This document shows positions 1 to 64,000 of a stretch of 64,000 bases of DNA, piece by piece. Numbering within the stretch: the stretch's first letter is position 1; each line of letters begins with the position of its first letter. A model generated the notes under the pieces. That model ran no database searches, was not told the origin of the DNA, and saw only the letters and a list, made by a program, of their open reading frames with translations. Source of the stretch: Desulfocapsaceae bacterium (GTDB lineage Bacteria; Desulfobacterota; Desulfobulbia; Desulfobulbales; Desulfocapsaceae); contig JARLHL010000015.1 of the NCBI GenBank assembly GCA_031292275.1, positions 1-64,000 of the forward strand, written 5' to 3'. Both the position numbers and the translations under genes were made by a program.

Positions 1-309
1 CGCTGTCAATATCTTTCTTTTCCTCCTTCTTCGAAACCCGCTCATCCCTCCTCTCGCCTCTTCCCAAGGCTCGTTCGGAATCTCCGCGCTTCCCAAAGAC
101 CGCGGCAAACTACTCCATACCTCCTCAACTGTCAACGGGTAAAAACATATCTTTGAAGATAATGTTCCCTCAGGCAATCGAGGGACATCACCATCTTTTC
201 GGAATAGAAAAATATTTGCCTTTTAGTTATGTAAATCGTAACATGCCTCATTGCAATTAGATCTACCCCAGAGATACAATGAATCTCAGTCCTTACTCAA
301 CTGACCGGC
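1..309. other. Left-edge region upstream of selA; no gene assigned
   Basis: No recognisable gene lies here. On the minus strand one frame stays open from about 190 to the left edge and could be the start of a gene that leaves the window; it holds a TTG at 135 and an ATG at 45, and the last residues are Arg/Lys rich. It has no convincing start and matches no family I know, so I do not call it. An inverted repeat TCCCTC/GAGGGA (166-185) could form a small hairpin. The AT-rich part from about 200 to 300 should hold the selA promoter, but no clear -35/-10 pair stands out. Confidence 0.4.
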
Positions 310-1725
310 ATGAATGACAAGAAAGATCTGCTCAAAAATCTACCAAAGGTAGATGAATGCATCGGAGTTCTTACGGTAAAGTTCAACAATACCGTGCCAA
401 TAAAGCTGATAAAACGTGCAGTTCAGGAATGCATCGAGACCGAAAGGCAGCATATTCTCAATGATACCGGCAACTATCAGCAAAAATCCGACGATGATTG
501 GCAAGCACTCTTCCAGGCTGCCCTGCAGAAAAGATTGCAACCAAATCTTCGGCGGGTGATCAATGGGACCGGAGTGGTCGTCCACACCAACCTGGGACGA
601 TCTCTCCTCTCCGCAGACGCGACCCTGGCCCTGGCCCAGGCAGCATCTCACTATACCAATCTGGAATTCAATTTGGAGACCGGAAAGCGCGGCAGCAGAT
701 ACAGTCTTGTTGAAAATATCATCTGCGAGCTGACCGGGGCGGAGGCAGCGCTGGTGGTCAATAACAATGCCGCCGCCGTTCTTCTGGTTCTTGAAACCCT
801 GGCAAACGGCAAAGAGGCCATTGTCTCCAGAGGGCAACTCGTCGAGATTGGCGGCTCATTCAGAATACCCGATGTGATGAAAAAAAGCGGTGTCAGATTG
901 GTGGAGGTCGGCGCCACTAACCGCACCCATCTCAGTGATTATGAGACTGCCATCTCGGAAGAGACCGCCCTTCTTTTGAAGGTACACACCTCAAACTTCC
1001 GGATGATTGGATTTACCTCGGAGGTCCCTCTCGCGGATCTGGTTGATCTGGGGCGGCAGAGAGGGATCCTTGTCATGGAGGATCTCGGCAGCGGCTGCCT
1101 GATTGACCTCTCGGCCTATCATCTGCCCAAGGAACCGACAGTGCAGGAGGTCATCAGTGCCGGCGTGGATGTTGTGACCTTCAGCGGAGACAAGCTCCTG
1201 GGCGGACCGCAGGCCGGAATTATCGCTGGCAAAAGAGAGGTTATCGACAAGATCAAAAACAATCCGTTGAACAGGGCCCTGCGGATCGACAAATTCACCC
1301 TGGCTTCTCTTGAAAATATCATGAGAAATTACTATGATACCAATCTTGCTATACAGAATATTCCGACCCTTACCATGCTGACGGTGTCCCCGCGCCTCAT
1401 AAAGGGCAAGGGAAGGAAATTACTGAGGAGACTGAAGACGAAGCTTGCCCCGGACTGCCAGGTTCAACTGATTCCCACCGTCTCACGGGTGGGAGGTGGA
1501 GCCATGCCGGAATACAGCCTGCCCAGTTGGGCCATTGAATTGCAACCGGAGAAAATCAGCCTGAATGTCCTCGAAAAGGAATTTCGCAGACTTACGCCCC
1601 CTGTCATCGGCAGGATTGAAAATGAAGGCTTCCTCCTCGACCTGCGGACCATACAGGAGGATGAAGTCATCGAACTGGCTGCATTGCTTATTGGATTTTT
1701 CGGGGCGGAGACTGCATCAAAATGA
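310..1725 (+). CDS. selA: L-seryl-tRNA(Sec) selenium transferase (selenocysteine synthase)
   Basis: SelA is a PLP enzyme that converts Ser-tRNA(Sec) to Sec-tRNA(Sec) using selenophosphate, the last step before selenocysteine is put in at UGA codons. At 471 residues it has the usual family length. The N-terminal helical part (1-80) is followed by the PLP fold, with the NGTGVVVHTNLGRS block near 85-98 and the Schiff-base lysine in FSGDKLLGGPQAG; by count this is K295, the same number as in E. coli SelA. No strong Shine-Dalgarno sits before the ATG at 310, so the start rests on the family N-terminus. The stop overlaps the next gene by 4 bases. SelB, SelD and the Sec tRNA are not next to it, and I saw no gene in the window interrupted by an in-frame TGA. 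Confidence 0.96.
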   Translation: MNDKKDLLKNLPKVDECIGVLTVKFNNTVPIKLIKRAVQECIETERQHILNDTGNYQQKSDDDWQALFQAALQKRLQPNLRRVINGTGVVVHTNLGRSLLSADATLALAQAASHYTNLEFNLETGKRGSRYSLVENIICELTGAEAALVVNNNAAAVLLVLETLANGKEAIVSRGQLVEIGGSFRIPDVMKKSGVRLVEVGATNRTHLSDYETAISEETALLLKVHTSNFRMIGFTSEVPLADLVDLGRQRGILVMEDLGSGCLIDLSAYHLPKEPTVQEVISAGVDVVTFSGDKLLGGPQAGIIAGKREVIDKIKNNPLNRALRIDKFTLASLENIMRNYYDTNLAIQNIPTLTMLTVSPRLIKGKGRKLLRRLKTKLAPDCQVQLIPTVSRVGGGAMPEYSLPSWAIELQPEKISLNVLEKEFRRLTPPVIGRIENEGFLLDLRTIQEDEVIELAALLIGFFGAETASK

Positions 1726-3842
1726 GCCTCTTTCCACCCCCGCAAAGTAAACAGGCGCTCACGGAAAACGATTTCAAACGATTTTCCCTCCCCTTTTCCC
1801 GGATACTGAAAAGGAAAATCCCGACCGCTTCTAAAATTATTTTCATAGCCGGGATCATTGATATAAAAGCAAATTTTCAGCATCCCGAGACAGCAGCAAC
1901 TATCCTGGATTTTCTCCGCCAATCCCAAAAAAATCCTGACCGTGTCTATGTGGATGACAACAATTTCATCCTCCCCTTCCCGGTCGGCGACACCATCATC
2001 GGAGCAGTCATACAGGGTGTTGATCCCTTTCTTACCAAGAAGGCCGACCACGCCTGGCTGATTGAGATGCGAAACAGCGCCCTCGATGAATTTTCCCTGT
2101 TAAAACGGGAACGTCTCGACCAGGACACAGGTCTTCTCAATGCGGCAAACCTTGGGGATATCCTGGAATTTTGCGAAGAAGCGACAAATATTACGCTGAT
2201 GCTCATCGAACTCTACCCCCGAGTCAGATCTGCAAGCGAAGCCATTCTCTTCAGTCGCAAAGCAGCACTTGCATTGATAAATTTCATAGATTACCGTTTC
2301 CCGCTCCATCACCTGGGCCACGGGGTTTTTGCGCTTGTCATCGAAGAGGCAAAGGATGCATCCCAAATCGGGACCATGCTGCTCTCCTGGCTCCGTCAGG
2401 AAAATTTTCCCCGTGTTCATATCGGCTGCAGCCGGAAGGTTACCGACCATCCCGAACAGCTGTCACTGCTGGATGCGGCCTGGCAGGCCCTGCAGGTCGC
2501 CTGCAGGCGAGGCCCCTTCAGCTTTTGCGATTTTTCGCTGCTTTCCCATCCTGAACAGCATCCTCTCCGACGCCCCTCCAAACGCATCCTGGCTCGGTTT
2601 TCAAATAAATGGAGAAATTCCGATTTTTTTTCGATCGTGCAATTTCAAGAGGCCTGCAGTTCATCCCTCCGAACACACCTCAGTACCGCCGTTGAAAACC
2701 TCATTATCGATGAGGATGATGTCTATGTCTATTTAAACGGGATGAATTCCCAAAAGGCCATTGCCTGGGTTCAACGGACAATTGACGACATAAAAGAGAA
2801 AACCGGTGAGGATATTTCCTGTTCAGCAGGCATCAGTTCCTATCCTCTTGCCGGTTTTTCGAAGACCGAAATCCTCCATAGCTGCAGAAAAGCCCTCCGC
2901 CATGCCGATTTTTTCGGCGCCGGCAGTGTCGTCGTTTTTGATGCGGTCAGTCAGAATATCAGCGGTGATATTTTTTTCAGCGATGGCGACCTGGAAAGCG
3001 CAGTTCGAGAATATAAGAAAGGACTGCAATGTGATGCAAACAACATCAATCTTTTAAACAGCCTTGGCGTGACCTACGCCTTGATGGACAAGCATAAAAC
3101 CGCCCACCAGTTCTTCGGCAGGGTTCTGGAGCTGGATCCTGATAATTTCATGGCCCTCTACAACCTTGGTCTGGGCGAAAACTTCCTGGGACATCGCCAT
3201 TCCGCCCTGGTCCGATTCGAACGAGCCTTGGCCGTGTATCCGGAAGGTTCTGAAGATGTCCAGACCAAAAGGGATTTGCAACTGCAGGTGGGAAAACTCT
3301 ATTGCACTGCTGGAGAGTTTCAAAAAGCCATCGATATCCTGCTGGACTGGCATCAGAATGCCAAAGGGGTCAAAAACGCAGGAAGGGCCTTCCGTTATCT
3401 GGGGATTGCCTTCCACACCCTGAAGAAAAAAGATGAGGCAACGGTCTGGCTGCAACGGGCCCTGCAATTTGATCAATTTGACGCCGAGGCCATGGGTCTG
3501 CTGGGAGAAATCTACCTGGAGCAGGGACAAGGCAACGACATCTCGCTTTCGCTCTGTGAGAAAAGCGTGGAACTCGATCCGCAGAATCTGAAATCCAGAC
3601 TCCGTCTTGCCAAGGCTCAGACTGCCTGCCGGAAATTTTCCGCTGCCCGGTCCAATCTGCGAGCCTGTCAGCGCAACCGTGAGCTGAAGGCTGAGGCACT
3701 GCTGCAAAACGGCCTGATATGCAGGGCGGAAGGTCAGACCAGAAAAGCACGGAACTGGTTCATCAGGCTGATGAGACTGAATAATCTGTCTCCGTATCTC
3801 AGAGAGACCGCACAATCTTATCTTGAAACACAGGATGAATAA
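1722..3842 (+). CDS. Degenerate GGDEF-like and TPR-repeat protein
   Basis: This 706-residue soluble protein starts inside the selA stop codon (ATGA overlap) and ends by overlapping the start of the next gene, so it is probably translationally coupled to both. Residues about 125-235 begin with a DTGLLN block like the start of a GGDEF domain, but the signature loop reads GHGVF instead of GGDEF. A second stretch (about 315-415) has the SAGIS and ADxxGAGxVVVFD pattern of the second half of a GGDEF domain. Both lack the catalytic loop, so diguanylate cyclase activity is unlikely. From about 420 to the end there are tandem TPRs (NLLNSLGVTYALMDK, ALYNLGLGENFLGH and others), a protein-binding scaffold. 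No signal peptide or membrane segment is visible. Its function is unknown. Confidence 0.75.
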   Translation: MSLFPPPQSKQALTENDFKRFSLPFSRILKRKIPTASKIIFIAGIIDIKANFQHPETAATILDFLRQSQKNPDRVYVDDNNFILPFPVGDTIIGAVIQGVDPFLTKKADHAWLIEMRNSALDEFSLLKRERLDQDTGLLNAANLGDILEFCEEATNITLMLIELYPRVRSASEAILFSRKAALALINFIDYRFPLHHLGHGVFALVIEEAKDASQIGTMLLSWLRQENFPRVHIGCSRKVTDHPEQLSLLDAAWQALQVACRRGPFSFCDFSLLSHPEQHPLRRPSKRILARFSNKWRNSDFFSIVQFQEACSSSLRTHLSTAVENLIIDEDDVYVYLNGMNSQKAIAWVQRTIDDIKEKTGEDISCSAGISSYPLAGFSKTEILHSCRKALRHADFFGAGSVVVFDAVSQNISGDIFFSDGDLESAVREYKKGLQCDANNINLLNSLGVTYALMDKHKTAHQFFGRVLELDPDNFMALYNLGLGENFLGHRHSALVRFERALAVYPEGSEDVQTKRDLQLQVGKLYCTAGEFQKAIDILLDWHQNAKGVKNAGRAFRYLGIAFHTLKKKDEATVWLQRALQFDQFDAEAMGLLGEIYLEQGQGNDISLSLCEKSVELDPQNLKSRLRLAKAQTACRKFSAARSNLRACQRNRELKAEALLQNGLICRAEGQTRKARNWFIRLMRLNNLSPYLRETAQSYLETQDE

Positions 3843-4537
3843 TGAATAACGGTAATGGTTTTACTGAAAGAAGACGGATCAGAAGAGAACCCAAATATAT
3901 CCTGGACAATACAGTGGTCGGTGATTCCTGGCGTATGTTCAGGATCATGGCTGAATTCGTCGAAGGATTTGACGCCATGTCGACGCTGGATGTTCCTGCG
4001 GTTACCATCTACGGCTCGGCCCGAATTCCGCCGGAACATCCCTATTACAAGCTGACCGAGACCATCGCCGCTCAGCTGGCCAGCTCCGGATACGGCGTTA
4101 TCACCGGCGGCGGACCGGGGATCATGGAGGCGGCCAACAAGGGAGCCATTGAGGCTGGCGGCGTATCTATCGGCCTCAACATCAGCCTGCCCCATGAACA
4201 GGCCGCCAACCCTTACACAAACTTTCCATTGAATTTCAAATATTTCTTTGTTAGAAAAGTGATGTTCATGAAGTATTCAATGGCCTTTATCTGTATGCCC
4301 GGAGGCTTTGGTTCGCTCGACGAACTGTTCGAGTCTCTGACCCTAATCCAGACCCAGAGGATAAAGCCCTTTCCGATCATATTGGTGGGAAGTGCCTTTT
4401 GGGGCGGGCTGGTGGACTGGCTGAGAGACACCCTGATGAAACAAGGGAACATCAGCAACGAGGACATCCTGTTATTCAAGGTTTTGGATGATCCCGAGGA
4501 TGTGGTAAATTATATAAAAAACAAGTTGGTACTCTAA
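3842..4537 (+). CDS. LOG-family (TIGR00730-type) Rossmann-fold protein
   Basis: This 231-residue protein has the LOG family signatures: GGGPGIMEAANKGA in the middle and PGGFGSLDELFE further on (family consensus PGGxGTxxE). Characterised members cleave the N-glycosidic bond of nucleoside 5'-monophosphates, for example in cytokinin activation; older annotations call the family lysine decarboxylase, which is wrong for most members. The Thr of the motif is Ser here, a mild change. The start overlaps the preceding TPR gene by one base (TAATG), so it is likely co-expressed with selA and the TPR gene. The substrate cannot be read from sequence. Confidence 0.85.
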   Translation: MNNGNGFTERRRIRREPKYILDNTVVGDSWRMFRIMAEFVEGFDAMSTLDVPAVTIYGSARIPPEHPYYKLTETIAAQLASSGYGVITGGGPGIMEAANKGAIEAGGVSIGLNISLPHEQAANPYTNFPLNFKYFFVRKVMFMKYSMAFICMPGGFGSLDELFESLTLIQTQRIKPFPIILVGSAFWGGLVDWLRDTLMKQGNISNEDILLFKVLDDPEDVVNYIKNKLVL

Positions 4538-4571
4538 TTACCGGCCTTAACAATTCGATAGAGGGACAGAC

Positions 4572-5654
4572 ATGGCCCAGATAGATGCTTTTTTTAAACT
4601 GATGAATGACGAGGGCGCTTCCGACCTGCATATGGTTGCCGATCAACAGCCTATCCTCCGTATCCGGGGTGATATGGAAAGGGTTAAGTTCAAGCGAATG
4701 GGTAACGATGAACTGCGTGCCATGCTCTATGAGATCTGTCCCGAGGAAAAAATTAAACTCTTCGAGCAGAACGGCGATGTGGATTTCGGTTACGAGATAC
4801 CCGGACTCGCCCGGTATCGTTGCAATTTTTTCCAGCAGAAATTCGGAATTGGTGCTGTTTTTCGTGAAATTCCCAGTGAAATCATGACCTGCGAGCAGCT
4901 TGGACTCCCCAAAGTCATCTCCCGACTGGCCCACCTCCCTAAAGGGCTCGTCCTGGTCACGGGCCCTACGGGCTCAGGTAAGTCGACTACGCTTGCAGCC
5001 ATCATCGATGAGGCCAATAAGGTCAGAAAGGATCATATCCTGACCATTGAAGATCCCATTGAATTTGTGCACAACAGCCAGAAATGTATTATCAATCATC
5101 GCGAGGTAGGCACCCACACCAAGAGCTTTACCGCAGCCCTGCGCGGGGCGCTGCGCGAGGATCCTGATATCATCATGGTCGGCGAAATGCGCGACCTGGA
5201 GACCATCTCTCTGGCCATGGAGGCGGCGATGACAGGCCATCTGGTCTTCGGCACCCTGCACACCATCAACGCCATGAAGACGGTGGACAGGATCATCGAG
5301 ATCTTTCCTGCTAACCAGCAGGGGCAGGTCCGCTCCACCCTGGCCGATGCCTTGAAGGCAGTGGTTTCGCAGACCCTGTTCAAGCGGATTGATATCAAAG
5401 GCCGGTGTGCAGCCCTGGAGATCCTGATCGCGACCCCGGCCGTTCGAAACCTCATCCGTGAGGGCAAGACTTTTCAAATCCTGTCGTCCATGCAGACCGG
5501 CAAGAAATTCGGCATGCAGACCCTGGATGACGCCATTATGGAGTTTCTCGACAAGAAGATGATCAGCCCAGACGAAGCCTACTCAAACTGTGTTGAAAAA
5601 GCTAAGTTTGTTAAGTTTCTTAAGAAAGCGCCTTCTGATTTCACCGAGGTCTGA
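4572..5654 (+). CDS. pilT: Type IV pilus retraction ATPase, PilT/PilU type
   Basis: This is a cytoplasmic hexameric motor ATPase that drives pilus retraction. At 360 residues it has the family length. The Walker A motif GPTGSGKST is at 131-139, the Asp-box region ILTIEDPIEF is at 156-165, and the secretion-ATPase motif with its His box (TGHLVFGTLHT) is near 221-231. The motif AVRNLIREGKTFQI (290-303) matches the AIRNLIRE motif needed for retraction in PilT. The short acidic N-terminus and C-terminal extension could also suit PilU, so the split between PilT and PilU is open. The pilin, pseudopilin and regulator genes sit about 57 kb away at the other end of the window. The gene faces comEC, with only 29 bases between their stop codons. 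Confidence 0.9.
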   Translation: MAQIDAFFKLMNDEGASDLHMVADQQPILRIRGDMERVKFKRMGNDELRAMLYEICPEEKIKLFEQNGDVDFGYEIPGLARYRCNFFQQKFGIGAVFREIPSEIMTCEQLGLPKVISRLAHLPKGLVLVTGPTGSGKSTTLAAIIDEANKVRKDHILTIEDPIEFVHNSQKCIINHREVGTHTKSFTAALRGALREDPDIIMVGEMRDLETISLAMEAAMTGHLVFGTLHTINAMKTVDRIIEIFPANQQGQVRSTLADALKAVVSQTLFKRIDIKGRCAALEILIATPAVRNLIREGKTFQILSSMQTGKKFGMQTLDDAIMEFLDKKMISPDEAYSNCVEKAKFVKFLKKAPSDFTEV

Positions 5655-5683
5655 GCACCCTTTACGACGGGGCCAGGCTGTTC

Positions 5684-8194
5684 TCACTGACTCAGGGAGA
5701 TTGCCTCGTCCAGGGAGATGCCGTTCCCAGAGGCCAGCAAACAGGTCCTGCCGTCGGTTCTAACCGTGACACAGCCGGCCCGGGCGGTTATCAACATTTT
5801 TGCCCCACAGCCGGCTGCCCTCTGCGCCAGGTCCCGGGCCGGAAAAATGTGACCAAAAGAAGCGCCTGCCGAAACGACCAGGAGTTCCGGATGGACCGCC
5901 TCAAGAAAAGGGGCGGAGTTCGAGGTGGAGGATCCATGATGGGGCGCGAGCAGGACAGTGGATTTGAGCATGTCCGGCCGCAAGACCAGCAAGGCCTCCG
6001 CTCTTTTGGTTATATCACCTGGAAAAAGAGCCGAAATCCGGCCATGGCTGAATTTCACCACCAGCCCTGCATCGTTGATTGCAGGGCCGTCCCTCCCGGG
6101 GGCTGCCTGTCCTCCACTACCGGGACTTAATGGGTTTTCGATGACCGAGATCACTGCCCCTCCTGCCCGAATCAGGATCTCATCTCCGGTCGGCACCCTG
6201 ACATCGACCCCCAGTTTCTTCGCCAGTCCGAGCAACTCCGCATACCCGCTGTCATGTCCTGCTGAACCGTTTATCCACAGGATTTCAGGACGAAAATGCT
6301 TCAGAATAAAGGGAATGCCGTTATAATGATCTGCATCGGGATGGCTGATGATCACCGCATCGATGCCGACAATCCCCTTTTTCCATAAAAACGGCCCGAC
6401 AACCTGCGCCCCAACGTTGAAGCGCGGTGAAGACGGCCCACCAGTGTCGATCAGCACCCGCTTACCGCCAGGAAGTTCCAGAAGATTGGCGCTTCCCTGC
6501 CCCACATCAATCACCGTAATCCGAGAATCCCGGATCCTGCCCTTGAAGAGTTCTGCCGGCGGCAGCCAGAAAAAAAGAAGGGTCACCATCAGCACCGCGC
6601 CGGCCAACCGCCGCAAGTTGCCTCTGGCGAAAAGCAGAGCGACGAGGCTCATATAATAGAGGGCAACTAACAAGGGCGAGGGGGCCGGCAGCCAGAGATT
6701 GGCCCAGGGAAAGCCATCGAAAAGAATTTTGCCGGCAACGACAAGCCCCAAGCTCCCGATTTTCAAAAATACCGAGGCCAGCGACGGCCACAGAAAGATG
6801 AAGGGACAGGCCAGAAAACCAAAACTCAAACTCCAAAGGCAGATTAAAGGCTCCAAGATCAGATTGGCCAAAGGACCAATCAGCGATATCCTGTTGAAGG
6901 AGAAGAGCAGCAGCGGCGTCGTCCCCAATGTCGCCGCCACGGAAACGGCAAGGGCCGCGATGATCCAGTTTTTGATCCGGACGAAAAGCGACTGCGGCCC
7001 CTCCTGTTCTTGGTCGGGCAACAGGAGCCTGGTAAGAAAGGGAGAAATCATAGCGATGGATGCCACTGCGACGAAGGTGAGTTGGAAGGAGACCGAAAAA
7101 ACACTGGGCGGCCTCCAGACCAGCAGACAGAAGAGGGCCATGGACAGGGTGGCAAAGAGGGACTTGGGGCGGTTGACGCAGAGGGCCGCTATCACAACCA
7201 GACTCATGATCAGAGATCGGAGCACCGGCGTATTGGAGCCGGCCAGCAGGGTATAGAGGCAGAGAGGCGGGACGCAGGCAACCGCAGCGGCCTTCTTGAC
7301 GTCGCAGTGCAGAATCAGCCATGGCGACCGCCTAAGCAGCCAATAGAAGATCGTGAACAAAAACAATCCGATAATCGACATATGGAGGCCGGAAATTGCG
7401 AGAATATGCATGCAGCCTGAACCCTTGAATTTTTCCTGCAGGTCGCTGTCAATGCCCGAGCGATCGCCGATCAGAACCGCCCTGTAGATCCCGGCTTCCT
7501 GCGGCGCAAGGGTGGCGTCAATGGTCTGGCCGATCTGCATTCTGGCCCGCTCGGCGGCATAGCGGAGGCCATGACCAAAGAAGGAGGCCGAGGGCATTTT
7601 ATGAATAAAGAGCGGCGAGTCGATCCTGCCGGTAATCCAGATGTCCCTTTCTGCCAGGAACTGAACGTAATTGAAGCTGCCCGCGGTCTGCAGGCCGCTG
7701 GGCCGATTGAGACCAGCCCTGACCAGGACCTGGTCCCCCGGAAGGATATCTTTTGGCCAGGCACCCTTCAGGTTGAGAGAGATCCGTCCCGATGTCCGCG
7801 TCAGATCATCCTCGCCCTTGATCATCACCGCTTCAGTGTTGATTTCCGCCCTGCAGCCTTCCCCGTCAGAGGCCTGAAGGCTGACGACAGTTCCGAGGAC
7901 CACCGCCTCCGTTTTCATGTCCATCCGGTTATAGATATGAGAGGGATCGGAAGGCGGCCGGCGGCAGTCGCTGCCGTAAAGGGCGCCGAGACTGCCAAAA
8001 AAGAGCATGATGAGCACCGTGGCACCGATCTTACGATCAAATCGGAGAAAGGCTGCTGCAAGAACAGCAAAAGCAATCGAACCAAAACCCGGCAGCAGGG
8101 GAGGCAGGAAGGAAGAGGCTGAAATTCCGGTGATAAAGGCGCAGGCGGCGGCGCAGAGAAGGTTTTTCGAGATGAGCAGGAAGGCCCTGTTCAC
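5684..8194 (-). CDS. comEC: ComEC/Rec2-type DNA uptake channel protein
   Basis: ComEC forms the inner-membrane channel for single-stranded DNA in natural transformation. This 836-residue protein has the three expected parts: N-terminal membrane segments plus a soluble OB-like domain (about 1-220, including RAGLNRPSGLQTAGSFNY), a multi-spanning competence domain (about 225-540, with AISGLHMSIIGL), and a C-terminal metallo-beta-lactamase-like domain with ISHPDADHYNG near 615 and APHHGSSTSNS near 765. The start codon overlaps the waaA stop (ATGA), so waaA and comEC are one transcription unit. Together with a PilT motor in the window this makes competence possible, but many bacteria with ComEC are not known to take up DNA. 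Confidence 0.93.
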   Translation of the reverse strand: MNRAFLLISKNLLCAAACAFITGISASSFLPPLLPGFGSIAFAVLAAAFLRFDRKIGATVLIMLFFGSLGALYGSDCRRPPSDPSHIYNRMDMKTEAVVLGTVVSLQASDGEGCRAEINTEAVMIKGEDDLTRTSGRISLNLKGAWPKDILPGDQVLVRAGLNRPSGLQTAGSFNYVQFLAERDIWITGRIDSPLFIHKMPSASFFGHGLRYAAERARMQIGQTIDATLAPQEAGIYRAVLIGDRSGIDSDLQEKFKGSGCMHILAISGLHMSIIGLFLFTIFYWLLRRSPWLILHCDVKKAAAVACVPPLCLYTLLAGSNTPVLRSLIMSLVVIAALCVNRPKSLFATLSMALFCLLVWRPPSVFSVSFQLTFVAVASIAMISPFLTRLLLPDQEQEGPQSLFVRIKNWIIAALAVSVAATLGTTPLLLFSFNRISLIGPLANLILEPLICLWSLSFGFLACPFIFLWPSLASVFLKIGSLGLVVAGKILFDGFPWANLWLPAPSPLLVALYYMSLVALLFARGNLRRLAGAVLMVTLLFFWLPPAELFKGRIRDSRITVIDVGQGSANLLELPGGKRVLIDTGGPSSPRFNVGAQVVGPFLWKKGIVGIDAVIISHPDADHYNGIPFILKHFRPEILWINGSAGHDSGYAELLGLAKKLGVDVRVPTGDEILIRAGGAVISVIENPLSPGSGGQAAPGRDGPAINDAGLVVKFSHGRISALFPGDITKRAEALLVLRPDMLKSTVLLAPHHGSSTSNSAPFLEAVHPELLVVSAGASFGHIFPARDLAQRAAGCGAKMLITARAGCVTVRTDGRTCLLASGNGISLDEAISLSQ

Positions 8195-9444
8195 AGATAC
8201 TTCCTGATAAGATCCAGATGATTACCGACAACGCCCTGTTTCCCTCGCACATAGGCGGCAGCGGCCTGTCCTGTGGCCTGACGGAGGGCGGAATCGTCGA
8301 CCAGCCGCTCCAGGCTGTGAAATAAGGCATCGGCGTCAGCCACCCTGATCGCACCACCGGCAGCGATCATCTCCGAGGCGACTTCAGCAAAGTCCTCCAT
8401 ATGCGGGCCGAAGAGCACAGGGACTCCCGCCACCGCCGGTTCTAGAGGATTATGGCCTCCCTCATCGACCAGGCTGCCACCCGTAAAGGCAATGTCGCAG
8501 GTCCGGTAACATGCGGCCAGCTCGCCGATGGTATCCAGAATCAGCAGATCAGGCTGATGATCGGGCCAGCCCTGGGATCGGCAGGAGGTTTCAAGGCCCA
8601 GCGAGGTCGCAAGACGGACGACCTCCGGACTGCGGGCAATGTCCCTGGGCGCAATGACAAGCGACAGATTGCGCCCCGCCTTCTTCAGCTCTCCATACGC
8701 CAGCATGAGCATCTCCTCCTCGCCCCGGTGGGTCGATCCGGCCAGGATACGGATGGCTGAGGGCCAATTCCCGCCGGATTCAATCACCGACGAGGGCTGC
8801 GAGTCGAATTTCAGGTTGCCCAGGTTGACAATTTTGCCGGCATCAATCCCCATGGCGGTCAACCGCCTGCCATCCTCGGCGGTCTGCATACCCAAGGCTG
8901 AAAACGAATTAAAGAGGGGGCGGAAGAAAAAACCGAACCGTCTATATGAGTCCATGGATTTTCCGGAGATCCTGCCATTGACCAGCAGGGTCGGAATCTT
9001 TTTCCTCTGCAGGGCGGCAAGCTGATTGGGCCAGAAATCCGTCTCCACCAAGATAAAGAGATCGGGGCGAATGATTCGTATGAAATGAAGTATTACAAAA
9101 ATGATATCAATAGGGTACGGGATGAGTCTGTCCACATGGGGGGCGATTATCTCAGCGGCCATCCTGGTACCGGTCCGGGTCGTGGCCGAAAAAACCAACT
9201 CAACATCCAGGTCTTTACGGATTCCTGCAACAAGCGGTAGCGACGAAGTGACCTCCCCCACGGAGAGGGCATGAACCCAGACCGTTTTTTTTCCTGGCTC
9301 CTTCCTGCGGTCAGGGCAAAGACCCCATCCAAGGCGTTTCAGGATATGCCCCCAATGCCGGGGCCTGACTGCAATCGTCAGGGCAATCAGCGGCCACACC
9401 AGTATGATCAGCAGTATTTGGGCGATATTGTAGATAATTATCAT
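8191..9444 (-). CDS. waaA: 3-deoxy-D-manno-octulosonic acid (Kdo) transferase
   Basis: WaaA (KdtA) transfers Kdo from CMP-Kdo to lipid A at the inner membrane, the first step of LPS core assembly. The protein has 417 residues, the usual length, with an N-terminal membrane anchor (about 5-25). The motif HALSVGEVTSSLPLV holds the region of the catalytic Glu in this family. The C-terminal half is a GT-B domain with LAGSTHRGEEEMLM and GGSLVDEGGHNPLEPAVAGVPVLFGP. Its presence shows the host has a Gram-negative outer membrane. It is the upstream gene of the waaA-comEC pair. How many Kdo residues it adds cannot be told. Confidence 0.94.
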   Translation of the reverse strand: MIIIYNIAQILLIILVWPLIALTIAVRPRHWGHILKRLGWGLCPDRRKEPGKKTVWVHALSVGEVTSSLPLVAGIRKDLDVELVFSATTRTGTRMAAEIIAPHVDRLIPYPIDIIFVILHFIRIIRPDLFILVETDFWPNQLAALQRKKIPTLLVNGRISGKSMDSYRRFGFFFRPLFNSFSALGMQTAEDGRRLTAMGIDAGKIVNLGNLKFDSQPSSVIESGGNWPSAIRILAGSTHRGEEEMLMLAYGELKKAGRNLSLVIAPRDIARSPEVVRLATSLGLETSCRSQGWPDHQPDLLILDTIGELAACYRTCDIAFTGGSLVDEGGHNPLEPAVAGVPVLFGPHMEDFAEVASEMIAAGGAIRVADADALFHSLERLVDDSALRQATGQAAAAYVRGKQGVVGNHLDLIRKYL

Positions 9445-9598
9445 TGCTTTAATCCTCCAGAATCCTGGTGGATAGCATTACAACAGAAAATTTATAAGAA
9501 CTTTCGCCCTGAGTCCCGACAGGATGAGAAAACAGATATCCGCCCGAAAACAAAGATTCCAGCCTGCCGCTTGCGGCATCGTGATGCACCATTTGCCG

Positions 9599-9643
9599 AA
9601 AAGTTTGCCCCAGGCGGAAGAACGAGATAGGCCGCAGGCAAAC
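9599..9643 (-). terminator. Rho-independent terminator after the C_GCAxxG gene
   Basis: On the minus strand GTTTGCC and GGCAAAC form a 7-bp outer stem, with an inner GCGG/CCGC stem, followed directly by TTTT. It begins three bases after the stop codon of the gene at 9646-10140. Confidence 0.65.
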
Positions 9644-9645
9644 TC

Positions 9646-10140
9646 TTATTTTTCCCGGGCCTTGGCGGCCATAATCTCCGCCTCCTGATCCAGCAGATCT
9701 CCCAGGGCCTTTGCTGTCTCACCGACCATGGTCACACAATGCTGCCGGCGGCTTTCCGGATTGCCATAAAATTCCTTAACCTGGTCCCGATCCATCCAGT
9801 CGACCCTGGCAATCTGGGAGCAGTTGATGCCGCCATGGGGTGCGGAGAGGTTTTCAAAATTTTTCATCACTGCCTTGGTCGCAGCCCACATCCGGGGATT
9901 CTCCTTGTTCTCCAGGCTGGCCCGGCTGTAGAGCCGGCCAATGACACTGACGGCCCCAACAAGGCTGCCGCAGATATTGCCGGTCCCGCCGACGCCGCCA
10001 CCGAAAGCGCCCATTGCCTTCACGATCCCGGGATCATCGATACCCAACTTCTCCAGACCGACAGTGACCAGCACCTGACTGCAATGCATCCCCTGTTTGA
10101 ACAGCGCAACCGCCCTCTCTTTCATCTCATCCGACCGCAT
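9646..10140 (-). CDS. C_GCAxxG_C_C family (putative redox) protein
   Basis: This 164-residue protein of the C_GCAxxG_C_C family is thought from its conserved Cys residues to bind a metal or act in redox chemistry; its function is not established. Conserved features are CSQVL near the N-terminus, a glycine-rich GAFGGGVGGTGNICGSLVGA block, INCSQIARVDW and HCVTMVGE, each bringing one of the family Cys residues. I chose the ATG at 10140 because a GGAGGA sits six bases upstream; an in-frame ATG 18 bases earlier would place the Shine-Dalgarno inside the gene. It is a single-gene unit with its own terminator. Confidence 0.85.
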   Translation of the reverse strand: MRSDEMKERAVALFKQGMHCSQVLVTVGLEKLGIDDPGIVKAMGAFGGGVGGTGNICGSLVGAVSVIGRLYSRASLENKENPRMWAATKAVMKNFENLSAPHGGINCSQIARVDWMDRDQVKEFYGNPESRRQHCVTMVGETAKALGDLLDQEAEIMAAKAREK

Positions 10141-10371
10141 TCCATCTCCTCCACGCATTAATTATGAAATAGAAACACCAAAATCCCTCTTCTCTGTAGC
10201 CGATTTAGCGAAGAATCGCACTGCTCTTTTCTACCAGGGACACGGAAAAAGATTGTTCGGGAATTTTCGACATTTCGGCTCTTCAGCAGGTTTATATTAC
10301 GAATATCAGGAACGTATCCGCAGATAAAACGGTGGCGCTCGCATCCGGATTTTTCCCGATCCCTATCGAGC

Positions 10372-10578
10372 TCACATCATCCGGATCCGTTCGCAATCCG
10401 GACAGATCCAGGTGGGGCCGTTGCTGATGCCCCAGAGGTTTTCCTTGAAGCAGTCGTCGCAGATTTGAAAGCCGCAGGGGCAACTCCAGCAGAAGGGTTT
10501 CTTTTTCTTGCAGCAATGGCACTGATATTCGCCGATCTTCCGTTGCCGGTAGCTGGATTTTTTTTCCTGCAACGCCAT
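10372..10578 (-). CDS. Small Cys-rich zinc-ribbon-like protein
   Basis: This 68-residue protein has nine Cys in pairs (CHCC, CWSCPC, CDDC, CPDC), enough for two zinc sites, and a WGISNGPTWICPDC segment like the second half of a zinc ribbon. The ATG at 10578 shares its A with the TGA of cutA (TGATG), so translation is probably coupled to cutA. A GTG one codon earlier is also possible. I recognise no named family; the N-terminus is Lys/Gln rich without a signal peptide. A metal-linked role with CutA is only suggested by the coupling. Confidence 0.65.
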   Translation of the reverse strand: MALQEKKSSYRQRKIGEYQCHCCKKKKPFCWSCPCGFQICDDCFKENLWGISNGPTWICPDCERIRMM

Positions 10579-10898
10579 CACCCTTCAAGCTCCTGCAGGA
10601 TCCAGTCCTGATAGTCATCGCTGATATGAGTGATGGCGACAGCTATGATTTCAGGAACTTCGTACGGGTGATTGAGCTGGATGGTGCTTTCGACCAGATC
10701 ATAGCGGGCCATAATTGTCTTCACTGACAGGACATATTCAGTGGCGGTTGTGATGCTGCCCTGCCACCAATAGGAGCTGGTTACCGGTCCGGATATCTGA
10801 CCGCAGGCGACGAGCCGCTCCTGCAGGAGGATAGCCAGCAGCTTTTCCGCCTGGGCCCTGTCGTTGAAGGTCGTTGATACCAAAATAGGATTTTTCAT
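10578..10898 (-). CDS. cutA: CutA-family divalent cation tolerance protein
   Basis: This 106-residue protein is typical of CutA1, a small trimeric ferredoxin-like-fold protein linked to divalent metal tolerance, though the mechanism is unclear. Recognisable parts are the N-terminal VSTTFNDRAQAEKLLAILL strand-helix, ERLVACGQISGPVTSSYWWQG (family: LAACVN...S.Y.W.G), and HPYEVPEIIAV near the C-terminus. It is the first gene of a two-gene unit with the Cys-rich protein downstream. It is divergent from coaX, with about 146 bases between the starts. Confidence 0.9.
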   Translation of the reverse strand: MKNPILVSTTFNDRAQAEKLLAILLQERLVACGQISGPVTSSYWWQGSITTATEYVLSVKTIMARYDLVESTIQLNHPYEVPEIIAVAITHISDDYQDWILQELEG

Positions 10899-11044
10899 TT
10901 ATTATACCCTCATGGCTTTCATTTTCTCTTGGTATGGACTATTTTTACCGGACCGTACAGCAACTTGGAACCGGCATACCGTCAGCATCCTGAAAGAACT
11001 GCCTGTACTGTCGATTCATTGTAAATCCTCAGAAAGGAGCGTCC

Positions 11045-11848
11045 ATGCTTTTCGTCATTGATATAGGCAATTCTCACACGGTAGTCGGACTCTTTCGCGA
11101 TTCTTCACTGGTCGGTCAATGGCGGTTCAAATCCGACAGGAAAGCCACCGCCGATGAGCTGGCAGTCCACTATCATTCTCTTTTTTCAATGACCGGAATC
11201 GACAAAAACGAGATCACGGGCATCATCATCGCCAGCGTCGTCCCCTCTCTTGAGGCATCCTGGTATTCCTGGTGCACTGCCCACTTCTCTGGAAGTCTAC
11301 GTCATCCGGTTTTGGTTGTCTCTGAAAAAAACGTCCGCGGCATCATAAAGATCGACACGGATACACCACAGGAAGTCGGGGCAGACCGGCTTGTCAATGC
11401 CATTGCGGCCTGGTCGCAGTATGCCTGCGACCTCATCGTCATCGATTTCGGCACGGCCATAACCTTCGATTGCGTGACTCGGGACTGCGCCTATATCGGC
11501 GGCGCCATCCTGCCCGGCATAGCTATCTCCATGGAGGCGCTGGCAACCCGTACCGCCAAACTCCCCCATATCGATGTCTCCGAGCCTCCCTACCAGATCA
11601 TCGGCAAAAACACCATCCAGGCTATGAAAAGCGGCATCCTCTACGGCTATGGATCAATGATCGACGGCCTGGTCCGGATCCTTGGCCGGGAGATGACGGG
11701 CTCCGAGACATCACTGCCCCGCGTTATCGCCACCGGCGGCATGGCGAGCCTGATAATCCCTTATTCCGCCATAGTGGAGGAGAGCAACCCGATGCTGACC
11801 CTGACCGGCCTGCGGATCATCTTCAAGAGCGTATATCACAATGGCTGA
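11045..11848 (+). CDS. coaX: Type III pantothenate kinase
   Basis: CoaX phosphorylates pantothenate, the first step of coenzyme A synthesis, and is an ASKHA-fold enzyme needing a monovalent cation. It has 267 residues. The phosphate-binding block DIGNSHTVVGLF is at 5-16, GADRLVNAIAA is in the middle, and VIDFGTAITFDCV follows. GGAILPGIAISMEALA and VIATGGMASLI are further family blocks. AGAAAGGAGC before the ATG supplies a good ribosome binding site. The 3' end overlaps ldcA by 8 bases. The type III enzyme is not inhibited by CoA, so feedback control here would differ from CoaA organisms. Confidence 0.95.
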   Translation: MLFVIDIGNSHTVVGLFRDSSLVGQWRFKSDRKATADELAVHYHSLFSMTGIDKNEITGIIIASVVPSLEASWYSWCTAHFSGSLRHPVLVVSEKNVRGIIKIDTDTPQEVGADRLVNAIAAWSQYACDLIVIDFGTAITFDCVTRDCAYIGGAILPGIAISMEALATRTAKLPHIDVSEPPYQIIGKNTIQAMKSGILYGYGSMIDGLVRILGREMTGSETSLPRVIATGGMASLIIPYSAIVEESNPMLTLTGLRIIFKSVYHNG

Positions 11849-12761
11849 GCCCTGCCCGCCCCCTGCCCTTGCCCCCGGCGCCAGCATAGGCATTGTCGCG
11901 CCAGCCGGACAGATCAAGGACAGGCAGCGCTTCGAGTCCGGGGTCCAGGCCCTGACGGATATGGGATTCACGGTCAGGCTTCCTCCCTCCCTCTGGTCCG
12001 GCACAGGCTATCTGTCCGACTCCGACCAAAGGCGGGCCGAGGAATTCAACCGGACCTGGGCAGATCCCAAGATCGATGCCCTGATGGCTGTGCGCGGCGG
12101 CTATGGCTGTCTCCGGATGCTGGAGCTGATCGATCTGCAGATGATCAGAAGGACGCCGAAACTCCTGGCGGGCTTTTCCGATATCACAGTCCTGCATACC
12201 TTCCTGCAACGGGAGACCGGCCTCATCAGCCTCCACGGGCCCGTACTCACCTCCCTTGCCGGATCGGATGCCCCCTCGCGGGAGAGATTCCGGCAATGCC
12301 TGCTGGGCAATTGGCAAAAGGTCCTGCACTGGAAGAAACTGGAGATTCTGCGCGCCGGGGAGGCATCCCGGCGGAAGCTCATCGGCGGCAATCTCACCAG
12401 TCTGGTCTCTTTGCTGGGAACGCCTTTTGCTCCCCGCTGGCAGGACAAGATCCTCTTTCTCGAGGACACCAACGAGCCGCTCTACCGCCTCGACCGGATG
12501 CTGACCCAGCTGTCTTATGCCGGGGTATTCAAGGCAATCAAAGGCCTGATCCTGGGGGATTTCTCGATGACCAAAGACATGGACTCCCTGCAAAGGCTTC
12601 GCCATCATGAAGCCGTCTGGGGCAGAGCCCTGGAGCTGACGGCGGTAGACAGCCTGCCGGTCTGGGGCGGCTTCCCCATAGGGCATCAGAATGAAAACAT
12701 GACCCTGCCCGTCGGTGCCATGGCCACCATGGGCAGCGCAGGCGCCCTCCACTTCGGCTAG
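11841..12761 (+). CDS. ldcA: LD-carboxypeptidase (peptidase S66)
   Basis: This 306-residue S66 serine peptidase is related to LdcA, which removes the terminal D-Ala from murein tetrapeptides during recycling, and to MccF immunity proteins. The catalytic triad can be placed: nucleophile S113 in AGFSDITVLH, E208 in LFLEDTNEPLYRLDRM, and H282 in GFPIGHQNENMTLP. The oxyanion region AVRGGYGCLRML (83-94) is also kept. No signal peptide is seen, which fits a cytoplasmic recycling enzyme. It overlaps coaX by 8 bases; this is a transcriptional link, not an obvious pathway link. LdcA is favoured over MccF because no microcin genes are near. Confidence 0.88.
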   Translation: MAEPCPPPALAPGASIGIVAPAGQIKDRQRFESGVQALTDMGFTVRLPPSLWSGTGYLSDSDQRRAEEFNRTWADPKIDALMAVRGGYGCLRMLELIDLQMIRRTPKLLAGFSDITVLHTFLQRETGLISLHGPVLTSLAGSDAPSRERFRQCLLGNWQKVLHWKKLEILRAGEASRRKLIGGNLTSLVSLLGTPFAPRWQDKILFLEDTNEPLYRLDRMLTQLSYAGVFKAIKGLILGDFSMTKDMDSLQRLRHHEAVWGRALELTAVDSLPVWGGFPIGHQNENMTLPVGAMATMGSAGALHFG

Positions 12762-12847
12762 AGTCCGAATCATTCCGATCCTGGTCAAAAGCCCCGGAGC
12801 CATCCCGCCCGGACATCCTTAAAGGCTTTCCTTCTCCCAACGATCCG

Positions 12848-15820
12848 TCAGCCTTTCCTGGTCCGTTGCAGAGCCCTCAGGATGGACCGGTCGAGAGAAA
12901 GCGGCAGCCTGACAATACTGCCGGCCTTGTTTTTAAACAGGAAATATCCATGTTCCAGGCCATGGAGAAAAAGGTCCCTGGTCATCTCCACGTCCTGACG
13001 GCAATAGGAGACGATCTCGCGGATCTTGCCCTCCTTATACCACTTGAGTGCCTGGAGTCCGTCCGCCGACTTATTGACCCCCAGGGTATGCTCTGCAAGC
13101 TTGTCCAGGCTCAGCCGGTACCCTAGATGATTACTGACCTCCTCCAGCAGATCGATGGTGGGCAGGGCATCAAGCCGGGCTGTCGAATAACCGGCCAGGA
13201 CCTGGTTGTCAAATCGCTTATTATTGAAACCGACAATCAGATCGAGGCCCATGAGATGCTCGACCAGATGATCGATCTCGTGCTCCAGATAGGTCACATA
13301 GCCTTCCAGCTGCGAATCATAGACGACAGCCACAGAGATCCCCATCTTGTCCGCCCTCTGCCATCCGCCCACCTCCTCGGCCGAGCGCATGGTCTCCAGA
13401 TCGAAGACCCCGTAATGGCCAGGGAGCGCATCCAGGCCCCGGATCGCCTCTCCCCGAGCTGTAATGTCGGGCAGATCTATCTTTTTGAATCCGGCTTGCG
13501 GCGGGCTGCCGGCTGCATGGCCGGCTGAAGGTTTCGATTGGTAGATAAGGTCGATCAGGCGGATGCAGGCCAGCTTGTCGATGGGCCGGTTCCCCGATCC
13601 GCATTTGGGCGAATGCACGCAGGAGGGACAACCGTTTTCACAGGGGCAGGAGCGCACGGCCTCGGCGGTGCGGGATAAGAGCTGGTCAAACTGCAGGTAG
13701 GCCTCGCTGGCAAGGCCGATACCGCCGGGATGGCCGTCATAGACGAAGATGGTGGCAATCCCGGTCTGTTCATGGACAGGACAGGAGATGCCGCCGATAT
13801 CGTTGCGATCGCAGAGGACAACCAGAGGAAACAGCGAGATCAGCGCATGCTCCAGGGCATGGATGGCCCCCATGAAATGCAGGCGATCCGCCTCCATGGT
13901 CTGCTGGACAGGATCGGGGATCTCCAGCCAGAGCCCTTCGGTCTCGAAGGTCTGGGGCGGCAGGTCCAGCGCCAGGGTAGCCACCAGCTTCTGGGTCGAA
14001 TTATTACGCTTTTGATAGCCTGTGACCCGTTCGGTAACCCTCAGCCTGCCCGTGGAAATCCTGCAGCCGAAGATCATCTTTGTCTGTGTGATTTCGATTA
14101 TCTCGGTCTGCTTGCCGCTCATGGCCCGGGTAAAATAGTTTCCCTTCATCCCCGTCACCACCACCTCGCGGCTCAGCATATCGAGCTTTTCCACCAGCCA
14201 GGTCTGGGCCTGATGCAGGTATACTGCCCCGGGATGGCATTCCTTCAGGGCTCGTGCGGCATCGATTTCCCCCAGGATACATCCATCCTGACTGTTGATG
14301 ATGGTCAGCTGCGATCCCGAGCCCCTGAGGCTGACCAGCCGTTGCGGTCGCTTCCGGGTCGCAAACCAGGCCTCGCCTCCGGAGGACTGCAACAGGACGG
14401 AACGGGCGGTGAGCGAAGCGACGCTCTCCCGGACCTGCTGCTGCTGCAGGAGAGGTTCATCCGCTGCAAGCGGGATCTCGGCGGCAGCGCAGTGAAGATG
14501 CTGTTCCATGATGGCGGGATTAGCGGGGTTGAGCGCCGCCGATTCAACATCCCGGGCGAAAAAATCCTCAGGATGCCGCATAAAGTACTGATCCAGCGCA
14601 TCTTCCTGGGCGATCATGATAATTGCCGACTCCTGCCCGCCCCGGCCAACCCTGCCGCCCCGCTGCCAGGCGGCCATGATCGAACCCGGATACCCAACCA
14701 GGATACAAAGATCCAGATCACCGATATCGATGCCCAGCTCCAGAGCGGAGGTGGAGATGACACCCAGCAGCTCGCCGCTGTTCAGGCGCCGTTCTATCTC
14801 CCGCCGCTCTTCAGGCAGAAATCCGGCCCGATACGAGCTCAGGGCATCGGCCAGGGGGCCGAGACGGGGCCTGGTCCAGACGGTAATGAGCTCCGTCATC
14901 TTTCGGGACTGGGTGTAGACGATGGTTCGCAGCCCTCTTTTCAATGCGGCCTCGAGCAGCTGGCAGGCAGTATAGGCGGCTGAATCCCAGGGGTTTAGAA
15001 AGAGCATATCCCGCCCTGACCGCGGTGCTCCCGTCTCGCTGACGACCTCGACCTCACGGCCGAGCAGGGTCCGACCAAGCTCGCCGGGATTTCCAATGGT
15101 CGCCGAGGCCATCACGAAGATCGGATAGGCACCATGTTCAGCTGCAATCCTTTGCAGCCTCCGGATCACCCAGGCCATATGCGAGCCGAACACTCCGCGA
15201 TAGGTATGGACTTCATCGATTATCACGAATTTGAGATGAGCCCAAAAGTGTCCCCAACTGCGATGAAAGGGCAGCAGGGAGAGATGGAGCATGTCGGGAT
15301 TGGTGATCAGGACCGGTGGAGGCTGATCCCGGATCCGCCTCCTGGCGGTGGCCGGGGTGTCTCCGTCATAAATAGCCCCGATGGCCGGATGCCGTAGCGC
15401 CGCTGGGAGCCGGGCTGCGATTTCCCGGAGGGTCCGCAGCTGATCCTGGGCCAAGGCCTTGAGAGGAAAGAGATAGAGGGCACGCGCCTCCGGATTGCAA
15501 AGGAGCTCCTGCAGGACCGGCAGGTTATAGATAAGGCTTTTTCCCGATGCCGTCGGGGTCGCAACGATGATATCCCTTTGCCGGGCAATGGCGTTAAGGG
15601 CCTTCTGCTGATGGGAGTACAGGCTGCGGATACCGGCCGCAGACAGACATCCGCGCAGGGCCTCGGACACAGAGGCTTCCGGGGCTGCCAACACGGCAGA
15701 AATCGCAGGAAACCTCCGGTGAAAAGCTACTTGCGGGCCAAACTTCGGAGATTTCTTCAAGGCCTCGATGTAGTCCGGAAGGGCCTTCTCCGGACCGCTG
15801 GAACTGATGGTATTTCCCAT
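12848..15820 (-). CDS. MrfA-like DEAD/DEAH helicase fused to a DEDD exonuclease domain
   Basis: This 990-residue protein starts with a superfamily 2 helicase: Walker A ATPTASGKS (88-96), DEVH at 202-205, SATI, then STSALELGIDIGDLD and GGRVGRGGQ in the second RecA domain. A DUF1998-type region follows with the four-Cys cluster CPCENGCPSCVHSPKC, as in YprA/MrfA helicases. From about 800 a separate RNase H-fold domain begins: FDLET (D807, E809), FNNKRFDNQ (D871) and YCRQD (Y939, D943), the pattern of DEDDy 3'-5' exonucleases. In Bacillus subtilis the helicase MrfA and the exonuclease MrfB are separate neighbouring genes acting in UvrABC-independent mitomycin repair; here both activities seem joined. 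It is divergent from the tyrA fusion gene. The DNA repair role is inferred from that family. Confidence 0.85.
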   Translation of the reverse strand: MGNTISSSGPEKALPDYIEALKKSPKFGPQVAFHRRFPAISAVLAAPEASVSEALRGCLSAAGIRSLYSHQQKALNAIARQRDIIVATPTASGKSLIYNLPVLQELLCNPEARALYLFPLKALAQDQLRTLREIAARLPAALRHPAIGAIYDGDTPATARRRIRDQPPPVLITNPDMLHLSLLPFHRSWGHFWAHLKFVIIDEVHTYRGVFGSHMAWVIRRLQRIAAEHGAYPIFVMASATIGNPGELGRTLLGREVEVVSETGAPRSGRDMLFLNPWDSAAYTACQLLEAALKRGLRTIVYTQSRKMTELITVWTRPRLGPLADALSSYRAGFLPEERREIERRLNSGELLGVISTSALELGIDIGDLDLCILVGYPGSIMAAWQRGGRVGRGGQESAIIMIAQEDALDQYFMRHPEDFFARDVESAALNPANPAIMEQHLHCAAAEIPLAADEPLLQQQQVRESVASLTARSVLLQSSGGEAWFATRKRPQRLVSLRGSGSQLTIINSQDGCILGEIDAARALKECHPGAVYLHQAQTWLVEKLDMLSREVVVTGMKGNYFTRAMSGKQTEIIEITQTKMIFGCRISTGRLRVTERVTGYQKRNNSTQKLVATLALDLPPQTFETEGLWLEIPDPVQQTMEADRLHFMGAIHALEHALISLFPLVVLCDRNDIGGISCPVHEQTGIATIFVYDGHPGGIGLASEAYLQFDQLLSRTAEAVRSCPCENGCPSCVHSPKCGSGNRPIDKLACIRLIDLIYQSKPSAGHAAGSPPQAGFKKIDLPDITARGEAIRGLDALPGHYGVFDLETMRSAEEVGGWQRADKMGISVAVVYDSQLEGYVTYLEHEIDHLVEHLMGLDLIVGFNNKRFDNQVLAGYSTARLDALPTIDLLEEVSNHLGYRLSLDKLAEHTLGVNKSADGLQALKWYKEGKIREIVSYCRQDVEMTRDLFLHGLEHGYFLFKNKAGSIVRLPLSLDRSILRALQRTRKG

Positions 15821-15964
15821 TATTTTTTAATTTGGTTGCTTAAACAAGGGAGAATGTATACTCTGCTTTGCTGGCGGTTCATCAGCTGCGGGAGCAGCCG
15901 CGGAAACGCAAGGCGTCTTCCAGCAAAAGCCATTGATTCTAAAAGGGTATCACGTTTTTCGCTT

Positions 15965-17662
15965 ATGACCATCATTGCCACATTGGGCCCCATCGGATGC
16001 GATAGCCATCAGGCCGCCCGCCAATACCTTCCGGATGCCGAAATTCTCCTCTTCAACCGGGCACCTGCTATGCTGCAGGCCTTTGCCGGTGGCCAGGCGG
16101 ATCTGGCCCTTATTCCCGTATACAATACCAGAGAAGGCGAGATAAAGGAATATTTCAGGCTGATGGAACAGATGGCCGAGGGCTACTGGGTCGACAACGT
16201 TGTCCTGCCCATCCATCTGTCCCTGGGAGCCCTGTCGGCACCGGAAGGCTCAGAGGATTTCGACGTTATTGTCGGCAGCGGTTCGGTGTTCAAGCAGTGC
16301 GAGGACTATATCAGCGATCATTTTCCCCGCGCCACCCTGATGACAGTCCCCGATATTGAAGCAGCCCTGCTCGATATCAGAAATAACGGCAGGACCCGTC
16401 ATGCGGTAATCGACTCGGAGCAGCTCCTGAAACTGCACGGGCTGACCCTGATCGACAGGGAGGTTGTGCCCCATAACCGGACCCGCTTCGCAATCCTGGG
16501 AGCCGGAATTGCCGACTGGACGGGCTATGACGCCACGGCCATTATCACCCGGCCGCTCATGGATCGGGTTGGAATGCTTGTGGATATCCTGGGAGAGTTC
16601 ACCCGCAGGGGGATCAACATTCTTGATCTCCGCTCGGAAAACGACATTCAGACCCAGAAGCTGCAGATCTACCTCGAGGTGGAGGGACACATCAACGACC
16701 AACAGCTCCAGGAGGCCCTGCATCGGATTGAGAAAACGGTTATTCAGGAAGAGCGCTCCCTGAAGCTCCTCGGTTCCTTTCCCCGCGTGGATATGCGGGT
16801 GAAGAAGATCAAGACCTTCGGTTTCATCGGCACCGGCGACATGAGCCTCTGGTTTGCCGACCGTCTGGAGAACGAGGGATATAAAACCATTATCACCGGC
16901 AGGACCACGGAACTGCGGCCGGAGGAGATGATCCGCCAGGTCAATGTGGTCATCATCTGCGTCCCGATTTCCGTTACCGCCGACACCGTCAGGAAATACG
17001 GGCAGTATCTTCGGGAGGGCCAGGCCTTGATTCTGCTGGCCGGAGAGTCGGAAAATACCCTGAAGGCGGCCCTTGAATCGACAGACCCCGGCGTGGAGAT
17101 CATGTTCATCCACAACCTCTGGGGTCCCCAGGCCGTATCGATGAAGGATAAGAACGCGTCGGTAGTCAGGACCTCTCGAAGCGGATCGTTCTGCAGTGAG
17201 TTTGAGGCCTTTTTGTATAAACACGGTGCCGATATCTGCCAGGACAGTCCGGAAAAGCATGACCTGCTGGCAGGCGTCGGCCAGAAACTGCCAACCACCA
17301 TCTCGGTTGCCTTGGCCATGACCCTGTCCCAGCACCAGCTCGATTACCGGGACGTCGGCAGTCATTCTACCCTGACATCGCTTTACGGCATCCTTGCCAT
17401 GGCCAGGATCCACAATCAGAATCCTCGGACATACGCAGAGATCATGGCAACCGGCGGCAGCGGACGAAAAATCGTCAGGACTTTTGCTGAAAACCTGGCC
17501 AAGGTCATGACTCTTGCCGAAAACGGCCGGATTCACGATCTCAGCGACCTCATGGAGGAGAACCGGCGGCATATGCCGCAGCCCTTCCTGCAGTGCAGAA
17601 TGAAACAGGCACGGGCCGTTGACGAAATTTTAAGCGATCCCGGCATGAAAAATGATAACTAA
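15965..17662 (+). CDS. Prephenate dehydratase-like / ACT / prephenate dehydrogenase fusion
   Basis: This 565-residue fusion combines steps of phenylalanine and tyrosine synthesis. Residues about 1-180 resemble prephenate dehydratase: GPIGCDSHQAARQYL (family GPxGTxS..AA) and the TRF motif in HNRTRFAILG; the usual ENS block reads YNT. An ACT domain (about 190-270, LMDRVGMLVDILGEFTRRGIN) should bind an amino-acid effector. From about 280 comes a TyrA domain with the nucleotide-binding GFIGTGDMS, HNLWGPQ, and GSHSTLTSLYG. I start at the ATG at 15965, since 129 upstream codons in the same frame run through the helicase gene on the other strand. The ribosome binding site is weak. Whether the dehydratase half is active is uncertain. 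Confidence 0.82.
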   Translation: MTIIATLGPIGCDSHQAARQYLPDAEILLFNRAPAMLQAFAGGQADLALIPVYNTREGEIKEYFRLMEQMAEGYWVDNVVLPIHLSLGALSAPEGSEDFDVIVGSGSVFKQCEDYISDHFPRATLMTVPDIEAALLDIRNNGRTRHAVIDSEQLLKLHGLTLIDREVVPHNRTRFAILGAGIADWTGYDATAIITRPLMDRVGMLVDILGEFTRRGINILDLRSENDIQTQKLQIYLEVEGHINDQQLQEALHRIEKTVIQEERSLKLLGSFPRVDMRVKKIKTFGFIGTGDMSLWFADRLENEGYKTIITGRTTELRPEEMIRQVNVVIICVPISVTADTVRKYGQYLREGQALILLAGESENTLKAALESTDPGVEIMFIHNLWGPQAVSMKDKNASVVRTSRSGSFCSEFEAFLYKHGADICQDSPEKHDLLAGVGQKLPTTISVALAMTLSQHQLDYRDVGSHSTLTSLYGILAMARIHNQNPRTYAEIMATGGSGRKIVRTFAENLAKVMTLAENGRIHDLSDLMEENRRHMPQPFLQCRMKQARAVDEILSDPGMKNDN

Positions 17663-17663
17663 A

Positions 17664-17705
17664 CAGTCAAGGGTCTATGGGATTTCCTCCCGGATGCCCT
17701 GACTG
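17664..17705 (+). terminator. Hairpin after the tyrA fusion gene
   Basis: CAGTCAAGGG and CCCTGACTG form a 9-bp stem with one bulged A. It starts two bases after the stop codon. No T tract follows, so it may act as an mRNA end hairpin rather than a classical terminator. Confidence 0.4.
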
Positions 17706-17741
17706 ACGATCTTTCGCTATCCATATCCAAGGAGTTAAACG

Positions 17742-18401
17742 ATGTTATACAGTGACCCGACCTACCTGGAAGAAGTCCATATCTGCCCGTATTGTAAACA
17801 AAAAATGTCATGCTGCGAGGCGCCTCCGATGCATATCGGCGATGGATTGGGTTGGGGTTCGGAGATCCTCTTCATCTGCTTGAATGATACATGCTCCCTC
17901 TATGTTGAAGGCTGGAAAAATATTGAAGAAAAATACAACCATCATGCCTCCTACCGACACATGGAACTTCCCGGCAGCAAGGAAGGAAATCTGATGATGG
18001 TCATGAGCAAGGACGCCTTTACAGGCAGCGTCATCGATCTGGAGGCAAGAAAAAAACAGGACGAGCGTTACCGGAAGGAACAGCAGGCCATCAAAGACCT
18101 TGTAACCTGTATCGAAAAGAAAAACCTTGAGCCGGTGCTTTTCCTTCTCCTCGACGAAGCGGCCAATCTCTCCGACAGGAAAAAGGCCCTGTCCTACCTC
18201 CTGGAGCTCAACGACCTGTCCTGTATCGATCCGATCAGGAATCATACGTTCAGGCATTCCGAGTTGGAAATGGGATGCAACCAGATCATCCCCATACTCC
18301 TGAAGGCCCATTATAAAAAGGAATGTCCGCATTGTTCCGAGATCGTCAAGGCCCAGGCAAAAAAATGCCCGCACTGTAAAGAAACTCTCGAGACAACTTA
18401 A
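17742..18401 (+). CDS. Zinc-ribbon protein of unknown function
   Basis: This 219-residue protein has zinc-binding clusters at both ends. The N-terminus carries CPYCKQKMSCCEAPP and CLNDTCSLYVEGW, a spacing like Ogr/Delta-type zinc fingers. The C-terminus ends with CPHCSEIVKAQAKKCPHCKE, like a double zinc ribbon. Between them is a helical region rich in Lys and Glu (about 95-190). It has a good ribbon-start context: AAGGAG lies 6-8 bases before the ATG. I cannot name a family with certainty. It lies between the tyrA fusion and tRNA-His and appears to stand alone. Confidence 0.75.
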   Translation: MLYSDPTYLEEVHICPYCKQKMSCCEAPPMHIGDGLGWGSEILFICLNDTCSLYVEGWKNIEEKYNHHASYRHMELPGSKEGNLMMVMSKDAFTGSVIDLEARKKQDERYRKEQQAIKDLVTCIEKKNLEPVLFLLLDEAANLSDRKKALSYLLELNDLSCIDPIRNHTFRHSELEMGCNQIIPILLKAHYKKECPHCSEIVKAQAKKCPHCKETLETT

Positions 18402-18464
18402 TTCTTGCAATACGGCCATTCAGCAGGTATATAGAACACGCATTTCAGATATGCGCTTTGGATG

Positions 18465-18541
18465 GTGGGCGTGGCCTAGTTGGTTAGGGCACCTGGTTGT
18501 GGCCCAGGAGGTCGTGGGTTCAAGTCCCATCGCCCACCCCA
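18465..18541 (+). tRNA. tRNA-His (GTG anticodon)
   Basis: The sequence folds as a cloverleaf: acceptor GTGGGCG/CGCCCAC, D arm GCCT/GGGC, anticodon arm CCTGG-TTGTGGC-CCAGG with anticodon GTG (His), and T arm GTGGG-TTCAAGT-CCCAT. A G at 18464 is the extra G(-1) typical of tRNA-His, facing C73 at 18538, and CCA is encoded at 18539-18541. A terminator follows 25 bases later. Confidence 0.97.
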
Positions 18542-18565
18542 TTTGATTGTCCGGAAAAAAACATA

Positions 18566-18598
18566 AACCCGCATCCTCTTGAGGATTGCGGGTTTTTT
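18566..18598 (+). terminator. Rho-independent terminator of tRNA-His
   Basis: AACCCGCATCCTC and GAGGATTGCGGGTT pair with one bulged base around a TT loop, followed by a run of six T. It ends the tRNA-His transcript. Confidence 0.88.
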
Positions 18599-18779
18599 GT
18601 TGCCCGACAGAAGGCGGTCAATATCTCCGGTCAAAAAGGGCAACTGATCATTCTTGTTCAGGACAACTCCTGCACCCTTTCCTGACCCAACAAGCACTCT
18701 CCTCCAATTAGACAATATAAGCTATTCGTCGTTTTCGAGAAGCGCGCCATCTTCTGAATCCGGGCAGTTTTTCAGAGAA

Positions 18780-19223
18780 TCATTTACACATCCCGCTCAT
18801 TAAAAAATGTGCGGTTTGAGAATCTGGAATCCAACTGTTTCCGCGTTTCGTGAGATAAAAAATCGAAGCAATGGGACAAAGTGTTGCCGCTGCCGTATTG
18901 GGCTCATTCGTGCTAAACCCGTAATCTACGTCACCTCTCTTGTATAAGCCCATATAAGGCGGGTTCCCATAATCTTCTTTTACAATCTTCACTACCGATA
19001 CCCGAGAGACAGATAGACCTAAATTTGACAACCTATCCAGCAGGTTACCTCTGTATGACCCTTCTGAGACTTTGACTGGGATGCTTTTTAATATTTTTTC
19101 TATCTTCACCTGATCAGAAATGACATTAGGGTCATTTTCAACTTCTTGCAATTGCACTTTGATGATACTTGCCAGCAGGAGCAAGGTTACTAATACCAGT
19201 GAAGGATATTTCAATCTAAACAT
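18780..19223 (-). CDS. Hypothetical exported or membrane-anchored protein
   Basis: This 147-residue protein has a hydrophobic N-terminal stretch (YPSLVLVTLLLLASIIKV, about 6-23) after two basic residues, which reads as a signal anchor or uncleaved signal peptide. The rest is a small domain with KRGDVDYGFSTNEPN and two late Cys (C116 and C146) that could pair in the periplasm. No family is recognised. Minus-strand AAGGAAATGC... precedes the gene, giving AAGGA about 6 bases before the ATG. Its base composition is more AT-rich than its neighbours, which would fit a recently acquired or fast-evolving gene. Confidence 0.6.
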   Translation of the reverse strand: MFRLKYPSLVLVTLLLLASIIKVQLQEVENDPNVISDQVKIEKILKSIPVKVSEGSYRGNLLDRLSNLGLSVSRVSVVKIVKEDYGNPPYMGLYKRGDVDYGFSTNEPNTAAATLCPIASIFYLTKRGNSWIPDSQTAHFLMSGMCK

Positions 19224-19413
19224 TGCATTTCCTTGGATAAAACAGGGGTAGAAATGTATTCATCCTGTGTTGTGGCAGGTTAGTCGGGTCAAGCCATGCC
19301 GAGTTACAAACTTTCGAACAACGTACAATGGATAATCAAATCACCATAGGGTATACTTATACAAGCAAAATCTTATGGCAATTTGAATCCGGCACATCTC
19401 AACGGGAGGGAGG

Positions 19414-22125
19414 ATGAAGAATACGGGGACAGACAGACCTTCCCCCGCATCGCTGGGCGGGATCATTGGGATTGCCGGAGCATATTTTGTATTGGCAAGA
19501 CTGAGCTTACTGCTTGCAATTCCTCCCGGGTATGCATCTGCCATATGGCCTCCGGCAGGCCTGGCATTAGCCACTGCCCTCCTCTATGGCTATCGCGTCG
19601 CATTCGGTGTTTTTCTCGGTTCATTTGCGGCCAATTTACTGACAGGGCTGAATACTGGCAGCGATCTCCTGTCGCATGCAACGGTACTGTCGGCAGTTAT
19701 AGGTTCCGGCGCTGCCTTGCAGACACTGATCGGCGCCTTTCTTCTCTCCCGTTTTACGAGCTACCCGTTCACCCTCGACCGGGGACGGGATGTGGTTGTA
19801 TTCTTATTGCTGTGCGGTCCTGTCAGTTGCCTGGTCAATGCGACTCTCAGTGTGACGTGCCTGCGGATCTCGGGTTTCATCTCGAGCAATGAGTACTTGT
19901 TCAGTTGGCTGACCTGGTGGGTTGGAGATGCCATAGGCACGATGATTGTTGCACCTGTCGTACTCAGCCTTCTGGTCAAAAATGAAGGAATATGGAAGTT
20001 CAGGCGAATAACCGTCACCCTGCCTCTTTGCCTCCTGTTCTCTCTAATCGTCTTCATTTATGTACTCGTCAGCCATCAGGAACAGCAGCGTATTGAGAAT
20101 GAATTCAAACTGAAGGCTGAATTGATAACCAGCCAGATAAAATCGGAATGGGCGGATCATCTCGACGCGCTCTTTTCACAGGCTGCTTTCTTCTTGGCGT
20201 CAGGCAAGGTTCATCGGAATAATTTCAAAATATTCACCCAATACTGGCTTGCCCGGCACCAGAGTATTCATGCCCTGGAGTGGATTCCCAGAGTCGTGCA
20301 GGCAGAACGTGTGCGGTACGAGGAGGCAGCCCGGCAGGATGGATATCCTCGATTCAGGATAACAGAGAGAGCAGAACAGGGACGGATGATCGAACGGACA
20401 GCGCAACCTGAATATTTTCCAGTATACTATGTTGAACCCTACGAGGGTAATGAAATGGCGCTCGGCTTTGACCTGGCATCAGATACAAGCCGTTTGAATG
20501 CTATAAATCAGGCAATAGAGACCAAGAAACCCGTAGGAACCGAACGCGTTATTCTCGTCCAGGAAAAAGCCGACCAGTATGGTTTCCTGGTTTTTCTCCC
20601 TGTCTACACCCCTGCTGCCTCTCGTCCGGAAGAAGGAAATCAGAATGAATCCTTCATAGGATTTGCTCTTGGCGTTTTCCGCATCAAAGACGTCATGGAT
20701 ATTTGGGGCGGTCAGGCACAGGCGCAGGGTATCAATATACGGCTTATCGACCTGACGGCAGGCGACCAGCTTCTCTACGATTCCGTGTCGACCGTCCCGC
20801 AGGGGCCGACTGTGAACAAAGACCCAAACCTCTCTTCCGGCAGATCCTGGCTGATAAATAACCTGGATATTGCCCAACGGCACTGGCAGCTCTCATTTTC
20901 TCCCACCGGGGGGTATTTGGCTACCCATCGCTCTCTGCAGGCATGGAGCGTCCTGGTAGGAGGATTAGTCTTTGCCGTTTTTGCAATCGTTTTTCTTCTG
21001 ATAATGACTGGTCGCACTGCAAGGATTGAAACTCTGGTCAGAGAGAAAACCAGGGCACTTGAAAAAGAGATTGCAGAGCGGCGGCAAACCGAAAACGCTC
21101 TTCGAGAAAGTGAGCAAAATTATCGCGAGATCTTCAACGCGACCAGCGACGGGCTGACAATCCATGACAATTCAGGGAAGATATTTGATGTAAATGACCG
21201 TGCATGCGCAATATTCGGGCATAATCGTGCCGTAATGCTCGGACGCTCCATCAATGACCTCAGCCTGGGAATGCCACCATTTTCCAAGGCGGAGGCAAAA
21301 GAAAAAATCCTGCGGACCCTAGAAGAAGGGGCGCAGCTTTTTGAATGGCTTTGCCGGCGTGAAAACGACCAATTATTCTGGGCGGAGATCGCTGTTCGAG
21401 CCTGCGAACTTGGAGGTAAAAAATGTTTGATTGCCTCTGTACGCGACATTTCAGAGCGCAAGCAGGCCGAAGAGACGATGAAGACTGCCTTGAAAGAAAA
21501 AGAAATCCTGCTCAGAGAGATTCATCACAGAGTCAAGAACAACATGCAGATGATCAGCAGTCTGCTCACCCTGCAGGCCGAGGCGGTAGAGAACGAACAA
21601 ATACGGCAAACCTTTATCGAATGCCAGCAAAGAATCATTACAATGGCGATGATCCACGAGACGCTGTACAGCGGTAACGATCTGAGTTCCATCAATCTTT
21701 CTGATTACCTCAAGAGGCTTATTTCGCATCTGCGGGGAATTTTCAGCCGCCACACAGGTGTGCAGATTATTACAGAGCTGGATGCGATCGAGCTCAATAT
21801 TGATACTGCAGTGCCTTGTGGTCTGATTATCAATGAACTTTTGACCAACGCATTCAAACATGCCTTTTTACAAGGAGACAGCGGGCTTATCAAAATCAAG
21901 AACCATCCAGTCGGTAAGAAAGAACTGGTCTTGGAGATCAGCGACAATGGCCGGGGCCTTCCTGCCGACCTTGATTTTGACAATCCTTCGTCTTTGGGAC
22001 TTAAACTGGTCAAAGGTTTGCTTGAACACCAGTTGAATGGGAGCTGGAATATAATTGACGAGGGGGGCACAACCTTTATTCTCCGCTGGCCGCTGCCTTT
22101 CCAAAAAAGGGGAGAAACTCTATGA
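19414..22125 (+). CDS. Membrane sensor histidine kinase (MASE1-CHASE-PAS-HisKA_2)
   Basis: This 903-residue sensor kinase begins with a MASE1-type multi-span membrane domain (about 15-220, with SAIWPPAGLALA near 42-53). An extracytoplasmic CHASE-type ligand domain follows (about 225-505, with HALEWIPRV and YFPVYYVEP), then a membrane segment (about 510-532) and a coiled coil. A PAS domain sits at about 565-690. The kinase core is of the HisKA_2 type: REIHHRVKNNMQMISSLLTLQ with the phospho-His at 704/705, and the ATPase N box INELLTNAFKHAF. The ribosome site GGGAGG lies just upstream. It overlaps the next kinase gene by 4 bases, so the two are coupled. The ligand is unknown. Confidence 0.9.
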   Translation: MKNTGTDRPSPASLGGIIGIAGAYFVLARLSLLLAIPPGYASAIWPPAGLALATALLYGYRVAFGVFLGSFAANLLTGLNTGSDLLSHATVLSAVIGSGAALQTLIGAFLLSRFTSYPFTLDRGRDVVVFLLLCGPVSCLVNATLSVTCLRISGFISSNEYLFSWLTWWVGDAIGTMIVAPVVLSLLVKNEGIWKFRRITVTLPLCLLFSLIVFIYVLVSHQEQQRIENEFKLKAELITSQIKSEWADHLDALFSQAAFFLASGKVHRNNFKIFTQYWLARHQSIHALEWIPRVVQAERVRYEEAARQDGYPRFRITERAEQGRMIERTAQPEYFPVYYVEPYEGNEMALGFDLASDTSRLNAINQAIETKKPVGTERVILVQEKADQYGFLVFLPVYTPAASRPEEGNQNESFIGFALGVFRIKDVMDIWGGQAQAQGINIRLIDLTAGDQLLYDSVSTVPQGPTVNKDPNLSSGRSWLINNLDIAQRHWQLSFSPTGGYLATHRSLQAWSVLVGGLVFAVFAIVFLLIMTGRTARIETLVREKTRALEKEIAERRQTENALRESEQNYREIFNATSDGLTIHDNSGKIFDVNDRACAIFGHNRAVMLGRSINDLSLGMPPFSKAEAKEKILRTLEEGAQLFEWLCRRENDQLFWAEIAVRACELGGKKCLIASVRDISERKQAEETMKTALKEKEILLREIHHRVKNNMQMISSLLTLQAEAVENEQIRQTFIECQQRIITMAMIHETLYSGNDLSSINLSDYLKRLISHLRGIFSRHTGVQIITELDAIELNIDTAVPCGLIINELLTNAFKHAFLQGDSGLIKIKNHPVGKKELVLEISDNGRGLPADLDFDNPSSLGLKLVKGLLEHQLNGSWNIIDEGGTTFILRWPLPFQKRGETL

Positions 22126-24044
22126 ACAAAGGAAAAATCCTCATCGTTGAGGATGAGTTCATCGTCGCGGAAAACCTGAGGTCCGATGTGACGTCCATGG
22201 GTTATGACGTCACAGGACTGGCCTTTTCAGGCCAAGAAGCCCTGAGATTGGCCCGGCAGCACAGACCGGACCTGGTCCTGATGGATATCAAGCTCCGAGA
22301 TGGAATGGATGGGATCGAAACAGCTATTTTGCTGCGGCAGGACCTGAATATCCCCTCGATCTTTCTCTCCGCCTTTTCAGATGAAAGTTTTCTGGAGCGG
22401 GCAAAATGCGCCGAGCCTTTAGGCTATATGGTTAAGCCTTTCGAGCGGGACAGACTTCGAGCAGGCATCGAGATAGCCCACTACAAGGCCAGGATGGAAC
22501 GCCTCCTGAAAGAGAGCGAAACCCGCTTCCGTTCCATGTTTGAAAATTCCCCGGTGGCTTACCTGGCCCTGGATGACTGCAACCGCTGTCTCGATCTCAA
22601 CCTTGAGTTCTGCAGGCTTCTGGGCTATGAGCGTGAAGAAATCAGAGGCAAAAATTTAGCTGACTTCTGTCCACCTGACAAACGGGACGCCTCTGTGGAG
22701 CAATTGACGGGATTGAAAGATAACGGGAGCCTTCATGCCGAGTTGGAGTTGGTACACAAAGATACAGGCCTGCTGACCGTGATTGTGGAAGGCCGCGTCC
22801 AACCCGATGCGGAGGGGCAACCATTTCGGATGCATTGCATTGTAGACAACATCACCGACCGCAAACGCATCGAAGAGCAGCGCAAACAGGCAGAGCAAGC
22901 CCTGCTTGAACACAATGCGCTTCAAAGCGCCCTCTTGTCGGCAATCCCTGCTTATGTATATATCAAGGATAATAATTCCGTATATCTTGTTGGAAATAAA
23001 CGATTCAGCGAATTGAGCGGAGTCCCTGAAAATGAAATCGCCGGCAAGACCGATTATGATTTCTTTTCGGCGGCTGATGCGGAGAGTTTTCGCCGCAATG
23101 ACGCGGAGATTTTTGCAGCGGGCGAAGCGAAGCTCAATTACGAAATGAAGGGAATACAGAAGGATGGCCAAACTGTCTGGTATTCGACGAGCAAATCTCC
23201 TTTTTACAACAGTTCAGGCACCCTCGCCGGCCTGGTGGGGATCTGCATCGATATCACCGATCAAAAACGCCTGGAGGAGGAACGCCTGCAATTCGAGCGT
23301 CGAATTCAACACGTCAAAAAAACGGAGAGCCTGAGTTGTATGGCTGGATCAATTGCACATAATTTCAACAACTTACTTGCAGTTGTAATGGGAAATTTGG
23401 AACTGGCCATTGAAAACACGACGACCGGGGGAAGATCCAGTGAATATCTGAACGATGCCATGCAGGCATCCATGCGGGCAGCGGATATCAGCGGATTAAT
23501 GCTTACCTATCTTGGACAAATTCATAGCAGTCGAGCATTTCTTGATCTCTCCGCATTCATCAGCAAAAACATCGCACAGTTCAAGAATGGATTATCGCAA
23601 GGTGCAGATATTCAAATCGAAATTCCGCCTCCAGGCTTGGTGATCAAAGCGGATGCGGATTTATTACGGGATATCCTGACCAACCTGATCACCAATGCGA
23701 GGGAATCCATAGGGGAGTCTCAAGGAATCGTACGCTTGTCCGTCAAAAAGTTTTCCCGGGAAGGCATCTCAATGCCCCATCGCTTCCCCTTCGATTGGCA
23801 GCCGATTGATCATTCCTATGCATGCATAGCGATAGAAGATTCGGGTTGCGGAATTGCCGACGAGAATATCGACAAACTCTTTGATCCTTTTTTCTCCAGC
23901 AAATTTACCGGGAGAGGGCTTGGACTGCCGGTGGTTCTTGGCATTGTTAAAGCGCACGAGGGTGTCGTTACCGTGGAAAGTGAGATAGAGAAAGGAAGTG
24001 TTTTCAGGGTGTTTTTGCCTATTGCTGAAAATGAACAATCCTAA
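22122..24044 (+). CDS. Receiver-PAS-PAS-histidine kinase
   Basis: This 640-residue soluble protein has a receiver domain at 1-115 (acid pocket E10-D11-E12, phospho-acceptor D55 in LVLMDIKL, K105 in MVKPFE). It is followed by PAS domains at about 130-250 and 262-385, and a kinase core with SIAHNFNNLLAVVMGNLEL (phospho-His H413) and an ATPase domain (NLITNARESIG, DSGCGI, GRGLGLPVV). The ATG overlaps the upstream kinase stop by 4 bases. The likely order is that the membrane kinase phosphorylates D55 and this controls the second kinase. No output regulator lies next to the pair, so its final partner is elsewhere. Confidence 0.88.
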   Translation: MNKGKILIVEDEFIVAENLRSDVTSMGYDVTGLAFSGQEALRLARQHRPDLVLMDIKLRDGMDGIETAILLRQDLNIPSIFLSAFSDESFLERAKCAEPLGYMVKPFERDRLRAGIEIAHYKARMERLLKESETRFRSMFENSPVAYLALDDCNRCLDLNLEFCRLLGYEREEIRGKNLADFCPPDKRDASVEQLTGLKDNGSLHAELELVHKDTGLLTVIVEGRVQPDAEGQPFRMHCIVDNITDRKRIEEQRKQAEQALLEHNALQSALLSAIPAYVYIKDNNSVYLVGNKRFSELSGVPENEIAGKTDYDFFSAADAESFRRNDAEIFAAGEAKLNYEMKGIQKDGQTVWYSTSKSPFYNSSGTLAGLVGICIDITDQKRLEEERLQFERRIQHVKKTESLSCMAGSIAHNFNNLLAVVMGNLELAIENTTTGGRSSEYLNDAMQASMRAADISGLMLTYLGQIHSSRAFLDLSAFISKNIAQFKNGLSQGADIQIEIPPPGLVIKADADLLRDILTNLITNARESIGESQGIVRLSVKKFSREGISMPHRFPFDWQPIDHSYACIAIEDSGCGIADENIDKLFDPFFSSKFTGRGLGLPVVLGIVKAHEGVVTVESEIEKGSVFRVFLPIAENEQS

Positions 24045-24410
24045 GTCGCCGGTGCCGGCTTTTTCATCTGCCCGTCTTTCCGAGATCACCACATTTTTTA
24101 TACAAGCCCTCACAGAAATTATTCGGGCCTGAGGCAACCGGACATTGATGATGAGGGTCCCACCCTTTTATTTGTGGATATAAGGAGGGTAATTTCATAA
24201 GGATCCCCTATCAGTTTCACGTAAAATATTTTATTGATTATCTTGCTAAATAATTTTGATTGATGTATCCTGGCACACCTTATTCAGGGTGGAAGTACGA
24301 TTTTTAACAATGTATATTATTGATATTACTAATATTTTAAGATATTATTTCCGTGTATTCCCGGCCTGGACGATGCTAAAATTATATTTTTCTTCAAGAG
24401 AGGAAAATCA
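24045..24410. other. Intergenic region before the carboxylase genes
   Basis: GCCGG-TG-CCGGC followed by TTTTT at 24048-24064 is a probable short terminator for the kinase operon. The rest, from about 24170 to 24400, is strongly AT-rich and should hold the promoter of the carboxylase operon; I see no operator-like palindrome and no ORF worth calling. Confidence 0.5.
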
Positions 24411-25853
24411 TTGAAAAAGAAAATCCTAGTTGCGAATCGAGGTGAAATTGCCATTCGATTGATACGAGCGATTCAGGAACTCGAGCATGAGGCAGTGGCC
24501 GTATACGAAAAGCCGGACCAGAAGTCACGGCATATCAGAATGGCAAACGAGGCTGTGCTCCTGGGAGACGGGCCCCGCTGCGACTATCTCAATATTGACA
24601 AAGTAATAAAAGCTGCAAAGCGAACCGGATGTTGCGCCATCCACCCGGGCTATGGCTTTCTTGCCGAGAATCCATTTTTCGCCAAGGCCTGCGAGACGCA
24701 GGGACTTATTTTTATCGGTCCGACCTCACAGACAATCCATGATTTAGGGAATAAGGTCATCGCCAGGGACATCATGGCTAAGGCAGGAATCCCCATGGTT
24801 CCGGGGACCGATAATCTCCCGCAGGGCCATGAAGGTGTGGAAACGGCCCTGACCTTCGCCAAAAAACATCACTATCCGATAATGCTGAAGGCCACGTCCG
24901 GCGGCGGCGGCCGGGGAATTCGCTTAATCGAGTCGGATGCCCAGATGCAGGCCCAGATCCCTGTGGCCAGGGCCGAGGCCCTGGCTGCGTTCAATGACGA
25001 CTCGGTCTATCTGGAGAAGGTCATTGTCAATCCTAAACACGTCGAGGTCCAGATTCTGGCCGATCAATTCGGCCATACCGTGCACCTTGGCACACGCGAT
25101 TGCTCCATCCAGCGCCGGAATCAGAAACTCATTGAAATCGCACCTTCAATGATCAAGAACAAGGATCTCCTCGATACCATCTGCAAGACAGCCGTCAAAG
25201 CGGCCAAAGCGGCAAACTATCTCAATGCCGGCACCGTCGAGTTCCTGATCGACAAGGATTTCAACTCTTACTTCATGGAGATCAACACCCGGGTGCAGGT
25301 CGAACACACGGTTACCGAGATGATCACCGGCATCGATATTGTCCGCAACCAGATCCAGCTGGCCTTCGGCAACCCTCTCCCCTTTTCCCAGCAGGATGTA
25401 CAGACGCGAGGACATGCCATTGAGGTGCGCATCAATGCCGAAGACCCGAAAAATGATTTTATGCCTGAGGGCGGCAAAAAGGTTTCGGTCTACCGGTCAA
25501 CAGGCGGTTTTGGCGTCCGTCTGGATGGCTTTGTTTATCAAGGCTATGTCATCCCCGAAGTCTACGATTCACTTCTGGTCAAATTGACGGTCCACGGATT
25601 CACCTGGATGGAGACAGTGGCTAGACTGCATCGCTGCCTGGCGAATTTCGTGATAGCCGGTCCGAAGACAACCATCCCTTTTTACAAAAATATTGTAAAC
25701 GATAAGGATTTCATCAATGGGTCCTTTGATACTTCTTATCTTGAAAAGCACCCTCACCTTTTTCTGTATGATGAAGATACCAGCGAGGTGGGAAAACTTG
25801 CCAGACTGATTGCCGAAATTCACTTTAAGAAGAGAAATCCATTCGCCGAATGA
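24411..25853 (+). CDS. pycA: Biotin carboxylase subunit (pyruvate carboxylase subunit A type)
   Basis: This ATP-grasp enzyme carboxylates biotin using bicarbonate and ATP. It has 480 residues, the usual length of a stand-alone biotin carboxylase. It begins KKKILVANRGEIAIRLIRA; the glycine-rich ATP loop KATSGGGGRGIR lies near 160-171, YLEKVIVNPKHVEVQILAD near 200, and the catalytic region EINTRVQVEHTVTE near 293. The start is TTG at 24411, supported by GAGAGGA 7-10 bases upstream and by the family N-terminus. The next gene, 65 bases on, supplies carboxyltransferase and biotin carrier, so the pair should form a two-subunit carboxylase making oxaloacetate for the C4 pathway. An acetyl-CoA carboxylase role is less likely because accB/accD are not near. 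Confidence 0.92.
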   Translation: MKKKILVANRGEIAIRLIRAIQELEHEAVAVYEKPDQKSRHIRMANEAVLLGDGPRCDYLNIDKVIKAAKRTGCCAIHPGYGFLAENPFFAKACETQGLIFIGPTSQTIHDLGNKVIARDIMAKAGIPMVPGTDNLPQGHEGVETALTFAKKHHYPIMLKATSGGGGRGIRLIESDAQMQAQIPVARAEALAAFNDDSVYLEKVIVNPKHVEVQILADQFGHTVHLGTRDCSIQRRNQKLIEIAPSMIKNKDLLDTICKTAVKAAKAANYLNAGTVEFLIDKDFNSYFMEINTRVQVEHTVTEMITGIDIVRNQIQLAFGNPLPFSQQDVQTRGHAIEVRINAEDPKNDFMPEGGKKVSVYRSTGGFGVRLDGFVYQGYVIPEVYDSLLVKLTVHGFTWMETVARLHRCLANFVIAGPKTTIPFYKNIVNDKDFINGSFDTSYLEKHPHLFLYDEDTSEVGKLARLIAEIHFKKRNPFAE

Positions 25854-25918
25854 GCCCCTTTTTTCTCTCACCCAAGCCAAACGGCAATCGGTCAACTGCA
25901 ACTGAATAAGGATCCGCT

Positions 25919-27826
25919 ATGACAAGACTTTTTCATAATATGCCAGTCCCCGAGGTCCTTCGGGCCCTGCGGCAGGCGAAGGGATATTACATCACCAATA
26001 CGGCTCGCGATCTCTCCCAGTCGGATTTTAAGAACCGAATTCTCCTCCATACCGATCTCCTGGCCGCAGATTCCAGAGAAAAGGCGGGGTATTTCTCCCT
26101 GGAAATTACAGGAGGCGCATCCGTTCATGTTGATATTCTGCGCCATCAGGTGAACCCCTTTACGAAGTTGAAGGTCCTGCGGGAAAGGATGCCGCAGACC
26201 ATGTTTCAGACACTCTGCCGCGGCGTCAACCTCTTCGGTTACCGTCCCTACCCTCAAAATGTAATCCGTTTTACCGTGCGGGAGTTCGCTAAATATGTCG
26301 ATGTCTGGCGGACCTTCGATTTCATGAATCACATTGAAAACATGCGGGCCGTATTTGAAGAGGTTGCCAAGGCGGGGAAAATCAACGAACCCTGTATCTG
26401 TTTTTCAACAGGACCCGAGCACACGGACGCCTTTTACACGGACAAGGTCCGGGAGATCATCGATGTTACCGGCAACGACATCATCCTCTGTATCAAAAAT
26501 CACGGGGGTCTCGGCACACCCACCAGAATCGGAGAACTGGTCGACGCAATAAAACAGCGATTCCCGGATCTCCCCATCCATTATCACGGGCATAATACCG
26601 ACGGGAATGATGTCGGCCGGATTACTGCGGCGGTGCTCAACGGGGCCTCCATTGTCGATGCCGCCGACTTTTCCTTCACCGGTTATTACGGACCTCCACC
26701 GGTTTTGAGCGTCATCCAGGCCTTGAAGGAGCTTGGCCATACTGCCATAGGCATCGATGAAAACGCCATCATTGAGACCTCCGACGTGATCCGCGATGAA
26801 CGGAAATATTATGAGCAGTTCGAGTCGCAGATCAAAGGTTTCCAGCCGACTGTCCAGATCCATAAACTTCCCGGCGGGGCAATGGGCTCAAGCCTTGAGC
26901 AGGCCTCGAAGGGAAATTTCCTGGACAGGATGCCGGCTATCCTCCACCATGAGCTGCCCAGGGTCCAGAAGGAACTTGGCAACTGGTGGTCTGTGACCCC
27001 GGGATCGCAGATCCTCTGGACCACCGCCGTCTCCAATGTCATCAACGGCGAGCGGTATGGAAATCCGTCGGGAGACCTGCGCAATCTCCTTCTGGGAAAA
27101 TATGGCCCCTTTCCCTTTTATAATCCTGAGATCTGGATTTACGAAAAGGTCCTGGGGGAAAATTGGCAGCAGGTCCTGAAGGATGAGGGCGGCATCGAAG
27201 CCATTGACGACATCGATCTGGCCCATGAGCGATTCGCCCTTTCCGAAAAGATCGGCGCCGAACCGACGGACCAGCAGCTGGTTCTCTACCTCCAGCATCC
27301 CAAAGATGCGGTGGAGTTTTTCAAATTTGAAGAACAGTACGGGCAGGTCTATGTGCTGCCGCCATCAATATTCTTTCGCCAGGGTGGGTTCGAGGTCGGT
27401 CAGGTTCTCAATTTTCAGGACCACAACGGAAAGGAGCATATGATCGAAATCGGTCCATCGCCCGTTATCGACACGGGAGAGACCAACGTCTATCTGAATG
27501 TCGACCACCACCAGAGCATCTTCACCTTTCTTCCGGAGGCTTCCTCCGGCAATCCGGGTCAGGCGGCAATCCCGACGAAGGAGGAGATCCAGGATCTGGC
27601 CATGACTGGAGATATGCGTTCGCCTTTTGCCGGCAATATCGTGGAAATATCCGTGAAAGAGGGACAAGAGATTCTGGCGGGAGACCGCATTGCCATCATG
27701 GAGGCAATGAAGATGCAGACGCCCATCCTCAGCAGGACAGATGGGATAGTCGTGATGATCTCGGCCCGGTCCGGCGATTCCCTGCGGCCCGGCGACAGGA
27801 TTTTAACGATCCGAGTTATTGAGTAG
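25919..27826 (+). CDS. pycB: Carboxyltransferase-biotin carrier subunit (pyruvate carboxylase subunit B-like)
   Basis: This 635-residue protein joins a carboxyltransferase domain (about 1-300), a linker region (about 300-550) and a C-terminal biotinyl domain with EAMKMQTP near 600. The metal site IHYHGHNTDGND is kept, as are GYFSLEITGGA and LCRGVNLFGYRPYP. The family lysine motif, normally KDMAG, here reads KNHGG (in LCIKNHGGLGTP), so the lysine that is carboxylated in pyruvate carboxylase is present but its surroundings differ. The substrate is probably pyruvate, giving oxaloacetate, from the pairing with the biotin carboxylase; a related 2-keto acid is possible. AATAAGGATCCGCT precedes the ATG. 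Confidence 0.85.
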   Translation: MTRLFHNMPVPEVLRALRQAKGYYITNTARDLSQSDFKNRILLHTDLLAADSREKAGYFSLEITGGASVHVDILRHQVNPFTKLKVLRERMPQTMFQTLCRGVNLFGYRPYPQNVIRFTVREFAKYVDVWRTFDFMNHIENMRAVFEEVAKAGKINEPCICFSTGPEHTDAFYTDKVREIIDVTGNDIILCIKNHGGLGTPTRIGELVDAIKQRFPDLPIHYHGHNTDGNDVGRITAAVLNGASIVDAADFSFTGYYGPPPVLSVIQALKELGHTAIGIDENAIIETSDVIRDERKYYEQFESQIKGFQPTVQIHKLPGGAMGSSLEQASKGNFLDRMPAILHHELPRVQKELGNWWSVTPGSQILWTTAVSNVINGERYGNPSGDLRNLLLGKYGPFPFYNPEIWIYEKVLGENWQQVLKDEGGIEAIDDIDLAHERFALSEKIGAEPTDQQLVLYLQHPKDAVEFFKFEEQYGQVYVLPPSIFFRQGGFEVGQVLNFQDHNGKEHMIEIGPSPVIDTGETNVYLNVDHHQSIFTFLPEASSGNPGQAAIPTKEEIQDLAMTGDMRSPFAGNIVEISVKEGQEILAGDRIAIMEAMKMQTPILSRTDGIVVMISARSGDSLRPGDRILTIRVIE

Positions 27827-27840
27827 GCTCCCTAAAGGTT

Positions 27841-27869
27841 ACCCCTGGCCCCGGGGAGGGCCCAGGGGT
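27841..27869. terminator. Hairpin between convergent carboxylase and DUF445 genes
   Basis: ACCCCTGGCCC and GGGCCCAGGGGT form an 11-bp GC-rich stem with one bulge. No T tract follows on either strand, but its place between two converging genes suggests a shared transcript end. Confidence 0.45.
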
Positions 27870-27912
27870 CGTGCCCCCTCCTCTGCCGGTGGCTCATCAA
27901 GTAATCAGGTCC

Positions 27913-29505
27913 CTAAATAAAAAGCAGATTCGCACATCCTACCGCAAAACCGATAAGGGCGCCCAGAAGACTGAGAGAGCTCAATTGCCTCCCCATTATT
28001 GAGAGAAGTCTTTGTTCCAGGCTCAACAGATCCAGGGCGTCGACTTTTTCCGTAACAATCGTTTTAATGTTGAGGGAATGCGCCAGGCCGGGAACTTCAG
28101 ATGCCAGCATTGCCAACGCCATTTTCCTGATTGAGAGATAAATGCCATCCCGCACCCCCGCAGGGAGCAGATCGGAAAGACGGCCAATTCGGCGGGCAAG
28201 AAGCCTGCACGTCATCGTCTCGACTGCCGCATCGATGGTTTTAGCCGTCTCCTGAGAACGCAGCAGGGCGAGTCCTTCATTCACCATCCAGGCCTTGAGC
28301 CTGGTCATGCCCCTTTCACCGAACAGATCGTGCATGACCTTCCGGACCGGTATCCTGCCGCCGTCGATATACGTCTCAATGTTGGCACGAATCATCAAGG
28401 ATATGGCCTGCGAGGTGTCCCGCCTGCGCAGCAGGATCAGGATCAGGCGGCTCAAGGGAGCGCAGATATCTGCAAGTCCGGAGTCCTTATCGTCATGCAA
28501 AAGCCTGACAAGAGGCGTCTTCAGAAAAATGAGGCATTGCTCCCGGACTCTTTCGGCAGCCCTCTCCCTGACGGTCTCCATGCGCATCAATGCCGCTATA
28601 TCTTCTTTTTTATCGATTAGATATTGACCAATCTTCGCCTCAACACGATCCTGGTCGAGAAAACCGCCGACCATGGAGGACACAACGCCCTGTGCTCGGA
28701 TCAGATCATCAATGCAGTTGCGGGCAGCCCGGACTATCGCGTCCCGGATCAGGGGTTCCTGCATAAAATCCGCGCAGGAACCCAGCAGGACCGGCGTCTG
28801 GTCCTCCATCGCCTGCATGATCAATTCACGGGTGGAAGCCGGCATAATATCATACAGGGATTTGCCGCTTTGAAGCATATCGCGAACCTGCTGATGCACA
28901 AACTGCTCAACCCATTTGTCCATGGCTGGACCGGCCAGCATGCGATCGACTCCGCCCTCAATGCATGCATATACGGTTTCACACTCATGGACGGAGAGAA
29001 GAGCGCCCGCCTCACTTTCCAGAAACCACTGACAGATCGAATCGATGTGCTGTTCAACGTTTTTTGAAAATTCATCGGACCGGATAAAAACATGCACGCT
29101 CTTTCTGACATGATAGATGACGGCCTTGGTCGCCACGTCGAAATAACTTCGGAAATTCTCCGGGACGAGCTCTGCCACCGGCCCCAGTTCCCGAGAAAAC
29201 ATCGAGCCAACCCGCTCCCTGATTACTGTCAACAGATGATCCTGAAATTGTTGCTTATTTAAGGCTTCACCAACTTCTGTACCGGTCAGCAGCTGCTCAC
29301 CCGCCATCTCGCCTATGGCAAGGGCCAGGGCATGTCGCTTGGCAGGGATTACCCCCGGAGTAAACGGAAGCCGCATTCCAAGGATACGCCAAGGTTTAAG
29401 CGGTCTGAACAACAGGGAAAAAGCCACCCTGTTGGCCACATATCCGATGCCTGCACCGATCAGAGGATAGGCTATACAGCTGATGATCTTCAAGGATTCT
29501 GACAT
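27913..29505 (-). CDS. DUF445 family membrane protein
   Basis: This 530-residue protein matches the DUF445 family (YheB-like): hydrophobic segments at both ends (about 5-25 and 505-528) around a large helical soluble part. The N-terminus has the family pattern PLIGAGIGYVANRVA, LFRPLKPWRILGMRLPFTPGVIP and KRHALALAIGEMAG. The function of the family is not known. It overlaps the upstream gph gene by 16 bases, so the two are co-transcribed. The link to phosphoglycolate phosphatase may be no more than operon economy. Confidence 0.85.
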   Translation of the reverse strand: MSESLKIISCIAYPLIGAGIGYVANRVAFSLLFRPLKPWRILGMRLPFTPGVIPAKRHALALAIGEMAGEQLLTGTEVGEALNKQQFQDHLLTVIRERVGSMFSRELGPVAELVPENFRSYFDVATKAVIYHVRKSVHVFIRSDEFSKNVEQHIDSICQWFLESEAGALLSVHECETVYACIEGGVDRMLAGPAMDKWVEQFVHQQVRDMLQSGKSLYDIMPASTRELIMQAMEDQTPVLLGSCADFMQEPLIRDAIVRAARNCIDDLIRAQGVVSSMVGGFLDQDRVEAKIGQYLIDKKEDIAALMRMETVRERAAERVREQCLIFLKTPLVRLLHDDKDSGLADICAPLSRLILILLRRRDTSQAISLMIRANIETYIDGGRIPVRKVMHDLFGERGMTRLKAWMVNEGLALLRSQETAKTIDAAVETMTCRLLARRIGRLSDLLPAGVRDGIYLSIRKMALAMLASEVPGLAHSLNIKTIVTEKVDALDLLSLEQRLLSIMGRQLSSLSLLGALIGFAVGCANLLFI

Positions 29506-30146
29506 AGGTCCACAATCTCCTGCGGAGCGCGGACAATAAAATCAGCCCCGCTTGCTTCAAGCTCTTTCTGGTCGCGAAATCCCCACAGGACTCCCGCCGT
29601 CTTCATGCCTGCCCCTCTCCCCGTCCGCATGTCGGTTGCCGTGTCCCCGACATAAAGGATATCCTTCGGATTAATTCCAAGTTCCCCGGCAATAATCAAG
29701 GCCCCCGCCGGGTCAGGCTTTCTGGGTGTATCAACTCGCTGCCCGCGGACACAACGGTACAGGCCAGGTTGAAAAAACCTGTCGGCGCAAATTCTGGTAA
29801 ATGTATCGGGCTTATTGGAAAGTATGGCCAGCCCCAGCCCCATGGCATGGAGATCGGCAAGCATCGTCGCAATCCCGGGATAAGGACACGTTTGATCAGC
29901 CCAATGGGCAGAATAAATAGAGGTGTAGAGTTCTTCGCATTCTCTGATCTGCTTCTCAGAGCTGGTCTGCGGCATAATTCTTTCAATCAGGGTCCTCACA
30001 CCGTCGCCGACAAAATATTGATAGGATTTGCGGGGATGGGGAGACAGGCTAAGAGCCTTCAATGCAGCGTTGGCACTGTCGGCCAGGTCATTCAGGCTGT
30101 TAAGCAGTGTCCCGTCAAGATCAAAAATTATGGCTTTGTAGAGCAT
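29490..30146 (-). CDS. gph: HAD hydrolase, phosphoglycolate phosphatase type
   Basis: This 218-residue HAD phosphatase probably removes phosphate from 2-phosphoglycolate formed during DNA repair. Motif I FDLDGTLLNS is at 8-17 with nucleophile Asp and acid-base Asp; motif II ILSNKP is near 110, and motif IV YVGDTATDMRTGRGAGM near 163-179. The helical cap (about 18-85) fits the C1 subclass. The Shine-Dalgarno before the ATG at 30146 is weak. HAD phosphatases have broad specificity, so the substrate is an inference from family likeness. Confidence 0.82.
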   Translation of the reverse strand: MLYKAIIFDLDGTLLNSLNDLADSANAALKALSLSPHPRKSYQYFVGDGVRTLIERIMPQTSSEKQIRECEELYTSIYSAHWADQTCPYPGIATMLADLHAMGLGLAILSNKPDTFTRICADRFFQPGLYRCVRGQRVDTPRKPDPAGALIIAGELGINPKDILYVGDTATDMRTGRGAGMKTAGVLWGFRDQKELEASGADFIVRAPQEIVDLCQNP

Positions 30147-30272
30147 AGCAGGAAGTAAATTATGACTGATGAGTAAAAAATCCCTTTGGCCTCAGGACAG
30201 CATATATCCTCTTACAACGAACAATATCTGAAATTTATATGGCATAATTCGGAAAAGAAATCTTCCATTTTT

Positions 30273-30303
30273 TTGAAAATTTGTATAAAAATGAGATTAT
30301 AGT
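30273..30303 (+). promoter_or_regulatory. Candidate sigma-70 promoter of the sdh/frd operon
   Basis: TTGAAA at 30273-30278 and TATAGT at 30298-30303 are 19 bases apart (18 if TTATAG is used). The start would be about 35 bases before the first gene. The spacing is a little long, so confidence is modest. Confidence 0.4.
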
Positions 30304-30344
30304 AACTCCGCCTCTCTTCTTAATTCAATCCAAGGAATAAACTT

Positions 30345-30992
30345 ATGTGGTTCGTCAGATTTGTTTCATCTTCGATTGGCAAGAAAGCGATCATGGCCTT
30401 GTCAGGGTTGATGCTGCTCCTGTTCCTCTGCAGCCATGCGGCAGGAAACGCCACCATTTACATGAGCAGAGCTGTATTCCAAGGCTACGCAGACGAATTG
30501 CATAGTCATCCATTAATAGTCCTCATTTTCAGCTCCGGCATCTTCCTTGTCTTTCTCGTCCATATCTGTGTTGGTATTCTGCTCTTTTTGCAAAACAGAC
30601 AGACTGCGGCATCGCGTTACAGCGTTTCAACACGGGTGGTTGCCAATCCCCTCGCATCAAAAACCATGCCCTACAGCGGGCTCTGTATACTTGTCTTTGT
30701 TCTTGTTCACGTCTCCGGTTTTGCCTTCGGTCCTGAACATGAGCCCATTGCCGAGACGGTGAAGCGTCTTCTGGGACATTTTTTTTACGGTCTTTTTTAC
30801 CTGGTTGCCTTCGCCGCCCTGGCCCTGCATCTGAGCCATGGATTCTGGAGCATGCTGCAGACTTTCGGTGTCAACCATCCTAGATATAATCCATTGATTG
30901 CGAAATCAACATTGGTTGTTCCTCTCTTTTTTCTCCTGCTGTTCGGAGGGATTGCTCTCTATTTTATGACAGGTATCGGTGCATCATTTTAA
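30345..30992 (+). CDS. sdhC: Succinate dehydrogenase/fumarate reductase cytochrome b subunit
   Basis: This is the membrane anchor of a quinone-linked succinate:quinone oxidoreductase. Its 215 residues form five likely membrane helices (about 13-33, 60-82, 108-128, 146-168, 190-212). Several His within or near helices (HAAGNA, LVHICVG, LVHVSGF, LHLSHG) are heme ligand candidates, which fits the single-subunit diheme B type known in Bacillus Sdh and Wolinella Frd. AAGGA precedes the ATG by about 8 bases. It is the first gene of the CAB operon. The direction in vivo (succinate oxidation or fumarate reduction) cannot be read from sequence. Confidence 0.9.
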   Translation: MWFVRFVSSSIGKKAIMALSGLMLLLFLCSHAAGNATIYMSRAVFQGYADELHSHPLIVLIFSSGIFLVFLVHICVGILLFLQNRQTAASRYSVSTRVVANPLASKTMPYSGLCILVFVLVHVSGFAFGPEHEPIAETVKRLLGHFFYGLFYLVAFAALALHLSHGFWSMLQTFGVNHPRYNPLIAKSTLVVPLFFLLLFGGIALYFMTGIGASF

Positions 30993-31072
30993 GTGCTGCC
31001 TTTAAGCCAGGTGCAAAATGGCCGACTGATCGGCAGATCACTCTTCTTCCAGTAGAATAAAAGGTCTTCACA

Positions 31073-33001
31073 ATGGAACTCACGTCACGAACCCCATCCG
31101 GTCCCCTTGCAGAAAAATGGGACAATCACAGGTTTACCAATAAGCTTGTCAACCCGGCAAACAGAAGGAAATACAAAATCATTGTCGTGGGTACAGGCCT
31201 CGCCGGGGCATCGGCTTCTGCGACCCTTGCCGAGCAGGGCTACGAGGTCCATACCTTCTGTATCCAGGACAGCCCCAGACGGGCTCATTCCATTGCCGCG
31301 CAGGGCGGGATCAACGCCGCCAAAAATTATCAGAACGACGGCGACTCAATCCACCGGCTCTTTTACGACACCATCAAAGGCGGCGATTTCCGTGCCAGGG
31401 AGGCCAACGTCTACCGGCTGGCCCAGGTCAGCAACAACATCATCGATCAATGCGTTGCCCAGGGTGTGCCCTTTGCACGGGAATATGGCGGAACGCTGGC
31501 CAATCGCTCGTTTGGCGGTGCCCAGGTTTCCCGAACCTTTTATGCCCGGGGCCAGACAGGTCAACAGCTTCTTCTTGGGGCCTACAGCGCCCTTTCCCGC
31601 CAAATCCACAAAGGCGGTGTGAAGATGTATCCCCGGCGGGAGATGATGGATCTGGTGATTGTCGACGGCCGTGCCCGCGGCATAGTCACCCGCAACCTGA
31701 TCAGCGGCACCTTGGAGAACCATGCCGCCGATGCCGTCATCCTGGCCACCGGCGGCTACGGCAATGCCTACTTCCTCTCTACAAACGCCATGGCCTCCAA
31801 CGTCACGGCCTCATGGCGGGCCCATAAACAGGGAGCGGGTTTTGCAAACCCCTGTTTTGTCCAGATTCATCCGACCTGCATCCCCGTTCATGGCGACTAT
31901 CAGTCAAAATTGACCTTGATGAGCGAAAGCCTGCGCAACGACGGAAGGGTCTGGGTCCCGCTTGCCGCAGATGACAAGCGGCCTCCGTCTGCTATCCCTG
32001 ATGCGGAAAGAGACTATTATCTAGAAAATAAATATCCCAGTTTCGGCAATCTGGTTCCGAGGGACGTGGCATCAAGGAATGCCAAGGAACAATGTGACCG
32101 GGGAAAGGGCGTTGGCAGCACGGGTCTTGCAGTCTATCTCGATTTTGCCGATGCGATCAAACGGGACGGCCAGGCGACAATCCTGAAGAAATACGGCAAT
32201 CTCTTCCAGATGTATGAAAAGATTACTGCCAGCAACCCGCTGAATGAACCGATGATGATCTATCCGGCAGTCCATTATACCATGGGCGGCCTCTGGGTTG
32301 ATTACGATCTGATGACCACCATCCCCGGCCTCTTCGCCATTGGCGAATGCAATTTCTCCGATCATGGAGCCAACCGCCTCGGCGCCAGCGCCCTTATGCA
32401 GGGACTGGCCGATGGTTATTTTATTATCGCGACCTCCGTTGCCCATTATCTGGGAACCAATGCACTTGGAGCCGTCTCCATTTCCGATCCCCAGTTTCTT
32501 ACCATTCAGAAGAATGTCAACGACCGGCTGCACAGGCTTTTGCGCAACAGCACGGCCGGTCCGACCGGGAAGGTCACAGTTGACGAAATTCACAAAGAAC
32601 TCGGTAAATTGCTCTGGGATAACTGCGGCATGGCCAGAAACAGGCAGGGGCTCGAAAAGGCCCTCGAACAGATCCCCGGCATCCGCGAAACCTTCTGGGA
32701 CAAGGTCTTCATCCCGGGCATCGGCGGCGAGTTGAATCAGTCGCTGGAGAGAGCCGGCCGGGTTGCCGACTTCCTCGAGTTCGGCGAGATTATGGTCCGT
32801 GACGCCCTGACCCGAGAAGAATCCTGCGGCTGTCATCTCCGGGAGGAAAGTCAGACCGAGGAACATGAAGCCAAACGCGATGATGCAAATTTCTCTCATG
32901 TTTCCGTCTGGGAATATAAAGGGGACGACGAGACGCCGGCCATGCATAAAGAACCGCTGACCTTTGAATTCGTTACTCCGAGCCAGAGAAGTTATAAATA
33001 G
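31073..33001 (+). CDS. sdhA: Succinate dehydrogenase/fumarate reductase flavoprotein subunit
   Basis: This 642-residue catalytic subunit binds FAD covalently and interconverts succinate and fumarate. The dinucleotide fold [19 protein letters not shown] is near 35-53, followed by the flavinylation site [18 protein letters not shown], in which the His carries FAD. The substrate-site region IHPTCIP and the capping part with [13 protein letters not shown] and [17 protein letters not shown] follow. The C-terminal helical domain ends with [14 protein letters not shown]. It lies 80 bases after sdhC and 60 before sdhB. In sulfate-reducing Desulfobulbales this enzyme serves the methylmalonyl-CoA propionate pathway, which fits the nearby carboxylase pair; that is inference. 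Confidence 0.96.
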
Positions 33002-33061
33002 ATTTCATAGACATCCTGACACTCTTGATTGCTCCTCAAACCTCAAATTTCGTAGATTACC

Positions 33062-33817
33062 ATGAGCACTATTGACCTCACCTTGCAGATCTGGCGCCAG
33101 AAGGACAGCGACTCCCAGGGACACCTCCAGATATACACTCTGGGCGGCATCTCGACAGACATGTCTTTTCTGGAAATGCTGGATGTTCTGAATGAAAAGT
33201 TAACCAAAGAAGGAAAGGATCCGGTTGCCTTTGATCATGACTGCAGAGAAGGCATCTGCGGCATGTGCGGCTCTGTCATAAACGGCGTCGCCCATGGTCC
33301 TGAAAAGGAGACGACTCTCTGCCAGCTGCATATGAGAAATTTCAAGAACGGCGATGTGCTGGTCATTGAACCGTTCCGGTCCCGGGCCTTCCCTATCCGG
33401 AAGGATTTGATTGTTGACCGTTCCGCCTTTGACCGCATTATCCAATCCGGCGGCTATGTCTCGGTCAATACCGGCGGGACCCCCGACGGCAATGCCGTTC
33501 CGATTCCTGCCAAGACAGCTGAACTGGCAATGGACGCCGCAGCCTGTATCGGCTGCGGGGCCTGCGTTGCAGCCTGCCCCAACGGCGCTGCCATGCTGTT
33601 TACAAGTGCCAAGGTCTCGCAGCTCTGTCTCCTGCCTCAGGGAAAAACGGAGAGAAAAGCCCGGGCCCTGGCCATGGTCGCAACCATGGACGAAGAGGGT
33701 TTCGGCTATTGTTCCAACGCCAGGGAATGCGAGGCGGTCTGCCCTAAGGGCATCTCCATCAGCAATATCGCCAGGATGAACCGGGAATACCTGAAGGCCG
33801 TTCTGCTGGAAGGCTAG
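33062..33817 (+). CDS. sdhB: Succinate dehydrogenase/fumarate reductase iron-sulfur subunit
   Basis: This 251-residue subunit carries electrons between flavin and quinone. The 2Fe-2S cluster motif [16 protein letters not shown] with the later TLCQLHM is near 60-90; [12 protein letters not shown] near 160 gives the 4Fe-4S site; and [22 protein letters not shown] near 220 supplies the third cluster (3Fe-4S) together with earlier Cys. All expected ligands look present. It ends the operon; a flavoprotein gene follows 157 bases later on the same strand. Confidence 0.96.
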
Positions 33818-33974
33818 GCCTCTCGGCCGTTCTGCAAAGACGGGAGCCATTCTGTTGCCCGAAGGATGGTTCCCGGCTCATATTGCCAAACGCTGGAGTC
33901 CGGGTCATTCTTCTCCCTCTGTCTCTTCGCTGTTTCTGGTTGAACAATTTCATCGCAGAGAAAAAATCGTTCGT

Positions 33975-35006
33975 ATGTACTTTCAGGTGGTAATCATCGG
34001 GGCAGGACCTGCCGGGCTTGCCTGCGCCAGAATCCTCTGCCGGAACGGCATACGAACTTTGGTAGTAGAGAAAAAAACGGAGATTGGTCCGAAAGTCTGC
34101 GCCGGTGGTCTGACCTGGGGCGGACTCGCCGATACAATCCCTCAAGACCTCATCGAACGCGCATTTCCGGTCCAGCATATCTACACCCGGTTCCAGCACA
34201 CCTCCGTCAGTTCTCCCTCCCCGATTATCGTTACCGTCAACAGAAAACGGCTGGGTCAGTTCATGCTCAAGCAGGCTATTGCCTGCGGCGCTGAAATCAT
34301 GACGTCAACACGACTGCATGAGATTGGCGATCATCGGCTGGTCCTGGAGGACATAATAAGCAGAAGACAGATGCAGGTCGGTTTTGATTGCCTCGTCGGC
34401 GCAGACGGCTCGCTGTCAGCCGTTAGGAATTTTCTCGGCCTTCCTTCAACACGGATGGGAATAGGTATTCATTATCAGATCCCATGCAAAAAGGAGTTGA
34501 TGGAATGGCACCTGAACAGTAGCCATTTCAAAAATGGGTATGGCTGGATATTTCCGCACCGAGAATCTGTTTCTGTAGGGGCATATGCCGACAGGGCAGT
34601 CCTCCCGGCCCATGCGCTCAAAGAAAATCTGATTTGCTGGGCAAGACATCAGGATATTGATCTGACAGCTGAAAAATGCAGGGCCGAGTATATTAGCTTT
34701 GACTACCGGGGATGGGATTTTGGCCATATCTTCCTGGCAGGCGATGCCGCCGGCCTTGCATCCGCCCTGACTGGAGAAGGCATATATCCTGCCGTTGTCT
34801 CCGGGGAGATGGTGGCGCGAAAAATCATAGATCCCCATTGCGACCTCACGCGGATGAAAAAGCTGATCCAAAAACAGAAACTGCATTGCCGCATGCTCTC
34901 ACTCACAGGAAAAAACAGCTTATTAAATATCCTTCTTTCAGAACTTGCAGTCTTTGGATTACGGATGGGATTTTTGAATTTTCACCAGTTGGAAATGGCA
35001 ATCTAA
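33975..35006 (+). CDS. FAD-dependent oxidoreductase of the geranylgeranyl reductase family
   Basis: This 343-residue flavoprotein has an N-terminal FAD fold VVIIGAGPAGLACARILC, the family block VCAGGLTWGG, GADGSLSAVRNFLG in the middle, and FLAGDAAGLASALTGEGIYPAV near 255. Members reduce isoprenoid double bonds in chlorophyll, archaeal lipids or menaquinone side chains; many remain unassigned. I start at the ATG at 33975, which begins MYFQVVIIG, rather than at an upstream ATG that would add 40 low-complexity residues before the FAD fold. The ribosome site is weak. A role in quinone tail reduction beside the Sdh genes is possible but not shown. Confidence 0.8.
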   Translation: MYFQVVIIGAGPAGLACARILCRNGIRTLVVEKKTEIGPKVCAGGLTWGGLADTIPQDLIERAFPVQHIYTRFQHTSVSSPSPIIVTVNRKRLGQFMLKQAIACGAEIMTSTRLHEIGDHRLVLEDIISRRQMQVGFDCLVGADGSLSAVRNFLGLPSTRMGIGIHYQIPCKKELMEWHLNSSHFKNGYGWIFPHRESVSVGAYADRAVLPAHALKENLICWARHQDIDLTAEKCRAEYISFDYRGWDFGHIFLAGDAAGLASALTGEGIYPAVVSGEMVARKIIDPHCDLTRMKKLIQKQKLHCRMLSLTGKNSLLNILLSELAVFGLRMGFLNFHQLEMAI

Positions 35007-35114
35007 CCTGTGACGGACAGTTTATATAATGGTATTAATGCTTGGAAATGCTTATAAGGTAAGAATAATGCGAATTTTGAAATGCGCACATTAAACCTGA
35101 ACACGGAGATTTCT

Positions 35115-35873
35115 ATGAGCAAAATTATAGCATTTGCGGGAAAAGGTGGTGTCGGAAAAACGACGGTTGCAAGCCTGGTGGTCCGTCATCTGACCACTAC
35201 CGGCAGGACTCCGGTACTTGCCGTCGATGCAGACCCCAACAGCAATCTCGGCGAAACCATGGGCATGAAGGTTACCACCAGCGTTGGTGATATCCGGGAA
35301 AATTTCATGAAAGATCCCCAGGGAATCCCATCGGGTATGGATAAAGCCATCTATCTTGAATCATTAATGAACCAGGCCATTATCGAGACGAGGAATTTTG
35401 ATCTTCTGGTCATGGGGAGGCAGGAGGGACAGGGATGTTACTGTATGGTCAACAACATCCTTAACAACTTCACTGAAGACCTGAGCGCAAGTTACAAATA
35501 CATGGTCGTCGATAATGAGGCCGGAATGGAACACCTGAGCCGCCGGACCAGTGGAAAAGTCGATATGCTCTACCTCGTCACCGATTATTCTCTCCGCGGT
35601 CTGCGGGCTGTTCGTCGTATATACGGGCTGCTGGACGGTTTAAAACTGACGGTAAAACAAATAGGGATTATCGTCACCCGTGGCCCTGAAAAGCTCAGTG
35701 ATGTTTTTCTGGCCGAGGCAGGTGAAATCGGGGTTCCCATCCTGGGAGTGATTCCCGATGACCCGGCCCTGCTCGAGTTTGACATGGAAAAGAAATCACT
35801 GCTCGACTTACCCCCATCATCTCCTTCCGTGGTCGCCGTCGATCACCTTATGGAAGTCAGTTTTCCGTACTAG
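35115..35873 (+). CDS. CooC-type P-loop ATPase (paralogue 1)
   Basis: This 252-residue MinD/SIMIBI ATPase of the CooC/AcsF group is thought to help insert nickel into CO dehydrogenase or acetyl-CoA synthase. The deviant Walker A KGGVGKTT is at 9-16, followed by AVDADPNSNLGETMG. GQGCYCMVNNIL near 115 supplies a CxC pair, the nickel-binding signature of CooC. VDNEAGMEHLSRRTSGKVD is the switch II region. ACGGAGATTTCT precedes the ATG at 35115, which fits better than the ATG 33 bases upstream. A second CooC lies at 40.8-41.6 kb on the other strand; the two are clearly different in sequence, so they may serve different enzymes. Confidence 0.88.
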   Translation: MSKIIAFAGKGGVGKTTVASLVVRHLTTTGRTPVLAVDADPNSNLGETMGMKVTTSVGDIRENFMKDPQGIPSGMDKAIYLESLMNQAIIETRNFDLLVMGRQEGQGCYCMVNNILNNFTEDLSASYKYMVVDNEAGMEHLSRRTSGKVDMLYLVTDYSLRGLRAVRRIYGLLDGLKLTVKQIGIIVTRGPEKLSDVFLAEAGEIGVPILGVIPDDPALLEFDMEKKSLLDLPPSSPSVVAVDHLMEVSFPY

Positions 35874-35885
35874 CACAGATTCGTG

Positions 35886-35926
35886 ATGGATCGCCCCCCG
35901 TACAGTCTTTGCAGGGAGCGATCCAT
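35886..35926 (+). terminator. Hairpin after the CooC-type gene
   Basis: ATGGATCGC and GCGATCCAT form a perfect 9-bp stem, 13 bases after the stop codon. It lacks a T tract, so it could be an mRNA 3' end hairpin or a factor-dependent stop. Confidence 0.45.
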
Positions 35927-35997
35927 ATTCCGGAAAATCCCTGGCCTCTGCCCTTCCCGATGTTTATTTTACAGTATCAGTACCGGACCTTGCACCT

Positions 35998-36011
35998 TTG
36001 ATCTAAGTCAA
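35998..36011 (+). promoter_or_regulatory. CRP/FNR-family operator-like palindrome
   Basis: TTGATCTAAGTCAA has the two-half-site form of CRP/FNR-family sites (FNR consensus TTGAT-N4-ATCAA) with one changed base; including flanks, CTTTGA and TCAAAG are perfect arms. It sits about 160 bases before the pseudo-HD gene in the CO dehydrogenase neighbourhood. Which regulator of the family (FNR, HcpR, Dnr, CooA-like) would bind cannot be told. Confidence 0.5.
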
Positions 36012-36172
36012 AGCCATTCTCCTCTCATCCTGCTATTCTTATAATGAAATACAGAGAGTCCCCATACCTGCAACCGGGTCTCTGATCTTAAAAAACTGAA
36101 TTGCAGCCACCCGATGAGTATGTTTTCTCGTGCAGCAATATCGGTACAATTCCATGGAATGGAGGTCTTTCG

Positions 36173-36907
36173 ATGAAATGCCCTGGACAGGATATGCAAT
36201 ATTGGACGCCGGGAGCGATCTATGAAGTCGCCTGCCCCCGGTGCAGTCATGCAGTGGAGTTTTACAAAGACGATACCTCACGAAAGTGCGGCCATTGCGG
36301 TCATCGATTCGTCAACCCCAAAATGGATTTCGGCTGCGCAGCCTACTGTCAGTTTGCTGAACAATGTCTTGGCACCCTTCCAGAAGAGTTTGCAGCCCAG
36401 AAGGAAAACCTGCTCAAGGATCGGGTCGCAATAGAAATGAAAAAATATTTCAAAAATGATTTCAGAAAGATAAGCCATGCAACCCGAGTGGCGACCCACG
36501 CGGAACGTATAGGAAGAAATGAAGGAGGCAATCTTGCTCTCATCCTGTGCGCCTCATACCTGCAGAAGATAGGAACGGCAGAGGCAGTCCGAAAATATGG
36601 ACAGCCAACAGAGGCAGATGTCAGCAGGGAGAGTGTCCCCATCGCCGAGACACTCTTCAGAAAGCTTGGGGCAAATGAGCAGCTTGTACAGAGGGTCTGT
36701 GCCATTATTGCCTCCCTGCCAGATCGGGAGGACAGCATTGAGGCCAATGTCGTCCAGGACGCGGAGACGATCGCCGGTCTTGAAGAGGAACATAAAAATT
36801 CCCCTCTTGATCGATCACGATTGGCAATGGAGCTTGCAGACAGCATTCGAACTGAAAGCGGCAGGCATGAGGCTAGAGAAATATTTGCGGCCTTGGGCCT
36901 TCTGTAA
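36173..36907 (+). CDS. Zinc-ribbon and degenerate HD-domain protein
   Basis: This 244-residue protein begins with a zinc ribbon (CPRC at 21-24, CGHC at 39-42) and a second Cys cluster (C55, C59, C65). Residues about 98-205 follow the HD phosphohydrolase fold: HATRVATHAERI with H102 matches the first ligand, and DAETI with D196 the last. The central HD pair, expected in A-YLHDIG, reads YLQKIG, and the later HH reads LP, so the metal site is broken and hydrolysis is unlikely. The ATG at 36173 follows GGAGG by 7 bases and is preferred over an ATG 72 bases upstream. It lies between two CooC/CooS gene groups, suggesting a regulatory or binding role there. Confidence 0.75.
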   Translation: MKCPGQDMQYWTPGAIYEVACPRCSHAVEFYKDDTSRKCGHCGHRFVNPKMDFGCAAYCQFAEQCLGTLPEEFAAQKENLLKDRVAIEMKKYFKNDFRKISHATRVATHAERIGRNEGGNLALILCASYLQKIGTAEAVRKYGQPTEADVSRESVPIAETLFRKLGANEQLVQRVCAIIASLPDREDSIEANVVQDAETIAGLEEEHKNSPLDRSRLAMELADSIRTESGRHEAREIFAALGLL

Positions 36908-36949
36908 ACAGAGGGATTGTCATGTATACAGAAGGCTTGGAACAGGAAA

Positions 36950-37000
36950 AGCCGGCATGAACGCTCCGCCATTCTCCATGGTGGAACGTTCACGCCGGCT
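36950..37000. terminator. Long imperfect hairpin between convergent genes
   Basis: The arms AGCCGGCATGAACG and CGTTCACGCCGGCT, extended inward to the CCAT/ATGG core, pair over about 22 bp with three mismatches. On the minus strand a TTTT follows at once. It lies between the pseudo-HD gene and the converging small zinc protein and probably ends both transcripts. Confidence 0.6.
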
Positions 37001-37020
37001 CCTCAATCTCGAAAAAAGTC

Positions 37021-37200
37021 CTATTTAACCTGACACTTGGCGGTTTCTATAGAGGCTCCGCAGGCAGAACATTTTACGATTTTCCCCAATTCGTCAGAAA
37101 AAATCTCCATTACTTTACCGCATGCGGGGCATTTCACTGTAACCTCAGTCAGGGTCTTATTGGCTTCAAATCCAGGACAATGCTGCTTTTGTTCTGCCAT
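37021..37200 (-). CDS. Small zinc-ribbon protein
   Basis: This 59-residue protein has two CxxC pairs (VKCPACGKVME and VKCSACGASIE) 19 residues apart, the spacing of a zinc ribbon or rubredoxin-like knuckle, and two further Cys near the ends. I start at the ATG at 37200 because AGGTGA lies five to six bases before it. It is the last of a string of small genes downstream of cooS on the same strand. Its function is unknown; a metal-handling role beside the CO dehydrogenase is only suggested by position. Confidence 0.7.
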   Translation of the reverse strand: MAEQKQHCPGFEANKTLTEVTVKCPACGKVMEIFSDELGKIVKCSACGASIETAKCQVK

Positions 37201-37313
37201 AATCGTCACCTCATTATTCAGATAGGCTGAAAATCCCCTTATGGGCCTTCAAAATTCTCTCCACCTCTATCAAAAAGAGTATGCACCTCCGTAAAGACTC
37301 ATCTCACTGATCT

Positions 37314-37508
37314 TTATTTTTTAACGGCGACCGGCGCGTCTATCAGATCCCCGCTTTTTTTATCAAGAAAATGAATAATGCAGGATGTACGAAACTTGCA
37401 GTATAAAGCCCCCCCCATGCACCTGGCACAATCCTCACACAAAAAATACTGGTGCTTCATACAATAATAAGAAGTCTCCACACCTGGATGATTCTTACAT
37501 TTACCCAT
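37314..37508 (-). CDS. Small B-box-like zinc-finger protein
   Basis: This 64-residue protein opens with KCKNHPGVETSYYCMKH and LCEDCARC, the C-x-x-H...C-x-x-H...C-x-x-C pattern of a B-box zinc finger, then has two more Cys (CKF, SCIIHF). The ribosome site GGAGG is about 10 bases before the ATG. It follows the cooS downstream gene on the same strand. It looks like a one-domain metal or protein-binding module. No exact function is known to me. Confidence 0.68.
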   Translation of the reverse strand: MGKCKNHPGVETSYYCMKHQYFLCEDCARCMGGALYCKFRTSCIIHFLDKKSGDLIDAPVAVKK

Positions 37509-37665
37509 ACAAGGAAACCCTCCGGAAAAACCCTCGTTGAAGAGTACTCAAACATCGAAAAAAAGGCAAGAAGATGTCGACACGATACCTGCCGGCAACC
37601 ATTACATTGATACTCTGTACGGGGAGAGCTCCCGCGCTTGGAAAAATACGGGGCAGAAGAAGTCG

Positions 37666-38070
37666 CTAAGCGCTCAGACCCTTGCGGATCAGATTCAATT
37701 CGCGGGGCAGAGGCCTGCGCTTCAGGGTCAGGTACAGAGAATTCCCTCCCAGAATGCCGCATTGTTTATAAGTTATGATTTCAAAGGAATCTGATCCGTG
37801 CTGCAGTTGTTCAACCCAGAGCACCTTGTCAATCTCCAGAGAGAAATCACTGCAGATCCTCTTTGCAAACCTCTCCGGGTGTTCTGAAATCGAATATCCG
37901 GTACCGGTATTTGTATAGATACAGAGAACGGGCTTTAAAAACGTTATTCCCTTCATTCCTTCGGTCAGATCGATTATCCGCAAATCATAGGCGCCGGGAA
38001 ACCAGGCAACAGGTTCTCTCTGGTCGGTTTTTCTCCCGTCCCAGCTGTATCGTCCACAAAAAATCGCCAT
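37666..38070 (-). CDS. Hypothetical protein downstream of cooS
   Basis: This 134-residue soluble protein is of no family I recognise. It contains CGRYSWDGRK at the start, FPGAYDLRIIDL, a VLCIYTNTGTGYSISEHPERFA stretch and a basic C-terminus. I take the ATG at 38070 because AGAGG is five bases upstream; a GTG two codons earlier is also in frame. It begins 112 bases after the cooS stop, on the same strand, so it is likely part of the cooS transcript. Confidence 0.6.
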   Translation of the reverse strand: MAIFCGRYSWDGRKTDQREPVAWFPGAYDLRIIDLTEGMKGITFLKPVLCIYTNTGTGYSISEHPERFAKRICSDFSLEIDKVLWVEQLQHGSDSFEIITYKQCGILGGNSLYLTLKRRPLPRELNLIRKGLSA

Positions 38071-38182
38071 ATGCACCTCTTATGACCGCCTCCCTATGGT
38101 GAAGAGATTCCCGCCCTTGATCCAGGCCAGCGTTTCCTGTTCTTCCATAAAATTTACTGAAGAACAGGAAACCGACAGTCTC

Positions 38183-40132
38183 TTATAGAGCCCTTCTGTC
38201 GTCCATACCGACCAGGACCCTTTCTCTGGCCTTATTGATGCCCAGTTGTTCCCGCTTCTTGTCAATATGGGCGATCATCAATCGCGCCATTTCATAGGGA
38301 TCATCGGAAAAGCCCCATTTACCGAAGTCTTTTTCTTCAAGATCTTCAAAGAGATGTTTCTCAAACTTGGTCCCTTGAATTATAGGAAACGTATGACCAA
38401 ATACGGTATACACACCTGAAGCCACAAAGTATTGTCCGATCGCAATTGCCTTTTCACTCATCCATTCCGGCGCACATCCTGCCACAGGAAGATCGGCAAT
38501 TGAGTTTCCCAAACCGCCGGTCCGGACCATCTCTGAGGCGGCCACCAGAATCCTGCTGTTATCGACACAGGAGCCAAGGCCCAGAACCGGCGGCATGCCA
38601 ACCGTTTCACACACCTCCGCAAGACCGGGACCAGCCAAGGCTGCGGCACCCGGTACAGTAAGTCCGGCTTTGGCCAGGGCAACCTGTGAGCAACCGGTCT
38701 GCAGGACAAGAACATCGTTGCGGATAAGCTCCTTCACCAGTTCAACATGGGAAAAATCCTGCTTGGATCGCGGATTGGTACAGCCTACCACACCTGCAAC
38801 ACCACGAATCCTCCCGTTAATAATGTTTTCATTGAGCGGTGTATAACTTCCACGGAAAGATCCTCCCAGCATGTAATTAATATACTCATAGGAAAAGCCA
38901 TGGATCCCCGTCACTACCTTACGGGGGATCTGGATGGGCATTTTTCTGGTCTTAAACCGACTGATCGCCTTTACTATAATCTCATCGGTACATTTCAATG
39001 GTTCATGCTCATCCAGAGGGATATGCACAGCTCCCTCTATTTTTGCCCTGTAATTAGTTGTGATAAAAGGAGTATCATAACAGTCCGCAACTCTTCGCAG
39101 ATCCTGTTTAATACATTGAATATCAACACACATGGCGTCAACGGCGCCTGTCACCAGAACAGCCTCGGTCGAAGAAAAATTGCCTGCATGCGGCAATCCG
39201 TGCCGAGAGAGGACATCCAGACCAGAGCAACACATACCGACAAGGTTGATGCCTTTCGCCCCGGCTTCTACAGCACGTTCCTTCAAAGAGGGATCAGCGG
39301 CCGATATCATCATGGCTTCCAGGAGAATGGGTTCATGCCCATGAACAATGATGTTTACTTGATCCTCTTTGAGGACCCCCATATCAAATTTGACTTCAAC
39401 CGGCGCCGGCGTTCCAAAAAGAATGTCGGAGATATCCGTCGACACCATCGATCCGCCCCACCCGTCAGCCAGGGCGGTGCGGGATATCTGTTTGGTCAGA
39501 TTTTCATAGTCCTGATCAACCCCCATGGCAGTCCTGTGCATCATTTCCATGATTTCCCGCATAGCGCCTCTAGGGACAATGCCCTCCTTGCGCCATGATT
39601 CAAGGGTTTTTGCCGGAACTCTTTTCATCATTGGAATCTCACCGTCAACCTGGGTGTATGTCCGCTCCAATTCATGATAGAGGTCAAGGGCGATATCCTT
39701 CATGTCCCTGTCTTTTGTCTCTATTTCCAGTGCCTGCGCAACTTCGTAGAGCTTCAAAGGATCTTTTATGCCAAATTCCTTGACAGTACCCTCGATGACC
39801 CCCTTGAACAGCTCAAGCATGGCCATGCCGTGATCGGTATGAGCAGCAGTTCCAGCCGCCACCATCCTCCCGAAATTTCTGGCCATAATGGTATCGATGG
39901 TCGCGCCGCAGACTCCAACTCTATCATAGGGAGTATTGCTGTTAAGTCGACAGGGCCCCATGGAGCAATGTTTACAGCATGCGGATACAGCCCCGATCGG
40001 GCAGGGCTTCATATCGCTGGCACGGTCAAAAAAGAGTTCAACGCCATCTTTCCGTGCCTTTCTGAGCATCTGCGCGGTCGATTCGCAGGTCGTAATATCT
40101 TCAATCTTCATCAACTCTTTAATTTTAGCCAT
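38183..40132 (-). CDS. cooS: Anaerobic carbon monoxide dehydrogenase catalytic subunit
   Basis: CooS oxidises CO to CO2 at a Ni-4Fe-5S cluster (C cluster) in an oxygen-sensitive homodimer. It has 649 residues, near the usual 640. The N-terminal Cys set KPCPIGAVSACCKHCSMGPC (C44, C52, C53, C56, C61) gives the B and D clusters. Further on, VGMCCSGLDVLSRHG, AVDAMCVDIQCIKQ, VVGCTNPRSKQD, LVLQTGCSQVA and GLGSCVDNSRI carry the C-cluster ligands. The ATG at 40132 follows GGAGGCAAT; an upstream ATG at 40225 would add 31 unrelated residues. CooC lies upstream on the same strand. No CooF or hydrogenase genes are near, so the electron acceptor is unknown. Confidence 0.96.
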   Translation of the reverse strand: MAKIKELMKIEDITTCESTAQMLRKARKDGVELFFDRASDMKPCPIGAVSACCKHCSMGPCRLNSNTPYDRVGVCGATIDTIMARNFGRMVAAGTAAHTDHGMAMLELFKGVIEGTVKEFGIKDPLKLYEVAQALEIETKDRDMKDIALDLYHELERTYTQVDGEIPMMKRVPAKTLESWRKEGIVPRGAMREIMEMMHRTAMGVDQDYENLTKQISRTALADGWGGSMVSTDISDILFGTPAPVEVKFDMGVLKEDQVNIIVHGHEPILLEAMMISAADPSLKERAVEAGAKGINLVGMCCSGLDVLSRHGLPHAGNFSSTEAVLVTGAVDAMCVDIQCIKQDLRRVADCYDTPFITTNYRAKIEGAVHIPLDEHEPLKCTDEIIVKAISRFKTRKMPIQIPRKVVTGIHGFSYEYINYMLGGSFRGSYTPLNENIINGRIRGVAGVVGCTNPRSKQDFSHVELVKELIRNDVLVLQTGCSQVALAKAGLTVPGAAALAGPGLAEVCETVGMPPVLGLGSCVDNSRILVAASEMVRTGGLGNSIADLPVAGCAPEWMSEKAIAIGQYFVASGVYTVFGHTFPIIQGTKFEKHLFEDLEEKDFGKWGFSDDPYEMARLMIAHIDKKREQLGINKARERVLVGMDDRRAL

Positions 40133-40771
40133 ATTGCCTCCAGTAGTCAGAAAAAAATTTACGAATCTTGATTGTTCTTCACGGATGTATCCCTGCGGAA
40201 AGCTCATGGTCTCACTAACAATCAAGCAGACCCTCGAAATGATTCCGGCCCCGTCTGCCTGTAGTTATAAAGATGTTCATTGTGCCATTCTTCAACTTGC
40301 CAATACAAATATAATGTCCATTGACCGGTCCTGAACATGGGACGGCATAATTATGATCAGACATTAAATATGAATAGAAACTATTATCAGATACAGGTTC
40401 TGTCAAGCGGCGAGGGGATATCAGCGAAATGCATTTTATATATTGTAGCAAGAAACAGAAGAGCACTAGCGAATTTATCTTGGCATCGTGTCAAGTTAGA
40501 GGAGAATGCCTTTAATATTCCGCAGAGTGGCTGGCCCTGGAATAAGGAGTTGGTAGAGATCAAGAAAAAAGTTCCTGGCAGATAAAAGGCTGGTTCAGAA
40601 ATAGAGACGGGGAGCCCCAGGTCAAACCTCACATCTTCCCGAATTCTGAAAGGGCAATCACTGGTTCAGGCTCTGCCTTGAAATGCCGCCCTGATTCCAC
40701 GCAGGTGATCGGGGCAACACCTCAAGGTCCTCAGCTCAAGTGTCCTCTCAACAGGAAAAAAGAATCTTTTT
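40133..40771. other. Region between cooC and cooS
   Basis: No gene is called. A perfect 10-bp inverted repeat, CTTGATTGTT (40167-40176) and AACAATCAAG (40217-40226), lies 35 to 94 bases before the cooS start and could be a regulator site or a leader hairpin. A frame at 40337-40585 on the plus strand lacks a ribosome site and family likeness. The rest is AT-rich and probably holds the cooS promoter. Confidence 0.5.
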
Positions 40772-41557
40772 TTATTTCTCCGCATTCAAGGCATTCAGCT
40801 TGGCGGCAATCTCAAAGAGTGATTTGGGTGCATCATGAATGTTGTCAAAGGGCCTGACGCCAGCCCTGTCTGAGGCTATTATTTCATTCATTTCAGGGAC
40901 AAACCCGAGTATCTCATAGCCGGGAAGAGAGCTGCGGATCAACTCCTCATCCTCAGGACCCTTGACCCGGTTTCCCAGAACGACAATGCGCTTTATGCCG
41001 ATATCCTGCCCCAATTTCTTAATTTTTCCGGCCGCCGCCCTGCTCCTTGCGCCTGGATTGACGACAACGACCAAGGCATCGACTGATCCCGATGTCGCCC
41101 GGCCAAGATGCTCGATACCTGCCTCCATATCCATAATGACGATCTCTTCACGATAGAGAACAAGATGCGTCATCAATGCTTTTAAGATGGTGCTTTCCGG
41201 GCAGATACAGCCTGACCCACCACTTTGAACCGTTCCCATAACCAGAAGCTTGACTCCGTCCCGCTCACGCGAAAAGCGCTCGGGAATATCGTCGACTTTT
41301 GGATTCAGGGTGAAGAATCCCCCCATAGTCCCCGGTTTTGCCCCTGTCCGTTCATAAATAAGTTCCGACAGTTCTGAGATAGGGGTTATCGGCTGGTCTT
41401 CGGGAATCCCGAGGCCTGCAGCAAGATTTGCAACTGGATCTGCATCTATCGCAATAACCGTATTGGTCGTCTTTGCGGCGAGGCATCGAGCCAGAAGTGA
41501 CGTAATTGTTGTTTTGCCGACACCGCCTTTACCACCCACTGCAACTTTCAAGCTCAT
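40772..41557 (-). CDS. cooC: CO dehydrogenase nickel-insertion ATPase CooC (paralogue 2)
   Basis: This 261-residue ATPase loads nickel into the CO dehydrogenase active site. Deviant Walker A GGKGGVGKTT is at 8-17, then AIDADPVANLAAGLG. The CxC pair in GGSGCICPESTILK near 115, the nickel site in CooC1 proteins, and MDMEAGIEHLGRATSGSVD are all present. GAGGGAG before the ATG is a good ribosome site. It is read toward cooS, 639 bases downstream, and is therefore the more likely partner of this CooS than the ATPase at 35.1 kb. Confidence 0.93.
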   Translation of the reverse strand: MSLKVAVGGKGGVGKTTITSLLARCLAAKTTNTVIAIDADPVANLAAGLGIPEDQPITPISELSELIYERTGAKPGTMGGFFTLNPKVDDIPERFSRERDGVKLLVMGTVQSGGSGCICPESTILKALMTHLVLYREEIVIMDMEAGIEHLGRATSGSVDALVVVVNPGARSRAAAGKIKKLGQDIGIKRIVVLGNRVKGPEDEELIRSSLPGYEILGFVPEMNEIIASDRAGVRPFDNIHDAPKSLFEIAAKLNALNAEK

Positions 41558-41643
41558 CTACTCCCTCCTCTAAGACATCTCCTGCAAAATCTCCATCGGG
41601 CAATTCAACGGACTGGCACCTTCCCAAATTACCCGACCGTTAT

Positions 41644-41925
41644 TCATCTGATAATATGGCCATCATGATCGACCATCGCTACAATAAAACCATTTTTTGC
41701 AGCCACATCAGTGAGTTCTTCGATATGGACAGCCTGAACTTCATATTTTCTGCCCTTTTCTTTCGGCATGGTCAAGAAACAATCATTTGCTGCATCTTTA
41801 GTTGGAAATGTCGGGATAAAATCGATTTTCATCTCCTTGTCGTAAAGTCCCAGAAAATTTTCGTTTTTTCCCGGATCACAAACAACAACATAGACCCAGC
41901 CTTCAATCTGTGCTTTTTTATCCAT
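41644..41925 (-). CDS. Hypothetical protein upstream of cooC
   Basis: This 93-residue soluble protein has a good start: AGGTGG four bases before the ATG. It reads as an alternating strand and helix protein (EGWVYVVVCDPGKNENFLGLY at the front, GFIVAMVDHDGHIIR at the end) with a single front Cys and later one more. No family is recognised. It lies 86 bases before cooC on the same strand and is probably in the same transcript, so it may be an accessory of CO dehydrogenase maturation; this is inference from position only. Confidence 0.62.
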   Translation of the reverse strand: MDKKAQIEGWVYVVVCDPGKNENFLGLYDKEMKIDFIPTFPTKDAANDCFLTMPKEKGRKYEVQAVHIEELTDVAAKNGFIVAMVDHDGHIIR

Positions 41926-42569
41926 GAAGCCACCTGTTATGCTTTTAAATTGTCTATGAAAACAGCTATACGCGTATGAAAAAAAAGAGCAAGCGCCATA
42001 CCGGGTCGCGAATGACAGGCATCCACCACATGCCGGGGGTCATTCTCAGAACCAATCCTGCATCAAAACCATAACCACTCTTTCGACATTACTGCATCCC
42101 TAAACAACCTTCCAGTCTTTTCACTCCTCAAAAAGAAAACGCAAAATCAAGCGGACGGTATACCAGTCTTCGGATAAACCTAACACATGGTTTATTTGAA
42201 ACCAGTATCCGGGACAGGCAGTCGTGGTCTCTCTGCCTGCAGAAGAGCACTCTTCAAGCTGTTTACTGCAGGTATCCAAAGACAATTTTTACAATCATTT
42301 TTCGCCAATTTCTAAAATATTTCGATAATATCAGCCCGAAAATACCTATCAATAACATATTGATTACATGACATATTTACAAAAACATAGGTATAAATAC
42401 CTATCAACCAATAGGTAATCATACCTATTTACATATAGAAATCGGGTTGTTAGACTTAATTAAAGTTTTTTTGGAGGGAATTGCAAAAGAAATTCGACAA
42501 GAAATATGCGGACCCCACAATGGTCCTACCAGCAGTCTCATTTTCAGCTTCGTTTCAGACGAAAACACT
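41926..42569. other. Intergenic region with a cluster of ATACCTAT sites
   Basis: No gene is called from 41926 to 42569. Between 42342 and 42428 there are five copies of ATACCTAT or its complement (one of them with a single changed base), four of them in two back-to-back palindromes (42387-42404 and 42410-42428) 24 bases apart. CAGGCAG/CTGCCTG near 42209-42234 could form a hairpin. Two very short frames (26 and 31 codons) before 42570 are too weak to call. Confidence 0.5.
42342..42428. repeat. ATACCTAT repeat cluster (operator-like)
   Basis: Copies start at 42342, 42387 (as ATAGGTAT), 42397, 42411 (as ATAGGTA) and 42421. The pairs at 42387/42397 and 42411/42421 are each inverted around a 2- to 3-base centre and repeat every 24 bases. 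This is the arrangement of adjacent dimer sites for a DNA-binding protein. Confidence 0.7.
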
Positions 42570-42830
42570 ATGATGAAAAAAAATAAGCAACAGACAAAAA
42601 ACACATGCATTGTCCAATGCCGGGAAGAAAAGCAGAATCTTCCTCGGAAACCTGCCAAGAATGCGAAATATATCGTATTCATGCCTGGCAAAAACGCATG
42701 GCCGCAAGCGGCGCCTGTACTTAACGATGAACCTGATTTCGATGTCATAAAGCCGACCACAGTGGATACGGTTTTTGACAACACCTACTATGCACATCTC
42801 TTAATGCAGCGGAAATACTTCATCGACTGA
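42570..42830 (+). CDS. Hypothetical small protein
   Basis: This 86-residue frame has two adjacent ATG codons at its start and a Lys/Gln/Asn-rich first third with two Cys, followed by YIVFMPGKNAWPQAAP and ending TYYAHLLMQRKYFID. No family is recognised. The same frame runs back to a TTG at 42447, but no good ribosome site is seen for either start; the frame stays open over the repeat-flanking DNA. It is kept because the sites upstream look like operators, but it may not be a real gene. Confidence 0.35.
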   Translation: MMKKNKQQTKNTCIVQCREEKQNLPRKPAKNAKYIVFMPGKNAWPQAAPVLNDEPDFDVIKPTTVDTVFDNTYYAHLLMQRKYFID

Positions 42831-42905
42831 TTTTCGCGCTCTCGGATATCCGTCATCAACTGTCGATCGTAAAGAGGCCAGGAATTACTGATATTCTCAA
42901 TGGTA

Positions 42906-42943
42906 TCTCTCTGAGGCGGGAATTCGTTCCCGCCTCAGAGAGA
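42906..42943. other. Perfect 17-bp hairpin after glyS
   Basis: TCTCTCTGAGGCGGGAA and TTCCCGCCTCAGAGAGA pair without mismatch around a four-base TTCG loop, ending three bases after the glyS stop. No T tract follows on either strand. It most likely ends or protects the glyS transcript. Confidence 0.85.
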
Positions 42944-42946
42944 GAA

Positions 42947-45016
42947 TCATCCCTGCTGCATCTTCGAAATATCCCCGATCTGCAGAATAAGTTCACCAAT
43001 TGCTGTGAGCAGGTTCAGTCTATTTTGCCGAACAGATTGGTCATCTGTCATGACCATGACCTCATTAAAAAAGATATCAACGGGTTCTTTCATCCCCAGC
43101 ATAACGTCAAGGGCCTCGAGATATTCTTTTTGGTCAATCAGCGACCGCATTTTTGCCGCGATCCCGATAAAAACGGCATAAAGATTTTCTTCAGCCTTCT
43201 TTTCAAACAAAGCAATCCGGATCTCAGTGCTCTGATTGTCCTTGGTGATATTTCGTATCCGCTTGAATGATGAGGCCAGGACGGCAAAGGCGGCTTCCTT
43301 CCGTATTGCCATGAAGGCTTCAACTCGCTGAAAACAATCGTTGACATCATCGAAAGAGACAGATGTAACCGCCTCAACCGCTCCGGCATCATATCCCCTG
43401 GCTATGGCGTCATTGACAAACCGCCCTTTGAGGAAGGCAAGCACAGCCTCAACAGTAGCGGCGCTGCCATCTACCTTATCACCATAAAGGGCCAGGGATT
43501 TATGAATGCTCTCGCGAAGAGACAGGATGAAGCCGCGATCCTTTATGATAGACAGAACCGCCAGCGACAGTCTTCGCAAACCGAAAGGATCAACCGTTCC
43601 GGTGGGTGTTTGTCCTATACCGAAACAACCGGAGATGGTATCCAGTCTATCGGCGAGACCGACGATAGCGCCCGCATCGGAGGACGGCAGTTCCGCCCCA
43701 GCCCTCCTGGGCATATACTGTTCTCTGATGGCCTGGGCAACCGCCGGATTCTCGCCTTCAATGGCGGCGTACGCCTCCCCCATGGCCCCCTGCAGGGAAG
43801 GAAATTCACCCACCATATCGGTCAGGAGATCCGCCTTGGCCAGCACAGCCGCCCGGCAGGCATCCTGAAGAGTCTCGGGACACAGCTTCTCTGCCAGCAT
43901 CCGGGTGAGTTTGACATTTCTTTCCGTCTTTTCCAGCATGGAGCCGAGTTTCGCCTGAAAAATAATGCCGTCAAGGTCCTTGATGCGCTGTTCAAGCCGG
44001 AGCCCCTTATCGGCATTAAAGAAGAACAGGGCATCTTCAAGCCTGGCGCGCAGCACGCGTTCATGCCCTTTTCTGGTTACCGCGGGATCAGTAACACGGG
44101 TATTATTGACGGCAACAAATCCCGGCAGCAGAGTCCCCTCCTGATCACGAAGCGGAAAATATTTCTGGTTCACCCGCATCGAGGTTATCAGGACATCATC
44201 GGGAAGTTGCAGGAACTTTTTATCAAAACTTCCACATACACCAAAAGGATATTCCACAAGGTTGGTGACCGTGTCAACCAGTTCTTCATCAATATCCACC
44301 CTGGCGCCGGCATCAATGGATGGCGCCGCCGCGGTAATGGCGGCAAGGACAGCCTCTCTTCGGGACTCAGGATCTACGAGAACATGGGTCTCGTGCATCT
44401 TCGCCAGATAGTCCTGACAGCCATGCACAGAGACTGTTTCATTGGCCATAAACCGATGGCCCCTGCTCATTGAGGATGCGGCGATTCCGTCATGGGAAAA
44501 ATTGATTACAGCCGAGTCGTACAAGGCGAGCAGCCATTGGATCGGTCGAGCAAAGGTATTCGTATTGCTCCCCCATTTCATCGATTTCGGAAAAGACATT
44601 TCGAGAATCAATTCCCGGAGAATGTCAGGCAGAAGCTCAGATGTCGGCTTGCCGCGGAGCTCACGGACCAGCATCAGATATTCACCCTTGTCGGTCTGTA
44701 CCGCTTTCAGATCAGCGACATCAGCCCCTTTTGAACGGGCGAAGCCCTGGGCAGCCTTTGTCGGTTTTCCTTCACCGTCAAGCCCTGCCTTAACGGAAGG
44801 CCCCAGGATCTCTTCACGGCCGTCCGGCTGGCCTGCGGCAAGACCATCGGCCATCAATACCAGCCGCCTCGGCGTCCCTAAAACTTTGACTGAGTCATGG
44901 GAAAGATTTAATCCCGCTGTTTTTTTTATAAAATTATCCTGCAGCTGCCTCAACGCCGGTTGCAGAAAACCTGCGGGTATTTCCTCTGTTCCGATCTCAA
45001 AGAGTAATTCGCTCAT
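42947..45016 (-). CDS. glyS: Glycyl-tRNA synthetase beta subunit
   Basis: This 689-residue protein is the beta subunit of the bacterial alpha2-beta2 glycyl-tRNA synthetase, which binds the tRNA. It begins MSELLFEIGTEEIPAGFLQPAL, the family start, continues with LGTPRRLVLMADGL, SFPKSMKWG, and an HD-like region VLAKADLLTDMVGEFPSLQG. The C-terminal DALR anticodon-binding part ends FFNEVMVMTDDQSVRQNRLNLL. The glyQ gene for the alpha subunit is not next to it, as would be usual. A long perfect hairpin follows the stop. FolE2 lies upstream on the same strand. Confidence 0.96.
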   Translation of the reverse strand: MSELLFEIGTEEIPAGFLQPALRQLQDNFIKKTAGLNLSHDSVKVLGTPRRLVLMADGLAAGQPDGREEILGPSVKAGLDGEGKPTKAAQGFARSKGADVADLKAVQTDKGEYLMLVRELRGKPTSELLPDILRELILEMSFPKSMKWGSNTNTFARPIQWLLALYDSAVINFSHDGIAASSMSRGHRFMANETVSVHGCQDYLAKMHETHVLVDPESRREAVLAAITAAAPSIDAGARVDIDEELVDTVTNLVEYPFGVCGSFDKKFLQLPDDVLITSMRVNQKYFPLRDQEGTLLPGFVAVNNTRVTDPAVTRKGHERVLRARLEDALFFFNADKGLRLEQRIKDLDGIIFQAKLGSMLEKTERNVKLTRMLAEKLCPETLQDACRAAVLAKADLLTDMVGEFPSLQGAMGEAYAAIEGENPAVAQAIREQYMPRRAGAELPSSDAGAIVGLADRLDTISGCFGIGQTPTGTVDPFGLRRLSLAVLSIIKDRGFILSLRESIHKSLALYGDKVDGSAATVEAVLAFLKGRFVNDAIARGYDAGAVEAVTSVSFDDVNDCFQRVEAFMAIRKEAAFAVLASSFKRIRNITKDNQSTEIRIALFEKKAEENLYAVFIGIAAKMRSLIDQKEYLEALDVMLGMKEPVDIFFNEVMVMTDDQSVRQNRLNLLTAIGELILQIGDISKMQQG

Positions 45017-45069
45017 AAAATATTTCGTAAAAAAGTTAATGGTTACAAATCGCGGGACCGAATCGGGTA

Positions 45070-45804
45070 TTATCGCTGTCCGGACTCGGTTGCGGCAAAG
45101 GTAGAGTATCCTTCTCCAAAATTTTCAACGGCGACAGAATACCATTTTATTTCTCTTTGCGTTAAGAGTTTCTCGGATATCGTACCGGTTAATCCTTCCA
45201 CCGAAAGGATGGTATCCTGATTACTGCCATTGTTCTGCTGCTGGGCATCAAGGATACACCTCTCAACCAGCATTATCAGGTCTTCAATCCAGACAAACTG
45301 CCGGAAACGCACCTGAACAACCGCATTCCCCCAGTGACCTAAGGAATACGGCAGACTGGCAAGCCTCTGCAAATTTACAGGCAAGGAGATCGGAACAATG
45401 AACTGCAGCTCAAGATTGTCGGTATTTTTCAGCGAGCCGTGCATCTGACATTCATACCGGCATGCCTGCAGGACTGTGGAATCGTAAATCTTGCGAAGGA
45501 AATAAGGAAATGAGATTTCTATATGAGCGGCTTCAGCCTGAAGACGCTTTTTCATTTCCTCAAGAATATTGTGAACGCTGTTCAGATCAATTTGGCCGTG
45601 AAAACGATTGAGAATCTCAATAAAACGGCTCATGTGGGTGCCTTTAAACCGGTGCGGCAGATTCACGTACATATTGACCGTGGCCACAGTATGCTGCCGG
45701 TTATTCGCTTTATCGAGGAGGGTAATCGGATAACAAATCGTTTTAACGCCAACTTTTTTGATATCAACGCGTCGGGTATCAAGCTGACTCTGAATGTCAA
45801 TCAT
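45070..45804 (-). CDS. folE2: GTP cyclohydrolase FolE2
   Basis: FolE2 (COG1469) converts GTP to dihydroneopterin triphosphate, the first step of folate or queuosine-type pterin synthesis, and can work with several metals. The 244-residue product has the front block DIQSQLDTRRVDIKKVGVK and SRFIEILNRF, then CRYECQMHGS with the conserved Cys and NLELQFIVPI. I start at the ATG at 45804 since the family begins near there; a TTG 75 bases upstream adds a Cys-rich stretch that does not fit. Neither start has a strong ribosome site. It is 53 bases before glyS. Confidence 0.88.
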   Translation of the reverse strand: MIDIQSQLDTRRVDIKKVGVKTICYPITLLDKANNRQHTVATVNMYVNLPHRFKGTHMSRFIEILNRFHGQIDLNSVHNILEEMKKRLQAEAAHIEISFPYFLRKIYDSTVLQACRYECQMHGSLKNTDNLELQFIVPISLPVNLQRLASLPYSLGHWGNAVVQVRFRQFVWIEDLIMLVERCILDAQQQNNGSNQDTILSVEGLTGTISEKLLTQREIKWYSVAVENFGEGYSTFAATESGQR

Positions 45805-45922
45805 GGTTGCAATCCGGGGTGAGCAGGTTAAACAGTCTCCAGAACAGCACAATGAACAGGATTGCCCGACGAAGATCAAGTACTCAACGCAGACCTCTCC
45901 CGTTTACCCACAACACACAGAA

Positions 45923-46273
45923 TCAACCGATATGCCGTCGAACCGCCCTCTTCAGGTCATCCATATCCGCTGATTTAACAACGTATTCATCAGATGCCCA
46001 TGCACCCAGATCCTGCTTATATTCATGATAGGCACTGCTGAGAATCACGGGAACAGTGGCGTCAATCATCTTCATCTGACGAAGCACTTCAATACCATTC
46101 ATTCCAGGCATCTGGATATCGAGGATAACAAGGTCCGGCGCCTCATCGCGGAACTTGTCAAGGGCTTCGTCACCATTCAGGGCAGAAAGCACCATATAAC
46201 CCTCATCTTCAAATTCTTCCTGGTACAGAAGCTGAATACTCTTTTCATCATCAACGAGCAGTATTTTTTTCAC
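45923..46273 (-). CDS. Single-domain response regulator
   Basis: This 116-residue receiver domain stands alone, in the CheY/Spo0F style. The acid pocket D8-D9-E10, phospho-acceptor D52 in LVILDIQMPGMNG, the Ser/Thr-equivalent in ILSSAYHEYK, and a Lys in EYVVKSAD are all present, so it should accept phosphate. There is no output domain, so it must act by protein contact. It overlaps the galT 3' end by 23 bases on the same strand. No cognate kinase is adjacent; one candidate source is the kinase pair at 19-24 kb, without direct evidence. Confidence 0.9.
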   Translation of the reverse strand: MKKILLVDDEKSIQLLYQEEFEDEGYMVLSALNGDEALDKFRDEAPDLVILDIQMPGMNGIEVLRQMKMIDATVPVILSSAYHEYKQDLGAWASDEYVVKSADMDDLKRAVRRHIG

Positions 46274-47291
46274 CCAGGTCTCCTTGTTTTATTTCTAGAG
46301 ATTCACGCAAATACGTTGCGGCTTCCTCTGGCGGCATAGGATTGATATAAAAGCCTGAGCCCCATTCAAAACCGGCGATTGACGTCAATTTCGGCACAAT
46401 TTCAAAATGCCAGTGAAAATGCTCCATCTCAGTGGAACGTAATGGCTGGGTATGGAGAACAAAATTATACGGAACATTGGGGATGCAGGCATCCAGCCTG
46501 CGCAAACTTTCAGAAAAAATATCAGTAAGAAAAGCGAATTTGGAGTCGCTCTCCTTTTGGAATGCGGAAGAATGTCTCTTGGGTAAAATCCACATCTCAA
46601 AAGGGGTACGGGGGGCAAACGGCGTAATGGTAATGAAATGCTCATTCTGGCAGACCACCCGGACGTCCTGCTGGACCTCCTGACGGATGATATCGCAAAA
46701 GATGCACCGTTCTTTATACTTGTAATACGAAAGAGCTCCCGCCAGCTCTGAAACGATCATCCTCGGCAGGATGGGCAGGGCAATAAGCTGCGAATGGGAA
46801 TGTTCAAGAGAGGCCCCGGCCGCCCGGCCGAAGTTCTTGAAGACCATCACATAACGAAATCGGGGATCGTTTTCCAGATCTTTGATACGATCCTGATAGG
46901 CCTTGAAAATGAGAATCATCCTCTCAGGAGGCAGAAAGGTGAAGGTATCGCCATGATTGGGGGTCTCGATTATGACCTCATGGGCACCGATACCATTCAT
47001 CCGGTCGTAAAGTCCTTCTCCTTCCTTGTCGAGATCACCTTCAATGATCAAAGCGGGGTATTTATTGGGTACGACCCGCACAAGCCAATTCGAGGAATTT
47101 TTCTCATCCCGGTTGTCGTATCGATAGGCTAAGACCTCGGAGGGAGTAGTGCTTTCATTGCCGGGACAGAGCGGACAGAACCCGCCTGAACCGCGGACCT
47201 CTTCGATGATAAAGTCGGTTGGCCTCTTTCGTCGCTCCTGGGATATAATTATCCATCGCCCAAGGATTGGATCTTTTCTCAGCTCAGGCAT
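46251..47291 (-). CDS. galT: Galactose-1-phosphate uridylyltransferase family protein
   Basis: This 346-residue HIT-superfamily enzyme should move UMP between UDP-glucose and galactose-1-phosphate. The zinc-type ligands FCPLCPGNE are near 38-46, the nucleophile region is ASLEHSHSQLIALP with the HxHxQ motif near 170-176, and CIFCDII gives a further metal pair. It begins MPELRKDPILGRWIII. A relaxed substrate range is possible, because many environmental GalT-like proteins transfer other nucleotidyl groups. It is followed by the receiver gene with overlap and preceded by the DksA-like gene 6 bases away, all one strand. Confidence 0.9.
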   Translation of the reverse strand: MPELRKDPILGRWIIISQERRKRPTDFIIEEVRGSGGFCPLCPGNESTTPSEVLAYRYDNRDEKNSSNWLVRVVPNKYPALIIEGDLDKEGEGLYDRMNGIGAHEVIIETPNHGDTFTFLPPERMILIFKAYQDRIKDLENDPRFRYVMVFKNFGRAAGASLEHSHSQLIALPILPRMIVSELAGALSYYKYKERCIFCDIIRQEVQQDVRVVCQNEHFITITPFAPRTPFEMWILPKRHSSAFQKESDSKFAFLTDIFSESLRRLDACIPNVPYNFVLHTQPLRSTEMEHFHWHFEIVPKLTSIAGFEWGSGFYINPMPPEEAATYLRESLEIKQGDLGEKNTAR

Positions 47292-47297
47292 ATGCCA

Positions 47298-47660
47298 TCA
47301 TTGCCCCTGTGCCTTTTCTTCAGTTTCCTGCAGTGTTTTACAATCAATACAAAGCGTTGTAACAGGTCTTGCCTCAAGACGCTTAATGCCGATCTCCTCA
47401 CCGCAGGCCTCGCAGATACCGAATGAGCCATCCTCGACCCGCTCCAGAGCCTCTTCGATCTTTGACAGCAGCTTGCGTTCCCTTTCCCGGATTCGCAACT
47501 CAAAACTGCGGTCTGACTCGATACTTGCCCGATCGTTGGGATCGGGAACATTCGTATTCTGATCTGTCATTTCAGATAAAGTTTTGCCCGCTTCATTGAG
47601 AATAGCATTACGCTTCTCCTCGAGCTGAACCCTGAACCATCCGAGCAGTTCCTTCTCCAT
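47298..47660 (-). CDS. DksA/TraR-family zinc-finger protein
   Basis: This 120-residue protein has a helical coiled-coil first half (about 1-75) with DPNDRASIESDRS, the tip region that in DksA reaches into the RNA polymerase secondary channel, and a C4 zinc finger CEACGEEIGIKRLEARP...LCIDCKT near 80-105. DksA acts with ppGpp to tune transcription. It is shorter than E. coli DksA (151) at the front, so it may be a DksA-like paralogue rather than DksA itself. It sits next to galT (6 bases). Confidence 0.9.
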   Translation of the reverse strand: MEKELLGWFRVQLEEKRNAILNEAGKTLSEMTDQNTNVPDPNDRASIESDRSFELRIRERERKLLSKIEEALERVEDGSFGICEACGEEIGIKRLEARPVTTLCIDCKTLQETEEKAQGQ

Positions 47661-47712
47661 CCGACCTCTCCTTAATACATCTGTTCATGAAGTTGAAAAT
47701 TTGCTAAAAAAA

Positions 47713-48207
47713 TCATTCCGAACGGACAAAAATTCCGCTCTTCCCCCCTGATTTTTTTAAGAGGCAAACATTGCCGATAACCATGGATTTATCAACAGCC
47801 TTACACATATCGTATATAGTCAGCGCCGCTACGGAAACACCTGTCAACGCTTCCATCTCCACGCCGGTTTTTCCATGAGTTCCAACTGTAACACAAATTT
47901 CTATTATACCATCTTCATCATGAAAAACAAAGTCAACGTTCACTTTATCTATCATGAGAGGATGAGTCAAAGGAATGAGATCAGGGACTTTTTTTGCAGC
48001 CATAATCCCGGCGATCCGTGCGACCCCGAGGACATCACCCTTGGCGATCCGGCCCTCTTTTACACGTTCATAGGCATTCCTGCTCATCGTTATCGAACCG
48101 GAGGCGATTGCCAGCCGGGACGTCGGATTTTTCGCTCCGACGTCCACCATGATGGCGTTTCCCTGTTCATCAAAATGAGAAAAAGTTGGGGTCAGCGACT
48201 CTGTCAT
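47713..48207 (-). CDS. moaC: Cyclic pyranopterin monophosphate synthase MoaC
   Basis: MoaC acts with MoaA in making cyclic pyranopterin monophosphate, the first molybdopterin intermediate. It has 164 residues. Typical blocks are [16 protein letters not shown] at the front, [28 protein letters not shown] (with the active-site His), and [23 protein letters not shown]. It starts 6 bases after the dnaJ stop on the same strand. No other molybdenum cofactor gene is in the window. Confidence 0.96.
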
Positions 48208-48213
48208 AGGCTC

Positions 48214-49356
48214 TTAATCCGTTTCCCTGGTCTTTTTTCCCAGGACCTCGTGAAAAAGCTTGGAAAAGAAGCCTTCCTGCTCCTCATGCTGACCATATTC
48301 CTGGGAGAGTTTGTCAAAATCTTCGAGATACTTCTTCTGTTCTTCAGATAATCCTGTGGGGGTAACCACCTGCAGTTCGACGATCATATTGCCGCGGCCA
48401 TGTCCTCTCAGACTGGGCACACCCTCTTTGCGCAGGGTAAATACAGCGCCATTCTGACTGCCGGCCGGAATGTCCAGTTCCCTTTTGCCATGGATTGTGG
48501 GCACCTCCACCATACACCCCAAGGCAGCCTTGACCATGGAAACGGGAAAACGGCAATAAATGGTATCACCATCTCTTTTAAAAAAATCGTGTTCCTCGAC
48601 ATGAATGATAACATACAGGTCGCCAGCCTCCCCGCCATTTCGCCCGCCTTCCCCCTCGCTGCGCAAACGCATTTTGGCGCCGGTGTCAACACCTGCAGGT
48701 ATCTTGATCGAGACCTTCTTACTCTTTTCAACCAGGCCGACACCATGGCAATCATTGCAGGGTTCCTTGACGATCTGGCCGTCCCCATGGCACTGAGGAC
48801 AGGTTGAACTCACCTGAAAAAATCCCTGTGACCGGATCACCTGCCCCCTGCCGTTGCAGGCAGGGCAGGTCACCTTCTTGTGTCCGGGACGACACCCCGA
48901 ACCCTCACAGGTCCAGCAGGTGTCACGCCGCGTCAGCTGCACCTCCCTGGTCACTCCATGGACAGCCTCCATGAAGGTGACGCCCAGATCATAGCGCAGA
49001 TCATTGCCGGTTACCGGCCCATTGTTCCTGCGGGCCTGCGATCGGCCTCCCCCGAATCCGAAAAGATCGCCAAAGATATCGCCAAAGCTTGAGAAGACAT
49101 CATCAAAGTTTCCCGGACCGCGATAGCCGCTGTTTTTCAGGCCGTCATGGCCATATGTGTCATATATCTGCCTTTTTTTATCATCACTGAGGACTTCGTA
49201 AGCCTCGGTGCATTCCTTGAATTTCGCCTCAGCCTCCGTATTGCCTGGATTGCGGTCGGGGTGATACTGCATTGCCAGCTTGCGATAGGCCTTCTTTATC
49301 TCGCCACTGCCGGCACTGCGACTCACTGATAATATTTCGTAATAATCTCTAGCCAT
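48214..49356 (-). CDS. dnaJ: Chaperone DnaJ
   Basis: This 380-residue type I Hsp40 has a J domain (1-70, YHPDRNPG with the HPD motif), a Gly/Phe-rich linker (about 75-105), and four zinc repeats: [24 protein letters not shown] and CNDCHGVG (about 150-215). The C-terminal substrate domain ends near 350. It presents clients to DnaK and stimulates its ATPase. dnaK and grpE are not next to it. It lies downstream of rpoZ with a 131-base gap holding small inverted repeats (GCTGGAC/GTCCAGC and GCTTCC/GGAAGC). Confidence 0.97.
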
Positions 49357-49487
49357 TTCAATTAAACCAGCATGGCTGGACCACGCTGTCCAGCCACAAC
49401 GAATTATGAAAACCTCTCACTGCAGTAGAGTAAGGGCCCAGCTTCCGGGAAGCTTTCATATAAATCATTTCCAGAATTACAGGAGCC

Positions 49488-49751
49488 TTAGGCAGTCTCC
49501 GTCTCCTTTTTTCCAGTCTCAGTCTTTTTGATTTGCTTATAGGCATCGGGCAGGCCATCCACATTATCGAAGGTGACTTCAGAAGCGGCAATCTCCCGCA
49601 AGGTCATGACAATTTCCTTATTTTTCCCCTTTACCAGAAAGGGTTCCCCCTGGCGATGCTGCTTGATCCGCTTTACAGTCAGATGAATCAAATTAAAACG
49701 ATTATGATCGCCGATTTTATCCAAACAATCTTCAACAGTAATTCTAGCCAT
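49488..49751 (-). CDS. rpoZ: RNA polymerase omega subunit
   Basis: This 87-residue omega subunit supports assembly of the beta' subunit and ppGpp response. The front ARITVEDCLDKIGDHNRFNLIHLTVKRIKQ matches the family pattern. The rest is longer and less conserved, ending Lys/Glu-rich. It lies 77 bases after purA, read in the same direction. Confidence 0.92.
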   Translation of the reverse strand: MARITVEDCLDKIGDHNRFNLIHLTVKRIKQHRQGEPFLVKGKNKEIVMTLREIAASEVTFDNVDGLPDAYKQIKKTETGKKETETA

Positions 49752-49828
49752 TTACAAACCTCTCAATCGGATGTTGTCTGGATTAATTTATACTTGAAAA
49801 CCAGAATTTTACACCTTCGTAACACTAC

Positions 49829-51136
49829 TCACATCTCTTTCTTTTCAAACGGATTCCGCAGAAGCAATGTCTCTTCCCTGTCAGGTCCGACGGAAACAAT
49901 GTCCGCACCGACTCCTGTCATATCCTCGATACGTTTGATATAATCCCGGGCCTGAACAGGCAAATCCCCGATATCACGGACACCGCTGATATCAGCCTGC
50001 CACCCCGGCATCGTTTCATAGACGGGTTTGATTGCCGCCGCCTGATTGATGCTGCAGGGCATGGTCGAAAACCGTTTTCCCTGGACATCGTAACCAGTGG
50101 CAATTTTCAGCTGCGGTTGCCCGCTCAGCACATCAAGCTTGGTAAGGGCAAAACCGGTAAGACCATTGAGCCGGACCGCGTCTGCTGCGACCACGCCGTC
50201 CAGCCAGCCGCATCTGCGTTTTCTTCCTGTGGTGGCGCCGAACTCCCCCCCCTTCTTCTGCAGCTCTTCGCCAACCGTATCAAAGAGTTCGGTCGGAAAG
50301 GGTCCTTCGCCCACCCGTGTCGTGTAGGCCTTTAGAATACCGACAACGGCGTCGATATGCGCAGGTCCGAAACCGGCGCCAGTACAGGCGTTCCCCGCGA
50401 TCGTATTCGAGGAGGTAACGAAGGGATAGGTACCATGGTCAATATCGAGCTGGGTCCCCTGCGCCCCTTCGAAGAGGATATTCTGCCCTCTTTTTCGTGC
50501 CTCATCAAGGGCCACCGAGACATTATCCACATAGGGCAGCAATCTCTCGGCAAATTTCTCAAAATCACCGGCGATGGCGGCAAAGGAGAGAGGCTGGCAA
50601 TTATATTTTTTGGTCAGCAGAAAGTTCACCTCATCCAGACCAGCCTGCAGCTTATCACGGAACATCCCGTTTTCACGCAGATCACCGACTTTGATCCCGA
50701 TACGGCCGACCTTGTCCATATAGCAGGGACCGATGCCGCGACCGGTGGTGCCAATCTTCTTGCCATGATCGAGAGAAGCCTCTCTGGCCTTATCAATACA
50801 GGTGTGGTAGGGCATTATCAGGTGAGCCTTTTCACTGATCATCAGTCGAGAGGGAGTGATCGCGAGTCCTTTTTCCTGCAGCGCATCCAATTCTTTCAAC
50901 AGGACAGAAGGGTCGATAATGACGCCATTGCCGATCATGCAGGTCTTTCCCTCGTAGAGGATGCCGGAAGGGATAATATGAAATATGTACTGCTGCCCCT
51001 GGACAACAAGGGTGTGTCCGGCATTATTCCCACCCTGAAACCGGACAATGCAATCGGCATAACGGGTCAGAAGATCAACGATTTTCCCTTTGCCTTCATC
51101 CCCCCACTGCGTTCCAACCACAACCACACTGGACAT
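49829..51136 (-). CDS. purA: Adenylosuccinate synthetase
   Basis: PurA joins IMP and aspartate using GTP, the first committed step to AMP. It has 435 residues from the ATG at 51136, which begins SSVVVVGTQWGDEGKGKIVDLL; an upstream frame adds 41 residues and is not used, and AGGAGA sits 5 bases before this ATG. IMP- and GTP-binding blocks GNNAGHTLVV, TTGRGIGPCYMDK and GRKRRCGWLD are present. The promoter at 51231-51259 is a perfect consensus. Confidence 0.97.
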   Translation of the reverse strand: MSSVVVVGTQWGDEGKGKIVDLLTRYADCIVRFQGGNNAGHTLVVQGQQYIFHIIPSGILYEGKTCMIGNGVIIDPSVLLKELDALQEKGLAITPSRLMISEKAHLIMPYHTCIDKAREASLDHGKKIGTTGRGIGPCYMDKVGRIGIKVGDLRENGMFRDKLQAGLDEVNFLLTKKYNCQPLSFAAIAGDFEKFAERLLPYVDNVSVALDEARKRGQNILFEGAQGTQLDIDHGTYPFVTSSNTIAGNACTGAGFGPAHIDAVVGILKAYTTRVGEGPFPTELFDTVGEELQKKGGEFGATTGRKRRCGWLDGVVAADAVRLNGLTGFALTKLDVLSGQPQLKIATGYDVQGKRFSTMPCSINQAAAIKPVYETMPGWQADISGVRDIGDLPVQARDYIKRIEDMTGVGADIVSVGPDREETLLLRNPFEKKEM

Positions 51137-51559
51137 GTCTTCTCCTGAAAAGATATATAAAATTAAGTGAGTATCATAACATTGGCAGGTTATAATCTTT
51201 TCTCTGAAACCGCCAAGGGACAAACTCTTAATTATAGTTGACTCATACCATAATGTCAATTGTTCAAAATTTCGGAGCCGCGGGGATGCTGCACGGTTTT
51301 TTTTCGGAATAACAGGAAATTAAACTCTTGTGAATCCGTCGAGGACAGCAGGTATTTTTTGTTTCATTGACACATCCCGGCAAATACCGTACATTTTCAT
51401 GCTGATTCGGCCATGGTTGTTCATCTTCCCTGAAATCGCCATTCTGGCCGGGATGCGTCCTGCCGCCTCTCTTCCGGCTGCTGCGCATCACAGCTGCGTT
51501 CTTTTTGCTCTTTTCGCACAGGTTCGCGGCAAAATAAGATCTCAAAACGGAGCTGTTCT
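51137..51559. other. Divergent region between purA and tatB
   Basis: No gene is called. The purA promoter (51231-51259) lies on the minus strand. From about 51300 to 51550 there are overlapping open frames on both strands that lack a ribosome site and family likeness. No operator is obvious, and a tatB promoter was not found. Confidence 0.5.
51231..51259 (-). promoter_or_regulatory. Perfect-consensus sigma-70 promoter of purA
   Basis: On the minus strand TTGACA (51259-51254) and TATAAT (51236-51231) are separated by exactly 17 bases, matching the sigma-70 consensus at every hexamer position. The expected start is near 51224, about 88 bases before the purA ATG. Confidence 0.88.
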
Positions 51560-52042
51560 ATGTTTGGCATTGGTTTGCCTGAGTTGATCGTCATTCTGGG
51601 CATCGCCCTCATTGTTGTCGGGCCGGACAAATTGCCGGATCTCGCCCGGACCATTGCCAAAGGCATTTTAGAACTTAAAAAAACCGCAGAGGATGTCAAA
51701 GAAGGATTGACCAAAGAAGGCGGGATGTTTGAAGATCTTCGGCCTGAACTTGATGCGGTCAAAACCCTGCAGGAGGAATTGGCCAAGTCCACTGACAGAG
51801 ACTGGACCAAGACAGAGACAGCCAAGGCCGTGGAATCCGCTCTCGTCGGCAGTCTTAACCAGCAGCCCGCCCCTTCCAGCGCGCCTCCCAGCCCCAAGGG
51901 AACAGACGCCCCAGAGACTGCCGGCGCCAACGCCCTGCCCCATGCAGACCAAGGGGCAATTGCCGACAGTGCCGAACTGGATCAGAACAGCGTAAAAATC
52001 GGCGGTGAAAAGCCAGGTAAGGGCCCCGAATATCGGACCTGA
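51560..52042 (+). CDS. tatB: Sec-independent translocase subunit TatB
   Basis: This 160-residue protein has one N-terminal membrane helix ([19 protein letters not shown], about 3-21), then a hinge (PDKL) and an amphipathic helix ([20 protein letters not shown]), the TatA/TatB plan. Glu8 after Pro7, the long Pro/Ala-rich acidic tail (about 85-160), and the neighbour tatC point to TatB rather than TatA. TatB receives twin-arginine proteins and passes them to the channel. ACGGAG lies about 7 bases before the ATG. No tatA is adjacent. Confidence 0.85.
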
Positions 52043-52107
52043 TCCGGAAGGCTTCAGAGAAGCCCGCATCCCTTCTCCACCCGTAACCTCTGCATCATGG
52101 CCGGCTC

Positions 52108-52857
52108 ATGCTTGAAAGAAGTCTTGAATTTTTCAGACCCCACCATCTGGAACTGAGAAAACGCATAATCAGAATCTTCCTGACGATAATTGCGGCTACG
52201 GCAGCCTGCTATGCATTCGCTGAAAAGATCGCCGCCTTCTTCATTGCCCCCTTGCTCCAGGCCAGCCCCTTTGTCCACAAACTCGTCTATACCAACCTGC
52301 CCGAGGCCTTCATCTCCTATCTCAAGCTCTCCCTCATTGTCGGCTTGGTCGTCAGCTTTCCAATAATACTCTACCAAATATGGATCTTTATTTCCCCCGG
52401 TCTCAAGAGCAATGAAAAAAAAGCCGCCATCCTCATCGTCTTCTGGGCCAGCCTGCTTTTTACAAGCGGAGCGGCTTTTGCATACTTTATTGTCATCCCG
52501 CGGATGCTGCTGTATTTCATGAGCTATGCCAACCCGAACCTTGAGCCCCTGCCGCAATTCGGGACCTACCTGACCTTTATGGCCAGAACCGTCATGGCCT
52601 TTGGACTGGCCTTTCAAATCCCCTTTCTAATGGTCATGGCCGGAAAGACCGGGCTGGTCAATTCGACCTCTTTCGTCAAAAAGCGGTTTTATTTCTATTG
52701 CGGAATTGTCGTAATTGCCTTCCTGCTGGCCGCAGGCGATCTTATGGCCACCGCCCTGCTGTCCGGCCCCCTTTTTCTTCTCTACGAGGCCGGCATCTTC
52801 CTCTCCTCCCTCTTCGGCAAAAAAGCAGGGTCCGACCTGGAAATAAGGCCGCAATAG
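52108..52857 (+). CDS. tatC: Sec-independent translocase subunit TatC
   Basis: TatC is the six-helix membrane receptor for the twin-arginine signal. This 249-residue protein has hydrophobic helices near 22-40, 68-95, 112-135, 154-175, 192-208 and 210-230. Family blocks include HHLELRKRII at the front, PEAFISYLKLSLIVG, FPIILYQIWIFISPGLKSNEKK, and FGLAFQIPFLMVM. It lies 65 bases after tatB, read in the same direction. Sulfate reducers use Tat for periplasmic metal and cofactor enzymes. Confidence 0.94.
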   Translation: MLERSLEFFRPHHLELRKRIIRIFLTIIAATAACYAFAEKIAAFFIAPLLQASPFVHKLVYTNLPEAFISYLKLSLIVGLVVSFPIILYQIWIFISPGLKSNEKKAAILIVFWASLLFTSGAAFAYFIVIPRMLLYFMSYANPNLEPLPQFGTYLTFMARTVMAFGLAFQIPFLMVMAGKTGLVNSTSFVKKRFYFYCGIVVIAFLLAAGDLMATALLSGPLFLLYEAGIFLSSLFGKKAGSDLEIRPQ

Positions 52858-52971
52858 GGACGAACCAGTATGGCCGGAGCAGATAGATTAGCCGGCCCAC
52901 AAACACATAAAAGCTCGTCCTCCGATGTTCAGGCCGCCACTCGAACAAGACCTTCAAATAAGGATCGGCAA

Positions 52972-54036
52972 TCACAGCTGCCGCTTAACTTCCTGTTTCA
53001 ACAGGCAGCAGGAAATCTTGAATTCGGGCCGCCCCTGCCGATCATAGGCAATGGTGTCAGGCTGCAGAAGTTTATTCATAACGCATCCCTCGGGGATGGT
53101 CAGGCTGAAAAAATTCCCCTCCGTAAGTCCCGGTGCAGCAACAAGGCGACCGTCTTCGATGCGGAGCGAGTTGATGGGATGATCTTCGCAGAGAGGACAC
53201 CTGTAGACGCGGCCGTTCGGGAATATGAAATAATTTTCAGCCACCAGCCCGGCGCATTCAAATTTCTCTCCAGCATCGAGAAAGACCTTGGGGTATGTCA
53301 CGTGGATCCCTCTTTCGGCAGCAGCCTCAGCGACCCCGGGGACAACAGACAACCACCGTTCCCGACTGACCTGCAACGGCTCTTCCCCTGCTGCAGGTCC
53401 CGACTGCCGCTCCGAGCCGGCGGATTTCCCGCGCAGGCCGATGACCTGGATGAAAAACCGTTTCACCCCGATATCGACAAGAAGGGGGACCATCCTGTCA
53501 AGATGGTCGATGTTTTTGCTGCTGACCGTGTAGATTACGCTGACGTTGAAGCCGAGTTCCACCGCCCTGCGCATATTGCCCGTGCAGACCGCAAAAACCC
53601 CCTCCCCCCGAATGGGATCATTGATCTCACTGTCCGGGCCGTCAAGACTGAAGCTCAGATAATCCAGCTGTTCCGGACGGACTCTCTCCAAGAAATCATG
53701 AAAAAGGTAGCCGTTGGAATCGACGGTGACCGTAAAACCGAGCTCCCGGGCCCTGGCAATGCCATAGGCCAGATCGGGATGGAGGCTTGGCTCTCCCCCC
53801 AAGAAAATCAGATTGGTTTTTTTCTGTTTATCAGCAAAAAGCTCGAGCCAGCCCCCCATCTCCTCCCGGGAGACCCGTCTGCTTCCATGCTGGGCAGGAT
53901 TTATATAGCAATGTTTGCACGAGAGATTGCATGCCGTCAAGACATGAAAAAAAACATTCCTCTCTCCGGTCTGAAACCCTACGGTCCGCGCCCTGTGTCC
54001 CATGTCATCAATTCCCAGGACAGCTGCTGTGTCCAT
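52972..54036 (-). CDS. Radical SAM protein with SPASM-like C-terminus
   Basis: This 354-residue protein carries the radical SAM motif CNLSCKHCY near 36-44, which binds the 4Fe-4S cluster that cleaves S-adenosylmethionine. LIFLGGEPSLHPDL is the usual GGE region, and SFSLDGPDSEIND follows. The C-terminal half has a Cys set (CAGL, CPLC, and CVMN or CCLL at the very end) that resembles SPASM auxiliary cluster ligands. Known relatives modify peptides or help heme/cofactor synthesis; the target is not visible. A nucleoside deaminase-like gene lies 14 bases upstream on the same strand. Confidence 0.78.
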   Translation of the reverse strand: MDTAAVLGIDDMGHRARTVGFQTGERNVFFHVLTACNLSCKHCYINPAQHGSRRVSREEMGGWLELFADKQKKTNLIFLGGEPSLHPDLAYGIARARELGFTVTVDSNGYLFHDFLERVRPEQLDYLSFSLDGPDSEINDPIRGEGVFAVCTGNMRRAVELGFNVSVIYTVSSKNIDHLDRMVPLLVDIGVKRFFIQVIGLRGKSAGSERQSGPAAGEEPLQVSRERWLSVVPGVAEAAAERGIHVTYPKVFLDAGEKFECAGLVAENYFIFPNGRVYRCPLCEDHPINSLRIEDGRLVAAPGLTEGNFFSLTIPEGCVMNKLLQPDTIAYDRQGRPEFKISCCLLKQEVKRQL

Positions 54037-54050
54037 ATCTCATAATACAA

Positions 54051-54620
54051 TCATGCTGGAGAACTCCCTTCCATTGAGCCATTGCCTGGCCCCTTCTCCT
54101 CATCCTGTTGGGCCAGCGTATAGCGGGCCAGGAAGGAATCACGCCAATATCTGTTGTCAGGGCGGGAAAAGAATCGTTTAAACAGGCTCAGACTCTGCTG
54201 CCGCAGTATGTGGGGAACGACAGTGACTGTCATTGCCGCATAGAGTGGATTCAGTTTCTCCAACGGCAGATTCGTACCTCCTCCCATGGCATCCTCATAC
54301 CCATACACTATGGTGTGAATTCCATTTAAAATCAAGGTAGAGAAGCACATCAGGCAGGGCTCCATGGTTGAATAGACGATCAAGTCCCCTCTTTCCTCCA
54401 CAACAGAACCGGAGGAAATCAGCGCCCTGAGAGCCATAATCTCCGCATGATCCATTTCGTTTGGTATGCCGACGCTGTTCATCCTTTGACCGCTGACAAG
54501 AATTCCCTCTTTGTCGGCAATCACACATCCGACGGGAAACTCTCCCCTCTTCAAGGCCTCTTCCGCCTCGGCAAGTGCCCGAAGCATATAGGTTTCATGT
54601 CTCATTATCGCATCAACCAT
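54051..54620 (-). CDS. Cytidine/deoxycytidylate deaminase-family protein
   Basis: This 189-residue zinc hydrolase has the deaminase signature: HAEIMALRAL (zinc His and catalytic Glu) near 56-65 and PCLMCFSTLI (two zinc Cys) near 87-96. The layout fits the tRNA-adenosine/guanine deaminase branch (TadA/GuaD-like), but the tail FFSRPDNRYWRDSFLARYT is not typical of TadA, so a nucleobase or nucleoside substrate is more likely. A second start at 54605 is equally possible, since neither has a strong ribosome site. It is read into the radical SAM gene. Confidence 0.78.
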   Translation of the reverse strand: MVDAIMRHETYMLRALAEAEEALKRGEFPVGCVIADKEGILVSGQRMNSVGIPNEMDHAEIMALRALISSGSVVEERGDLIVYSTMEPCLMCFSTLILNGIHTIVYGYEDAMGGGTNLPLEKLNPLYAAMTVTVVPHILRQQSLSLFKRFFSRPDNRYWRDSFLARYTLAQQDEEKGPGNGSMEGSSPA

Positions 54621-54816
54621 GTGTAGAGTGAACCAGTTCGGCTTCAGAAGGCTGAAAAGAGAAAATCCCGTGAGGGAAAAACCCCAAAGAGGCCTCCAAA
54701 CCGGAGATAAAGGTTAAGAGACCGCCTTCTTCAATATCATATTGCAGATGGAACTGAACAGATTATAGTGTAAACGCGCCAGAAGGCACAGTTCAAAAAT
54801 CACGGAGAGGAAAACG

Positions 54817-55164
54817 ATGAACTTCAAAGACCAATGGACCCTTACAAACGCGCTGAAAGTGCTGCAGCATCAGACGGTTGACGCCAAACTCTGGGGCGAG
54901 GCCGTCGAATGGCTGCTTTTATACGGCCCCCCCGAAATCCAGGCACTTTTACTGCATGCCTCGGGAATCGCGACTCAAGAATGCTTTCCCGATCTCAAAG
55001 CAAAACGGTATACAGAAGACGGCCAGCCCTGTTACGACATTGCAGCTATTGCCAGGGTACTCGGCATCGGCAGGGAAGAGGCCTGCCGGACCATTGCTGA
55101 AAAAGAAGCGGCCCATCGGCAGCGCCACTTCATTCTGCCAGAGGACACGCATACCATCCACTGA
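54817..55164 (+). CDS. Conserved-looking hypothetical protein
   Basis: This 115-residue soluble protein has a clear ribosome site (CACGGAGAGG before AAAACG) and codon use like its neighbours. It reads as all-helical. Residues about 75-100 (AIARVLGIGREEACRTIAEKE) look like a short helix-turn-helix, and there are Cys at 57, 73 and 90. No family is recognised. It stands alone between the deaminase operon and aroB. Confidence 0.65.
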   Translation: MNFKDQWTLTNALKVLQHQTVDAKLWGEAVEWLLLYGPPEIQALLLHASGIATQECFPDLKAKRYTEDGQPCYDIAAIARVLGIGREEACRTIAEKEAAHRQRHFILPEDTHTIH

Positions 55165-55342
55165 GCATATCGGTGTGCCCGAGAACTTTTTTCATTCTCT
55201 CGGCATCCCAGCCCGGACTGCCCCTCCCGCTTTGCCTTGCAAATGCCAAGGCCCTCAGTCTCTGGTTCTTCATCAGCAGGCCTTCAGTTCAAAGAGGAGC
55301 TGATCATCTATCGACGCCTTAAGGCCTGCCTGCCGCCATTTT

Positions 55343-56431
55343 TCAGGGGCCAAGCCCTTCTCTCAAGGCATTGTCTATCTGTTGATCGGTGACCTCATCG
55401 GTGATAATTATCCGATCCATACTGGTCGGCAGGACAAAATAGACCCGGCCGCTGACGGTCTTCTTATCGGTCAGCAGATAGCTTTTGATGGCATCCCGCG
55501 ACAGATCCCCCGGAATCTCCGTCGGCAAACCAAATTTCTGAATTATCGATCGAATCAGGGAAAATTCTTCCTCTGCCAACAAGCCCTTGGCCATGGCAAT
55601 CCGGGATACGGCGACCATGCCGATGGCGACCGCATAGCCGTGCGGTATTGCAAACGCAGAGGCAGCCTCCACTGCATGGCCAATGGTATGGCCGAAGTTC
55701 AAGACCCTGCGGAAATCGGCCTCCCGCTCATCCGCAGCCACAATTTCCGCCTTTATGCTGCAGCAGGTATGGATCATCTCTTCCATGACAGCGACATCGA
55801 GATTGAGGATTTTTTCATGATGTCTTTGGAGAAAATCAAAAAATTCCTCACTCCGAATAACGGCATACTTAATAACCTCGGCCAGGCCGTTCAGGAGTTC
55901 CTCTCTCGGCAGAGAGGAAAGCACCTGCATATCGATATACACGGCCTTGGGCTGGTAAAAGGCCCCGATCAGATTTTTTCCCTCCGGGATATCGACACCG
56001 GTCTTCCCTCCGACCGAGCTGTCTACCTGTGCCAGCAGGGTGGTTGGAATCTGGATGAAGGGTATCCCTCGCATATAGGAGGCAGCCAGAAATCCGGTAA
56101 TGTCCCCGGTCACCCCGCCGCCGAGGGCCAGCAGTCCGTCTTTTCGACCAAAACCTTTTCCGGCCATCCGGCTTGCAAGCGCCCCCACCGTCTGCAGTGT
56201 CTTATTTGCCTCCCCGCGGGGAAAGGTGATCAGTTCAGCAGGCAGGCCCGCATCTGCAAGGGATCCCATGAGCCTGTCGCCATACAGTTCCGCGACATAA
56301 TTATCGGCAACAACGCAGTATCTATTGGCTATTTTCCTTTCAGCAAGATCAGGCCCGACCCTCTGCAAACAGCCCTCTTCTATGAAGATCGGATAACTGC
56401 GTTCTTCAAGACCAACCTGCAAGTGTATCAT
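55343..56431 (-). CDS. aroB: 3-dehydroquinate synthase
   Basis: AroB is the second enzyme of the shikimate pathway, converting DAHP to 3-dehydroquinate, with NAD and a divalent metal. It has 362 residues. Family blocks are FPRGEANKTLQTVGAL, LALGGGVTGDITGFLAASYMRGI (NAD site), QIPTTLLAQVDSSVGGKTGVD, and RRVLNFGHTIGHAVEAAS with the metal-binding His. The PDT-TyrA fusion at 16 kb uses the end product of this pathway. Confidence 0.97.
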   Translation of the reverse strand: MIHLQVGLEERSYPIFIEEGCLQRVGPDLAERKIANRYCVVADNYVAELYGDRLMGSLADAGLPAELITFPRGEANKTLQTVGALASRMAGKGFGRKDGLLALGGGVTGDITGFLAASYMRGIPFIQIPTTLLAQVDSSVGGKTGVDIPEGKNLIGAFYQPKAVYIDMQVLSSLPREELLNGLAEVIKYAVIRSEEFFDFLQRHHEKILNLDVAVMEEMIHTCCSIKAEIVAADEREADFRRVLNFGHTIGHAVEAASAFAIPHGYAVAIGMVAVSRIAMAKGLLAEEEFSLIRSIIQKFGLPTEIPGDLSRDAIKSYLLTDKKTVSGRVYFVLPTSMDRIIITDEVTDQQIDNALREGLGP

Positions 56432-56640
56432 TCTCCATCTCCTTCCAGGAAGCGATCAATCCCTGACCCAAACCTGCATGGCTGGGCCGTAACCGGCCGG
56501 CTCCAACAGTTTATGAAGACCCGGCCCCAGCGTGACAAGACCATGAGTCACATTCGCCCTCACCAAAAACTATAGGAGCAGCACAGACAGCAGAGAGCAA
56601 TGCCAGCGCCCGTATCCGTCGTATCCGTCCACTCCGGCCA

Positions 56641-56678
56641 AAAAAAAGGGAGGCACTCCCTTGCGGCAGTACCTCCCT
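56641..56678 (-). terminator. Rho-independent terminator of sat
   Basis: On the minus strand AGGGAGGTACT and AGTGCCTCCCT pair around GCCGCAAGGG, followed by seven or more T. It begins 27 bases after the sat stop. Confidence 0.9.
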
Positions 56679-56705
56679 CAGTCAAAACATATTTTCAGTC
56701 TTACA

Positions 56706-57983
56706 TTACATCTTGGCGCCGGAAGCAGCACCCTGCATCTTAACCTCTACCTTCTCGGTCAGACCTGCATAGTAGATCTTCAGGTGATCAAGGACTTCGT
56801 TACGACCGAAGTGGTCAACGATCGGGGCGCCTTCGGAAAGGGCCTTACGAAGTTTGGTACCGGAAAGGATTACGCGGGACTCCTTGCCATGCGGACAGGT
56901 ACGCAGAGAGGCCATACCGTCACACTCGGTGCAATAGAAGGTCCAGTCGATCTTCATCGGTCTGCACAGCAGGTCTTTTGCAGGATTTCCAGTGTTAGGA
57001 ATACGATCAAAGATATCCTGAGCCTCGAAGAGACCGTAGAAATCACCAACACCGGCATGGTCACGACCGATCAGCATGTTGTTGACGCCGTAGTTCTGAC
57101 GGAAGGTTGCATGCAGAAGGCCTTCGCGAGGACCGGCATAACGCATATCGAGCGGATAACCGCCGTTGATGATGTTCTCTTTAACGAAATATTTATTGAT
57201 CAGGATGTCGATGGCCTTAACGCGGACATCTGCAGGAATGTCACCCGGCTTGAGATTACCAATCAGAGAATGAATCAAAACGCCGTCACATACCTCGACT
57301 GCGATCTTGGCAAGATACTCATGGGAACGATGCATCGGGTTACGGAGCTGCAGAGCGGCAACGTTTGCCCAACCGCGCTCATCGAACATTTTGCGGGTCT
57401 CAGCAGGCTTCAGATAAACACCCGGATACTCTTTCGGATATTCACCCTCGGAGAGGACCTTGACAGGACCGGCGATATTGACATCTTTCTGGGCCATAAC
57501 CATGATGACGCCTGGATGGTCTTTCTCTGCAACTTCCCAGAACTTGTCACCGATGGAATCTTCGCCCTGACCGCGGAATACTTTCTCGCACTCCCATTTC
57601 TTATCTGCAGCGCTCATCGCAAACTTCTCGGTGACTTTCATGGTAGCAAAAGTCTCACCCTTCCGTACCAGAGCGATCTCGCTGCCGACTGCAATACCCT
57701 CAGCTTCAGCGGCGGTTACATCCAATGTGATCGGTACAGGCCAGAAGGTACCATCTGCCATCTGGAAGTTCTCACAAACGCCTTTCCAGTCAGCCTTGGT
57801 CATAAAACCGCTAAGAGGACTGAAACCGCCGATACCCATCATAATAAGGTCACCCTTTGCGCGGGCAGAGATCTCGATCTGTTTCAGGCCGGCAGCTTTC
57901 TTCAGCTCGGCTTCACGCGCACTGCCTTCCAACAGACAACATACCAAACCTTTTCCACCATGGGGTGCAACTAATTTAGACAT
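56706..57983 (-). CDS. sat: Sulfate adenylyltransferase (ATP sulfurylase)
   Basis: Sat activates sulfate to APS using ATP, the first step of dissimilatory sulfate reduction (or the reverse in sulfur oxidation). It has 425 residues, the length of the homo-oligomeric type. The ATP-site [13 protein letters not shown] (with the HxxH pair), [12 protein letters not shown] and [16 protein letters not shown] are kept; the last gives four Cys/His for a zinc site as seen in some Sat. AAGAGGAAATTT precedes the ATG. Promoter and an operator-like palindrome lie directly upstream. aprBA, qmo and dsr genes are not in this window. Confidence 0.97.
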
Positions 57984-58037
57984 AAATTTCCTCTTTATTT
58001 TATATTAACAAAGGTTACGCCGCACAGACCGGCAACT

Positions 58038-58055
58038 AATGAATCGGCATTCATT
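58038..58055. promoter_or_regulatory. 18-bp palindrome in the sat promoter region
   Basis: AATGAATCGGCATTCATT consists of perfect 7-bp arms around a 4-base centre. It starts about 3 bases after the expected transcription start of sat, a usual place for a repressor site. The 7-4-7 layout resembles Rex sites, though the arm sequence is not the Rex consensus. Confidence 0.6.
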
Positions 58056-58065
58056 CAGATCCAAG

Positions 58066-58095
58066 TATATATATAATTTATGGAGAATAAGTCAA
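58066..58095 (-). promoter_or_regulatory. Sigma-70 promoter of sat
   Basis: On the minus strand TTGACT (58095-58090) is followed 16 or 18 bases later by TATATA (58073-58068 or 58071-58066). The start should be near 58059, about 75 bases before the sat ATG. Confidence 0.7.
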
Positions 58096-58132
58096 GAAAA
58101 AAAAAGCCTGGAAAACTACGGATTTTCAGGCC
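58096..58132 (-). terminator. Rho-independent terminator of copA
   Basis: On the minus strand AGGCCTGAAAA and TTTTCCAGGCT form a stem with one bulge, followed by nine T. It lies about 90 bases after the copA stop and abuts the -35 box of sat. Confidence 0.8.
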
Positions 58133-58219
58133 TCACTCCGAAACAAAGGACTGAAATTCTGGAGCATTACCCCATATAGCCGCTATGGAGCCTCCCGCCT
58201 GCCGTCCTGCACTCCGCCC

Positions 58220-60691
58220 TTATCCTTTGAAAAATCTCAGGCGCAGGGCATTGCTGACGACAGAGACGGAACTCATGGCCATGGCCGCTCCGGCAATCAT
58301 GGGATTGAGGGCGGGACCATGAAATATATACAAGAGTCCCGCCGCCACCGGAATACCTACGATGTTATAGGCAAATGCCCAGAACAGATTCTGCCGGATG
58401 TTGCGCATCACGGCCCGGGACAGGGCCAACGCGGTGAGGACGCCGTCCAGGTTCCCGTTCATGATGACGATGTCGCCGGTTTCGATGGCGATATCGATAC
58501 CGGTCCCCATGGTTATGCCGACATCGGCCTGTGCCAGGGCCGGGGCATCGTTTATCCCGTCTCCGACCATCGCCGTCTTCAGGCCGCTTTGCTGCAACTC
58601 AACAACTTTTCCGGCCTTGTGTTCGGGCAGGACCTGCGCCACCACCTCATCAATGCCCGCCTGGGCGGCTATGGCGCGGGCCGTCGTCTCCTGATCCCCG
58701 GTCAGCATGACGAGCCGCAGGCCCCGTCTCTTCATCCTGGCGATCACCGCAGGCACCTCCTCTTTCAGGGTGTCGGCAATGGCGATTACGGCTGCCCACA
58801 GCCCGTCGACGGCCAGGAAGAGGACGGTCTTGCCCTGACCGGCGAGGTGATCCGCACCGGAGTCCATGTCCTTTAGGGATATACCGGCGGAGAGCAGCAG
58901 CTCCCGATTGCCGAGCAGCAGATCCTTTCCTCCGACCCTGGCCAGGATACCTTTTCCCGGCAGGGCCTCGAAGTGATCAGGCTGAACCAGGGATACGCCC
59001 GCCGCCCTTGCCGCCGCCACGATCGCCTCTGCCAGGGGATGCTCCGACGATTGCTCGGCAGAGCCCATCAGGGCGAGAAGATCGTTTTCGGAAAATGTCC
59101 CGGACAGGTTCACCAGATCAGTCATCTTGGGTCTGCCGTAGGTCAGCGTCCCGGTCTTGTCAAAGAGGACCGCCTGGACCTTTTCAGCCTTCTCCAAGGC
59201 CTCCCCGGTCTTGATCAAGACGCCAAGCTGGGCGCCCCGGCCGGTCCCGACCATGATTGAGGTCGGGGTGGCCAGGCCCATGGCGCAGGGGCAGGCTATG
59301 ACCATCACCGCGATGAAGAACCGGAGCGCCATGCTGAATTCGACGCCGCCGATCACATACCAGGCAATCCCGGTGCAGGTTGCAAGGACCATGACCGCAG
59401 GGACAAAGTACAGACTTATCCGGTCCGCCAGGCCGGCTATGGGCGCCTTGGATCCCTGGGCCTCCTGAACCATGCGGATGATCCTGGCAAGCATCGTGCC
59501 CTCTCCGATCTGTTCGGTCCGGACATGCAGTACCCCATGTTTATTGAGGCTCCCGCCGATGACCCGATCGCCGGCGTCCTTCGAGACCGGCAGACTCTCG
59601 CCGGTCAGCATCGATTCGTCAACGGCGGATCGCCCGTTCTCAACCCTGCCGTCCACCGGAATACGCTCACCGGGACGGATCAGCAGCAGATCGCCGGCCT
59701 CGATCTCTGCGGTCATGATCTCCCTCTGCCCGTCACCGCTCAGCAGGCAGGCCGTCTCCGGCGTCAGCTGCATGAGCCGGGCGATGGCATCCGAGGTGTG
59801 GGTCTTGGAGCGGGTCTCCATATACTTCCCCAAGGAGACTAAAGCGATCAGCACGCCGGCGGATTCATAGTAGAGATCCATGGCCTTCATCTGCGGATCG
59901 ATCCCGAGCATAATCTCCACCAGATTCCAGGTCGAATAGATGAAGGCCGCGCCGGTGCCGATGGCGATGAGCGAATCCATATTGGGGGCTGCGCGGAACA
60001 GGGCCGGAAGGCCGATCAGATAAAAATCACGTCCCAGCCAGAGTATGGGGAGAACAAGCGCCAGCTGCAGCAGGGCAAAGACTGCCGGAGAGGCATGGGG
60101 GTCGGCAAAGGACGGGAGCGGCAGGCCGAGCATCTCCCCCATGGAGAGGGAGAGGAGCGGCAGGGCAAGGACCAGAGCCCCCATCATCCGCCGCTTCATT
60201 GCCGCCAGACGGTGGGCGCTCTCCTGCCGTTTTGTCTGATATTCATCGGCAAGGCCGGCCATCGGCCGCGAGTCGAATCCAAGATCGGCAATGGCCTCCC
60301 GGATCCGCCGCTGGCTGCAGGCATCCTTTCGGTAGACAATCCGTCCGGTCTCCGCCGCCAGGTTGACGCTGGCCGATATCACTCCCGGAAGCTTTCCCAC
60401 CACATTCTCAATCCGGCTTGAGCAGGAGGCGCAGTGCATCCCGGTGATAGCCAGATCAAGGCTGCTGTTTTCCTCCTTGCGGGGTATCACAAGCTCGAAA
60501 CCGAGATCTCTGAGCCTCTTTTCGATGGTGTCGAACCCGGACGCAGCCTCGTCCCAGCTCAGGTCCATGGTCTCCGCCGCCAGGTTGACACTGACCCTTT
60601 CCACCCCCGGCATCCCGGAGACCACCCGTTCTATCCGGCTCGAACAGGCAGCGCAGTGCATCCCTCTGACTTCAGTCCGTATGTGTTTCAT
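58220..60691 (-). CDS. copA: Copper-exporting P1B-type ATPase
   Basis: This 823-residue P1B ATPase pumps Cu(I) out of the cytoplasm. Two N-terminal metal-binding HMA domains each carry [10 protein letters not shown] or [10 protein letters not shown] (about 10-65 and 80-140). The membrane ion site [12 protein letters not shown], phosphorylation site [19 protein letters not shown], and hinge [11 protein letters not shown] follow in order. I start at the ATG at 60691, directly before the first HMA domain; the open frame runs 66 more codons upstream without a family match. It is divergent from the small copper chaperone gene at 60913. Confidence 0.93.
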
Positions 60692-60912
60692 GATTGATAC
60701 GACACCTCTCTCCATCCCATAGGAGCATGCATTGCAGGCTTGCTTTCCCCGCGCGCCGGCACTACAGTAGTTCAACACTGATGATGCCAAAAAATCAGCC
60801 TGTCCCTGCCTCCTGCCGCCGCCGGCCGCAGTTGGACACCGCGGGCGGAGAGTGGAGAGAAAGCGACGGGCAGGCTGCGTAAAGACCATAATTCAATATC
60901 AGGAGAATAACA

Positions 60913-61104
60913 ATGGCGACCGTGAAGATCAAAGGAATGCGTTGCGGACACTGTGTCAATTCGACAAAACAGGCACTGGAAAAGATCCCCGGGATATCCG
61001 AAGTGGCGGTGGACCTGGAAAAAAGCGAAGCCAGCTATAAGGGCGATATCGATCTCAAACTCATTAAAGACGCCATCACCGGGATCGGCTTTGAGGTCGA
61101 GTAG
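60913..61104 (+). CDS. copZ: Copper chaperone, HMA domain (CopZ-type)
   Basis: This 63-residue protein is a single heavy-metal-associated domain, with the metal loop GMRCGHC at 8-14 and the strand-helix pattern of the family. It should carry Cu(I) to CopA. CAGGAGAATAACA before the ATG is a good ribosome site. It is divergent from copA with 221 bases between starts; that region should hold a shared control site, but no CueR or CsoR-type operator was recognised. Confidence 0.9.
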   Translation: MATVKIKGMRCGHCVNSTKQALEKIPGISEVAVDLEKSEASYKGDIDLKLIKDAITGIGFEVE

Positions 61105-61206
61105 GCCGGAATGGCGGGCACCGGCAAGCGCCAGTCTCCCCCGCCATCCTCTGCCCTAACGGCTGTGGCTGCTGCAGGCCTTTCAGCGCCCCCCGTCCCA
61201 GCGGAA

Positions 61207-61235
61207 AAAGCCCCTTCTGTCAGAGGGCCTGAACA
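61207..61235 (-). terminator. Possible terminator of the fimT-like gene
   Basis: On the minus strand GGCCCTCT and AGAAGGGGC can pair imperfectly around GAC, followed by five T. It begins some 15 bases after the stop codon. Confidence 0.4.
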
Positions 61236-61248
61236 TCCCGGCGGGGCA

Positions 61249-61719
61249 TCATTCGACCCGGACTCTGCCGGAGGCGCTGAGAATAACTGCCATGCTCCTT
61301 CCGCCGGCGTCGGTCAGGATAAAACGTCCGGCCTTGATCCCGGGCCGGCCGCTGAACCGCATCGTATTGGCAGGATTGCTGAAGTTGCTTGTCAGCGAGA
61401 TGCCGTTTTTCAAGGTACAGGCAACAATCAGCCTCTCTTCCGGCTGCCTGATCCAGTCGCCTGCCTGCCCCGGCACGCGGCTGTTATCCACAAAAATCGA
61501 ATAACCGTTGGACCTGGCCTCAACAACCACGAAGGAATTGGTCTTGACAGCCTCGATCTTCGCCCTGTGCAGACAGCATACCAGCTGCGAGACCTCGCTG
61601 CGAAAATCGAGGCTCCTCGACCAATCCGCCACCGCCGGGTATGCAATCGCGGACAGGGTCGAGACGATCCCCAGAGAAATCAGGATTTCCATCAGGCTGA
61701 CACCCCTCTGACCAATCAT
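61249..61719 (-). CDS. FimT/GspH-type minor pseudopilin
   Basis: This 156-residue protein has the type IV prepilin leader MIGQRG followed by VSLMEILISLGIVSTLSAIAY; cleavage is expected after G6, leaving Val at +1 and the conserved Glu at +5. The rest is a small C-terminal domain of the GspH/FimT form. Minor pseudopilins of this group prime pilus assembly; some bind DNA. AAAGGAGGGGAA precedes the ATG at 61719, which is chosen over an ATG 54 bases earlier. It is read downstream of the sigma-54 activator gene. Confidence 0.85.
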   Translation of the reverse strand: MIGQRGVSLMEILISLGIVSTLSAIAYPAVADWSRSLDFRSEVSQLVCCLHRAKIEAVKTNSFVVVEARSNGYSIFVDNSRVPGQAGDWIRQPEERLIVACTLKNGISLTSNFSNPANTMRFSGRPGIKAGRFILTDAGGRSMAVILSASGRVRVE

Positions 61720-61861
61720 TTCCCCTCCTTTCTGCGCTTCTTCTGCGCACAGATGACATCGGACACTGATCATCGGCCGGATATTCGCATCTCTCTTCCT
61801 GGATAAACGCCTTATTTTCCAGGCCGCAAGGAGTACCCCTGGCCGACAGAAGCCCCTTTAA

Positions 61862-63190
61862 TCAGGCAAGGCGGTAGTCTTTGATCTTGTTTAAAAGCGA
61901 CGGATAGCTGATCTCGAGAAGACGGGCGGCCCTGGATTTATTGTTGCCCGCCTCCACCAGCGCCGCCTGGATCATCCTCCGCTCCACCTGTCTTTGCGCC
62001 TCCTTCAACGAAAAGCTCCCCCAGACGGGAGGCCGGGAGTCAGGGTCTTTGCCGCCAAGAATACCGGGAGGTAATTGCCCGATATCGATAAGCGAATTTT
62101 CAGCAAGCACCATGCCTCTCTGGATCAGGTTCTCCAGTTCGCGGATATTGCCGGGCCACGGGTAGCGCCTCAATCCGTCCATGGCGGCCGCACTTATACC
62201 CGCCACGTCCCTCTTCAGAATCTGCCGGTATTTCTCGATAAAATACCGGCAGAGCAGCGGGATGTCGTCCGGCCTCTTCCTGAGCGGCGGCAGGTCGACG
62301 GAAACGACATTCAGGCGATAGAACAGATCCTCCCGAAACAGCGCCTGCCTGACATCCCGGGCGAGATCCCGTGCCGTTGCCGCCACAATCCGCACATTTA
62401 TCCTCCTGGTGCCGGAGGCACCCAGCGGCCTGATCTCGCCGTCCTGCAGGACCCGCAGCAGCTTGACCTGCATCGGCAGCGGAAGCTCGCCGATCTCATC
62501 GAGAAAGAGAGTGCTGCCGTCGGCCTCCTCGAATATGCCCTTCTGGTTCCGGTGCGCCCCGGTGAAGGCGCCTTTCCTGTATCCGAAAAGCTCGCTCTCC
62601 AGCAGATTTTCCGGGATGCCACCGCAGTTAATTGCAAAAAACGGCCTCTCCCGGCGCAGAGAGTGCCGATGAATGCCCCGGGCGATCAGCTCCTTGCCGG
62701 TACCGGACTCGCCGGTTATCAGCACCGTGGTATCATAGGCCGCTATTTTTTCGCAGAGGCGGATTATGGCCCGGATTTCTTCATTCTGACCGACAATCGC
62801 ACCAAAGCCGCCGCCCCTGCCGGATTCGTCTGGTTTCGTTTGCGGCACAAGGCGTTCCTGCCGTGCCCCCTCTCCGGCAGGCCTTGATGGGGCATTGCCG
62901 GCCCCCATCGCCTGCAGGGCCATCTCCGCGGTCCGGTAGGACGACATCAGGATCGCCCCGGAGCCGTTGATCATCTCTTCCGCCAATCGCCGGAATTTCT
63001 GGCCGTCCATACCTCCCTGACAATGGATGCAGTCGATGGACTGCAGGCAGGCCCGAGGCTGAAACCCGGTCTCACTGCCGTCGGGCACAGGGGCCTGACG
63101 CCTGCGCACCACCTCCGCTATACGGCGCATATTGTCTTCCGTATCGGTGATCAACAGATGTCTCGCAGCTGCCTTCAGTAGGTGCTCCAT
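61862..63190 (-). CDS. Sigma-54-dependent transcription activator (PilR-like)
   Basis: This 442-residue enhancer-binding protein has an AAA+ domain with Walker A GESGTGKE (160-167), the sigma-54 contact loop GAFTGA (207-212) and DEIGE (231-235), and a C-terminal Fis-type helix-turn-helix (about 400-440, NNKSRAARLLEISYPSLLNKIKDY). The front 120 residues are not a working receiver: around the MDG block the phospho-acceptor Asp is missing (IDCIHCQGGMDG), though LMSSYRTAEMALQAM still looks like receiver helix 4. The Cys set C48, C54, C57 is odd. ATG at 63190 follows GGAG by about 8 bases. It faces the pilA sigma-54 promoter, its probable target. Confidence 0.88.
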   Translation of the reverse strand: MEHLLKAAARHLLITDTEDNMRRIAEVVRRRQAPVPDGSETGFQPRACLQSIDCIHCQGGMDGQKFRRLAEEMINGSGAILMSSYRTAEMALQAMGAGNAPSRPAGEGARQERLVPQTKPDESGRGGGFGAIVGQNEEIRAIIRLCEKIAAYDTTVLITGESGTGKELIARGIHRHSLRRERPFFAINCGGIPENLLESELFGYRKGAFTGAHRNQKGIFEEADGSTLFLDEIGELPLPMQVKLLRVLQDGEIRPLGASGTRRINVRIVAATARDLARDVRQALFREDLFYRLNVVSVDLPPLRKRPDDIPLLCRYFIEKYRQILKRDVAGISAAAMDGLRRYPWPGNIRELENLIQRGMVLAENSLIDIGQLPPGILGGKDPDSRPPVWGSFSLKEAQRQVERRMIQAALVEAGNNKSRAARLLEISYPSLLNKIKDYRLA

Positions 63191-63600
63191 GGAATGACTC
63201 CTGAGGGAATGCATCCATCTCTGCCACAAGCATTGCCAAAAAGACCAACTCTCAAAAACGGGATCATGCCGGGTGCGCCCGGCATGCAGATCAGGGGAGG
63301 GATGCACTGTTGGAACCGGAATCGATCACCACTGCAGCGGGACCAGCTCTCGGGCCTGTCCGCAGGATGAAGCCTGTTTCCGGGATTCTCCCTGCAGGCG
63401 GAAATCAGCCTTCACAAGGACAGGGATTCAACGTTCGCAGACCGTCGGGCGGAGGCATCGCGGCGCGGGCGGGCGCCCTCCTTTTATAGGAAGAGATATA
63501 CGCTACAATCCTCAAGAGGGAAAGAAAAATAATGCTCCATTTTCCAGAACAAGGCCATTGGCACTGCAACACCGATCGATACAAAAGGTACTTCCGATAC

Positions 63601-63671
63601 TGACGTTTTTTGTCTTTCCTGACACTTTTACGTCACCGATACCTGACATTTTTATGCAAGTACTCCTGACA
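63601..63671 (+). repeat. Phased TGAC repeats upstream of the pilA promoter
   Basis: TGAC occurs at 63601, 63620, 63644 and 63667, the last three as CCTGACA; the first and third share a longer CCGATAC...TGAC(G/A)TTTTT block. Spacings of 19, 24 and 23 bases are near two DNA turns. The complement TGTCAGG contains the (C/G)TGTC-like core described for PilR in Pseudomonas. Confidence 0.55.
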
Positions 63672-63757
63672 CAAACACAGCACTTATACCTATCACACAT
63701 AAGCATCTTTATGATTTTGCAAGAAATAAATTTTATTTAATTCCTAACATCAACAAA

Positions 63758-63773
63758 TGGCACGTCAATTGCT
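63758..63773 (+). promoter_or_regulatory. Sigma-54 (-24/-12) promoter of pilA
   Basis: TGGCACGTCAATTGCT matches the sigma-54 consensus TGGCACG-N4-TTGCT completely, with the GG and GC elements 10 bases apart. Transcription should start about 12 bases downstream, leaving a leader of some 50 bases before the ATG at 63838. Confidence 0.93.
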
Positions 63774-63837
63774 CTATCTCCGGCAATGGTTTTGAAACAG
63801 GTTCAATAACCGTAAACACATCAATGGAGGAAAAAAA

Positions 63838-64000
63838 TGACTTTACAGCAAATCAGTACCCTGCACAAGAACAGCAAAGGCTTCACCTTAATCGAGTTGA
63901 TGATCGTCGTCGCCATCATCGGTATCCTGGCCGCCATCGCCATCCCGCAGTTCGCTGCCTATCGGATCAGGGGGTTCAACGCCTCGGCTCAGAGTGATCT
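63838..64000 (+). CDS. pilA: Type IV major pilin, 5' part (cut by the window edge)
   Basis: The first 54 residues of a type IVa pilin are present. The 15-residue leader [15 protein letters not shown] ends at a Gly; cleavage by prepilin peptidase would leave Phe at +1 (F16), with the conserved Glu at +5 (E20), in [32 protein letters not shown] gives a strong ribosome site. The gene has a perfect sigma-54 promoter and faces the PilR-like gene. The C-terminal part lies beyond the edge, so length and any conductive-pilus features cannot be judged. Confidence 0.95.

Follow-up and report, generated by a model that had tools for sequence, protein, structure and literature searches.

Gene and domain organization

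The window, a stretch of 64,000 nucleotides, carries on its minus strand an open reading frame of 990 amino acids with an ATG start (12848..15820). The product consists of an MrfA-type helicase with a C-terminal DEDDy exonuclease. Its features are as follows.

12848..15820, minus strand: whole gene; open reading frame with translation, full-length homologous loci (12)
15092..15616, minus strand: DEAD domain (RecA1), residues 69–243; Pfam PF00270, E 1.9e-30
14636..14962, minus strand: Helicase_C (RecA2), residues 287–395; Pfam PF00271, E 1.4e-13
14321..14530, minus strand: winged-helix domain WHD_HRQ1, residues 431–500; Pfam PF22982, E 9.1e-10
13616..13855, minus strand: MrfA Zn-binding domain (MZB/DUF1998), residues 656–735; Pfam PF09369, E 4e-24
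13601..13648, minus strand: cysteine cluster C725, C727, C731, C734, C740; conservation in 13 fusions
13448..13528, minus strand: linker, residues 765–791, probably flexible; pLDDT below 50 in the full-length model
12851..13432, minus strand: DEDDy exonuclease domain, residues 797–990; Pfam, AlphaFold, fold matches and conservation

RNase_H_2 matches residues 828–950 (E 8e-7 in the whole protein, 3.4e-8 in the tail alone). Other Pfam matches of the whole protein above the curated cut-offs are DNA_pol_A_exo1 (866–951) and ResIII. Desulfopila aestuarii has a homologue of 63% identity. Full-length homologues with 59–75% identity are present at 12 other loci; because of these, and because the tail alone models confidently, the fusion is not regarded as a product of chance. 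A preliminary description had placed helicase and exonuclease in one chain, and the reading frame, the Pfam domains and the 12 homologous loci bear this out. The distance from the last cysteine to the DxE motif is 54–130 residues (median 61) in the full-length fused rows. The full-length model has a pTM of 0.52 and does not fix the arrangement of the helicase and nuclease domains.

Helicase part

The helicase motifs GKS (93–95), DEVH (202–205) and SAT (239–241) of the DEAD domain and QRGGRVGR (386–393) of Helicase_C are invariant across the 13 aligned fusions. C725, C727, C731 and C734 are likewise invariant, C740 nearly so. The protein has the DEAD, Helicase_C and MZB Pfam matches and the four cysteines of the MrfA/YprA family. 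In a sequence search the solved MrfA (PDB 6znp, 6znq, 6zns) is matched over residues 31–737 with E 1e-157. The full-length model, which is weak, superposes on the MrfA structure with Z 24.1 (574 aligned, rmsd 14.2). The SF2 core, the winged helix and the Zn-binding cluster are shared with MrfA/YprA of Bacillus subtilis. The protein misses the curated cut-off of TIGR03817, a model for a related helicase (751.7 bits vs 874.1). It is reached by 0 of 395 genomes of the phylum and 1 of 14 control genomes, so rarely that this model is taken to denote a subfamily rather than the MrfA family. On these characters an MrfA/YprA-family SF2 helicase accounts for about the first 760 residues; the helicase type and four-cysteine cluster first described are confirmed by the MZB match, the invariant cysteines and the match to MrfA. 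Unlike the fusion, MrfA of B. subtilis lacks an exonuclease tail, MrfB being a separate protein (PMC11194089).

Exonuclease tail

Modelled alone with AlphaFold, the tail has a pLDDT of 96.0 and a pTM of 0.92. Its best structural matches are proofreading exonucleases of family B and T7-type DNA polymerases (5mdn, Z 14.9, rmsd 2.9, 164 aligned; 6p7e, Z 14.7), and the best 50 listed are all DNA polymerases. The fold is shared with these domains, but identity is 14–20% in the best matches listed and the fusion has no attached polymerase. MrfB (8un9) is absent from the best 50 listed; the tail may still resemble it in fold.

No solved relative of the tail was found by sequence with phmmer, and a PDB search with the 13-row tail profile returned unrelated proteins (best E 0.18). 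As the PDB sequence search gave no credible match, the fold assignment is based on the AlphaFold model and Pfam. A whole-genome search with RNase_H_2 at E 0.001 picked up a different gene but missed the fusion tail.

D807, E809, D871, Y939 and D943 are invariant, together with the helicase motifs, in the 13 fusions. The C-terminal RNase H-fold with these residues, as originally numbered, is upheld by Pfam and AlphaFold, the tail lies within the DEDD fold by its model and its proofreading-exonuclease matches, and both active sites look intact, as had been claimed. All five catalytic residues are kept by each of 30 fused tails (29 of them distinct; one genome, G150, contributes two to this alignment and tree), and by 35 of 36 in a wider set. 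The single exception, L228, has Asn at 807 and 943; with both Asp replaced, nuclease activity would not be needed in every lineage. The tail is, as modelled, a DEDDy exonuclease of the DnaQ superfamily with an RNase H-like fold and predicted activity.

DNA_pol_A_exo1 also matches a second gene of the same genome, of 374 aa, which we take to be RNase D. This shared match would suit an RNase D-like tail acting on RNA in a protein of RNA turnover. Such a role is highly improbable: the best 50 structural matches listed are DNA polymerases, and MrfA is a DNA helicase (PMC11194089).

Comparison with MrfB

The tail had been read as MrfB-like. As with MrfB/YprB (8un9), it is a DEDD exonuclease that accompanies an MrfA helicase, and both match RNase_H_2; a true MrfA-MrfB fusion would have arisen by merging of the mrfAB operon genes, with the mitomycin-specific function kept. 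However, the tail has no phmmer match to 8un9 up to E 10, whereas the MrfB of G272 (same phylum, beside an MrfA helicase), used as positive control, matches at E 4.1e-29. Fused tails score 213–340 bits on the tail-family profile (186 for L065, truncated at a contig end) and at most 31 on the YprB/MrfB profile; YprB/MrfB rows score 97–341 on their own profile and at most 20 on that of the tail, own-profile scores being high by construction, since such rows went into the profiles. MrfB carries the DEDDh His (H258) and has a TPR domain at its C-terminus (PMC11194089). Every one of the 30 fused tails has Tyr at the catalytic position, and all 15 MrfB rows have His; short YprB has Tyr in 16 of 16, so that Tyr separates the tail from MrfB and not from YprB at large. 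No TPR family is among the Pfam matches of the whole protein or the tail; the control MrfB matches TPR chains. The tail family splits from YprB/MrfB at SH-aLRT 100 (tree with 30 fused tails; long-branch warning), and in a 58-row tree the fused helicases cluster apart from those beside mrfB. Profiles, tree, Tyr in place of His and the lack of TPR and 8un9 matches speak against MrfB as the identity of the tail; kinship with MrfB is not supported, and a merged mrfAB operon is very unlikely. By these characters the tail represents a DEDDy family distinct from MrfB.

Distribution and genomic context

Surveyed across Desulfobacterota, the phylum of the window, as the preliminary description had proposed, the architecture is common. 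The tail family occurs in 120 of 395 genomes, in 117 of them in frames of at least 581 aa, and an MrfA-type helicase is also present in 119 of the 120. In Desulfobacterota there are also MrfA helicases with a true MrfB next to them. RNase_H_2 frames of at least 400 aa were found in at least 45 of 61 helicase-only genomes vs at least 3 of 120 tail genomes (among the matches listed), the pattern to be expected if the tail takes the place of MrfB. Tail genomes with such a frame, among the matches listed, are G277 (403 aa) and G102/G330 (1,128–1,139 aa).

Fusions of YprA helicases with homologues of MrfB/YprB have been noted before, in a preprint (PMC12458937); their outline is very probably that of the fusion described here. 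The preprint gives the nuclease as an MrfB/YprB homologue in a single phrase and adds no detail; here it is assigned to a distinct DEDDy family.

Loci labelled 'no nuclease near' have none within the stretch of DNA covered; L148 bears this label though its frame runs to the contig end. The 58-row helicase tree leaves out L148 and 17 other locus ids (duplicates, near-copies). Phylum labels follow named members: Desulfopila and Desulfocapsa for Desulfobacterota, with L017 in Nitrospinae and L019 in Parcubacteria.

The fusion gene is located in a conserved chromosomal neighbourhood. Neighbouring genes, named from sequence, are presumably CoaX, LD-carboxypeptidase, prephenate dehydrogenase, CutA and RNase D. 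No convincing shared site indicative of SOS control was found when the upstream region of the gene was compared with that of one lexA for short shared words and palindromes.

DISARM, Dpd, Druantia, ARMADA and TALON contain YprA helicases, those of TALON with an inactivated RNase H-fold tail; this would suit an anti-phage protein of the YprA defence branch. In contrast to the TALON type, the window protein and 35 of 36 relatives keep the active-site residues. The best PADLOC stretches lie within residues 51–446, in the motor, with none in the tail (25 of 39 matches listed). With the conserved chromosomal setting, this leaves defence very little probability.

Standalone relatives

The exonuclease of the tail family stands alone in two other phyla, in 60 of 77 Nitrospinota genomes and 102 of 379 Patescibacteria genomes. 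Qxx[LIM][FL] is present N-terminally in 26 of 28 standalone Nitrospinota forms and at the C-terminal end in 16 of 18 from Patescibacteria (20 rows in the 36-tail alignment, 18 distinct). Strict QxxLF is present in 26 of 28 and 12 of 18, the control frames for this count including non-coding ones. In fused proteins, the window protein included, Qxx[LIM][FL] is found in 1 of 48 linkers, against a mean of 1.55 after shuffling, and in none of the 48 C-termini. One of the two fused proteins from the Nitrospinota set has QLVLL as its last residues, so that a clamp-like motif is not always lost on fusion. In the Nitrospinota set, most genomes with a standalone form have the nuclease but no MrfA-type helicase, which indicates that the nuclease is independent of MrfA unwinding.

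Standalone members appear to be brought to DNA through a sliding-clamp-binding peptide. New here is this standalone exonuclease family in two other phyla, with a putative clamp-binding peptide that fused forms lack; literature searches, not aimed at Patescibacteria or Nitrospinota, returned no paper on it. The widespread exonuclease of Patescibacteria and Nitrospinota is a candidate clamp client. In viral relatives, Gly replaces the first Asp in 1 of 10 fuller rows (among the matches listed); viral rows L133 and L136 are trimmed past the first catalytic columns in the 36-tail alignment.

The clamp-binding-like motifs of standalone relatives, the polymerase proofreading domains matched by the tail, and the best PHROG match (DNA polymerase exonuclease subunit) would also fit a replication-fork editor, in which the exonuclease acts on stalled 3' ends at forks, by proofreading or resection, and the helicase remodels forks instead of acting in adduct repair. 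This is considered unlikely, as structural similarity does not show function and in B. subtilis the known role of the helicase family is in mitomycin repair (PMC11194089).

Origin and proposed function

A constraint uniting all fused tails in one clade is rejected (p-AU 0.00045, group inspected before the test); standalone Nitrospinota forms therefore lie among fused tails. For a single origin of the fused helicases, support is 94/91 in the 58-row tree but only 62 in one of 44 rows that takes in more divergent sequences; such an origin is likely. The balance tilts slightly towards an exchangeable DNA tether. Standalone DEDDy members would dock on the clamp via QxxLF (C-terminal in Patescibacteria, N-terminal in Nitrospinota) and fused ones via the MrfA helicase without a clamp peptide; Nitrospinota would have lost the helicase from a fused ancestor and gained the peptide. 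The window protein would then be a machine resembling MrfAB that arose independently of MrfB, by recruiting a clamp-type exonuclease.

The protein is probably a single-chain machine of chromosomal repair, in which an MrfA/YprA helicase carries a flexibly tethered, non-MrfB DEDDy 3'–5' exonuclease that trims DNA. The helicase part is expected to travel 3'–5' on single-stranded DNA and would replace the clamp peptide as DNA tether. Because a 3'–5' motor moves away from the 3' end of the strand it tracks, the most plausible course is that the nuclease on its flexible linker shortens this strand from that end as the motor unwinds the duplex. Damaged or blocked DNA would thus be cleared as by MrfA and MrfB together in B. 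subtilis, whose pathway repairs mitomycin damage independently of UvrABC.

MrfA-type helicases of one phylum have two exonuclease partners: MrfB, a DEDDh enzyme on a chain of its own, and a DEDDy enzyme of another family that is covalently attached. The combination of helicase and 3' exonuclease would then have been arrived at more than once. Natural variants (fused, standalone with clamp-like motif, active-site-changed) allow coupling to be tested against mere recruitment. SaDinG, a DinG with an N-terminal DEDDh exonuclease, also joins an SF2 helicase and a 3'–5' exonuclease in one chain, but differs from the fusion in helicase family, in 5'–3' polarity and in the type and position of the nuclease.

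Description of the fusion gene and its helicase part

12848-15820, minus strand: 990-aa open reading frame, helicase-exonuclease fusion (ORF call and translation).

Pfam domains over curated cut-offs are DEAD, Helicase_C, WHD_HRQ1 and MZB (MrfA Zn-binding), with RNase_H_2 and DNA_pol_A_exo1 at the end. Residues 31-737 match the solved MrfA/YprA of Bacillus subtilis (E 1e-157). On the whole protein TIGR03817 scores 751.7 bits, under its cut-off of 874.1. Helicase motifs are invariant across 13 aligned full-length fusions. So are D807, E809, D871, Y939 and D943 of the exonuclease, correctly numbered in the preliminary description. A fused homologue (L228, genome G073) carries Asn at both the D807 and D943 positions, a natural active-site-changed exonuclease joined to a helicase. 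Helicase-exonuclease fusion as such is already known, and among the publications listed for MrfA/MrfB, YprA fusions, DUF1998 with RNase H, DEDDy fusions and MrfA in Desulfo- organisms there is nothing further on this protein. Added here are the nuclease identity of the fusion and a clamp-like motif on standalone forms.

Description of the exonuclease tail

C-terminal domain, residues 797-990. The tail is a DEDD exonuclease fold as predicted by AlphaFold (23-row alignment; pLDDT 96.0, pTM 0.92). Top structural matches of the model come from the proofreading domains of DNA polymerases (family B and T7); 5mdn is matched at Z 14.9 (rmsd 2.9, 164 aligned) and 6p7e at Z 14.7 (rmsd 3.5, 162 aligned). 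Among PHROG families, a DNA polymerase exonuclease subunit gives the top match (E 1.3e-11). For the entire protein the model is weak (pLDDT 70.4, pTM 0.52) and silent on domain arrangement; residues 765-791, with pLDDT below 50, suggest a flexible linker.

The tail had been described as MrfB-like, a view abandoned here. The MrfB described in PMC11194089 is a DEDDh enzyme and carries a TPR domain. As a candidate for the tail it is ruled out by the absence of a PDB match, low cross-profile scores, a tree split and Tyr in place of His. Searched against PDB sequences, the tail returns nothing up to E 10. On the tail profile, the bit scores of fused tails are 213-340 (186 in L065, which a contig end truncates), and on the YprB/MrfB profile they do not exceed 31; YprB/MrfB rows score 97-341 bits on their own profile and at most 20 on that of the tail. 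Own-profile scores are high by construction because both profiles were built from such rows, and for the separation judged from sequence the low cross scores are the telling numbers. A 76-row DEDD tree divides 45 tail-family from 31 YprB/MrfB rows (SH-aLRT 100), long branches meeting at the split. The Y939 position is Tyr in all fused (30/30), standalone (5/5), viral-contig (10/10) and short-YprB (16/16) rows, and His in 15/15 MrfB rows.

Genuine MrfB genes adjoin other MrfA helicases within the Desulfobacterota; one of these, in genome G272, hits TPR chains as well as solved MrfB (the latter at E 4.1e-29). The genome bearing the fusion also has a separate 277-aa YprB-like RNase_H_2 gene (L001 1243-2076, contig C2), matched by solved MrfB at E 0.006 only. 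It lies directly downstream of a frame resembling the C-terminal part of a DEAD-box RNA helicase.

Distribution in Desulfobacterota

The tail family is present in 120/395 genomes. Open frames are of at least 581 aa in 117 of the 120. Shorter frames occur in G228 (219 aa; this genome gives no match to the helicase), G390 (216 aa; the frames of tail and helicase each reach a contig end) and G293 (262 aa; perhaps a contig split too); G102 has a second tail copy of 188 aa. MrfA-type helicase occurs in 180/395 genomes, comprising 119 of the 120 with the tail and 61 without it. Among the matches listed, RNase_H_2 frames of at least 400 aa are found in at least 45/61 helicase-only genomes vs at least 3/120 tail genomes. 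In G102 (C99:15243-15773) and G330 (C35:14496-15026), RNase_H_2 domains lie within open frames of 1,128-1,139 aa. The fusion gene is patchy, since three sampled genomes of its own family are without tail and without helicase.

The 30 fused helicases group together (94/91) in a tree of 58 helicase rows; they adjoin helicases for which the fetched stretch shows no neighbouring nuclease, and stand apart from mrfB-neighbouring helicases. When more divergent rows are included, in a tree of 44, support for this group is 62.

Standalone and viral relatives

Two records from Nitrospinae and one from Parcubacteria, found by scanning named genomes, contain standalone tail relatives (43-48% identity); helicase sought in these three genomes at E 1e-8 gave no match. 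In the set around the first Nitrospinae genome (Nitrospinota), the family occurs in 62/77 genomes. Frames of 166-269 aa are found in 60; G401 is fused (977 aa), and in G399 a 659-aa frame holding both tail and helicase follows a broken one of 328 aa. Strong MrfA-type matches are confined to G401 and G399, with a partial one in G407 (E 1.6e-32). At the G399 locus (L196) the helicase is split over both frames and the nuclease frame is intact, an assembly error or a decaying helicase. In the set around the Parcubacteria genome (Patescibacteria), the family occurs in 102/379 genomes, with frames of 191-289 aa. Distant relatives (25-34% identity) occur on at least 15 viral contigs and in one Bdellovibrio phage (two records).

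In a tree of 89 rows, those from Patescibacteria are an outer group (100/91); those from Nitrospinota, grouped with L075 (99/89), are nested among fused tails. On this topology the simplest reading is that in Nitrospinota a fused ancestor shed the helicase and retained the nuclease; alternatively, fusion may have been repeated. All fused tails as one clade, when forced, are rejected (p-AU 0.00045).

At L019 6545-7030 and L187 691-1209 the two Patescibacteria loci have a similar small gene, RNase H-like by eye, after the standalone exonuclease. At L133 2871-4475 and L136 6742-8334 (viral contigs) the exonuclease relative is near a gene, perhaps for a helicase, that encodes an ATP-binding motif of the GPPGTGKT/GPPGCGKT type.

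Clamp-like peptide

Short Nitrospinota forms start with MSEQLGLF, MAEQFDLF or similar. Many Patescibacteria forms terminate in QASLF, QAALF or QISLF. The clamp-binding consensus given in PMC12309361 is QL[S/D]LF, more generally QxxLF; a Gly in third place (QLGLF, for example) is reported there to weaken clamp binding. Counted as Qxx[LIM][FL] against shuffled sequences, related sequences not being independent trials, the motif is present in 26/28 short Nitrospinota forms (shuffled mean 1.05) and at the very C-terminus of 16/18 distinct Patescibacteria rows (0.04). In fused proteins it is found in 1/48 linkers (1.55) and at 0/48 C-termini; in those of the Nitrospinota set, 0/2 and 1/2, respectively. 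Absent from standalone forms of Desulfobacterota (0/2) and from viral contigs (0/11). Other frames of the same loci, as controls, terminate in the motif in 0/56 and 0/61 cases and have it near the first Met in 0/40 and 1/37. The Patescibacteria rows are divergent (pairwise identity median 46%, minimum 28%). In the 89-row tree, 21 Nitrospinota short forms, all with the motif, make a 100/100 group; the motif-less L212 and L214 fall outside it. Judging by these peptides, the standalone forms that carry them may bind the clamp.

Proposed mechanism and gene neighbourhood

According to PMC12458937, MrfA is a DNA helicase of 3'-5' polarity, and MrfB is an exonuclease that likewise works 3'-5'. When a 3'-5' motor advances, the 3' end of the strand that it tracks lies to its rear, and a leashed 3'-5' exonuclease could trail the motor along the same strand. 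Labour would be split as in MrfA and MrfB, but with the partner covalently joined and drawn from another family. Candidate substrates are mitomycin adducts, other lesions and stalled forks.

The gene upstream of the fusion is of the same kind in 12/12 loci, and three downstream kinds are kept in 8/12. The upstream neighbour is presumably prephenate-dehydrogenase-like; those downstream are taken to be CoaX-, LD-carboxypeptidase- and CutA-like. Such a conserved chromosomal neighbourhood favours a housekeeping role rather than defence. The region that separates the fusion gene from its divergent neighbour (15821-15910 of the window, and upstream of L016, L010 and L015) contains a conserved stretch around ATACATTCTC...TTTAAGCAAC, perhaps the neighbour's promoter.

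Follow-up and report, generated by a model that had tools for sequence, protein, structure and literature searches.

The pilA upstream region

The window, by which we mean the whole 64,000-nucleotide stretch analysed, ends within a major pilin gene. This gene, its promoter, a cluster of TGAC-containing repeats and a divergent activator gene occupy the last kilobases:

61249–61773, minus strand: GspH-type pseudopilin gene, downstream of pilR, with the same neighbour in the sister genome G002
61862–63190, minus strand: pilR orthologue, with a decayed receiver, an intact AAA+ sigma-54 activation domain and a Fis-type helix–turn–helix (HTH)
63191–63836: gap between pilR and pilA, 646 bp (the equivalent in G002 is about 5.7 kb and holds pilS and other genes)
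63601–63615: TGACGTTTTTTGTCT, a degenerate copy of TGACA-W5-TGTCA, 157 bp before the −24 element
63618–63624, plus strand: CCTGACA repeat 1, left arm of the second site, read directly
63620–63635: TGACACTTTTACGTCA, a second dyad, TGAC-N8-GTCA, with an 8-bp spacer, read directly
63642–63648, plus strand: CCTGACA repeat 2, predicted half-site of TGACATTTTTATGCA (63644–63658), which ranks 14th in the window by position weight matrix (PWM)
63665–63671, plus strand: CCTGACA repeat 3, predicted half-site only, by direct reading and PWM
63758–63773, plus strand: sigma-54 promoter TGGCACGTCAATTGCT, matching the consensus TGGCAC-N5-TTGCW
63837–64000, continuing to about contig position 64445, plus strand: pilA, an intact major type IV pilin gene (202 amino acids)

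Direct reading of the window places the four TGAC starts at 63601, 63620, 63644 and 63667, with spacings of 19, 24 and 23 bp; the first belongs to a CTGAC that starts at 63600 and is not a full CCTGACA. An earlier note on this DNA had described three CCTGACA copies and one TGAC at intervals of 19–24 bases, 90–160 bases before a sigma-54 promoter for pilA, and this description holds, with repeats 157 to 91 bp upstream of the promoter and a promoter that matches the consensus. The promoter pattern has 12 matches in the genome (none in the reversed control), and TGGCACGTCAATTGCT starts 79 bp before the pilA ATG (63837). No match to the integration host factor (IHF) consensus, with up to one mismatch allowed, was found between the enhancer region and the promoter. 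The repeats had also been called ‘phased’, which is too strong a word because the spacings do not correspond to an integral number of turns of the helix: assuming 10.5 bp per turn, the sites lie at angular positions of about 0, −69, +34 and +103 degrees.

The cluster is not a product of chance. Three CCTGACA copies within 54 bp occur once in the 4.1-Mb genome, and two of the four CCTGACA-N8–30-CCTGACA pairs genome-wide are in this cluster. Among 2,000 dinucleotide shuffles of positions 63560–63837, a 278-bp stretch picked around the cluster after the earlier note had pointed to it, none had three CCTGACA within 60 bp and one had four TGAC within 75 bp. Lone copies of CCTGACA carry little weight because the motif is common throughout the window (18 observed versus 7.3 expected); the excess is also present outside the cluster. 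Arrays of at least three same-strand TGAC or GTCA precede some other pilin genes as well, so clustering per se is not peculiar to this genome.

A conserved dyad before major pilin genes

Pilin genes were sought in the home genome (G000) and in 80 other members of its family, mostly draft genomes, and upstream regions were taken from the fetched loci. TGAC-N7-GTCA lies upstream of 38 of 54 major-type pilins and 3 of 55 other pilins; every other TGAC/GTCA spacer from 0 to 20 occurs at most twice among the 54 major-pilin regions. The 39 dyads used for a sequence logo have the 15-bp consensus TGACA-W5-TGTCA (a perfect example from a relative is TGACATTTTTTGTCA). As the logo regions were chosen by the dyad, the conservation of TGAC and GTCA is by construction, and the fair tests are the spacer comparison and a reverse search that starts from the dyad. 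Because the search imposed those columns only, the remaining positions provide independent support: A at position 4 in 39 of 39, T at position 10 in 37 of 39 and exclusively A or T at positions 6–9.

In the reverse direction, the strict dyad was found in 48 of 93 family genomes, at one to three copies per genome, and a prepilin motif follows 100–480 bp downstream at 20 of 30 loci (one per genome). The distance from the dyad start to the −24 element is 152–166 bp in the 13 cases with a recognized sigma-54 match. A weaker second site follows the dyad, most commonly at an offset of 20 bp (19 of 38, with a scoring tie-break toward 21). Across the phylum, 12 of 395 sampled genomes have a dyad and a sigma-54 match at this spacing (reversed control, 0), and several of these matches precede pilin genes, including tandem pilins with their own dyads. 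In two genomes of family f9 (G097 and G170; loci L210, L211 and L214–L217), adjoining pilin genes each have a TGACA-W5-TGTCA of their own roughly 350 bp upstream of the prepilin motif; a sigma-54 match lies between dyad and motif. Genomes of family f45 (L203 in G465; also L201, L202 and L204) have two dyads 23 bp apart; G465 carries TGACAAAAAATGTCA twice, at a spacing that resembles the 23–24 bp of the window. We found no published TGACA-N5-TGTCA PilR site in the open-access literature.

With a matrix built from the relatives’ dyads, TGACGTTTTTTGTCT is the top match in the 64-kb window. Its position falls within the 152–166 bp seen in relatives, and both outer consensus A residues are changed. 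The first TGAC of the cluster is the left arm of TGACGTTTTTTGTCT and the second is part of TGACACTTTTACGTCA, a dyad structure that the earlier note had overlooked; the N8 spacer of TGACACTTTTACGTCA is the only case among the 54 major-pilin upstream regions. The pilA upstream region of the window has no perfect TGACA-W5-TGTCA. The only perfect copy in the home genome is elsewhere (contig C109:52032; L191:1533–1547), with no prepilin motif 100–480 bp downstream.

These comparisons indicate that the repeats correspond, in altered form, to an element that precedes the major pilin gene in many relatives. The copy that appears to be conserved is TGACGTTTTTTGTCT, to the earlier note the weakest-looking of the repeats, and the CCTGACA copies would be additions or remnants, apparently half-sites of further imperfect sites. 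The CCTGACA direct repeat therefore does not stand as the repeat unit, since what relatives conserve is the dyad; conservation before relatives’ pilins holds for the dyad and fails for the exact CCTGACA triple, which is absent there.

An activator with a decayed receiver

The activator encoded at 61862–63190 matches Pfam Sigma54_activat (1.8e-69) and HTH_8 (5.1e-11), and its translation contains the GESGTGKE and GAFTGA motifs. Its best relative is in G002, a full-length match (1.7e-158), and the two genomes have a common gene order, with a P-type ATPase, gspH and pilR on one side and pilA and an ABC transporter on the other; pilR and pilA also share a contig in G002, G038 and others. The recognition region of the HTH is conserved with relatives, including the ISYPSLL.KI helix. 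Similarity and synteny together identify the neighbouring activator as the PilR orthologue. The earlier note had the gene facing the repeats; it is divergent, with its 5′ end nearest to them. At least 18 loci in the home genome match the activator family, so the site might serve a different activator. A small gene for a heavy-metal-associated-like protein (60913–61104, plus strand; MRCGHC; named by eye) adjoins the P-type ATPase gene (58220–60889, minus strand).

The receiver domain has no Response_reg hit at an E-value of 0.001. In alignment with family relatives, whose receivers retain the phospho-acceptor Asp and the switch Lys, the phospho-Asp position is Gln, the acidic pair DD has become DT, the switch Lys aligns to Arg and the β5–α5 segment after the switch position is shortened. 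The receiver is 37% identical to that of G002, the AAA+ domain 75% and the HTH 65%, versus 77%, 63% and 56%, respectively, between G001 and G002. An AlphaFold model has pLDDT values of 31–66 for residues 1–130 and mostly 80–92 in the AAA+ domain. The pilR frame is open without stops, and its third-position GC in this part equals that of the rest of the gene. A frameshift as the cause of receiver loss was ruled out, as the receiver matches the annotated frame only; this and the unchanged third-position GC indicate that the alterations are in-frame and coding. Given the lost phospho-acceptor, we class the protein as a PilR orthologue and not as a working response regulator, a decay observed in one genome. 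Residues 48–57 (63020–63049, minus strand), in the region of the former phospho-Asp, read CLQSIDCIHC, a Cys-X5-Cys-X2-Cys arrangement that may have arisen by chance or may form a metal or redox site. FleQ-type activators are likewise sigma-54 activators with a degenerate receiver that lacks the phospho-acceptor; FleQ controls flagella and responds to c-di-GMP, whereas synteny makes the gene in the window a PilR orthologue.

The home genome, an assembly that is 99.98% complete, yielded no pilS orthologue; the best match scores 127 bits, mainly in the kinase core, compared with 363–1,117 bits for PilS matches in the relatives G001, G002, G038 and G086. Positions 60–64 kb of the window contain no significant PilS match, and no pilS remnant was detected inside the pilR–pilA gap. 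A misjoined contig is unlikely because the flanking genes on both sides follow the G002 order. Between pilS and pilA, G002 has small nucleotidyltransferase-like genes and an ATPase-like gene (L190:5466–8499; named by eye), which are absent from the gap in the window. Among relatives, a PilS-like match lies beside pilR at 27 of 29 loci (one is a fragment at a contig end). G041 and G042, which have none beside pilR, have intact receivers, so receiver decay need not promptly follow the loss of PilS. G041 has pilS elsewhere in the genome; none was seen in G042, a 90% complete draft in which pilR is near a contig end.

Proposed mechanism and alternatives

We consider it likely that this DNA serves pilA as an upstream activating sequence, to which the product of the divergent pilR gene binds, and that the arrangement has been remodelled to PilS-free, phosphorylation-independent control. 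In relatives, PilR would most likely sit on the strong TGACA-W5-TGTCA dyad and on the weaker site that follows about 20 bp later; bound about 155–165 bp before the sigma-54 promoter, it would loop to RNA polymerase–sigma-54, and its AAA+ domain would open the promoter. In the home genome, with pilS apparently gone and the PilR receiver presumably no longer phosphorylatable, four imperfect sites at 19–24-bp intervals would replace the strong dyad. PilR may bind these clustered weak sites cooperatively, and may be self-active or governed by its own amount or by another partner. Binding, looping, phosphorylation-independent activity and the cooperative role of the extra sites are all predictions from sequence comparison. 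The earlier idea of enhancer sites used by the adjacent PilR-type activator is well supported by the conserved dyad position, the orthology and synteny of PilR and its retained HTH, but not in its phased CCTGACA unit; the ordinary PilS–PilR control that it implied does not fit the lost phospho-acceptor site and the absence of a detected PilS.

The dyad is most likely the PilR binding site. Among genomes that are at least 90% complete, the strict dyad occurs in 35 of 46 with a PilR orthologue (called by an E-value cut-off) versus 5 of 15 without one (P = 0.004, ignoring kinship), an association that appears positive but incomplete. Those five genomes, the numerous further activators per genome and the position of the home genome’s one perfect dyad away from a pilin would suit a different regulator, either a second sigma-54 activator or a regulator unrelated to sigma-54, that controls pilA here and in relatives. 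We regard this as quite unlikely, given that pilR adjoins pilA here and shares its contig in G002, G038 and others, that the association with PilR is positive, that the dyad has the geometry of the site of the PilR paralogue NmpR, GCGCA-N5-TGCGC (PMC11841059), and that PilR sites of P. aeruginosa are described by GTCT elements (PMC6058289).

Alternatively, the system may simply be decaying, with pilS lost, PilR and its operator drifting to non-function, pilA weak or silent and the repeats mere remnants. The decayed receiver, the missing pilS and the lack of a perfect dyad agree with such a course, but the AAA+ domain is still 75% identical to that of G002 with its motifs intact, the pilR frame is free of stops and does not differ from the rest of the gene in codon-position GC, the consensus sigma-54 promoter and the 202-amino-acid pilA are intact, and a triple CCTGACA is not expected from decay; we judge it unlikely. 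Far less probable is that the repeats arose by chance or by simple tandem duplication and regulate nothing. Although CCTGACA is generally in excess in the window and the exact triple was not found before relatives’ pilins, no shuffle out of 2,000 reproduced the triple, it is unique in the genome, and the motif lies at a position that is conserved in relatives.

A broader version of the preferred reading, remodelling to PilS-free control, is a permanent exit from two-component control, which we offer tentatively and with somewhat less than even confidence. Loss of pilS would have been followed by decay of the receiver, with the ATPase and DNA-binding halves remaining constrained and the strong dyad giving way to a cluster of weak sites; a kinase-independent activator would replace the pilin-sensing switch, and the Cys-X5-Cys-X2-Cys motif could be a new sensor.

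Relation to known systems and implications

PilR activity in P. aeruginosa is set by PilS, which interacts with pilin, and nearby GTCT elements are a hallmark of PilR sites (PMC6058289). As in the PilS–PilR systems of P. aeruginosa, Myxococcus, Geobacter and Azoarcus, the locus combines a PilR-type activator with a sigma-54 promoter before the major pilin, and its upstream sites share TGTC/GTCT half-sites with those of P. aeruginosa. It differs in that the home genome has no detected pilS and a receiver without a phospho-acceptor, and in that relatives carry a sharply defined dyad of 15 bp, located about 155–165 bp before the −24 element. That PilR could operate without PilS is plausible because deletion of pilS does not abolish pilin expression in Azoarcus, and pilA of Myxococcus is reported to require PilR and not PilS (PMC3262810).

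The Nps–Npa/pilE system of commensal Neisseria similarly consists of an NtrC-type activator, an upstream activating sequence and a sigma-54-dependent pilin gene, but the Neisseria activator has its own kinase and receiver, and a site for IHF, which bends DNA, lies between activator site and promoter, where none was matched here (PMC6528607). NmpR of Myxococcus xanthus, which is NtrC-like, recognizes a dyad of the same 5-5-5 layout, in two copies before sigma-54 promoters; its half-site differs, its copies are usually 14–15 bases apart compared with about 5 bases (the 20-bp offset) in the relatives here, and it is phosphorylated by its kinase (PMC11841059). We rejected the pilin regulator DVU2114, from the mapping of Desulfovibrio regulators, as the same system because it concerns Tad-type pili (PMC3333781).

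The dyad would be a precise pilin operator that extends through the family and outside it; the descriptions of PilR sites that we found in the open-access literature are of loose half-sites. The home genome may represent a natural case of a two-component regulator that is apparently without its kinase and phosphorylation site and has kept its target promoter. It raises the questions of whether pilin can be expressed when no PilS monitors its level, and of how an operator changes once receiver-driven control is lost.
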